Assembly (NCBI GenBank): GCA_012839705.1
Contig: DUMT01000098.1
Coordinates: forward strand, 1 to 33,730
Direction of reading: 5' to 3'
DNA length: 33,730 nucleotides
DNA from: Clostridiales bacterium
Lineage (GTDB): Bacteria > Bacillota > Clostridia > Oscillospirales > Acutalibacteraceae
Under the pieces are notes generated by a model, which searched no databases, was not told where the DNA came from, and saw nothing but the letters and a program-made list of their open reading frames with translations. Below are positions 1 through 33,730 of this stretch, one piece after another; within the stretch, counting starts at the first letter, position 1, and the number at the start of each line of letters is the position of its first letter. The translations under genes were made by a program, and so were the position numbers.

Positions 1-438
1 AACAGCAAAAAGACAAACAAGTCTGCAGTATTGGTTTGGCATATGACATGGGCATATCAATCTGACAGTACTCATGAGGAATTTACGAGGTATAATAAAA
101 ACCAGCTTACAATGTATAACGCTATCGTTAACGCCGTAAAGGAGAAGATCGTCACAAATTCAAGCTTTGATTTTATTATTCCTTCTGGAACGGCAATACA
201 AAATGCGCGTACAAGCTTTATGGGCGACAACTTAACCAGGGATGGTTTTCACCTAACTTATGACTTTGGCCGTTATATTGCAGGATTGACATGGTTTAAA
301 GCTATAACCGGGTTGCCTGTTGAGAGTGTTCAATTTGCGCCAGATAATGTAACCCCACGGCACCTTCCAATGATACATGAATCTGTTAATAACGCTATTG
401 CCAACCCTTTTGAGATTACACAGTCTAAATATTCCTAG
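1..438 (+). CDS. DUF4886 family protein, C-terminal part (5' end outside window)
   Basis: The reading frame is open from base 1, so the start lies upstream and 145 codons are visible. The C-terminal stretch contains N-L-T-R-D-G-F-H-L followed by G-R-Y-I-A-G-L-T-W-F. This resembles the end of DUF4886 proteins, an SGNH-hydrolase-like family, where the Asp and His of the D-G-x-H segment would be the acid-base pair. A T-W-A-Y segment near the visible start also fits. The substrate is unknown. A TTG at 31 and an ATG at 43 are internal codons, because coding continues to the window edge without a ribosome binding site. The gene converges on the minus-strand lipoprotein gene that ends at 494. Only a small TTGATT/AATCAA palindrome (450-463) lies between them, with no clear terminator. 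The family call is from remembered motifs and is moderately sure. Confidence 0.65.
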   Translation, partial: NSKKTNKSAVLVWHMTWAYQSDSTHEEFTRYNKNQLTMYNAIVNAVKEKIVTNSSFDFIIPSGTAIQNARTSFMGDNLTRDGFHLTYDFGRYIAGLTWFKAITGLPVESVQFAPDNVTPRHLPMIHESVNNAIANPFEITQSKYS

Positions 439-493
439 CTTCCCTGAGGTTGATTCTAATCAAACATAAGATATTTGACAGCTCCACCGATTG

Positions 494-940
494 TTAATTA
501 TATGGTTCCTCAGTTGCCTGCAATTCCTCGTATGATTTTAATAATTCATCTTTTAAGCTGCTGTCAACCTTAAAATATTCGCCATCAATTTTTAATTTTT
601 CGGATAGTAAGGAAATCTGTTGTTCCTTCTCAGGCGTTGATATATTTATCAGGATTTCCCAACCATTTTCCTGGGGGTCTGGAATGGATTCCTTTTTTGC
701 GTTGTTGATAATCTGCATGATTTGCTCAATTTCGTATATCTCCGCTGTAATTTTGCATTGCGGAGGGGATGGCAATTTGGCAAATGTCAGTTTATATTCG
801 CCGGTTTCAGTGGTGTGGGAAGAACCATCCATAAAATCAATAAAATCAGCAGAAGAATTATGGGATGTTTTGCTTTTGCAGGATAAAAACAATAAAGCGA
901 TTATCGACAGATAGAGCAAAATCATGCATATATTTTTCAC
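494..940 (-). CDS. Putative lipoprotein of unknown function
   Basis: This encodes 148 residues. The start is GTG at 940, preceded by a G-rich ribosome binding site (GGGGGT) six bases upstream. The N-terminus is a lipoprotein signal: a Lys-containing start, a hydrophobic segment, and the lipobox L-F-L-S-C with the lipidated Cys at about residue 21. The mature part is hydrophilic. It has a P-x-P-P-Q-C segment near residues 58-62 and a charged C-terminal half, and I do not recognise a family. It lies 45 bases downstream of another minus-strand lipoprotein gene (986-1582) with no terminator visible between them, so the two probably form an operon. The protein is probably anchored on the outer face of the membrane. 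A plus-strand open frame inside it has no supporting features and is a shadow. Confidence 0.7.
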   Translation of the reverse strand: MKNICMILLYLSIIALLFLSCKSKTSHNSSADFIDFMDGSSHTTETGEYKLTFAKLPSPPQCKITAEIYEIEQIMQIINNAKKESIPDPQENGWEILINISTPEKEQQISLLSEKLKIDGEYFKVDSSLKDELLKSYEELQATEEPYN

Positions 941-985
941 AAAATAACCCCCATTAATTTGTTTTTCTATCCTGCATCAGCGGGG

Positions 986-1582
986 CTAATTAACGTATTC
1001 CGTCGAATCGGGTTTAAACTGCTTGCCGGAGGGAGTGGTTTGACTTGTTTGCCTGGGAACTACTTCGGTTATGCCATCCACATCTGCTTTTTTGACTTGA
1101 ACCATTATCCGCCAGTACCTTATATCATCAGTTAACACGTCGGGTTTCAGGGTGGTATAGTCGATTACCAGCTTGCCATTTTCTTTATATATTTTGTTGA
1201 TGACATCCCTTATGGATCCGCTTCCATGTTTTGTGCAAATAAGAATTACGGCGTTTTCTTCAAAAAATGCATCGTTATAGTTATTGCTGATGTAATCGGA
1301 GCCGAATTCCTTATCATTGTTCTGGAATTCAACGAGTTCAGCATAACTGCAGATTATACGGGCTTCAAAATCTGATTTAATATCGGAGACACCGCTACTT
1401 TTATAAACTACGATGGTGTAATTAAAAGATACGGGTTCTGTCTTATCAGTATCGGAGATTTGGCTGCTTGAGGTTGGCTCGGAACCGGCGGGCAGGGTCT
1501 GCCCGTTGCAGCCTGATATGGCTATTGCGGCAAAAGCAAAGATAAATATTAACGCCATAGTTTTGTTGAATTTGCTGTCCAT
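986..1582 (-). CDS. Putative lipoprotein, possibly PrcB-like
   Basis: This encodes 198 residues. The ATG at 1582 is chosen over an in-frame GTG at 1600 because GAAGGAGG sits eight bases upstream of the ATG and would lie inside the gene if the GTG were used. A signal peptide ends in the lipobox A-I-S-G-C, followed by a Ser/Thr-rich spacer typical of lipoproteins. The folded part contains I-I-C-S-Y-A-E-L, F-F-E-E-N-A-V-I-L-I and G-S-G-S-I-R. This pattern resembles the small PrcB C-terminal domain found in many clostridial lipoproteins, but the match is from memory only. The protein is expected at the outer membrane face. It is the first gene of a probable two-lipoprotein operon and lies downstream of a hairpin that ends the LysM-CAP transcript. 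Confidence 0.7.
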   Translation of the reverse strand: MDSKFNKTMALIFIFAFAAIAISGCNGQTLPAGSEPTSSSQISDTDKTEPVSFNYTIVVYKSSGVSDIKSDFEARIICSYAELVEFQNNDKEFGSDYISNNYNDAFFEENAVILICTKHGSGSIRDVINKIYKENGKLVIDYTTLKPDVLTDDIRYWRIMVQVKKADVDGITEVVPRQTSQTTPSGKQFKPDSTEYVN

Positions 1583-1672
1583 ACGATTTTCCTCCTTCAC
1601 CTGTTTCTGTGTTAATTATACATGAAAACAAAAGGCATGTAAACCACATATTGCCATATTATGTATAGCGGC

Positions 1673-1700
1673 AAGGGAACGGCAAGATTACCGTTCCCTT
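1673..1700 (-). terminator. Hairpin after the LysM-CAP gene
   Basis: A perfect 10-base-pair inverted repeat (AAGGGAACGG / CCGTTCCCTT, 8-base loop) lies 9 bases after the stop of the minus-strand LysM-CAP gene. There is no good T-run after it on the minus strand, so it may be a weak terminator or a 3'-end stabilising hairpin. Confidence 0.5.
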
Positions 1701-1709
1701 GTATTCAGG

Positions 1710-2333
1710 CTATTTCACAGGTTTCATGAACATCTGGGTCCAGTAAAGTGTACCGTTAGCCTTTTTCGCGGCACCTACACCGGTGTGGGTATAGGATTTG
1801 GAGAGGATATTGGCCCTGTGTCCGGGGGAGTTCATCCAGGCGTTAACAACTTCGGCTGCCGTCCTCTGGCCGTATGCAATATTCTCGGCAGCGGCGGAGA
1901 ACCTGAGCCCGAAAGCCTCCATCATATCGAAGGGGGAACCATAGGTCGGAGACTGGTGGGCAAAGTAGTTTTTATCAATCATATCCTGGGACTTATAACG
2001 GGCTACACGTGAAAGCTGCCAGTCGGTTGTCAGAGCGGGCAGCCCGCGGCTTGTGCGTTCCTTGTTAATCAACCGGATTACTTCTTCTTCAAAGGTTTTT
2101 AAAGGTGCTGCTTCAGGTATACTAACGACCTGTCCGGGATAAATTAGGTTTGGGTTCTTTATCTGGGGGTTCGCTTTGATTAACTCCGAAACGCCGACTT
2201 CGTATTTTACAGCAATTTTCCAAAGTGAATCCCCTTTTACTACCTTATAGGTTGTTCCCTGGGCGGTCGCCGATAATAATCCGGCTGACAAAGCTGCAAA
2301 AATCGCGATAAATGCGGTTATAAGCTTTTTCAA
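1710..2333 (-). CDS. Secreted LysM-CAP domain protein (YkwD/SafA-like)
   Basis: This encodes 207 residues. The start is TTG at 2333, supported by GGGAGGTG seven bases upstream. Residues 1-24 form a Sec signal peptide with an A-x-A type cleavage region. Residues about 28-73 are one LysM domain (Y-K-V-V-K-G-D-S-L-W-K-I-A ... P-G-Q-V-V-S-I-P), which binds peptidoglycan glycans. Residues about 80-205 are a CAP/SCP-like domain of the bacterial YkwD type, with L-I-N-x-E-R, H-x-S-P, A-E-N-I-A and S-P-G-H-R-A-N-I-L. Bacterial CAP proteins of this type are found in spore coats and cell envelopes, and their chemistry is mostly undefined. The gene is monocistronic or nearly so, with a hairpin after the stop. 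Its ribosome binding site has a perfect complement in its own leader (see the regulatory entry at 2341-2420). Confidence 0.92.
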   Translation of the reverse strand: MKKLITAFIAIFAALSAGLLSATAQGTTYKVVKGDSLWKIAVKYEVGVSELIKANPQIKNPNLIYPGQVVSIPEAAPLKTFEEEVIRLINKERTSRGLPALTTDWQLSRVARYKSQDMIDKNYFAHQSPTYGSPFDMMEAFGLRFSAAAENIAYGQRTAAEVVNAWMNSPGHRANILSKSYTHTGVGAAKKANGTLYWTQMFMKPVK

Positions 2334-2340
2334 AATAATT

Positions 2341-2420
2341 CACCTCCCAAAATATTTTTTCCGGTATGAATTTAAATACTCGAGAGAAATATTGAATGAA
2401 TAAGAATTGACTGGGAGGTG
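2341..2420 (-). promoter_or_regulatory. Perfect anti-Shine-Dalgarno repeat in the LysM-CAP leader
   Basis: On the minus strand the ribosome binding site GGGAGGTG (2348-2341) is matched by CACCTCCC (2420-2413) 64 bases upstream, giving an 8-base-pair perfect stem that would hide the ribosome binding site if the transcript starts far enough upstream. On the plus strand the same distal element reads GGGAGGTG-ATAA-ATG and precedes a 6-codon frame (2425-2445), so it could instead be a ribosome binding site for a very short leader peptide ahead of the LtaS-like gene. Confidence 0.45.
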
Positions 2421-2473
2421 ATAAATGTTAAATATTTACATATAATATTGGTAAAATTACCTCTTGCATAATA

Positions 2474-2502
2474 TTTACAATTGTGGAAGTATGTTTTAAT
2501 AT
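2474..2502 (+). promoter_or_regulatory. Candidate promoter for the LtaS-like gene
   Basis: The elements are TTTACA (2474-2479), a 17-base spacer and TAATAT (2497-2502). This is a fair sigma-A type match and would start RNA near 2509, only about nine bases before the chosen ATG. Confidence 0.45.
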
Positions 2503-2517
2503 TCTAATTGCAATATT

Positions 2518-4596
2518 ATGTCGAAAGAAGCAGTTTGTATGCAATCTATGAAAGTTTTGAAAATTGTGAAAACTCTGAAATTTATGAAATTACGGAGACG
2601 TGTACTGCTGTTTTTAGAAACTCCGTATGCCAGGCTGCTTTATTATATTTTTTGCTTTGTTTATTTAGAAATGCTGTTCAGAATCTGGGTTTTTAAAACG
2701 GTTTTCGATTTTGGCACGTTGTATTCAATCCTGTTTTCAGTACCTTTGGGAGCCTTTGCCTTTCTTTTGTCATCATTTTTTTACAATAAGGCAAACCGCA
2801 TAATTAGCGGGGCCCTTCTTTTTCTGATTACTGTTGTGTATGCGGTGCAGGCGGTGTATTTTTCAGTTTTCAAAACCTTTATGTCCATATATTCGGTATC
2901 CGGGACAAGCCAGGTGCTGGAATTCTGGAGTCAGGTTTTGCTGGCGGTTTTAAAATGCCTGCCGGTTATACTTGCCTTGTTTCTGCCTTTTATTATGCTT
3001 GTCGTATTCGGGTTTAAATATTTTAAGTTTTACCCGCTGGTATGGCGCTTTTTGCCTTTATCCGCTTGCCTTTTAGTTTTGTCACAACTGTTAACAGTTT
3101 TCATAATGTGCGTATCATCCCGCGATATTTACTCGCCTTATGATTTATATTTCCGCACCGCGGCGCCTGAATTATCAGTTCAAAAGCTTGGGCTTTTTAC
3201 CACCATGAGGCTGGATTTAAAGCGCATGGTTTTCGGGTTTAAGCCTGCAACCTTCGGGGAAAGCAAAGGCGGCGTATCCGATGTATCCAAAGAAAATTCG
3301 GATTCCGCAGACAAAGAGCAGGCATTACCGGTTGTGGCTCCGCAGAAGCCGGATTATAAATTCAACACGATGGAAATAGATTTTGACAAACTTATTTCCA
3401 ATGAAAAGGATAGCACTCTCATTAAGATGCATAAATATTTTTCATCTATTGAGCCTACAAGGCAAAATAAATATACAGCCCTTTTCAAAGGCTGCAATTT
3501 CATATTTATAACAGCCGAATCCTTTTCCCATTATGTGATAGACAGGGAACTTACCCCCACACTTTACAAGCTGGCAATTGAAGGGTTTAAATTCACCAAC
3601 TTTTACAATCCCGTCTGGGGAGTCAGCACCAGCGACGGGGAATATGTGGCATGCACAGGGCTGATTCCAAAATCCGGGGTTTGGAGTTTTTACCGTTCCG
3701 GCGAAAACTACATGCCCTTTGTCATGGGCAACCAGTTTTTAAAACTGGGATATACCGCCAGGGCGTACCACAATCATACATACACATATTACAAGCGGGA
3801 TGTTTCCCATCCCAACATGGGATATATTTATAAGGGAGTGGGCAATGGGCTGAATGTGAAAAGAACCTGGCCCGAATCCGACCTTGAAATGATTGACGTA
3901 ACAACCCCGGAATTTATTAATGATGATAAGTTTCACGTATATTACATGACTGTGAGCGGGCATCTCAACTACAGCTTTACGGGCAATTACATAGCCTATA
4001 AAAACCGGCAGCTTGTGGAACACCTGCCCTACAGCACACCGGTGAAGGCATATCTTGCCTGCAACATCGAATTGGACAGGGCGCTTGAACTGCTGCTGAA
4101 ACGTTTGGAGGAAGCAGGAAAGCTGGACAATACGGTAATTGCCATCAGCCCCGACCATTACCCCTACGGGTTATCCAGGGAAAATATAAACGAGCTGGCG
4201 GGGCATGAAGTCGAAGGGAATTTCGAGCTTTACAAAAGCGCTTTTATACTATGGAAAAAAGGGATGGAGCCTGTTACCGTGGATAAGCCCTGCTCAAGCC
4301 TTGATATTATCCCCACCCTGTCAAACCTGTTCGGGCTGGAATATGATTCCCGGCTGCTTATGGGACGGGATATTTTATCAGATTCTGAACCTCTGGTGAT
4401 TTTCAGCAACCGAAGCTGGATTACAGATAAGGCGCGGTACAACGCACCCGCCGGAAAGGTTGAACCACTGGCAGGGGAACTGCCCGAAGGCTACGTTTCC
4501 GAAATAAATAATGTGGTAAACCAGAAATTCCAGTACTCCGCCCTGATTCTGGAAAAGAATTATTATAATGTGGTATTCCCGGACAGAAATCCTTAA
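2518..4596 (+). CDS. LTA-synthase-like membrane sulfatase-fold protein
   Basis: This encodes 692 residues from ATG 2518. The first ~235 residues contain about five hydrophobic segments, and the extracellular C-terminal half (about 325-650) is an alkaline-phosphatase/sulfatase fold as in LtaS. Visible landmarks are I-T-A-E-S-F (metal-binding Glu), V-S-T-S-D-G-E-Y with the nucleophile Thr at residue 371, M-T-V-S-G-H (metal or substrate His) and S-P-D-H-Y (Asp-His metal ligands). Family members transfer glycerol phosphate from phosphatidylglycerol to build lipoteichoic acid or related polymers; the exact product here is not predictable. None of the nearby ATG codons (2518, 2539, 2548, 2584) has a good ribosome binding site, so the start is uncertain. 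A strong terminator follows immediately, so the gene is probably transcribed alone. Confidence 0.88.
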   Translation: MSKEAVCMQSMKVLKIVKTLKFMKLRRRVLLFLETPYARLLYYIFCFVYLEMLFRIWVFKTVFDFGTLYSILFSVPLGAFAFLLSSFFYNKANRIISGALLFLITVVYAVQAVYFSVFKTFMSIYSVSGTSQVLEFWSQVLLAVLKCLPVILALFLPFIMLVVFGFKYFKFYPLVWRFLPLSACLLVLSQLLTVFIMCVSSRDIYSPYDLYFRTAAPELSVQKLGLFTTMRLDLKRMVFGFKPATFGESKGGVSDVSKENSDSADKEQALPVVAPQKPDYKFNTMEIDFDKLISNEKDSTLIKMHKYFSSIEPTRQNKYTALFKGCNFIFITAESFSHYVIDRELTPTLYKLAIEGFKFTNFYNPVWGVSTSDGEYVACTGLIPKSGVWSFYRSGENYMPFVMGNQFLKLGYTARAYHNHTYTYYKRDVSHPNMGYIYKGVGNGLNVKRTWPESDLEMIDVTTPEFINDDKFHVYYMTVSGHLNYSFTGNYIAYKNRQLVEHLPYSTPVKAYLACNIELDRALELLLKRLEEAGKLDNTVIAISPDHYPYGLSRENINELAGHEVEGNFELYKSAFILWKKGMEPVTVDKPCSSLDIIPTLSNLFGLEYDSRLLMGRDILSDSEPLVIFSNRSWITDKARYNAPAGKVEPLAGELPEGYVSEINNVVNQKFQYSALILEKNYYNVVFPDRNP

Positions 4597-4628
4597 AAGC
4601 GTATGGCGTTTAAACCATACGCTTTTTT
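4595..4628 (+). terminator. Rho-independent terminator after the LtaS-like gene
   Basis: The stem AAAAGCGTATGG / CCATACGCTTTT has an 8-base loop and is followed by further T residues. The left arm begins inside the stop codon. Confidence 0.9.
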
Positions 4629-4733
4629 CATGAAACCGTTAAATGGTTTATACTACAATAATCCTACTGTTTATAGGCAAGTGAAAATGCGATTGATTGT
4701 GAAATTTATAATGAAATATTCCGAATAATAATG

Positions 4734-4786
4734 TATAATGAAATAAATGAAGTGCCGTTTATGGCATACTTCGGATTTTATCCGAA
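4734..4786 (+). promoter_or_regulatory. Candidate -10 element and overlapping leader hairpins before the NfeD-flotillin pair
   Basis: TATAAT lies at 4734-4739 without a clear -35 element. Just downstream are two hairpins: GAAGT..GCC / GGC..ACTTC (4749-4772) and TTCGGAT / ATCCGAA (4770-4786, 3-base loop). They share bases 4770-4772, so they compete partly. A ribosome-binding-like AAGGAGGAC follows at about 4796-4804, but the true site for the next gene is AGGGGG at 4832-4837. Confidence 0.4.
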
Positions 4787-4844
4787 TATTAAACTAAGGA
4801 GGACACCCTTAAACTCTTAACTACGAGAGATAGGGGGCGTGGCT

Positions 4845-5459
4845 ATGACAGAATGGTGGAACGGGCTTGGCCTGATGGAGCAGATTTTTTACCTTATTGC
4901 GATACCATCCACGATAATATTGGTATTACAGACCCTGCTTTTGCTGTTCGGTATAGGCTCCGGCGGCGACGCAGACGCGGATGCAGATATGGATACGGAT
5001 TTGGATGGCGATGGAAACGCTGATATTGACGGTGCAGACCATGAAGTGGGGTTAAGGCTGTTCACCGTCAGGGGGATAATCGCCTTCTGCTCGCTGTTCG
5101 GCTGGACCGGAGTGGTGGTGCTGGATATGGGCGGTTCGGTGCCGGTTGCCTTTACCCTGTCGTTTGTAGCCGGTATACTGGCGCTGCTGGTAGTCGCCCT
5201 TGTGATGCGGGCGTCCATGAAGCTGCAGCAAAGCGGCAATCTGGACTTGCAAAATGCCATCGGCCAGACTGGTGAGGTTTATCTCACCATCCCAAAGGGC
5301 GGCAGGGGGAAAGTGAGCCTGATACTTCAGGAGCGGTATATCGACCTTGACGCGATTTGCCCGAGCGGAACGGTTAAAAATGGGGAACAGGTCATGGTAA
5401 CCGGGATTACAAACAACAATACCCTGATCGTTGCTCCATTAAACAAAACAAATAAATAA
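4845..5459 (+). CDS. NfeD-like membrane protein, flotillin partner
   Basis: This encodes 204 residues. ATG 4845 is preferred over an in-frame GTG at 4839 because AGGGGG ends only one base before that GTG but seven before the ATG. The N-terminus has a membrane segment (about 12-38), then an extracytoplasmic Asp-rich loop of alternating D-A and D-G pairs that could bind Ca2+. Two further membrane segments (about 75-125) follow, and the C-terminus (about 135-200) is the small OB-fold beta-barrel of NfeD proteins (I-G-Q-T-G-E-V and G-E-Q-V-M-V-T-G-I). NfeD proteins of this type are encoded next to flotillins and are thought to work with them in membrane microdomains, as YuaF does with FloT of Bacillus subtilis. 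The flotillin gene starts 30 bases downstream, so the two are almost certainly co-transcribed. Confidence 0.88.
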   Translation: MTEWWNGLGLMEQIFYLIAIPSTIILVLQTLLLLFGIGSGGDADADADMDTDLDGDGNADIDGADHEVGLRLFTVRGIIAFCSLFGWTGVVVLDMGGSVPVAFTLSFVAGILALLVVALVMRASMKLQQSGNLDLQNAIGQTGEVYLTIPKGGRGKVSLILQERYIDLDAICPSGTVKNGEQVMVTGITNNNTLIVAPLNKTNK

Positions 5460-5489
5460 TAAAAATCAATTGAAAAGGAGTGTTTACAA

Positions 5490-6911
5490 GTGCAGTTTCC
5501 GGTTATGGCTAACATATCACCATCCATACTGATGTGGGTTGTAGTGGTGGTGCTGTTTCTCTTCGGGCTTATGCTGGTAATTCTCTCCCGCTACCGCCGC
5601 TGCCCCTCTGACAAAATTATGGTGATTTACGGTAAGGTAGGGCATAACAAGGACGGCACCGCCCGTTCGGCAAAATGTATCCACGGCGGCGCGGCGTTTG
5701 TTTTCCCCGTCATTCAGTCTTATGCTTATCTGGACCTCACTCCTATTTCCCTGAGCGTTGATCTGACTAACGCCCTTTCCCGCCAGAACATCCGAATCGA
5801 CGTGCCTTCCCGCTTTACAGTCGGAATCTCCACCGAGCCCGGCGTTATGCAGAATGCGGCTGAAAGGCTTCTTGGGCTGAAACTCGCCGAGATTCAGGAA
5901 CTGGCGAAAGATATTATTTTCGGCCAGATGAGGCTTATTATCGCCACCATGACCATTGAGGAAATCAATACCGACCGCGACAAATTCCTTGAAGCTGTTT
6001 CCGCCTGCGTTGAAAGCGAGCTTAAGAAGATAGGTTTGCGGCTAATCAACGTAAACGTCACCGATATCAGGGACGAGTCGGGATACATAGAGGCCCTTGG
6101 TAAAGAAGCCGCTGCCAAGGCAATAAATGAAGCCCGTATCAGCGTTGCCGAGCGCAACCGCGAAGGTGCAATAGGTGAAGCCAATGCCATAAGAGACCAG
6201 AGAATCTCGGTTGCTGCGGCCAATGCCGCGGCGGTGGACGGCGAAAACAAATCCAAAGCGGATATCGCCCAGTCAGACGCCACACGCCGCGAGCTTGAAG
6301 CCGAAGCTATGCGCCGTGCGGTAACCGCCGAAAAGCTGGCGGAAGCGAAGGCGAAGGAAGAGGCATACGCCGCCCAGAAACAGGCGGAGCTTGCCCGTGC
6401 CGAGCGTGAGCAGGCGACAATGTATGCGGACGTTATAGTCAAAGCCCGGGTTGAGAAGGAGAAAAAAGAGCTTGAGGCCGAGGCGGAGGCCGAACAGCTG
6501 CGCCGCCGCGCCCGTGGTGAAGCCGACGCGATTTTTGCCAAGATGGAAGCCCAGGCAAGGGGTATAAAAGAGGTTCTGTCCAAGCAGGCGGAAGGTTTTG
6601 CCGAACTGGTCCGGGCGGCTGGAGGAAGCGCAGATTCTGCTGTCCAGCTCATGATTGTTGACAAGATTGAGGAACTGGTAAGGATTCAGGTTGAAGCTAT
6701 TAAGAATATTAACATTGACAAGGTAACAGTATGGGACAGCGGTGCAAACGGAACCTCGTCCACCGCAAACTTCCTCTCCAACATGATGAAGGCAATCCCG
6801 CCTTTGAGCGACACCTTCAAAATGGCAGGCCTTCAGGTTCCGGAGTTTTTAGGGCAGCCCGTTGAAAGCGGGGCTAAATCAGCCGAAGGGGCAACTGCCG
6901 CTGAAAGCTAA
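5490..6911 (+). CDS. floT: Flotillin-like SPFH protein (FloT/YqiK type)
   Basis: This encodes 473 residues. The start is GTG 5490, with AAGGAG nine bases upstream; an ATG five codons later is possible but has no spaced ribosome binding site. A hydrophobic anchor spans about residues 13-33. It is followed by an SPFH/Band-7 domain (about 40-205: S-D-K-I-M-V-I-Y-G, the D-V-P-S-R-F strand, T-I-E-E-I-N, V-T-D-I-R-D) and a long Ala/Glu-rich coiled coil (about 210-385) with the repeated A-E-A pattern of flotillins. Length agrees with the 470-510 residues usual for this group. Flotillins oligomerise on the inner membrane face and organise functional membrane microdomains. A minus-strand 256-codon frame across the coiled coil is a composition shadow. 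Confidence 0.95.
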   Translation: MQFPVMANISPSILMWVVVVVLFLFGLMLVILSRYRRCPSDKIMVIYGKVGHNKDGTARSAKCIHGGAAFVFPVIQSYAYLDLTPISLSVDLTNALSRQNIRIDVPSRFTVGISTEPGVMQNAAERLLGLKLAEIQELAKDIIFGQMRLIIATMTIEEINTDRDKFLEAVSACVESELKKIGLRLINVNVTDIRDESGYIEALGKEAAAKAINEARISVAERNREGAIGEANAIRDQRISVAAANAAAVDGENKSKADIAQSDATRRELEAEAMRRAVTAEKLAEAKAKEEAYAAQKQAELARAEREQATMYADVIVKARVEKEKKELEAEAEAEQLRRRARGEADAIFAKMEAQARGIKEVLSKQAEGFAELVRAAGGSADSAVQLMIVDKIEELVRIQVEAIKNINIDKVTVWDSGANGTSSTANFLSNMMKAIPPLSDTFKMAGLQVPEFLGQPVESGAKSAEGATAAES

Positions 6912-6944
6912 AAAAGCAGATAGCAAAAAAGCTGATAGCTTTTA
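6910..6944 (+). repeat. 15-base tandem repeat and small hairpin between flotillin and DUF975 genes
   Basis: Two adjacent 15-base copies (6910-6924 and 6925-6939) differ at one base. The second copy forms AAAAGCT-gat-AGCTTTT (6927-6943), a 7-base-pair hairpin that could act as a weak terminator or processing site. Confidence 0.5.
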
Positions 6945-6968
6945 TACTGTTTTTGAGGAGGGTGGATA

Positions 6969-7700
6969 TTGTTTAGCCGCGAGTACATAAAATCGTTAGC
7001 CAGGCAGCGTATGTCCGGAGGGCTTGGAACAGCTATTGTGGTATGCATTTTGCTGTCACTTATGGGCGGCAACACATTTACGGGTTTCTATAATTTTTCA
7101 ATACGGTTTAAAGAAACCGACTTAAATTTGAACTTCTTTCCGGAAATAGATTATTCATTTATGATTCCCGTCCTCCTTGCTATAACGGTGTTTGGCATTG
7201 TCTATGGCATCCTGGTCGGGAATGTAATAACCATCGGCTGCAAGGGATGGTTTTTAAGGTACTGGCGAGGCCAGGAACCGCCAATCGGTGATATTTTTTC
7301 CGGTTTTAAGTCATATACTGCTTTTGTATCTTTGGGATTGCTCAGAGGTATTTATGTATTTTTGTGGTCTTTGCTGTTTATAATACCGGGTATAGTAATG
7401 TCATATGCCTACAGTATGGCGGATTACATCCTCTGTGAATATCCGCACCTCTCCGCTTCCCAGGCACTGGATTTGAGCAAGCGGATTACCAACGGGTTTA
7501 AGGGAGAATTGTTTCTGTTCGAATTAAGCTTTTTGGGCTGGTATTTATTATCCCTTTTCACCTGCGGCATTTTAGGCATAGTCTATGTAAACCCGTATGT
7601 CTGCACTTCCCATGCCGGCGTTTATGAGGCGCTTAAATTCAGCGCCCTGCAGAGGGGAGTTATGCGCCCGGAAGAATTCGGCATGGCGCCGCAGTATTAG
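6969..7700 (+). CDS. DUF975 family integral membrane protein
   Basis: This encodes 243 residues from TTG 6969, preceded by the Shine-Dalgarno-like run GAGGAGGGTGG at 6955-6965. The order is a short polar N-terminus with the R-x-x-I-K-x-x-A-R pattern typical of DUF975, a first membrane segment (about 18-36), then paired hydrophobic segments around 60-90, 115-145 and 175-215. The motif P-G-I-V-M-S-Y-A-Y-S-M is the most characteristic DUF975 landmark. Function is unknown. The frame ends with TAG at 7698-7700, but the same frame continues for 11 codons rich in Tyr, Pro and Asn to a TAA at 7734-7736. DUF975 proteins often end in such Pro/Tyr-rich tails, so the TAG may be a recent nonsense change, a sequencing error, or a readthrough site. 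The protein may form an operon with the flotillin pair. Confidence 0.88.
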   Translation: MFSREYIKSLARQRMSGGLGTAIVVCILLSLMGGNTFTGFYNFSIRFKETDLNLNFFPEIDYSFMIPVLLAITVFGIVYGILVGNVITIGCKGWFLRYWRGQEPPIGDIFSGFKSYTAFVSLGLLRGIYVFLWSLLFIIPGIVMSYAYSMADYILCEYPHLSASQALDLSKRITNGFKGELFLFELSFLGWYLLSLFTCGILGIVYVNPYVCTSHAGVYEALKFSALQRGVMRPEEFGMAPQY

Positions 7701-7748
7701 CAATATCCGCCTTATAATACCCCATACAACTATTAAACCAAAATTAAT

Positions 7749-7774
7749 GGCAGGAGCCCTTTCGGGTTCCTGCC
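7749..7774 (+). terminator. GC-rich hairpin between DUF975 and aldehyde dehydrogenase genes
   Basis: An 11-base-pair stem (GGCAGGAGCCC / GGGTTCCTGCC, one G-U pair, TTTC loop) is present. The following sequence, TTGCTGTAAAA, is a poor T-run, so it is either a weak terminator or an RNA-processing hairpin. Confidence 0.55.
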
Positions 7775-7797
7775 TTGCTGTAAAAGGGTGAGTTTGA

Positions 7798-9165
7798 ATG
7801 GATTTTAAGCAGCTTGTGGAAAACCAGAGGGAATATTTCAGGTCGGGGGCCACTTTGCCTGTAGCTTTCAGGAAAAGCCAGCTTGTAAAGCTAAAAAATG
7901 CCATTAAGGAGAATGAGCGGGTGCTGCTGGATGCGTTGAGGGCGGACCTTGGCAAATCGGACTTTGAAGGTTATGCCACAGAAATCGGCATGGTCTACCA
8001 TGAAATCAGCACCGCAATTAAAAATATAGAAAAGTGGGCAGCCCCCCGGCGGGTGAGGATGCCACTTATGCACTACCCCTCAAGGGGCAGGATTATACCC
8101 GAACCCTTCGGTGTAGCCCTTATTATCTCTCCCTGGAATTATCCTGTGCAGCTTTCCTTAAACCCTCTTGTTTCGGCAATTGCGGCGGGAAACTGCGCAG
8201 TCATCAAACCCTCGGCATATTCACCGGGTGTTTCCCAGGCTCTGGCGGATTTGATTGAAGGCATTTTCCCCCGAAAATACATTGCGGTGGTTCAGGGGGG
8301 GCGGCAGGAGAATTCCGCCCTGCTGGACCAGGAATTTGACAAAATATTTTTTACCGGCAGCCCAGCGGTGGGCAGGGTGGTTATGGAAGCGGCGTCCCGC
8401 CGTCTTATCCCTGTGACCCTTGAGCTTGGAGGCAAAAGCCCGGTAATTGTGGACAGGAGCGCAAACCTGACGGTTGCCGCCCGCCGGATTTTATGGGGAA
8501 AAACCGTCAACAGCGGGCAGACCTGTGTTGCGCCTGATTACCTGCTGGTGGACAGGCGGGTAAAAGACGGGCTGCTGAATAGCATGAAGGTTGAGCTAAA
8601 GCGCCTTTGGGGGGCAAAACCCCTTAAAAACAAAGAATATCCAAAAATCATTAACCAGAAACATTTCGAGCGTATTCTGGGGCTTATGAAAGATGAGGAT
8701 ATCTTTTTAGGCGGCGGGTACGACGAAAAAAGCCTGAAAATTGAGCCCACCATTCTAACAGGGGTGAATCCCGGCTCCCCGGTTATGCAGGAGGAAATAT
8801 TCGGTCCAGTGCTGCCTGTCCTTGTATATGATAACCTTGACGATGCGATTTCCTTTATCGTGTCCCGCCCAAAACCCCTGGCGCTGTATCTGTTCACAAG
8901 GGATAAATCTGTGGAGCGCCGGGTTTTAAGCGAAGTTTCCTTTGGCGGAGGCTGCGTGAATGACACACTGGTGCATCTCGCCAACTCAAAGCTGCCTTTC
9001 GGCGGGGTGGGCGCCAGCGGGATGGGCAGGTATCACGGAAAATACGGGTTTGATGCCTTTACCCATGAAAAAAGCGTGGTGAACAGGGGGTATTTCCCGG
9101 ATATAGCGTTAAGATACCCTCCCTATGGCGGCAAGTCGTGGCTGGTAAAACTGCTCCTGAAATAA
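7798..9165 (+). CDS. Aldehyde dehydrogenase (class 3-like)
   Basis: This encodes 455 residues from ATG 7798, with AGGGTGA upstream. It is a full-length NAD(P)+-dependent aldehyde dehydrogenase. Landmarks are the S-P-W-N-Y-P cofactor loop (about residue 110), F-F-T-G-S (about 182), L-E-L-G-G-K-S-P with the general-base Glu at 209, the nucleophile Cys 243 in N-S-G-Q-T-C, E-E-I-F-G-P-V-L-P and the C-terminal P-F-G-G-V-G-x-S-G-M-G. The short length, early start and hydrophobic C-terminus (W-L-V-K-L-L-L-K) match the ALDH3 group, which oxidises medium- and long-chain or aromatic aldehydes and can be membrane-associated. The substrate cannot be told from the sequence. The gene stands alone between two hairpins. 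Confidence 0.95.
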   Translation: MDFKQLVENQREYFRSGATLPVAFRKSQLVKLKNAIKENERVLLDALRADLGKSDFEGYATEIGMVYHEISTAIKNIEKWAAPRRVRMPLMHYPSRGRIIPEPFGVALIISPWNYPVQLSLNPLVSAIAAGNCAVIKPSAYSPGVSQALADLIEGIFPRKYIAVVQGGRQENSALLDQEFDKIFFTGSPAVGRVVMEAASRRLIPVTLELGGKSPVIVDRSANLTVAARRILWGKTVNSGQTCVAPDYLLVDRRVKDGLLNSMKVELKRLWGAKPLKNKEYPKIINQKHFERILGLMKDEDIFLGGGYDEKSLKIEPTILTGVNPGSPVMQEEIFGPVLPVLVYDNLDDAISFIVSRPKPLALYLFTRDKSVERRVLSEVSFGGGCVNDTLVHLANSKLPFGGVGASGMGRYHGKYGFDAFTHEKSVVNRGYFPDIALRYPPYGGKSWLVKLLLK

Positions 9166-9167
9166 CA

Positions 9168-9202
9168 AAAAACTCTCTTTGATTAATTCAAAGGGAGTTT
9201 TT
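9168..9202. terminator. Bidirectional terminator between convergent genes
   Basis: A stem of up to 15 base pairs (A-rich left arm ending in CTTTGA, right arm TCAAAG...GTTTTT, one G-U pair, 5-base loop) lies between the aldehyde dehydrogenase stop and the PilZ gene stop. T-runs appear on both strands, so it probably serves both genes. Confidence 0.9.
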
Positions 9203-9209
9203 ATACTTA

Positions 9210-9869
9210 TTACTGAATAAATATGGATTTCTTTAAAATATTGTTTATCTTGGCTTTCTGCTGCCTTTCCCTGTCGAAGATATACTGGCATATCTTTTGC
9301 TCGTTGTCAGGGGTTATATCTTTGATTACGCAGCCATATTCGTTGCCCCAAAGCTCGGAGTCCATCCTCCTGATAACCTTGACGGAGAAATCTACCGGCT
9401 GATTGCCAAGGTTTATTTTCACCTTGTAACGGCTGTTGATTTCAAGCAGTGTTTTGGAGCCCATCCTGATGCCACCAAGGCTTAAATCCAGGATACAGAC
9501 CCGGATAGGCTCATCAAGCAATATTTCTTCACGCTTTTCTTCATCCTGCCGGATTTCATACATCAGCTCGGTGCGGATATTGGTTTTAATCCTGTAAAAC
9601 TTCCTCTGGTTTGAGTCAATCGTTTTGCTGATGACATACAAGCTAAGATAGTTTTCCCTGCTGATATATACAAAAGTAGAAAATATCTCAGATCGTGCAT
9701 TCCGGTGATGGGCGATTACCTTGAGTTTTTCACCCTCCATGAAAATGGGAAAGTTTTTGCCTCTTATCTCTATGTAATCGCCGTTGTCACTCCAAAGATA
9801 TCCGCTTGCCAGTAGATTGCCTTCAAAATCGCAGATATCAGTTTTATGGAACTTGTTTGACAGGTCCAT
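9210..9869 (-). CDS. PilZ domain protein (YcgR-like c-di-GMP receptor)
   Basis: This encodes 219 residues. ATG 9869 has AAGGA upstream. Residues about 10-85 form a beta-rich N-terminal domain like the YcgR_2 domain that precedes PilZ in flagellar-brake proteins. Residues about 88-205 are a PilZ domain with the two c-di-GMP-binding signatures intact: R-x-x-x-R (R89 to R93, in Q-R-K-F-Y-R) and D-x-S-x-x-G (D128, S130, G133). The protein should therefore bind cyclic di-GMP and change conformation. No flagellar, pilus or cellulose gene lies nearby, so the output is unknown. The gene is monocistronic, with a roughly 130-base leader that can fold (see the entry at 9870-10014). Confidence 0.93.
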   Translation of the reverse strand: MDLSNKFHKTDICDFEGNLLASGYLWSDNGDYIEIRGKNFPIFMEGEKLKVIAHHRNARSEIFSTFVYISRENYLSLYVISKTIDSNQRKFYRIKTNIRTELMYEIRQDEEKREEILLDEPIRVCILDLSLGGIRMGSKTLLEINSRYKVKINLGNQPVDFSVKVIRRMDSELWGNEYGCVIKDITPDNEQKICQYIFDRERQQKAKINNILKKSIFIQ

Positions 9870-10014
9870 TTAGTTCCATCCTTTCTGCCATTAGGAATTG
9901 TACGTCCGATACACGCAATGTATAATTATAGGCTTCTCGGATTCTTCACCTCGCCGGCCCGAAGGGAAGAACAATAATATAATCGTATTATTTGCGTATT
10001 TCAAACCTATTATA
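9870..10014 (-). promoter_or_regulatory. Candidate promoter and structured leader of the PilZ gene
   Basis: On the minus strand a TATAAT box occupies 10014-10009. The GC-rich stretch downstream stands out in an otherwise AT-rich gap. It can form an outer stem GAAGAA/TTCTTC (971-966 with 947-942, offset 9000) with an inner CGAAGG-CCTCG pairing, then TCCGA/TCGGA (941-937 with 909-905) and a small ATACA/TGTAT hairpin (923-919 with 913-909; base 909 is shared with the preceding stem). I compared it by eye with c-di-GMP-I and -II riboswitch signatures and saw no match. The rest of the 333-base gap (10015-10130) is AT-rich with no gene that I can support. Confidence 0.35.
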
Positions 10015-10130
10015 TCATATATATTTAAATTTCATATAAGTTAAATGTAAAAATAATCGTCATTTTTTCAACAAAATTTGGCTTTTTTAGTTTAAATGAA
10101 ATGTATAAAATTACACTAAAAAATATCAGG

Positions 10131-10196
10131 CCTCCTAATTCTCCTAGACTAAATTTGTCCTTTGGCGCATATATTCAGTACTGAAGATTAGGGAGG
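10131..10196 (+). promoter_or_regulatory. Anti-Shine-Dalgarno pairing and 12-base palindrome before the carboxypeptidase gene
   Basis: CCTCCTAAT (10131-10139) can pair with ATTAGGGAGG (10187-10196, one bulged G), which contains the ribosome binding site of the gene at 10204. Between them lies the perfect palindrome TTCAGTACTGAA (10174-10185), a possible operator or small hairpin. No good promoter was identified, but a TATAAA at 10104-10109 is possible. Confidence 0.4.
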
Positions 10197-10203
10197 TGCT
10201 GGT

Positions 10204-11469
10204 ATGAAGCTGTTTGGAAAGATTCTGGCGGCTGTTGTATGTGCCGCATTTATAATGGCGGCGGCGCCATATGCGCTGGCGGAGGAGGCTGTGACAACAC
10301 AGTCCAAAAAAATCATTATAGACACCGAATCAGGGGAAACCGAAAAGGAGCTTTTGAGCGACAGTATTCCCGCGTGGGCGGCGGGGGAGCCGTCTGTGCC
10401 CGCAAATGCGGATGCCATTGAAATAGGCGGCAAGTCAGCGGTATTGATTGAGCTTTCAAGCGGCCAGGTGCTTTATGAGAAGAACCCCCACGAAAGGCTG
10501 CCGATAGCCTCGGTTACAAAAATTATGACCATGCTGCTTATTATGGAAGCGGTTGACAGCGGGCTGATTACCCTTAACGACAATGTTACGTGCTCCTCAT
10601 TCGCAGCTTCCATGGGCGGGTCACAGATCTGGCTGGAACCCGGGGAAATTATGACGGTTGACGACCTGCTAAAAGCCATTGCTGTTGTTTCCGCCAACGA
10701 CGCCTGCGTAATGATGGCGGAATACATCTGCGGCTCGATGGAAGGTTTTGTCCAGAAAATGAATGAAAGGGCTGCCGAACTCGGGATGCACAATACCCTG
10801 TTTAAGGACTGCACCGGGCTGGATGATACCGCATATTCCTCGGCATATGACGTTGCCTTAATGTCCCGGGAGCTTATGAAACACAAGCAGGTTACAAAAT
10901 ACACCACCATCTGGATGGATACCCTGCGCAACGGCGAATCCCAGCTTGTGAATACAAACAAGCTGATAAGGTTCTATCAGGGGGCGACGGGGCTGAAAAC
11001 CGGTACTACGAGCAAGGCGGGGCATAACCTTTCCGCCACCGCCGAGCGCAACGGAATGGGGCTTGCCGCGGTAATCTTAGGCTGCAAAACATCGGACGAA
11101 AGGTTCGGCGGAGCGAGAAAACTGCTGGACTACGGATTTGCAAATTATTCGGTTTATACCCCGAAGGTTGAGGAAGGCTCGCTAAAACCCGTGAAAGTCC
11201 TGCGGGGAGTTGAGCCGGCGGTGGATTCCGTGATGGATGAGCTTCAGCCGCTGCTTATAAAGAAAGGGCAGGAAAAGGGCATAACCCAGTCCCTCACCCT
11301 TGCCGGGGACCTGGAGGCGCCTGTTTACAAGGGCCAGGTGATAGGGGAGCTTGTATTGATGATTGAGGGCAATGTGGCGGCAAAATACGATGTATACGCC
11401 GCTAAGGATGTGCCAAGGCTCGGGTTTTTCCAGGCGTTTATACGAATATTCCTCGCGCTTATATCATAA
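10204..11469 (+). CDS. D-alanyl-D-alanine carboxypeptidase (PBP5/DacF family)
   Basis: This encodes 421 residues from ATG 10204 with a GGGAGG ribosome binding site. A signal peptide (about 1-26, ending A-L-A) is followed by a serine peptidase S11 domain with all three catalytic motifs: S103-V-T-K106, S163-A-N165 and K265-T-G. A C-terminal PBP5-type beta domain (about 310-395) and a hydrophobic, amphipathic C-terminal tail (F-F-Q-A-F-I-R-I-F-L-A-L) probably tether it to the outer face of the membrane. The enzyme removes the terminal D-Ala from peptidoglycan pentapeptides. An insert of about 45 residues between the signal peptide and the catalytic domain is not typical of PBP5 and may be a spacer. 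The gene is not next to spoIIA as dacF is in Bacillus. It seems monocistronic, with a possible terminator downstream and an unusual leader upstream. Confidence 0.95.
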   Translation: MKLFGKILAAVVCAAFIMAAAPYALAEEAVTTQSKKIIIDTESGETEKELLSDSIPAWAAGEPSVPANADAIEIGGKSAVLIELSSGQVLYEKNPHERLPIASVTKIMTMLLIMEAVDSGLITLNDNVTCSSFAASMGGSQIWLEPGEIMTVDDLLKAIAVVSANDACVMMAEYICGSMEGFVQKMNERAAELGMHNTLFKDCTGLDDTAYSSAYDVALMSRELMKHKQVTKYTTIWMDTLRNGESQLVNTNKLIRFYQGATGLKTGTTSKAGHNLSATAERNGMGLAAVILGCKTSDERFGGARKLLDYGFANYSVYTPKVEEGSLKPVKVLRGVEPAVDSVMDELQPLLIKKGQEKGITQSLTLAGDLEAPVYKGQVIGELVLMIEGNVAAKYDVYAAKDVPRLGFFQAFIRIFLALIS

Positions 11470-11491
11470 TATAAGAATTAAATAAATCAAT

Positions 11492-11545
11492 AGGTCCCGG
11501 AAGGAGGCTCAAAAGTTTGGGCATACTGCTTTTGGGGCCTGTTTT
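11492..11545 (+). terminator. Probable terminator after the carboxypeptidase gene
   Basis: The outer stem AGGTCCC / GGGGCCT (one G-U pair) and an inner CAAAAG / CTTTTG stem are followed by GTTTTATTT. The large internal loop makes this moderately sure. Further downstream, TAATTTT-CCG-AAAATTA (11570-11586) is a perfect small palindrome just before the pgi promoter. Confidence 0.55.
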
Positions 11546-11598
11546 ATTTATCAATATTTATTTTATTTTTAATTTTCCGAAAATTAATATTGGGTAGT

Positions 11599-11627
11599 TG
11601 AAAAGGGAGATAATATACGGTACAATA
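11599..11627 (+). promoter_or_regulatory. Sigma-A promoter of pgi
   Basis: The elements are TTGAAA (11599-11604), a 17-base spacer and TACAAT (11622-11627). The predicted RNA start is near 11634, giving a leader of about 50 bases. Confidence 0.75.
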
Positions 11628-11684
11628 AATCTAAGGATATTGGGCTGCCATAGGTCGGCTTGAAATCCGCAAGGAGGAATACTA

Positions 11685-13028
11685 ATGTCGGTAAGTTTGG
11701 AAACAAGGTATCTGAAAAACTTCATACAGCAGCATGAGATTCAGGCTATGCAGCCGCAAATCAACGCGGCCCATGAGCAGCTCCATGCTGGTACAGGGTT
11801 GGGCAGCGATTTTCTTGGATGGTTAACGCTGCCTTCAGATTATGATAAGGAGGAATTTGCCCGAATCAAAGCCGCGGCGGCAAAGATTCAGAAGGATACG
11901 GATGTTTTTGTTGTCATAGGCATCGGCGGTTCTTATCTGGGGGCCCGGGCGGTTATCGAGTTTTTAAAATCCCCCCTTTATAATGCAAAACGCAAAAATA
12001 CCCCGGATATATACTTTGTGGGCAACAGCATCAGTTCCACCATGCTTTCCGAAATCCTGGAGCTTTGCGAAGGCCGCAGGGTTTCAATAAACGTAATTTC
12101 CAAATCAGGCACAACCACCGAGCCGGCGATAGCTTTCAGGGTGTTCAGGGATTTTCTTGAGCGCACCGTTGGCGTTGAGGAAGCGAGAAAGCGTATTTAT
12201 GTCACCACCGACAAGTCAAAGGGTACCCTCAAAAGCCTTTCTGACCGTGAAGGGTATGAAACTTTTGTGGTTCCCGATGATGTTGGAGGCAGGTTCTCGG
12301 TACTCACTGCGGTGGGATTGCTGCCCATTGCGGTTGCCGGATGCGATATCGACGCCCTGATGAGCGGCGCAGCAGCAGCGCAGGAACAGCTATCCAACCC
12401 CGATATCACCAAAAACGACTGTTATATGTATGCTGCACTTAGAAATATATTGTATAGAAAAGGCCGCGCGGTAGAGCTGCTGGTCAGCTATGAACCCGCC
12501 TTCGCCATGATGGCGGAATGGTGGAAACAGCTTTACGGCGAAAGCGAAGGCAAGGACGGCAAAGGGCTTTTCCCCGCCTCGGTGATTTTCTCAACCGACC
12601 TGCATTCCCTCGGCCAGTTTGTCCAGGACGGGTCTAAAATCCTGTTTGAAACCGTTGTGCTGGTGGATAAGGTGAAGAAGGACATCACCTTAAAACAGGA
12701 GCCCGAGGATATCGACGGGCTTAACTTCCTGGCGGGGCGCACCATGAGCTTTGTCAACAGCAAGGCTTTTGAAGGCACGGTTCTTGCCCATACCGATGGC
12801 GGCACACCGAATATCGTGTTGCATATCCCTTCTGCCAGCGAATTTGAACTTGGCTATTTGATTTATTTCTTTGAAAAAGCCTGCGCCATTTCCGGGTATC
12901 TGCTCGGGGTCAACCCCTTCGACCAGCCCGGTGTGGAAAGCTACAAGCGCAATATGTTCGCGTTGCTGGGAAAACCCGGCTATGAAAGCCAGAAGGCGGA
13001 GCTTGAGAAAAGGTTGGGGCTGGCATAA
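11685..13028 (+). CDS. pgi: Glucose-6-phosphate isomerase
   Basis: This encodes 447 residues from ATG 11685 with AAGGAGG upstream. It interconverts glucose-6-phosphate and fructose-6-phosphate in the cytoplasm. It has the short Firmicutes-type length. Visible landmarks are [10 protein letters not shown] (phosphate-binding loop), S-K-S-G-T-T-T-E, the [11 protein letters not shown] segment, the catalytic Glu region in [12 protein letters not shown], and the C-terminal N-P-F-D-Q-P-G-V-E-x-Y-K signature. It is driven by its own promoter (11599-11627). The P-loop gene starts 81 bases downstream with no strong terminator between, only a 6-base-pair hairpin ACCGCA/TGCGGT (13069-13083), so partial co-transcription is likely. 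Confidence 0.98.
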
Positions 13029-13109
13029 CCCTTTCCAAATTTGCCTCAAGATTATTTTCCCGTCTAATACCGCAGCTTGCGGTTATACTAAATTTAGGAG
13101 GAATTGAAA

Positions 13110-13523
13110 ATGGTTAAGTTAATCCTCGGCAACAAAGGTTCCGGCAAAACAAAGCGGCTGATTGAAATGTGCAATGAAGCCACCGAAAAATCCAAAGGCA
13201 ACGTTGTACTGATTGAAAAGAACAATCAGCTCTCCTACAACATTACTTACAAAACCCGTCTGGTTGCGGCCGATGATTACGACATCCAGGGATTTGATGC
13301 TTTTTATGGTTTCATCTCCGGTATGTGCGCCAGCAATTACGACATTACAGATATTTTTATCGACTCAACCTTGAAAATAGCTGGCCAGGACTTTGACAAG
13401 CTGGCAGATTTCATCGGGAAGCTGGATACCCTGTCCGAAAAGTCCAATACAAACATTGTGTTGACGGTTTCGGCGGATAAATCCGCGCTGCCTGAGAGTG
13501 TGGCAAAGTATTCGATAGATTAA
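13110..13523 (+). CDS. Small P-loop nucleotide-binding protein of unknown function
   Basis: This encodes 137 residues. ATG 13110 is chosen because AGGAGG lies eight bases upstream; the in-frame TTG at 13104 would be only two bases from it. The N-terminus is a beta-strand followed by a Walker A loop, G-N-K-G-S-G-K-T (residues 7-14), suggesting ATP or GTP binding. A later hydrophobic strand ending in Asp (I-T-D-I-F-I-D-S) could be Walker B, and I-V-L-T-V-S-A could be a sensor strand. The protein is too short for a full AAA or RecA-type motor. Similar short proteins occur widely in Clostridia without known function. It is followed by a strong terminator, so it ends the pgi transcript unit. Confidence 0.8.
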   Translation: MVKLILGNKGSGKTKRLIEMCNEATEKSKGNVVLIEKNNQLSYNITYKTRLVAADDYDIQGFDAFYGFISGMCASNYDITDIFIDSTLKIAGQDFDKLADFIGKLDTLSEKSNTNIVLTVSADKSALPESVAKYSID

Positions 13524-13559
13524 CCAGGTAATTGATTAATTCTTCGACACTGTAAAGTC

Positions 13560-13588
13560 CGGCGAAGGCTTTGCCTTCGCCGTCGTTT
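13560..13588 (+). terminator. Rho-independent terminator
   Basis: A perfect 10-base-pair stem CGGCGAAGGC / GCCTTCGCCG with a TTT loop is followed by TCGTTTTA. Confidence 0.88.
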
Positions 13589-13637
13589 TAAATAAAAAGG
13601 ACAGCCAAAATCGCAGATTTTCAAGGAGTGTAAACCC

Positions 13638-14549
13638 ATGTCAAAATGGTATATCGGCAATCTAAACCTGCAGGAAAACAGAAGGGAGAAAAACGGGGTT
13701 ACCTACTATGTCCGGGGCGTCAGGGAGGTAGAGGGAATCCGTTTTGAGCGATACGCTATCAAGACCCACTTTATCGAGCGGGGAGAGGATTATGTGGAGC
13801 TTGCCCGCCGCTATATCCTGCCAATTTACAAGCCGGGGGATATAGCCGCCCTGGGGGAAAAGGTCATTTCCATGTGCCAGAACAATACGGTGGAAATGAA
13901 GGATGTAAAGCTCGGGTTTTGGGCAAAGTTCCTGTCCAGGTTTGCCACCCGTACCAAGAGCGGCATAGGCATGGACGAACCGTATAAACTCCAGCTTGCC
14001 ATAAACATGAAAGGGCTGCCCAGAATTTTGCTTGGGGTTTTCTGCGGGGCTGTCTGCCGGATTTTCGGCATAAGAGGGGTTTTTTACAGGATTGTCGGCA
14101 AGGATGTGGCGGGCATTGACGGTTTTTATAAAAACTCCGTTTTTAAAGCCTACCACACCCTGGCGGTGCTTAACCCCAGGGACCCCGACGGGGTTTGTGA
14201 AAAAATCGAGAAGGAGCTTGGCATAGCCTGCATGATTGCCGACGCCAACGATATCAATATCGAGCTTCTCGGGCGCTCCCCGTCACTGAAAGATAAATCC
14301 GATGAATTCTTAAGCGAGCTTATTAAGGATAACCCCGCCGGGCAGGACGACGAGCTGACCCCCTTTATACTCATCCGTGACATTGGGGATGCACCGGCGG
14401 AACCCTATAAGCCGGTGCAGTATGTATCAAAGGAAGAAGCCATCAAAGCCCATGAAGCCCAGGTCGCTGCAGAGAGTGAAACCGCTGAATCTTCGGATAA
14501 TGCAGCTAAGGATGGCGGGGGAGAAAACAGCGGGGAAAACGCCGGGTGA
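13638..14549 (+). CDS. CofE-like (coenzyme F420-0:L-glutamate ligase family) protein
   Basis: This encodes 303 residues from ATG 13638 with AAGGAG upstream. The arrangement I-K-T-H-F-I near residue 46, the R-Y-I-L-P-I-Y-K-P-G-D segment, G-I-G-M-D-E-P-Y-K and the C-terminal I-A-D-A-N-D-I-N-I segment (with the acidic pair expected for metal or nucleotide binding) resemble the PF01996 F420-glutamyl ligase family. In archaea and actinobacteria that enzyme adds glutamates to coenzyme F420. Clostridia carry family members although F420 is not usually expected there, so the true substrate is open. A hydrophobic stretch at about 128-152 may be buried or membrane-associated. The last ~40 residues are Glu/Ala/Gly-rich and look disordered. 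The gene sits alone between a terminator and the yceD promoter. Confidence 0.72.
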   Translation: MSKWYIGNLNLQENRREKNGVTYYVRGVREVEGIRFERYAIKTHFIERGEDYVELARRYILPIYKPGDIAALGEKVISMCQNNTVEMKDVKLGFWAKFLSRFATRTKSGIGMDEPYKLQLAINMKGLPRILLGVFCGAVCRIFGIRGVFYRIVGKDVAGIDGFYKNSVFKAYHTLAVLNPRDPDGVCEKIEKELGIACMIADANDINIELLGRSPSLKDKSDEFLSELIKDNPAGQDDELTPFILIRDIGDAPAEPYKPVQYVSKEEAIKAHEAQVAAESETAESSDNAAKDGGGENSGENAG

Positions 14550-14611
14550 CAATTAATTTTAAAAAAAATGGTGAAAATACTGTAAGATTTTGTCTGCAAA
14601 CTAAATTTTGC

Positions 14612-14640
14612 TTGACAAACCCGGAACCACTCTATATAAT
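14612..14640 (+). promoter_or_regulatory. Perfect consensus sigma-A promoter of yceD-rpmF
   Basis: The elements are TTGACA (14612-14617), a 17-base spacer and TATAAT (14635-14640). Both hexamers match consensus exactly, so this should be one of the strongest promoters here, as befits a ribosomal protein operon. The RNA start is expected near 14647, leaving a leader of only about 20 bases. Confidence 0.92.
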
Positions 14641-14666
14641 ATTCATCGTGACACTTGAGGTGGACT

Positions 14667-15170
14667 ATGATTATTAATATTAAGCAGCTATTTACAGGCA
14701 AGGCGGATGTCCTTGACATCGATTGTACCCTCGATTTTTCGGGTTTTGAATATCAGAACAACCGCCCTTTTAAAGAGCCTGTCAGGGTGAGTGGAAAGAT
14801 TTCCGCCAGCGCGGGAATAGTAGTTTTGAACGCTGTGGCTGAATTTGTCTTTCACTGTGCCTGTGACCGCTGCCTTGCAGAAATTGATAAGCCGATGCAG
14901 GTGCCTATCAGCCACGATCTGGTGACATCGAGTACTGAGGATGACAACGATAAGCTGGTTCTGGTTGAGAATTACGAACTCCCTCTGGACGATTTGGTAT
15001 TAGAGGACCTGATTCTCAATCTTCCCTCTAAAAATCTCTGTCGTGAAGATTGCCCAGGTATCTGCCCCATATGCGGCAAGGATTTAAAGTCTGGTTACTG
15101 CGGATGCCGCAGCGACAAGATTGATCCGAGATTTGCAATCCTCAAACAGTTGACAGAACAAACCGATTAG
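14667..15170 (+). CDS. yceD: DUF177/YceD family protein (23S rRNA accumulation protein)
   Basis: This encodes 167 residues. ATG 14667 follows GAGGTGG; the upstream in-frame TTG (14655) overlaps that site and has none of its own. The family is the usual upstream partner of rpmF. In other bacteria and plastids it is needed for normal 23S rRNA levels. Visible features are the C-A-C-D-R-C-L pair in the middle (about residues 70-76) and a C-terminal cluster of seven more Cys (C-R-E-D-C-P-G-I-C-P-I-C-G-K and Y-C-G-C-R), a probable zinc-binding site, ending in D-P-R-F-A-I-L as expected for the family. The gap to rpmF is 19 bases, so the two share the consensus promoter. Confidence 0.93.
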   Translation: MIINIKQLFTGKADVLDIDCTLDFSGFEYQNNRPFKEPVRVSGKISASAGIVVLNAVAEFVFHCACDRCLAEIDKPMQVPISHDLVTSSTEDDNDKLVLVENYELPLDDLVLEDLILNLPSKNLCREDCPGICPICGKDLKSGYCGCRSDKIDPRFAILKQLTEQTD

Positions 15171-15189
15171 CATTAAGGAGGTGCTGACC

Positions 15190-15372
15190 ATGGCGGTACC
15201 CAAGAGAAAAACGTCAAAAGCCAGGCGCGACAAAAGACGTTACAGCGTATGGAAGCTGGAACTTCCTTCCCTTGTAAAATGCCCACAGTGCGGCGAATAC
15301 AAGCGCACTCATCGCGTTTGCGGAAACTGCGGCTATTACAAAGGTAAGCAGGTTATTAAAAAAGAGGCTTAA
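15190..15372 (+). CDS. rpmF: 50S ribosomal protein L32
   Basis: This encodes 60 residues. ATG 15190 is spaced eight bases from AAGGAGG. The sequence begins M-A-V-P-K-R-K-T-S-K-A-R-R-D-K-R-R, the canonical L32 start. It carries the four-Cys zinc ribbon form (C-P-Q-C and C-G-N-C), which marks the zinc-containing version of L32. It is a component of the large ribosomal subunit and is co-transcribed with yceD. Two hairpin terminators follow. Confidence 0.98.
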   Translation: MAVPKRKTSKARRDKRRYSVWKLELPSLVKCPQCGEYKRTHRVCGNCGYYKGKQVIKKEA

Positions 15373-15395
15373 AGCTTTCGAAGTTTCGCACTATC

Positions 15396-15428
15396 TAGAG
15401 AGGGAGCAATCCTTCTCTATTTTTATTT
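15396..15428 (+). terminator. Terminator of yceD-rpmF
   Basis: A 10-base-pair stem TAGAGAGGGA / TCCTTCTCTA (one G-U pair, GCAA tetraloop) is followed by TTTTTATTT. Confidence 0.85.
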
Positions 15429-15473
15429 CTGTATTTATGGCAAATACTGAAAGAAAGAACCTTCTATATAAAG

Positions 15474-15503
15474 AAAAGCCTTCTTCACCGCAAGAAGGCT
15501 TTT
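15474..15503. terminator. Second terminator-like hairpin, close to the DUF512 start
   Basis: A perfect 12-base-pair stem AAAAGCCTTCTT / AAGAAGGCTTTT with a 6-base loop is present; both strands have T-tracts. It ends 33 bases before the DUF512 gene, so it could back up the rpmF terminator or act as an attenuator for the following genes. Confidence 0.75.
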
Positions 15504-15536
15504 AAAACACTGCCTGAAATTAAGGGGGATGGGCGG

Positions 15537-16835
15537 ATGAGCGTTGCAATATCCGGCGTCAGGGCGGGAAGTATCGCGGCAAGGCACGGCATTAAGACTG
15601 GGGACATCCTTGAAAAAATCAATAATCATGAGATTATGGACGTGCTGGATTACCAGTTTTACATGGCCGATACCCGCGTAAGCCTTGAAATCATCAGGGA
15701 TGGCAAGGCCTTTGAAAAAACTTTCCGCAAAAAAATGAATGATGATATTGGGCTTGAATTTGACAGCTACCTTATGGATAAGCAGCGTTCCTGCAGGAAT
15801 AAGTGCGTTTTCTGCTTTATCGACCAGCTCCCAAAGGGAATGCGGGAAACTTTGTATTTTAAAGATGACGACAGCAGGCTTTCCTTCCTGTTCGGGAATT
15901 ATATAACGTTGACAAATATAACCGAGCATGAAGTCGAGCGTATAATTTCCATGCATATAAGCCCGATAAATATATCGGTGCATACCACAAACCCGGAACT
16001 CAGGTGCAGGATGATGAACAACCGCTTTGCCGGGGAATGCCTTAAACTGCTCCAAAGGTTTGCCAACGCGGGTATCAAAATGAATTGCCAGATAGTCCTT
16101 TGCCCGGGGATTAACGACGGGGCGGAGCTTGAGCGGACGCTGAAGGACCTGTCGGAACTGGTGCCCTCTGTTGAAAGCGTTGCCGGGGTGCCGGTGGGGC
16201 TTACAAAGTACCGGGAAGGGCTGGAGCCCTTGCGCCCATTTTCCAGAGAGGAGGCTGCCGAGGTTATCCGGCAGATGGAGGAAATGGGAGAGCGGATGAT
16301 GGAAAAACACGGCTTCAGGGTGTTTTATCCTGCCGACGAATTCTATCTTAAAGCAGAACTCCCCCTGCCGGGCGAGGAGTTTTATGACGATTTTGCCCAG
16401 CTGGAAAACGGGGTTGGCATGATTGCCCTGTTTAAATCCCAGTTTGAGGAGGCCCTGGACGGCTGCAAATCTCAGCCAAAGGGCAGCAGGATAACCGTTG
16501 CAACAGGAGTTGCCGCCTATCCGCTTATAAACAGCCTGGTAGATTTGGCCCGCAGCAGGTGGGATGGGCTGAATATCCAGGTTGTCCCGATTGCAAACCG
16601 CTTTTTCGGGGAGACAATAGATGTGGCGGGGCTTGTGACCGGCCGGGATTTGATTGAGCAGCTGAGAAGTGTGGTGCCCGAAGGAATCCTGCTCATCCCT
16701 TCGGTGATGCTTAGGCATGAAGGGGATTTGTTTTTGGATGACGTGTCTGTTGAGGACGTCCAAAAGGAGCTGGGCGTAAAAGTTTTAACCGTCCCGGTGG
16801 ACGGCGGCGAATTTTTGGAGCGTTTATTGATATAA
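15537..16835 (+). CDS. DUF512 family PDZ-radical SAM protein
   Basis: This encodes 432 residues from ATG 15537 with a G-rich site (GGGGGATGGG) upstream. Residues 1-65 are a PDZ-like domain (G-S-I-A-A-R-H-G-I-K-x-G-D-I-L). Next comes a radical-SAM-like core with the iron-sulfur motif C86-x3-C90-x2-C93 (C-R-N-K-C-V-F-C-F), and a C-terminal DUF512 domain (about 230-430). The family is widespread in Clostridia and typically lies just upstream of der, as here. Its substrate is not established; it probably uses SAM and a 4Fe-4S cluster in the cytoplasm. A 442-codon minus-strand frame covering the gene is a shadow. A promoter sits between this gene and der. Confidence 0.92.
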   Translation: MSVAISGVRAGSIAARHGIKTGDILEKINNHEIMDVLDYQFYMADTRVSLEIIRDGKAFEKTFRKKMNDDIGLEFDSYLMDKQRSCRNKCVFCFIDQLPKGMRETLYFKDDDSRLSFLFGNYITLTNITEHEVERIISMHISPINISVHTTNPELRCRMMNNRFAGECLKLLQRFANAGIKMNCQIVLCPGINDGAELERTLKDLSELVPSVESVAGVPVGLTKYREGLEPLRPFSREEAAEVIRQMEEMGERMMEKHGFRVFYPADEFYLKAELPLPGEEFYDDFAQLENGVGMIALFKSQFEEALDGCKSQPKGSRITVATGVAAYPLINSLVDLARSRWDGLNIQVVPIANRFFGETIDVAGLVTGRDLIEQLRSVVPEGILLIPSVMLRHEGDLFLDDVSVEDVQKELGVKVLTVPVDGGEFLERLLI

Positions 16836-16839
16836 AATA

Positions 16840-16868
16840 TTGTAAGGTATTGGAAATCTGGTTATACT
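16840..16868 (+). promoter_or_regulatory. Candidate promoter for der-plsY-gpsA
   Basis: The elements are TTGTAA (16840-16845), a 17-base spacer and TATACT (16863-16868). The RNA would start near 16875, right at the AGGATGG ribosome binding site of der, so the leader would be very short. Confidence 0.5.
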
Positions 16869-16890
16869 GTTTTTAGGATGGTGATATGAT

Positions 16891-18210
16891 TTGGGACTTC
16901 CTATAGTGGCATTGGTAGGGCGGCCGAATGTAGGCAAATCAGCCCTTTTCAATAAACTGGTCGGAAAACGGATTTCGATAGTTGAGGATACCCCGGGAGT
17001 CACAAGGGACAGAATTTTTGCGGAATGCCATTGGGGCGATTACCGCTTTATGCTGGCCGACACCGGGGGAATTGAACCGCATTCCGACGACCTGATCCTG
17101 TCCCAGATGCGGCGGCAGGCGCAATTGGCGGTGGAGCAGGCGGATGTCATAGTATTGGTGACCGATTTAAAGTCGGGTGTCACCGCAAACGATATGGATG
17201 TTGCTTCCATGCTTTTAAAAAGCGGCAAGCCCATTGTACTTTGCGTTAATAAGGTTGACAGCATAGGCCAGGTTCCGCCGGAGTTTTACGAGTTTTACAA
17301 CCTGGGGCTGGGGGACCCGATTGCGGTATCCGCAGTTCACGGGCACGGCACCGGGGACCTTTTGGATGCTATCTGCAGTCTGCTGCCCGAATTTAAGGAG
17401 GAAGACGAGGACAGCGAAAAAATCAGGGTGGCAATCATAGGTAAGCCGAACGCGGGCAAGTCATCCCTAATAAACTATATAGCAGGAGAGGAGAGGGCAA
17501 TTGTATCTGACATTGCCGGCACCACAAGGGATGCGATTGACACCGAAATCAGCAACCAGTACGGGGATTTTATTTTCATAGATACCGCAGGAATCCGGAG
17601 AAAGAGCAGAATTGATGACCGGGTAGAGAAATACAGCGTCCTGCGGGCGGAAATGGCGGTGGAGCGGGCGGATGTATGCGTTATTATGATCGACGCTACC
17701 GAAGGTTTCACCGAACAGGACAGCAAAATCGCCGGTATGGCCCATGAAAGTGGCAAGGCCTGCATTATCGCTGTAAATAAATGGGATGCCGTTGACAAGG
17801 ACGACAAAACCATGGACAGGATGAGAAAATCCCTGATGGAGGATTTCTCTTTCATGTCCTACGCGCCGATTATATTTATTTCCGCCAAAACCGGGCAGCG
17901 GGTCGACAGGCTGTTTGAACTGATAAAATACGTCTCCCAACAGCATTCCATGCGTATTTCCACCGGAATGCTCAACGACCTGCTTGCAGAGGCCACCGCC
18001 AGGGTGCAGCCCCCTTCAGACAAGGGCAAGCGGCTGAGAATTTATTATGTCACCCAGCCTTCCACCAAACCGCCGACCTTCGTGTTTTTTGTAAACCGCG
18101 CGGAGCTGTTCCACTTTTCATACCAGCGCTATCTGGAAAACCAGATCCGCCAAACCTTCGGTCTTGAAGGTACTCCTATACGGATAATTGTCCGGGAGCG
18201 AGGGGAATAG
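16891..18210 (+). CDS. der: Ribosome biogenesis GTPase Der (EngA)
   Basis: This encodes 439 residues. The start is TTG 16891: an in-frame stop (16882-16884) lies just upstream, and the ATG at 16886 is out of frame. Two tandem GTPase domains are complete. The first has G-R-P-N-V-G-K-S, D-T-P-G-V-T-R-D, D-T-G-G and N-K-V-D. The second has G-K-P-N-A-G-K-S-S, I-A-G-T-T-R-D-A, D-T-A-G-I-R-R and N-K-W-D. A KH-like domain (about 355-439) closes the protein. Der is an essential GTPase for 50S subunit assembly. It is followed after 57 bases by plsY and then gpsA. Confidence 0.98.
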   Translation: MGLPIVALVGRPNVGKSALFNKLVGKRISIVEDTPGVTRDRIFAECHWGDYRFMLADTGGIEPHSDDLILSQMRRQAQLAVEQADVIVLVTDLKSGVTANDMDVASMLLKSGKPIVLCVNKVDSIGQVPPEFYEFYNLGLGDPIAVSAVHGHGTGDLLDAICSLLPEFKEEDEDSEKIRVAIIGKPNAGKSSLINYIAGEERAIVSDIAGTTRDAIDTEISNQYGDFIFIDTAGIRRKSRIDDRVEKYSVLRAEMAVERADVCVIMIDATEGFTEQDSKIAGMAHESGKACIIAVNKWDAVDKDDKTMDRMRKSLMEDFSFMSYAPIIFISAKTGQRVDRLFELIKYVSQQHSMRISTGMLNDLLAEATARVQPPSDKGKRLRIYYVTQPSTKPPTFVFFVNRAELFHFSYQRYLENQIRQTFGLEGTPIRIIVRERGE

Positions 18211-18267
18211 CGTAAACAAAGCATATAATATATAAAGTACTTCCAGGTTTTGAAAGGAAGAAATCCT

Positions 18268-18972
18268 ATGCTAGAGCAGCTGATAGATTTTTTGATTAAC
18301 TGCTGGCCATCCCTGATTCTCGCATGCCTTTGCGCATACCTTTTGGGCAGTATAAATTCCGCCATAATCGTGACCAAAATAAAATCAAACACCGATATAC
18401 GGAATTACGGCAGCGGGAATGCGGGGGCAACAAATGTGCTTCGCTCTCAGGGAAAGGTTGCGGCGCTGATTACCACCATAGGGGATCTGGGCAAAAGCAT
18501 AGCTTCGGTGTACCTTGGCGGGTGGCTGGTTGAAGTGCTGAATTCCGGCTATTCCGGCGGTGATTTGGAACTTGGGATTATCGGGAAATATGCGGCGGGT
18601 CTTTGCTGCATATTCGGGCACCTGTACCCTGTTTATTTCGGGTTCCGCGGCGGCAAAGGGGTGTTGACCACTTTTGGCATGATGCTGATTCTCGATCACC
18701 ACGTGGCGCTAATCTGCCTTGGGATTTTCATTATAGTTGTGGCTATCAGCCGGATGGTATCCCTCGGCTCCGTATGCGCAGGTATAGCCCTGCCGGCACT
18801 CACAGGGATTTTCAGCGCCTTTGTGGATAATAATCCCTCATTCAATACCCTTTTGAGCGTGATAATCACGGCGCTGATTTCTGCCACTGTAATAATCAAG
18901 CATATACCGAATATCAAGAGAATAATAAATGGTACTGAGAATAAAATCAGCTTTAAAAAGAACCGGACTTAA
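18268..18972 (+). CDS. plsY: Glycerol-3-phosphate acyltransferase PlsY
   Basis: This encodes 234 residues. ATG 18268 is preferred over TTG 18250, since the AAAGGAAG site lies between them. The enzyme uses acyl phosphate to acylate glycerol-3-phosphate at the membrane, the first step of phospholipid synthesis in Gram-positives. The three conserved loops are visible: G-S-I-N-S-A-I-I, the G-S-G-N-A-G-A-T-N-V-L-R phosphate-binding loop, and G-F-R-G-G-K-G-V. About five hydrophobic segments are present. It is next to gpsA, which makes its glycerol-3-phosphate substrate, so the pair forms a functional unit. Confidence 0.97.
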   Translation: MLEQLIDFLINCWPSLILACLCAYLLGSINSAIIVTKIKSNTDIRNYGSGNAGATNVLRSQGKVAALITTIGDLGKSIASVYLGGWLVEVLNSGYSGGDLELGIIGKYAAGLCCIFGHLYPVYFGFRGGKGVLTTFGMMLILDHHVALICLGIFIIVVAISRMVSLGSVCAGIALPALTGIFSAFVDNNPSFNTLLSVIITALISATVIIKHIPNIKRIINGTENKISFKKNRT

Positions 18973-19001
18973 CCCATTTACATACGGAAAGGAGCGGGAA
19001 T

Positions 19002-20012
19002 ATGAGTTCCAAACGTAAAATATCCGTCCTGGGGGCGGGTGGATGGGGCACAGCCCTGGCAATTATGGCGCAAAACTACGGTAACAGCGTTTTGCTTTGG
19101 TCGCCCTTTGAAGAGGAGATTGCAAATATCAGAAGGTTCGGCGAAAACAAAAAGCTGCTGCCCGGAGTTCCGGTACCCCCCGGAATTGAACTAACCACCG
19201 AAATTTCCGATACTGCGGATTCAGACCTTGTTATTATGGCGGTACCGTCCTTTGCGATTAAAAGCACAGCCGAAAAACTGGCGCCTGTGCTGAAAAAAGG
19301 CACCCTTGTTGCAAATGCCGGCAAGGGATTGGAGCAGGGCACCCACCGCCGCTTTTCGCAGGTCATATCCGAGGCGTTGCCTGAAGCCAGGGTTGTGGCG
19401 CTTTCAGGCCCGTCCCATGCCGAGGAGGTTGCGCGGGGAGTCCCGACCTCGATAATCAGCGCATCGGAGGATGTGGAAGCCGCCGAAATGGTTCAGGATA
19501 TTCTGATGAACCCGAATTTCAGGATATATGTGAATACCGACGTTATTGGCGTGGAGCTTGGCGGCGCGCTGAAAAATGTTATCGCCCTTGCGGCGGGTAT
19601 TTGCGACGGGCTGGAAGTGGGTGACAACACCAAAGCAGCCCTTATGACCCGGGGCCTGGCGGAAATCGCAAGGCTTGGGATTAAGCTTGGTGCCAGGAGC
19701 GAGACCTTTGCAGGGCTTTCCGGTATGGGGGACTTGATTGTTACCTGCGGAAGCCTTCATTCAAGAAACCGCAGGGCAGGGATACTGATTGGGCAGGGGC
19801 ATTCCCCTGAGGAGGCTGTGCGTGTAGTGGGTACCGTGGAAGGATACCATGCAGCCCTGGCAGGTTATGAGCTTTCCAGGTCGGTGGGGGTTGAAATGCC
19901 CATAACCGAACAATGCTGGCAGGTATGCTACAACGGGCAGCCGGCGCGCAATGCCATCAAAGCCCTGATGGAAAGGCCCCGCCGCCACGAAACCGAACAG
20001 CCCTGGAAATAA
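19002..20012 (+). CDS. gpsA: Glycerol-3-phosphate dehydrogenase [NAD(P)+]
   Basis: This encodes 336 residues from ATG 19002 with AAAGGAGCG upstream. It reduces dihydroxyacetone phosphate to sn-glycerol-3-phosphate. Visible features are the N-terminal Rossmann loop G-A-G-G-W-G-T-A, L-S-G-P-S-H-A-E-E-V, the catalytic Lys in E-L-G-G-A-L-K-N-V, and G-L-S-G-M-G-D-L-I-V-T-C. Length and motif order are normal. It is the last gene of the der-plsY-gpsA unit, 29 bases after plsY, and is closed by a strong terminator. Confidence 0.98.
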   Translation: MSSKRKISVLGAGGWGTALAIMAQNYGNSVLLWSPFEEEIANIRRFGENKKLLPGVPVPPGIELTTEISDTADSDLVIMAVPSFAIKSTAEKLAPVLKKGTLVANAGKGLEQGTHRRFSQVISEALPEARVVALSGPSHAEEVARGVPTSIISASEDVEAAEMVQDILMNPNFRIYVNTDVIGVELGGALKNVIALAAGICDGLEVGDNTKAALMTRGLAEIARLGIKLGARSETFAGLSGMGDLIVTCGSLHSRNRRAGILIGQGHSPEEAVRVVGTVEGYHAALAGYELSRSVGVEMPITEQCWQVCYNGQPARNAIKALMERPRRHETEQPWK

Positions 20013-20020
20013 ATTTCATC

Positions 20021-20048
20021 CGAGGTGGCGGCAGCCGCCTCGTTTTTT
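20021..20048 (+). terminator. Terminator of der-plsY-gpsA
   Basis: A 9-base-pair stem CGAGGTGGC / GCCGCCTCG (one G-U pair, 4-base loop) is followed by TTTTTT. Confidence 0.92.
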
Positions 20049-20052
20049 ATAT

Positions 20053-20079
20053 AAAAAATCCACCCTTGACGGGTGGAAA
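20053..20079 (-). terminator. Minus-strand terminator
   Basis: A 6-base-pair stem CCACCC / GGGTGG is followed, on the minus strand, by an ATTTTTT tract. It faces the plus-strand gpsA terminator and may catch minus-strand transcripts coming from the small gene at 20258-20434. Confidence 0.7.
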
Positions 20080-20117
20080 ATCAGTATTCAGGGTTAAAAG
20101 GCGCACAAAACAACCTG

Positions 20118-20155
20118 GTGATATGAAACCCGAATTCTTAAAGGGCTCATATCAC
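20118..20155. repeat. Long inverted repeat in the gpsA-nifS gap
   Basis: GTGATATGA (20118-20126) and TCATATCAC (20147-20155) are perfect complements, with an inner CCC/GGG pair (20129-20131 with 20143-20145). The loop is AT-rich and no coding frame explains the conservation of both arms. It could be a protein-binding site or a structured RNA element; no second copy was seen in the window. Confidence 0.55.
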
Positions 20156-20196
20156 AATATAGCTTAGATTTGCATCCGGAAGATTGTAAACAAAAG

Positions 20197-20224
20197 TTTT
20201 CAAACAAACGGGCTATGTTATAAT
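20197..20224 (+). promoter_or_regulatory. Candidate extended -10 promoter pointing into the small gene's 3' end
   Basis: The elements are TTTTCA (20197-20202), a 16-base spacer and TATAAT (20219-20224) preceded by TG-T, an extended -10. The predicted RNA start is near 20231. Confidence 0.5.
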
Positions 20225-20230
20225 TGTATT

Positions 20231-20303
20231 AAGGGTGGCGAAAAAGGCGCGGGGAGGCTATGAAAGGGTAAAATCCTCCACCAGTGGGCGCTTTTTAATT
20301 TTT
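20231..20303 (+). ncRNA. Putative short antisense RNA ending in a bidirectional terminator
   Basis: From the predicted start at about 20231 to the T-tract at 20292-20303 lies a stretch of roughly 70 bases with no plus-strand coding frame of note. It folds as AAAAAG-g-CGC / GCG-CTTTTT (241-250 with 288-296, offset 20000) closed inside by GGAGG / CCTCC (253-257 with 275-279), followed by TTTTTAATTTTT. On the minus strand the same stem ends in CCTTTTT just after the stop of the 58-codon gene. The short plus-strand RNA would therefore overlap the 3' end of that mRNA by about 60 bases. The prediction rests on promoter and terminator pattern only. Confidence 0.4.
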
Positions 20304-20434
20304 AACATGTATTTTGGCTTGCGGATAGGGATTTTAAACAGGCGGCATGCCCAGTAAACCAGGGCAGCGCAGAAGGCCACCGCAGAAACCGCTTTAAGGA
20401 TAAAGCTGACAGCCTTAATAAGGAATTTGAACAA
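20258..20434 (-). CDS. Small cationic single-pass membrane protein (58 residues)
   Basis: The start is TTG 20434, immediately after an in-frame TAA, with AAAGGA about ten bases upstream. The 58-residue product begins M-F-K-F-L-I-K-A-V. It has one hydrophobic membrane segment (about residues 8-30, rich in Ala, Val and Phe) and then a strongly basic tail (R-K-P-K-Y and K-I-K-K-R-P) ending L-V-E-D-F-T-L-S. Upstream on the same strand is a near-consensus promoter (20508-20480), and a terminator overlaps the last codons. The complete set of signals argues that it is real, although I know no family. Topology by the positive-inside rule suggests a cytoplasmic C-terminus. Its size, membrane segment and basic tail, plus the convergent transcript across its 3' end, resemble type I toxin peptides such as TxpA. 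It could equally be an ordinary small membrane protein of this lineage. Confidence 0.65.
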   Translation of the reverse strand: MFKFLIKAVSFILKAVSAVAFCAALVYWACRLFKIPIRKPKYMLKIKKRPLVEDFTLS

Positions 20435-20479
20435 TTATAACACGTCCTTTCCTTTTTATTTTAAGTTGGATGCACCTAT

Positions 20480-20508
20480 ATTATACCTCATTTAACTTAA
20501 TTTGTCAC
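20480..20508 (-). promoter_or_regulatory. Near-consensus promoter of the 58-residue membrane protein gene
   Basis: On the minus strand the elements are GTGACA (20508-20503), a 17-base spacer and TATAAT (20485-20480). This is one mismatch from consensus. The RNA should start near 20473, giving a leader of about 40 bases. Confidence 0.75.
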
Positions 20509-20603
20509 TTTACTGAATAAAATGTTATTGATAAAATTGATTATGAATATTAACAATCGGGTGCATATTTGTTATTGTTTACAGTATTGACATAAATAGA
20601 AGG

Positions 20604-20632
20604 TTGTAACTGTGGAAATAATGTTATATAAT
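20604..20632 (+). promoter_or_regulatory. Promoter of the cysteine desulfurase-sortase-thiI cluster
   Basis: The elements are TTGTAA (20604-20609), a 17-base spacer and TATAAT (20627-20632). The RNA start is expected near 20639, just upstream of the ribosome binding site at 20652. It is divergent from the small-gene promoter at 20480-20508. Confidence 0.75.
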
Positions 20633-20666
20633 TAAAGTCTGGAATATAGTTTGGAGGTATTAGCCA

Positions 20667-21800
20667 TTGAGGCTTGTATATCTGGACAATGCCGCCACAA
20701 CCAGGGTTTGCCCCGAGGCGGCCGAAAAGGCCCTGGAGATGATGACTGTCCATTTCGGCAACCCTTCATCCCTTCATTCCCTGGGTACCCAGGCGGAGCA
20801 GATGGTTGAAGCGGCAAGGAAGCAGGTGTCCAAATTGTTTGGGTGCCGACCCGAAACGCTCTTTTTCACTTCGGGAGGCACCGAAGCCAACAACCTTGCG
20901 ATTTTCGGCGCAGCCGAGGCAAAGCGCCGGGTTGGCAGGCATGTGGTAAGCACGGCGGTGGAACATTCCTCCGTTCTGGAATCCTTTAACGAGCTGGAAC
21001 GGCAGGGCTTTGAGGTGACCCGGATTGTCCCCGACAAAAACGGGGTTATTACTCCCGAGCAGGTGGCAGAAGCCTGCCGCAGGGACACGGTGCTTGTCAG
21101 CATAATGTGTGTTAATAATGAAAACGGGATGCATTTTCCTATAGACAGGATAGCGGCAAGCGTCAGGCGTGTTGCCCCCCAGGCGTTAATCCACAGCGAC
21201 GCGGTCCAGGCTGCGGGCAAAATGCCCTTGCCTGCTGAAAAAATGGACATAGACCTGCTGTCGGCAAGCGCACATAAGCTCCATGGCCCGAAGGGCTGCG
21301 GGGTTCTATATATCAAAAAAGGCTGCCGGATTTTGCCGAGGGCGTTCGGCGGCGGGCATGAAAGGGGATTGCGGGCAGGCACCGAAGCAGTGCCCCTTAT
21401 CGCCGCATTTGGTGCGGCAGTGGAGGTTTTGCCGCGGATTGATGAGCAAAATAAACTGTACCAATGTTTACGCCAGCGGCTGGCGGACGGCATAAAAAGC
21501 CTTAAAGATGTGGTATGGCTCTCCCCTGAAAGTGCGGTGCCGTATATCGTCAATATCTCGGTGCCGGGGATAAGGAGCGAAACCATGCTTCACTTCCTTG
21601 CCCAGAATGAGGTTTATGTTTCAAGCGGTTCCGCCTGCTCCAAAGGCAAAAAAAGCCATGTACTTACCGCTTTGGGGTTGCCGGACAGGCTGGTTGATTC
21701 GGCATTGCGGATAAGTTTCACCCATACAAATACAATTGAGGATGTCGACCGGTTCCTTGAGGTTCTCGAAGAAGGGCTGAAAGTTCTGGTACGGCGTTAA
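20667..21800 (+). CDS. Cysteine desulfurase (NifS/IscS family, probable ThiI sulfur donor)
   Basis: This encodes 377 residues from TTG 20667, with GGAGG nine bases upstream. It is a PLP-dependent aminotransferase-fold enzyme that takes sulfur from L-cysteine and passes it as a persulfide. Landmarks are Y-L-D-N-A-A-T-T at the start, F-T-S-G-G-T-E-A-N-N, H-S-D-A-V-Q-A-A-G-K, the PLP lysine K204 in S-A-H-K-L-H-G-P-K-G, R-A-G-T-E, and the persulfide-forming C324 in S-S-G-S-A-C-S. Association with thiI two genes downstream matches the NifZ-ThiI arrangement of Firmicutes, where a dedicated desulfurase feeds tRNA 4-thiouridine synthesis. An IscU/SufU gene is absent nearby, which supports that role over Fe-S assembly. 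The next gene begins 26 bases later. Confidence 0.95.
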   Translation: MRLVYLDNAATTRVCPEAAEKALEMMTVHFGNPSSLHSLGTQAEQMVEAARKQVSKLFGCRPETLFFTSGGTEANNLAIFGAAEAKRRVGRHVVSTAVEHSSVLESFNELERQGFEVTRIVPDKNGVITPEQVAEACRRDTVLVSIMCVNNENGMHFPIDRIAASVRRVAPQALIHSDAVQAAGKMPLPAEKMDIDLLSASAHKLHGPKGCGVLYIKKGCRILPRAFGGGHERGLRAGTEAVPLIAAFGAAVEVLPRIDEQNKLYQCLRQRLADGIKSLKDVVWLSPESAVPYIVNISVPGIRSETMLHFLAQNEVYVSSGSACSKGKKSHVLTALGLPDRLVDSALRISFTHTNTIEDVDRFLEVLEEGLKVLVRR

Positions 21801-21826
21801 GGTCTCCTGAAAGGCAGGGATTAAAA

Positions 21827-23527
21827 ATGTCAGCCAATAATGAGAAAAAAGATTTATTGAATGTCAGGCTAACTAACCTGGATGGCGACACTCCCGAAAC
21901 TCTGCGGGTAGTGGCGCAGGCGCGGGCAGCTCTTGGAAGGTACAGCCACCCGGAGGTGTCCGACGAGATTTCGGTTGACAGCGGGAAAAAAAGTATAGAA
22001 AATAATACAAATACTGATGATTTTGACACCAAGGTGTTGGAAATACCTGTGGTTTTAAAGCAGGAAAGCCCGCAGGTTCGGGAACAGCCGCAGCAGGATG
22101 CCGCCGAAAACCCTGAAAACTCTCCCAGGGGATTTAAAAAGTTCTTAAACAGGATGGCAGCTGTACTTGGCGGCGTGATTCCCCAAAAAGGCGACCCGCC
22201 CCTTGAAATACTGCGCAAGTGTATTTTCAACATCGCCCTGATTACCCTTATAGTGTCGCTTGCTTATATCATTAATGATATGATTATCATACCTTTTAAA
22301 AACCACCAGACTTATGACAGCCTGGCGTCTTTGTATGACCCGGACAACCCGGCGGATCCGCCTGCGGATTTTCCGGAATACAAATACCCTGAAGGTATTA
22401 TGGACTCATTTAAGGCGCTGTATGCCATGAACGACCAAATCCGCGGATGGCTCAAGTACAAAGATTCAAACGGCAAGTGGCTCAACATCAATTATCCGGT
22501 AATGTATTCTGGGGATAACGAGTATTACCTGACCCACGATTTCCAGAAAGCCCGCAACAAGAATGGTGCGCTGTTCTTTGACGAGAGAAACAACCTGGAA
22601 ACCCCCAACGATACCAACCGGGTGCTGATAATTTACGGCCACAACATGGCAAGCGGGCAGATGCTATCACCCCTTAACAAGATGCTAAACAACCTGAACT
22701 ATGTGCGTTCCGCGCCGGTGATTAACCTTGACACCCTTTTTGACCGCAGGGAATACAAGGTGTTTGCTGTTATGCTGCTGAGCACCAGGAAAGAAGACGG
22801 GCCCTATTTCAATTATCTTCGCACATCCTTTGCAGATGACGAGGATTTTATGGACTTTGTCGCCAATATCAGGGCAAGGTCGATTTACGATTTCAACAGT
22901 GTGGATATAAGGCCCGATGACCAGCTATTGATTCTTTCCACCTGCACAACCACCAGCGGGGCAAAATTCCCCGAAGGCCGGTGCGTTGTTGTTGCCCGCA
23001 AGGTTCGGGATGGAGAAAGTGTTGCTATACGCCCGTCCGACATTGTCAAGAATGATGACGTTATTATGCCTTATGCCTGGTATGTTAACCAGAAGCTTGA
23101 ACCGCACAGATATTACACCGACAGCAACTATACCATCCCCGGCGCTGTCTACAGTACAACAAGAACCATTTATAACCCCACAACACCCACAACATATACC
23201 GGGTATCCTACAAGCCCGGTAGTCACAAGGCCTACCGGCTCAACATTCACTACGCCCGAAGGCAGCTCCACCTTGCCAACCGGAAGCGGTACCGATACCG
23301 GTACGGCTACAGGTACAGGCACAGGTACAGGTACAGGCGTGCCGGGTACCACAACAGGAGAGCCTGATACATCGGGAACCGATTCAACCGAAACTACTAC
23401 CCAAAATGGTACCGAAACAACTTCACCCAATCAGGATGATGAAACCACAACTCCGCCAACTGATGATAACACCACTGCCGAACAGAATGAAACCGGGCAG
23501 ACAGAACCGGAATCTGGCGGAGAATAA
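21827..23527 (+). CDS. Class B sortase with long Thr-rich tail
   Basis: This encodes 566 residues from ATG 21827 with an AAAGGCAGGGA site. Residues 1-128 are a polar, probably disordered cytoplasmic region. One membrane segment lies at about 132-152, and the class B sortase domain spans about 185-400. The catalytic triad is intact: H272 in Y-G-H-N-M, C373 in L-S-T-C-T and R385 in E-G-R-C-V-V-V. Sortases cut sorting signals and join proteins to peptidoglycan; no substrate with a sorting motif is in the window. The last ~150 residues are a Thr/Gly/Pro/Ser-rich tail, partly coded by a hexanucleotide repeat, which is unusual for sortases. The domain is collinear with the degenerate sortase fold in the gene at 24801. 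It lies in a run of closely spaced genes between the cysteine desulfurase and thiI. Confidence 0.93.
   Translation: MSANNEKKDLLNVRLTNLDGDTPETLRVVAQARAALGRYSHPEVSDEISVDSGKKSIENNTNTDDFDTKVLEIPVVLKQESPQVREQPQQDAAENPENSPRGFKKFLNRMAAVLGGVIPQKGDPPLEILRKCIFNIALITLIVSLAYIINDMIIIPFKNHQTYDSLASLYDPDNPADPPADFPEYKYPEGIMDSFKALYAMNDQIRGWLKYKDSNGKWLNINYPVMYSGDNEYYLTHDFQKARNKNGALFFDERNNLETPNDTNRVLIIYGHNMASGQMLSPLNKMLNNLNYVRSAPVINLDTLFDRREYKVFAVMLLSTRKEDGPYFNYLRTSFADDEDFMDFVANIRARSIYDFNSVDIRPDDQLLILSTCTTTSGAKFPEGRCVVVARKVRDGESVAIRPSDIVKNDDVIMPYAWYVNQKLEPHRYYTDSNYTIPGAVYSTTRTIYNPTTPTTYTGYPTSPVVTRPTGSTFTTPEGSSTLPTGSGTDTGTATGTGTGTGTGVPGTTTGEPDTSGTDSTETTTQNGTETTSPNQDDETTTPPTDDNTTAEQNETGQTEPESGGE
23309..23338 (+). 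repeat. Hexanucleotide tandem repeat in the sortase tail
   Basis: Five in-frame copies of ACAGGT or ACAGGC encode a Thr-Gly repeat within the low-complexity C-terminal tail of the sortase. Such tracts can change copy number by slippage without breaking the frame. Confidence 0.8.
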
Positions 23528-23565
23528 ACATAAAGTTTAATTCTAACGGAAAGGCATGAATTTGA

Positions 23566-24756
23566 GTGTACTCTGATACTACCACATCTCCGCAGGACAT
23601 AATACTTATCAAGGCGGGAGAACTGGTCTTAAAAGGGCTTAACAAGGGTACTTTTGAGGATATACTGCTGAAAAATTTGCGCCGAAGCCTTGCCGGGGTT
23701 GGAGAATACCGGTTCAGCAAGGCCCAGTCCACAATTTATGTAAAGCCTGTAGACAGCGGCTTTGATATGGACGAGGCTTTAAAGCGTGTTTCCAGGGTAT
23801 TCGGCATCGCCGCCTATTCTGTCGCCCGGACGGCGGAAAAGAACATGGATGATATACTGCGCAATACCGTAGATTTTATGAGGGATAAGCTGTTAAACGC
23901 CAAAACCTTTAAAGTGGAAGCCAAACGGAGCGACAAATCCTTTGAGCTTAAATCCCCGGAAATCTGCGCCGCCGCTGGCAGGCATATATTAAGGCAGTTC
24001 CCCCACCTGAAGGTTGACGTCCACAATCCCGACGTTTTGATTGTAATCGAAATCAGGGATTTCGGAGCTTATATACATTCCCGCCAGCTTGACGGGGCGG
24101 GCGGTATGCCCGTAGGATCAGGAGGCCATGCGGCGCTGCTCATTTCAGGGGGCATTGATTCCCCCGTTGCGGGATATATGATGGCAAAACGGGGAATATC
24201 CCTGACTGGCATACACTTTGTTTCCCCGCCGTATACCAGCGAACGGGCCGAGCTTAAAGTAATCTCCCTTATGGAGCAGCTTTCCCGGTATTCAGGGAAT
24301 ATGGATTTGTACCTTGTCCCCTTTACAAAGATTCAGATGGAGATAAGCCGCCTGTGCCCTGAGGATTTGTTCACGATTATAATGCGCCGGTTTATGATGA
24401 GGATTTCCACAATCCTTGCCGAAAAGGCAGGCTGCGGCGCGCTGATTACAGGGGAAAGCCTGGGGCAGGTGGCAAGCCAGACTTTGCCGGCTATCGCCTG
24501 CACGGACGAGGCTGCCGGGATGCCGGTGCTCCGCCCGCTTATAGGAATGGATAAAGATGAAATTATTGCTATTTCAAGAAAAATAGAAACCTTTGAGATT
24601 TCAATCCAGCCGTATCAGGATTGCTGCACAGTTTTCACTCCAAAGCATCCGCGCACAAGGCCCAAGCTTGAAAAGGTCCTGGAAGCGGAAGCAAAGCTGA
24701 ACGCCGAAGAGCTTATCCGTGAGGCTGTGGAAGGCGTCCGGAAGAAATCGATTTGA
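23566..24756 (+). CDS. thiI: tRNA 4-thiouridine synthetase ThiI
   Basis: This encodes 396 residues. GTG 23566 is used: the ATG at 23556 and the TTG at 23562 are in another frame that stops at once. The site GGAAAGG lies 11 bases upstream. An N-terminal ferredoxin-like region and THUMP domain (about 60-170) bind tRNA. The PP-loop ATPase domain has the S194-G-G-I-D-S signature. The C-terminal conserved D-C-C-T-V-F-x-P-K-H-P segment follows, and there is no rhodanese domain, as in Firmicutes. It adenylates U8 of tRNA and inserts sulfur donated by a cysteine desulfurase, probably the one at 20667. Its stop lies upstream of the next gene's preferred start at 24801, though an in-frame ATG of that gene overlaps it (TGATG at 24754). 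Confidence 0.95.
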   Translation: MYSDTTTSPQDIILIKAGELVLKGLNKGTFEDILLKNLRRSLAGVGEYRFSKAQSTIYVKPVDSGFDMDEALKRVSRVFGIAAYSVARTAEKNMDDILRNTVDFMRDKLLNAKTFKVEAKRSDKSFELKSPEICAAAGRHILRQFPHLKVDVHNPDVLIVIEIRDFGAYIHSRQLDGAGGMPVGSGGHAALLISGGIDSPVAGYMMAKRGISLTGIHFVSPPYTSERAELKVISLMEQLSRYSGNMDLYLVPFTKIQMEISRLCPEDLFTIIMRRFMMRISTILAEKAGCGALITGESLGQVASQTLPAIACTDEAAGMPVLRPLIGMDKDEIIAISRKIETFEISIQPYQDCCTVFTPKHPRTRPKLEKVLEAEAKLNAEELIREAVEGVRKKSI

Positions 24757-24800
24757 TGCGGTTTATGCGGGCAAAACCTGTAGAAAGGGGCGGTTCTGTT

Positions 24801-27800
24801 ATGAACGCTGAGATAATTTCAGTAAACGCGAACAGCTTAAGCAGTCAGTTCATCAAACATGAACTGGCCTCCTTTGGTATTGCTCTTTCCCACCAGACCC
24901 TGGCAGAAGGGGAGCTTTCCCGCCTGCGGGAATCAATAAGGCTTGCCCTTAGCAGGAACGACTTGGTGGCGATTATCTACGAGCCAGGAGATATTCAGAA
25001 CAGCCCTGTATTTCAGGCGGTGGCGGATGTTTTGGGCGCACCGCTGGAGCTTAACAGCGACTGCCTTGAGCGTGTTAGGGAATTCTTCAAGAACAACAAC
25101 GAGGAGCTCCTTGAAGAAAGCGAAAAAATCGCAATGCTGCCCCGGGGCTGCACGGTTTTCCCAAACGACCACGGATATGCACCGGGCTGCGCGGTTTCGC
25201 GCTATGGGCAGCATATACTTGTTCTTCCTGATAATCTGAGCGAAATTATGCCCATGTTCAGCGACTATGTGGCACCATTTCTCACAATCCTCACGGACGG
25301 CACCATAGTAACCCGTACCGTGGGAGTGTTTGGGCTGTCCGAAGCTGTCCTGACACAGCGCCTGGCGGACCTGATGTCGGAGGCCAATCCTGCTGTTAGC
25401 CTGTATGCCAAGGACGGGGAGGCTATTTTGAGGGTAATTGCCCGGGCGGCGGATAGAAACGCCGCTTATGCCCTGACCGACCCTGTGGTTGAGGAAATCC
25501 GCAAGCGCCTTGGCGTCAATGTGTATGGCGTTGATGTAGGCAGCCTTCAGAAGGCTGTTGTAGCATTGCTTCTGGATAAAAACATGAAGATAGCCACTGC
25601 TGAATCCTGCACCGCCGGCATGCTTTCAAGCAGGCTGACGGAGGTTACAGGGGTTTCAGCGGTTTTTGAGTGCGGCATTTCCGCATATTCGCCCGAGATA
25701 AAGCACAAGGTGTTGGGCGTGCCGATGGAAATGATTGAAAAATTCGGTACCGTAAGCCCCGAGGTGGCGGGAGCCATGGCTACTGGCGCCCGGCGTGTCG
25801 GTAATGCCTCATTAGGGGTGGGCATTACCGGAGTAGCGGGGCCCGATACATCCGAGGGCAAGCCTGTGGGCACGGTATATATCGCCCTCGCTGACGAAAA
25901 AAGGGTATGGGTGAAAAAAATCGAGGCAGAATCCATTGAAGGCGATTCGAACAGGGAAACAATACGGAAACTTGCCACCTCCCACGCTCTGGATTTGGTG
26001 CGCAGGTATCTGGAAGCGCTGCCTACGGTAATGGCGGGGGGCGAGGTTATCGAGCCTGCCGGTTCAGGTTCTCCGTCCATCCCCCAAAGCAGCGTCAGCC
26101 CCGAAAAGCCCAAACTGTGGCGCCGCCTGCTGCCCTGGAAGGGCGACGCCAGGAAGGATTTTGTCAAAAAATCTTCTGTTTTAGCGTCATTTGTATTTTT
26201 GATGTTCGCCCTTTCCTTTGTTGTGTATTCGAGGGTAATGCAGCCGCTGCAAAACCGGAAGATGTTCAAAAACCTGGCGGAATTATATGGCTACAGCGCC
26301 AACAGCGTTGCTATGGAAAATATAAGCAGCTATCCTCAGGGGATGATTCCGCAGTTTTACGCTTTGTATTCGAGGAACCCGGATGTACGGGGCTGGGTTA
26401 GAATCGACGGTACGAACATCAATTACCCTGTAATGATGGATGACGGCACCGGATTTTATAAAAACCATAATTTCGACGGCGAGCCGTCGAGTTACGGTGT
26501 CCCGTATTTTGATAAAGGCACTGCGCTGTATTCCCCAAGTTCGGTAAACCGCACACTGGTAATTTACGGCAATAACACCCGGGATGGCCAGATGTTTTCC
26601 GACCTTACAAATTACTATAACAATGTTTCTTTCCTTTTGGGGCATCCGATTATTGATATGAACACAATTTACAGCACCGGGAAATGGAAGGTTTTCTCGG
26701 TGATGGTGCTCACTGACCCTGAGACAAACCCAGATGCTTTTGACTATACCCGCTCGGTATTTGTGGACGAGTCGGATTTCCTCAGTTTTGCAGGGCAGCT
26801 TACTGCCCGTTCCCTGTATTCAATCCCGCCAGGGCAGGTGGATGTCCGGGAAGGGGATTCGATTCTGCTGCTTTCCACCAATTTTGAAAATACCGCCGGG
26901 TATCAGGGCGCAAGGCTGGTTGTAGCCGCGAGGAAGATTAGGGAAGGGGAACTGCCGATATCCGATTTGTCTGGCACGGTTTACAACTCCACTCCCGTCA
27001 TGCCTTCGGAATGGACTGGGACCACCGGCTCTGCCAAGCTCCGGGGGACAAAATCTGAGAAAGCTACGACAGCGAAAGATACCGCCGGTACATCCCCGAA
27101 CAGTTCATATTCGGAGGAATCTGACGTGACTCAGCCGGCAATTACTGACGAGGATATGGGCAGCTCAACCCACAACAATGGCACAAGAGCCACTGCAACC
27201 ACGAGCGCTGCCACAAAAACCGACAGCACAACCCGAAATACTTCTGGGTCCGGCGATACAACATCCTCAACAACCACCACAACCACGACTACTGCTCCGC
27301 CGTTAAACCAGGAACCGGTGATTTATGCCGGGACGGTACTGGAAAGCGAATTTTTGAAAAACTGCAAGGTACAAAGCGGCAGTGAATTAATCCAGCCTAA
27401 GAACAAATCAGAGCTGCAGCTCCTGCTTGCCAGGGTCGTTAAAACCGAGCTTGGCTCGGAGCGGACGATGGAAAACAACCTGGCTGCCCAAAAAGCCCAG
27501 GCGGTTGCGTCGTATACATACATTTTGTATGAAAACATGGTTAATAAGAGGGTATATTCACAATCTTTAAAGCCAATTAATTTAAATGACAGACTGGATA
27601 AAAAGATATATGACGCTGTTGGAGAGGTGGCGGGGATAAAGATTTTATCCGGTAACCTTCCGATTTATGCGGCTTATTGCGCCTCAACCCCGGGCGTAAC
27701 ATCCAGCAACAACGAAGTGTATGAAAAGGGCCAAAACCTTGAATACCTGAAAAGCGTTGTTAGCGAATATGAGAATGATTCCACAATGCATGATGTAGCC

Positions 27801-28232
27801 CAGTGGAAAACCACCTTCAAAATCAGCATGGTGGATTTGAAATCGAAGCTTGAATCATATCTGAAAAAAACAATCAAATTTGATTCCGGACAAGCCCCTT
27901 TTTATGTTCGCAGTTACGACAATAATGGACAATATGTGACTCGGATAAACGCTTATTATGAAGATGGAAGCTCCAAAGTCTACATAACAGGCCACCAGAT
28001 GAGGATGGCGGTGGGCTCCGCATCCCTTCGCTCCCACGCTTTCAGGGTGGTTTCGTCAACCGAATCCGAGCTGACCTTAAGCGTTACCGGATATGGTCAC
28101 GGGTTGGGGATGAGCCAGTGGGGCGCCGCCAACTATGCCCGTTATGCGAGATGGGATTTCAAACGGATTTTGTGCCATTATTACCGCATTACAACTTCAT
28201 CTAATCACCGCCTTGTGGCACCGGTCTGGTAA
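24801..28232 (+). CDS. CinA - membrane segment - degenerate sortase B - SpoIID/LytB fusion protein
   Basis: This encodes 1143 residues. ATG 24801 is preferred because AAAGGGG precedes it and CinA proteins begin M-x-A-E-I-I; an in-frame ATG at 24756 overlapping thiI is an alternative. Residues 1-165 are a MoCF-like CinA N-domain whose usual G-T-E-L-L and G-G-L-G-P-T motifs are lost. Residues about 245-405 are the CinA amidohydrolase (NMN deamidase) domain with E-S-C-T-A-G (Ser 269) and V-A-G-P-D. A Lys/Arg-rich stretch leads into one membrane segment (458-478). Residues about 485-715 are a class B sortase fold with His replaced by N591 (Y-G-N-N-T) and Cys by N694 (L-S-T-N), while R705 remains. 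A Thr/Ser linker runs to about 845. The rest is SpoIID/LytB, a lytic-transglycosylase fold, with E883 in V-K-T-E-L-G and G-H-G-L-G-M-S-Q-W-G. Topology would put CinA inside and the other domains outside. The functional coupling is unknown. Confidence 0.88.
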   Translation: MNAEIISVNANSLSSQFIKHELASFGIALSHQTLAEGELSRLRESIRLALSRNDLVAIIYEPGDIQNSPVFQAVADVLGAPLELNSDCLERVREFFKNNNEELLEESEKIAMLPRGCTVFPNDHGYAPGCAVSRYGQHILVLPDNLSEIMPMFSDYVAPFLTILTDGTIVTRTVGVFGLSEAVLTQRLADLMSEANPAVSLYAKDGEAILRVIARAADRNAAYALTDPVVEEIRKRLGVNVYGVDVGSLQKAVVALLLDKNMKIATAESCTAGMLSSRLTEVTGVSAVFECGISAYSPEIKHKVLGVPMEMIEKFGTVSPEVAGAMATGARRVGNASLGVGITGVAGPDTSEGKPVGTVYIALADEKRVWVKKIEAESIEGDSNRETIRKLATSHALDLVRRYLEALPTVMAGGEVIEPAGSGSPSIPQSSVSPEKPKLWRRLLPWKGDARKDFVKKSSVLASFVFLMFALSFVVYSRVMQPLQNRKMFKNLAELYGYSANSVAMENISSYPQGMIPQFYALYSRNPDVRGWVRIDGTNINYPVMMDDGTGFYKNHNFDGEPSSYGVPYFDKGTALYSPSSVNRTLVIYGNNTRDGQMFSDLTNYYNNVSFLLGHPIIDMNTIYSTGKWKVFSVMVLTDPETNPDAFDYTRSVFVDESDFLSFAGQLTARSLYSIPPGQVDVREGDSILLLSTNFENTAGYQGARLVVAARKIREGELPISDLSGTVYNSTPVMPSEWTGTTGSAKLRGTKSEKATTAKDTAGTSPNSSYSEESDVTQPAITDEDMGSSTHNNGTRATATTSAATKTDSTTRNTSGSGDTTSSTTTTTTTTAPPLNQEPVIYAGTVLESEFLKNCKVQSGSELIQPKNKSELQLLLARVVKTELGSERTMENNLAAQKAQAVASYTYILYENMVNKRVYSQSLKPINLNDRLDKKIYDAVGEVAGIKILSGNLPIYAAYCASTPGVTSSNNEVYEKGQNLEYLKSVVSEYENDSTMHDVAQWKTTFKISMVDLKSKLESYLKKTIKFDSGQAPFYVRSYDNNGQYVTRINAYYEDGSSKVYITGHQMRMAVGSASLRSHAFRVVSSTESELTLSVTGYGHGLGMSQWGAANYARYARWDFKRILCHYYRITTSSNHRLVAPVW

Positions 28233-28245
28233 TAAAAATGGGGTT

Positions 28246-28274
28246 TTGGGAGCAAAATTACCATATATTATAAA
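28246..28274 (+). promoter_or_regulatory. Weak candidate promoter before mtaB
   Basis: The elements are TTGGGA (28246-28251), a 17-base spacer and TATAAA (28269-28274). It could give mtaB some independent expression. Confidence 0.3.
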
Positions 28275-28299
28275 CCTTTACCCGTTGAAAGGACGAGAT

Positions 28300-29616
28300 A
28301 TGTACGCACTATTCCATACATTCGGCTGCAAGGTCAACCAGTACGAAACCCAGGCAATGCGAAAACTGCTTGAAAATGAGGGATGGAAGACCGGAGAATA
28401 TACAGCCGGTTTAAATGTTGCAGACGACCGGCTTGTTATTGTGATAAATTCCTGCACCGTTACCGGGGAAAGCGACAGAAAGCTAAGGCAGCTCCTGCAC
28501 AGGATGAGGCGGGAATACCCGAAAGCCGTTCTGGTGCTGACCGGATGCATGCCCCAGGCTTTCCCGGAAGTCGCCGACAGTTTTACCGAGGCTGATATAG
28601 TCCTTGGCAACTCATCCCGCAGCTCCCTGCCCAGGCAGATAAACCGTTACCTCACCCTGGGGCAGCGGATTGTGGAGATTTCGGAGCACGGCAGGGAGTT
28701 TGAGCCCCTTGCGATAGACGAGTTTCAGGGGCGCACCCGCGCCTTTGTCAAAATAGAGGACGGCTGCGACAGGTTTTGCTCCTACTGCATTATCCCTTAC
28801 GCCAGGGGCAGGGTGAGGTCGAAACCCTTAGCCGAGCTGAAAGCGGAGCTCCAGTCCCTTGCGGAAAGAGACTTTTCCGAGATTGTGCTGGTGGGTATAA
28901 ACCTTACCGCCTATGGGCAGGAGTGGGGCGGCTCGGTGTGCGACGCCGCCGAGCTTGCTTCAGAAATCCCCGGGATACGCAGGGTAAGGCTTGGCTCGCT
29001 GGAGCCCGACCTTATGACACCCGAGGTGATTAAAAGGCTGTCTACGATTGATAAACTATGCCCGCAGTTCCATTTGTCCCTTCAAAGCGGATGCGCCGGC
29101 ACTCTTCGCAGGATGAACCGTCATTACACCCCCGAGGATTATTCAAGGGTCTGCGGGGATTTGAGGAAGTTTTTCCCCGACTGTGCGATTACCACTGATA
29201 TCATGGTGGGCTTTCCCGGAGAGGATGAGAGGGAGTTTAAGGAATCCCTGGAGTTTGCAAAATCAATCGGTTTTTCCAGGGTCCACGTTTTCGCCTATTC
29301 CCCAAGGCCGGGAACCCCGGCAGCCAAAGCGCCGGGGCAGGTCAGCAACGCTGAAAAGTCCCGCAGGAGCCGGATAATGATTGAGGAATGCCGTAAATCC
29401 CGGGACAGATATCTTAACATCTGGACCGGCAGGGCGGTGGAAGTCCTGATTGAGACCGGTGGGGATACTGGATTTTACGAAGGATATACCCCCGAATATG
29501 TTCCGGTAAAAATAAATGCCGGGGGCCGGGACGGGTTTAAACCGGGCGAGATAGCAAAGGTTAGGATTACCGGCAACAGGGATGGCGTTTGTTTCGGGGA
29601 GTTTATATCAGAATAA
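28300..29616 (+). CDS. mtaB: tRNA t6A37 methylthiotransferase MtaB
   Basis: This encodes 438 residues. ATG 28300 follows GAAAGGACGAG and gives the canonical start (Y-A-L-F-H-T-F-G-C-K-V-N-Q-Y-E); the open frame upstream overlaps the preceding gene and is not used. The N-terminal MTTase domain holds one Fe-S cluster (Cys in F-G-C-K-V-N, N-S-C-T-V-T and T-G-C-M). The radical SAM domain has C156-x3-C160-x2-C163. A TRAM domain closes the C-terminus. The enzyme converts t6A to ms2t6A at position 37 of ANN-decoding tRNAs. It consumes sulfur, which fits the desulfurase-ThiI neighbourhood. Confidence 0.96.
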   Translation: MYALFHTFGCKVNQYETQAMRKLLENEGWKTGEYTAGLNVADDRLVIVINSCTVTGESDRKLRQLLHRMRREYPKAVLVLTGCMPQAFPEVADSFTEADIVLGNSSRSSLPRQINRYLTLGQRIVEISEHGREFEPLAIDEFQGRTRAFVKIEDGCDRFCSYCIIPYARGRVRSKPLAELKAELQSLAERDFSEIVLVGINLTAYGQEWGGSVCDAAELASEIPGIRRVRLGSLEPDLMTPEVIKRLSTIDKLCPQFHLSLQSGCAGTLRRMNRHYTPEDYSRVCGDLRKFFPDCAITTDIMVGFPGEDEREFKESLEFAKSIGFSRVHVFAYSPRPGTPAAKAPGQVSNAEKSRRSRIMIEECRKSRDRYLNIWTGRAVEVLIETGGDTGFYEGYTPEYVPVKINAGGRDGFKPGEIAKVRITGNRDGVCFGEFISE

Positions 29617-29638
29617 TAACTGGCGGTTACAGGATTTT

Positions 29639-29667
29639 AAGCGGGTGTTTTGCGCACCTGCTTTTTT
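29639..29667 (+). terminator. Terminator after mtaB
   Basis: The stem AAGCGGGTG / CACCTGCTT (one G-U pair, 7-base loop) is followed by a T-run. It closes the cluster that begins with the cysteine desulfurase gene. Confidence 0.85.
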
Positions 29668-29744
29668 GTTTTCAAATGGTTGCAGAATGCTGCTTTTAAA
29701 ACCCTTAAAGGTGGAAAAAATAAAGCAAACAGCTAATTTAGTAG

Positions 29745-29773
29745 TTGCATTGTTTTGTAAATTTCTATATAAT
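29745..29773 (+). promoter_or_regulatory. Promoter of the decarboxylase subunit genes
   Basis: The elements are TTGCAT (29745-29750), a 17-base spacer and TATAAT (29768-29773). The RNA start is expected near 29780. Confidence 0.65.
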
Positions 29774-29864
29774 TGTTAAGGTTATAGAGTTTTCACATAA
29801 TTAATTAAATGCTGCACAGAAAGTGAATTGCTGTGTATTGCGGACGGAAAAAGGAGAGTCTACG

Positions 29865-31016
29865 TTGGATTTATTAGAACAATTTAGTTTTCTGTATAAC
29901 GGGTTGGCTTACCTGTTTTCGGGAGAAGGCTGGAAAAATCTCGTTATGTTCGCCATCGGAGGGATACTGATTTACCTCGCTCTGGCAAAAGATTTCGAGC
30001 CCGCCCTTTTGATGCCGATGGGGTTTGGCGCAATCCTTGTCAATATCCCGTGGTCGGGCGCTACTGGCTCGGGTGGCATTATAGATTGGCTTTTTAAAGT
30101 GGGAATTGAAGCCTCCGAGGCAATGCCCCTTCTTTTGTTTATCGGTATCGGGGCGATGATTGACTTTGGCCCCCTGCTTTCAAATCCGAAAATGTTGCTT
30201 TTTGGCGCGGCTGCCCAGTTCGGAATTTTCTTTACTGCCCTGGTTGCGTCAATTTTCTTTCCTGATTTTAAGGACGCTGCTGCAATCGGTGTTATCGGCG
30301 CTGCCGACGGCCCCACAGCAATACTTGTTTCGCAGGAATTCAAATCGAATTATATGGGCGCCATTGCGGTTGCCGCCTATTCATATATGTCGCTGGTGCC
30401 AATCATCCAGCCCTTTGCAATAAGGCTTGTCACAACCAAAAAAGAGCGCATGATCCGCATGCCCTATAACCCCCAGTCGGTAACCAGGCTTACAAGGATA
30501 TTGTTCCCGATAATTGTAACAATTATTGCCGGGCTTGTGGCACCTGCATCAGTATCCCTTGTCGGTATGCTGATGTTTGGAAACCTCCTCAGGGAATGCC
30601 TGAAGCTCGACAGCCTGTCCAATACTGCGCAGAACGCCCTGGCAAACCTCATTACAATCCTTTTAGGGATTACCATAGCCTCCAGCATGAAGGCTGACAA
30701 GTTTATTGATATCAGTACTTTGATAATCATTTTGCTAGGTCTTGTCGCGTTCGTGTTTGACACAATCGGCGGCGTATTGTTTGCCAAGCTGCTCAACATT
30801 TTCCTGCCGGAAGGCAAAAAAATAAACCCCATGGTCGGCGGCGCGGGGATTTCCGCATTCCCCATGTCTGCCCGTGTTATTCAGAAAATGGGGCTTAAAG
30901 AGGATAACCAGAACCACCTGCTTATGCATGCCATCGGCGCGAATGTTGCCGGGCAGATTGGTTCGGTTGTAGCCGGCGGTATTATTCTGACCGTTGTGCC
31001 GATGCTTGTCAAATGA
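29865..31016 (+). CDS. Na+-transporting carboxylic acid decarboxylase, beta subunit
   Basis: This encodes 383 residues. TTG 29865 is chosen because AAAAGGAGAG lies about six bases upstream and the sequence then reads L-D-L-L-E-Q-F, a normal family start; the longer frame from 29823 has no ribosome binding site. It is an integral membrane protein with about ten hydrophobic segments. The signature G-A-A-D-G-P-T-A-I-L contains D148, which matches the essential Na+-site Asp of OadB. This subunit decarboxylates carboxybiotin and pumps Na+ outward. It may belong to an oxaloacetate, methylmalonyl-CoA or glutaconyl-CoA decarboxylase; the substrate depends on an alpha subunit that is not in the window. 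The gamma-like subunit gene follows 27 bases later. Confidence 0.93.
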   Translation: MDLLEQFSFLYNGLAYLFSGEGWKNLVMFAIGGILIYLALAKDFEPALLMPMGFGAILVNIPWSGATGSGGIIDWLFKVGIEASEAMPLLLFIGIGAMIDFGPLLSNPKMLLFGAAAQFGIFFTALVASIFFPDFKDAAAIGVIGAADGPTAILVSQEFKSNYMGAIAVAAYSYMSLVPIIQPFAIRLVTTKKERMIRMPYNPQSVTRLTRILFPIIVTIIAGLVAPASVSLVGMLMFGNLLRECLKLDSLSNTAQNALANLITILLGITIASSMKADKFIDISTLIIILLGLVAFVFDTIGGVLFAKLLNIFLPEGKKINPMVGGAGISAFPMSARVIQKMGLKEDNQNHLLMHAIGANVAGQIGSVVAGGIILTVVPMLVK

Positions 31017-31043
31017 GCTTGATGAAAGAAAGGATGTGCCGCT

Positions 31044-31229
31044 ATGATTAATTTTGACAATGTTCCAAAAGCACTGTCCCTCATGCTGCTCGGCATGGTT
31101 GGAATTTTCATTGTAATGCTTGTTATCCTTTGCATGGTTGTTATATTGAACAGGGTTACAAAATATGCCGAAACTAGAAAAGCTAAAAAAGCCCAAGCTA
31201 AATTAAACGACAACGCAAAAAATGTATAG
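31044..31229 (+). CDS. OadG-like gamma subunit of the Na+-pumping decarboxylase
   Basis: This encodes 61 residues from ATG 31044, with AAAGGATG upstream. A short N-terminus is followed by one membrane segment (about 11-36) and a Lys/Ala-rich cytoplasmic tail, the plan of OadG-type gamma subunits that hold the alpha and beta subunits together. The usual Pro/Ala linker and C-terminal zinc-binding His are not evident, so it is a minimal form. It is co-transcribed with the beta subunit and followed by a terminator. Confidence 0.8.
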   Translation: MINFDNVPKALSLMLLGMVGIFIVMLVILCMVVILNRVTKYAETRKAKKAQAKLNDNAKNV

Positions 31230-31236
31230 CTGATTC

Positions 31237-31264
31237 AAGCGGGGGCGAAATTCTCCCGCTTTTT
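31237..31264 (+). terminator. Terminator after the decarboxylase subunit genes
   Basis: A 9-base-pair stem AAGCGGGGG / CTCCCGCTT (one G-U pair, 7-base loop) is followed by a short T-run. Confidence 0.82.
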
Positions 31265-31341
31265 GAGCATTTTCGAGGATTGAAACCGGGAAATTTTTAT
31301 CCGTGGTGTTTTACGGCTTTTTAAGGAAGGATGGAAATAAT

Positions 31342-32784
31342 ATGGCTGACAACAGCAACAAGAAGATGGTTGAATCCATAACCTCCATGGAGGAGGATTT
31401 TGCCAAATGGTATACGGACGTCGTAATTAAGGCAGAGCTTGCGTCCTATTCAGGGGTCCGCGGGTGCATGATTATCCGCCCCTACGGTACGGCGTTGTGG
31501 GAGAATATCAGGAACGACCTCGACGCCAGGTTCAAGGAGCTTGGGCATGAGAATGTAATGATGCCGCTTTTTATCCCAGAAAGCCTTCTGCAAAAGGAGA
31601 AGGACCACGTTGAGGGCTTTGCCCCCGAAGTTGCATGGGTTACCCATGGCGGCAGCGAAGAGCTGGCAGAGCGGCTTTGTGTGCGCCCGACTTCTGAAAC
31701 CCTGTTCTGCGACCACTACAGGGATATAATCCACTCCTACAGGGATTTGCCGAAACTTTATAACCAGTGGTGTTCGGTTGTAAGGTGGGAGAAAACCACC
31801 AGGCCATTCCTGCGCACCACCGAATTCTTCTGGCAGGAAGGCCATACCATGCACGAAACCGCTGAGGAAGCCATGGAGGAAACTGTCCGCATGTTGAATG
31901 TCTATGCGGATTTCTGCGAGCAGTCCCTTGCTATCCCTGTGATTAAGGGAAGGAAAACCGACAAGGAGAAGTTCGCCGGTGCGGAAATTACCTACACCAT
32001 TGAGGCAATGATGCATGACGGCAAGGCTCTGCAAAGCGGCACCAGCCATTATTTTGGCGACGGTTTTGCCCGGGCGTTTGATATCCAGTTTACCGGGCGG
32101 GATAATACACTCCAGTATCCCTTCCAGACATCCTGGGGTATGTCCACCCGCATTATCGGCGCGATTATCATGACCCACGGTGATGACAACGGGTTGGTAC
32201 TGCCGCCTGCCGTGGCGCCTGTTCAGCTTGTCATTATCCCGATTGCCCAGCACAAACCCGGTGTCATTGAGGCTGCTTCAGCTTTGAGGGACAGGCTGAA
32301 ATCGGTTGTAAGGGTTAAGATGGACGATTCGGACAATTCCGCCGGATGGAAGTTTGCCGAATATGAGATGAAGGGCGTGCCGCTGCGCCTTGAAATTGGG
32401 CCCAGGGATATTGAAAACAACCAGTGCGTGATTGTCCGCAGGGACAACCGCGAAAAGACTGTTGTTTCCCTTGACCAGCTTGAGCAGAAAATCCCTGAGC
32501 TCTTGAAAGCGGTTCACGACGGGCTTTATAAGAAGGCCCTCGAGCGCCGGGAGTCCATGACCTATACTGCTCTTACAATGGATGAGCTTATTGATATTGC
32601 GAGTAACAAACCCGGATTTATAAAATCTATGTGGTGCGGCGAGCTTGAGTGCGAAAACGCCCTGAAAGAGCAGGCTGGTGTTACCAGCCGGTGCATGCCC
32701 TTCGAGCAGGAGCACCTGTCCGATACCTGCGTATGCTGCGGCAAGCCTGCCAAAAAGATGGTTGTCTGGGGCAAGGCATATTAA
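31342..32784 (+). CDS. proS: Prolyl-tRNA synthetase, short archaeal/eukaryal-type (ProS3)
   Basis: This encodes 480 residues. ATG 31342 is preferred to an in-frame start at 31303 because AAGGAAGG precedes it. It has the class II synthetase core: motif 2 near [17 protein letters not shown] and motif 3 further on ([10 protein letters not shown]). An anticodon-binding domain (about 285-390) follows, and a C-terminal zinc-binding-like domain carries several Cys (W-C-G-E, S-R-C, C-V-C-C-G). It lacks the editing insertion of the long bacterial ProRS. This short form is found in several Clostridia. No T-box leader is visible in the 77 bases upstream. Confidence 0.97.
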
Positions 32785-32816
32785 TGCCTTTAAAATAAAA
32801 ATACAGGAGGCGGGTT

Positions 32817-33701
32817 ATGAAGAAAAGGAGCATTCTTAGTATTGTATTGTCGGCTATTGTTCTGGCTTTGCCGCTGGTTTCGTGTAAGTCCTCGCCAAAA
32901 CACAAGGTGACGGACGCCTACCCGGATAAAAAGGTGGGATTCCAGCTTGAAAAGCCGGAAAAAGGCGAGGAAATTGCCATAATGCACACCAGCATGGGGG
33001 ATATTAAAATCCGTTTGTTTCCCGAAGCTGCGCCAAAAGCGGTTGAAAACTTCGTTACCCATGCAAAAAACGGGTATTACAATGGGGTCACCTTCCACCG
33101 GGTTATTGACAACTTTATGATTCAGGGCGGCGACCCGAAAGGCGACGGCACTGGCGGGGAAAGCATTTATGGCAAGCCCTTTGAGGACGAGTTCGACCGT
33201 AAGCTGTTAAACCTGCGCGGAGCATTGTCCATGGCAAATTCCGGGATTTACGGGAAACCATCTAACGGCAGCCAGTTCTTTATAAACCAGACTCCGCCGG
33301 AGAAATTCCCCGGCAAGGAGTACTTTCAGAATTTAGCCAGCCAATACCACAGCCAATACAACTCCAAAAAAGCCGAGCTTTTGCAGGAATACAATTACTA
33401 CAAAGATCAGATAGACAGCATTTACGGTTCCTTTGACGCGTACTTTAAGTCAAGCTACTATCTCGCCCCTGACCCGAAACTCGTCCCTGACGAGGTTTGG
33501 GAGCTTTATGAAAAATACGGCGGCAACATTTATCTAGACGGAGCCTGGAGGGAAGCCAACGGCCATACCGTGTTCGGACAGGTTTTCGAGGGTTTGGACG
33601 TGGTGGACGCTATCGCCGCTGTAAAGACTGATTCTAAAACTAACAAGCCTCTGGAAGATGTTAAAATCAATTCGATTGAAATTGTTAAATATGAAGGATA
33701 A
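32817..33701 (+). CDS. Cyclophilin-type peptidyl-prolyl isomerase lipoprotein
   Basis: This encodes 294 residues from ATG 32817 with CAGGAGG six bases upstream. A lipoprotein signal ends at the lipobox L-V-S-C (C23), so the protein should be anchored outside the membrane and help fold secreted proteins. The cyclophilin domain starts at about residue 55. It contains A-V-E-N-F, the F-H-R-V-I segment with the catalytic Arg, I-Q-G-G-D-P, S-M-A-N-S and S-Q-F-F-I. The domain is interrupted by a charged, Tyr-rich helical-looking insertion of roughly 70-75 residues before the final H-T-V-F-G-Q-V-F-E-G-L-D segment. This makes it larger than the usual 160-residue core. It follows proS after 32 bases, with no terminator seen. 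Confidence 0.93.
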   Translation: MKKRSILSIVLSAIVLALPLVSCKSSPKHKVTDAYPDKKVGFQLEKPEKGEEIAIMHTSMGDIKIRLFPEAAPKAVENFVTHAKNGYYNGVTFHRVIDNFMIQGGDPKGDGTGGESIYGKPFEDEFDRKLLNLRGALSMANSGIYGKPSNGSQFFINQTPPEKFPGKEYFQNLASQYHSQYNSKKAELLQEYNYYKDQIDSIYGSFDAYFKSSYYLAPDPKLVPDEVWELYEKYGGNIYLDGAWREANGHTVFGQVFEGLDVVDAIAAVKTDSKTNKPLEDVKINSIEIVKYEG

Positions 33702-33708
33702 CAAAAAG

Positions 33709-33730
33709 GCTACCGTTGTTACGGTAGCTT
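33709..33730 (+). terminator. Terminator after the cyclophilin gene, cut by the window end
   Basis: A perfect 8-base-pair stem GCTACCGT / ACGGTAGC with a TGTT loop is followed by TT at the window edge. The rest of the T-tract lies outside. Confidence 0.75.

Follow-up and report, generated by a model that had tools for sequence, protein, structure and literature searches.

Among described short peptides, type I toxins form a class that includes TxpA and BsrG. Unannotated conserved small membrane proteins of microbiomes are collected in the GMSC catalogue and in the Sberro families cited within it, as described in the parts of the catalogue paper drawn on here (PMC11364881). This work concerns a 58-aa frame in a 33,730-nucleotide stretch of DNA (contig DUMT01000098.1, Acutalibacteraceae), referred to as the window. 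Comparison with relatives indicates that the frame is very probably a real, conserved protein-coding gene, and we describe its family, its locus and the readings of its role.

Results

A short frame between gpsA and a cysteine desulfurase gene

An earlier note, made from the sequence alone, had placed a membrane protein with complete expression signals in the gap between gpsA and a desulfurase gene. The minus-strand frame with its TTG start lies inside this gap as claimed (Table 1), and most of the proposed signals were recovered. The promoter has a single mismatch (11/12) at 17-base spacing, and a ribosome-binding site (AAAGGAAAGGA) that is conserved in relatives precedes the TTG by 10 bases. 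The proposed membrane segment corresponds to a single hydrophobic stretch (KD17 = 2.14); the structure model gives a predicted helix at residues 2-32, followed by a low-confidence tail. The small gene is predicted to be transcribed from its own promoter, divergently from a desulfurase - class B sortase - thiI operon.

The terminator of the earlier note is not supported at the stop codon: our scan finds none there, the hairpin spanning the codon has z = -1.17 and is equaled in 26 of 200 shuffles, and the nearest good minus-strand terminator lies further downstream. The basic tail holds for the window member (+7) but not as a family trait, since the charge ranges from +7 to -4.

Table 1. Features of the window and of compared loci
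Feature	Position	Strand	Remarks
gpsA	19002-20012		convergent to the small gene; the gap 20013-20666 separates gpsA from the desulfurase gene
Likely transcript end of the small gene	20059..20077	-	7-bp hairpin, then T6; about 180 bases past the stop codon
Single-copy intergenic stretch	20090-20260		171 bases, downstream of the small gene
Inverted repeat	20118-20158		GTGATATGA...TCATATCAC, inner CCC/GGG; between gpsA and the small gene
Convergent promoter-like site	20197-20224	+	TTTTCA-16-TATAAT, preceded by TG
Small gene	20258..20434	-	58-aa single-helix membrane microprotein by comparison and helix prediction; TTG start; C-terminal P-L-V-E-D-F
Ribosome-binding site and start region	20435..20455	-	holds the 13-mer AAAGGACGTGTTA
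Small-gene promoter	20480..20508	-	GTGACA-17-TATAAT; start codon 45 bases further on
Promoter region of the divergent desulfurase operon	20568..20657	+	conserved, 78-91% over 56-90 bases, E ≤ 2e-9
Cysteine desulfurase (NifS/IscS type)	20667..21800	+	class V aminotransferase; divergent neighbor and synteny anchor
Class B sortase	21827..23527	+	between desulfurase and thiI
thiI	23566..24756	+	
Single 1159-aa frame	24753-28232	+	CinA (~16-421), class B sortase domain (470-724), SpoIID/LytB (893-1148)
62-aa TPATGE protein, G011	L107:8288-8476	-	
62-aa TPATGE protein, G001	L108:803-991	+	
126-148 aa secreted-protein family	L109, L110, L111, L112, L137, L218, L219, L220		
V-S/T-C-S-C small proteins	L230-L240, L242, L243, L249, L250		

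The intergenic stretch downstream of the small gene occurs once in the genome, and an inverted repeat lies within it. Rfam gave zero matches in the window at gathering threshold; at a relaxed E-value, the region 20000-20700 returned eukaryotic or viral families only, which were discarded as implausible.

To estimate chance expectation, the gap was shuffled 2000 times by dinucleotides. Of the shuffled sequences, 920 contained a frame of 58 aa or more, 86 contained one that also had a hydrophobic stretch of this strength, and 46 contained a promoter scoring at least 11/12. Taken alone, the 58-aa observation is only mildly unusual, so that the frame by itself counts for little and the argument rests on its conservation.

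Members within and outside the genus

The desulfurase gene was located in all 12 genomes of the genus and its upstream side was read for divergent frames. A single-helix small protein with a tail ending in or near E-D-F was found in seven of them (the window, G004, G005, G006, G007, G008 and G010). Six of the small genes sit on the upstream side of this desulfurase gene and point away from it; the seventh (G007) lies on a different contig, which ends about 100 bases from the gene as judged from the locus length. The window member ends in RPLVEDFTLS, those of G006 and G005 in RHPSVEDFQI and KHPLVEDFDI, and those of G004, G008 and G010 in PMSEDFED or PMSEDFEE. In the latter three genomes, the small gene follows a divergent gene whose product, about 142-148 aa long, has a signal peptide and a C-terminal helix.

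The expected conservation of the frame among close relatives thus stands for six other genomes of the genus, and extends to other genera, but fails for the closest relative by desulfurase (G009, 79%), where gpsA adjoins the desulfurase gene across a gap of about 226 bases without such a frame. G001, G002, G003 and G011 carry other frames at the site, and no convincing member was found there or elsewhere in them. Several of these four genomes are incomplete.

Single-sequence searches in 40 relatives were weak: a match with E 0.18 (contig C71 of G006) is the syntenic relative. The best other match (C61 of G006, E 0.001) was dropped because it overlaps a long same-strand frame, which we take to be secretion-ATPase-like. 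A pattern scan of the genome contigs with a three-member alignment returned 35 stretches, none of which was confirmed.

To reach beyond the genus, 80 desulfurase loci on named contigs were scanned for short frames that are hydrophobic and end in acidic and aromatic residues. Seven frames were retrieved, five of them at the syntenic divergent site (L135, which is G005; L136, which is G006; L137; L139; L140); the other two, elsewhere in L194, were taken as chance. Members at the same locus in other genera are those of G079 (whose contig is L137), L139, G664 (whose peptide is identical to that of L140), G197 and G184, and a frame with E-E-F in G063 is a probable member. Profile searches of 300 and 394 genomes gave mostly matches limited to the helix part, which were left out of the member count. 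G273 carries the secreted-protein gene with no E-D-F gene after it.

Across the family, the proteins measure 36-58 aa and combine a short N-terminus, one predicted membrane helix and a short flexible E-D-F tail. Relatives that share both a one-helix anchor and a fixed tail motif at the same spot argue for a real gene and a new family.

Homology and selection

E-D-F is invariant in all ten aligned members. When each of the ten was removed in turn and a profile from the rest was run on 5298 frames, in every test the held-out member came top or was outranked solely by the window's own frame, which was then part of the profile. The G006 sequence used here began at an upstream start and was six residues longer at its N-terminus. 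The window frame itself, when held out, scored E 0.033. With a profile of G005 and G006 only, it is the best match in its whole genome (E 0.024; next 0.28). Both E-values are modest, yet the match falls at the sole syntenic place.

Synonymous changes are in excess in the four closest pairs, with pN/pS of 0.15 (G004-G008), 0.23 (G008-G010), 0.39 (G004-G010) and 0.40 (G005-G006), and Fisher p from 3e-8 to 7e-4. The window member, which aligns to its relatives at 19-40%, gives pN/pS of 0.61-0.83 against other members, with synonymous sites near saturation (Fisher p 0.006 with G005 and 0.002 with G006). No synonymous excess was seen for G005-G010 (pN/pS 0.98). A ribosome-binding site was read by eye in all ten members. 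The window and G006 share the 13-mer before the start codon, in support of the TTG start, and G005 has an 11/12 promoter of its own (TTTACA-17-TATAAT), 46 bases ahead of its start codon.

A functionless frame that arose by chance would suit the shuffled gaps, about half of which offer this length, and the absence in G009; the conservation, across other genomes, of the frame with its motif, its start region and its position, together with the synonymous excess in close pairs, makes it very improbable. The same conservation and excess support the earlier suggestion of a small membrane protein gene that is easily missed. A leader peptide controlling a downstream gene of the same transcript would likewise be a short frame with its own promoter, but on that side the window holds just the terminator and then the convergent gpsA, and a conserved C-terminal motif is unexpected for a leader; we consider this extremely improbable.

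Known families and a look-alike with a V-S-C-S-C tail

Nine members scanned against Pfam and NCBIfam reached no curated cut-off (sub-threshold matches only, E 0.039 or worse), a profile search of the PDB gave no match below E 0.89, and no paper on the small gene or its locus was apparent in a literature search. An LPxTG-like P-x-T-G before the helix, as in sortase-anchored proteins, occurs in none of the ten aligned members, and the V-S-C-S-C tail motif that marks the NYVSCSC family is absent from all ten.

Single-helix small proteins of 55-88 aa, most with a V-S/T-C-S-C tail, are widespread (Table 1) and reached no curated family. The neighbors of the NYVSCSC-type proteins are presumably spoVAE-, gpr- and sigG-like genes. 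The small gene could be a distant branch of these 'MKK-LKI-G-(A-rich helix)-K...NYVSCSC' proteins near spore-like genes, and hence a sporulation-linked microprotein: the family profile picks NYVSCSC proteins at E 1e-7 to 1e-4, and profile-profile comparison gives a probability of 97% over 40 columns. The match is, however, limited to the helix part, a region in which composition misleads; the tails are different, and a desulfurase gene was found at none of the 16 such loci compared. We regard this branch as unlikely, and the NYVSCSC proteins were not counted as the same family because the helix part alone matches.

The desulfurase-sortase-thiI locus

The promoter region of the desulfurase operon is conserved to an unusually high degree in seven genomes of the genus; its GTTTACA...TGTAAC arms look like an operator. 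Wherever the members' loci could be read, the desulfurase gene is followed by that of a class B sortase. In the set of 80 desulfurase loci, a sortase follows in six, and five of these six have the small gene; the sixth (L138) has another frame upstream instead, presumably transposase-like. The small gene is present in 0 of the 74 loci with no sortase match after the desulfurase gene, nine of which have fewer than 900 upstream bases and are uninformative.

A wider set outside the genus comprised 20 stretches from the top of the sortase-similarity list, with those at contig edges mostly left out. These sortase-desulfurase loci contained two E-D-F genes, one probable one and one other small membrane frame; 15 had no small gene and one was unreadable. 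Frames were filtered for a hydrophobic stretch combined with the tail motif, P-x-T-G or closeness to the desulfurase gene, so that a very degenerate member could be missed in these 20 loci. The small gene is thus found at the sortase arrangement, which is insufficient for its presence, and since the loci are related by shared ancestry, the association with the sortase is not independent evidence.

Other surface-type proteins share the neighborhood. A family of 126-148 aa secreted proteins with a G-Y-W-region motif and a C-terminal helix, mostly divergent from the desulfurase gene, has no convincing Pfam match. A 62-aa protein, consisting of little more than signal peptide, TPATGE motif and helix, is encoded at this divergent site in G011 and G001, and its G011 version satisfies the LPXTG anchor model. 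Beyond thiI, the window holds a single frame combining CinA, class B sortase and SpoIID/LytB domains. Second sortase matches inside frames of 1069-1254 aa in G001, G004, G007, G010 and G079 suggest that this fusion is conserved, and no paper on it was apparent in a literature search.

A hydrophobic peptide with a convergent promoter-like site

The size, single helix and basic tail of the window member also recall type I toxins, short hydrophobic peptides that an antisense RNA keeps silent. A promoter-like site aimed at the 3' end of the small gene (Table 1) could yield a short antisense RNA from the opposite strand. G005 has no comparable convergent promoter and the G006 site scores just 9/12. 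In G004, G008, G010, G079 and G197, the gene lies about 46-96 bases after the secreted-protein gene, in the same direction. E-D-F is conserved while tail charge is not, and a profile search finds the gene in single copy in the window's genome. On this evidence we consider a toxin quite improbable. The toxin, the leader peptide and the chance frame all fit less well than an accessory membrane microprotein.

Discussion

Beyond the coding status of the frame, we tentatively propose that this membrane microprotein is an accessory to a surface-protein locus and acts through its tail. With E-D-F constant while the tail charge varies, the protein is most simply read as a membrane anchor that displays a short docking motif, and the neighbors (the sortase, the secreted proteins with C-terminal helices and the 62-aa protein of G011 and G001) point to the cell surface. 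The helix would anchor the microprotein in the membrane, and the tail would dock on a partner such as the sortase or a surface protein from the same divergent unit, making the microprotein an accessory subunit of a cell-surface module at the desulfurase-sortase locus. Flanking charges favor a tail-inside orientation for the window member and tail-outside for the shortest members. More doubtful still is the narrower possibility that these fast-evolving microproteins act as dedicated membrane accessories to the class B sortases encoded inside desulfurase-thiI operons of this bacterial family, which would couple surface-protein anchoring to the locus.

Statistics alone cannot support this short frame; comparison makes it a gene family open to testing, with an unchanging tail motif in a fixed neighborhood, and surface proteins and a sortase offer a first functional lead for a nameless microprotein.

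Compared with known systems, the NYVSCSC proteins, which come from the same bacterial family, resemble the E-D-F family in their Lys-rich start, L-K-I-x-G helix and acidic tail, whereas they differ in their Cys motif and in their locus. Type I toxins and the window member are alike in size, helix and basic tail; unlike these toxins, the E-D-F family shows no clearly conserved antisense arrangement among the window, G005 and G006, and has a constant acidic E-D-F tail and an operon position in relatives. The sequences indicate that the E-D-F microproteins probably form a new family of small proteins, in other respects an ordinary one, its nearest catalogued families being compared by description. 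As far as the catalogue paper describes them, the microbiome families of GMSC and Sberro share with the E-D-F family a length below 60 aa, one helix, the lack of a domain and a tendency to be missed by length cut-offs; set beside these catalogues by description, the E-D-F family is distinguished by the locus, motif and synonymous constraint given here.
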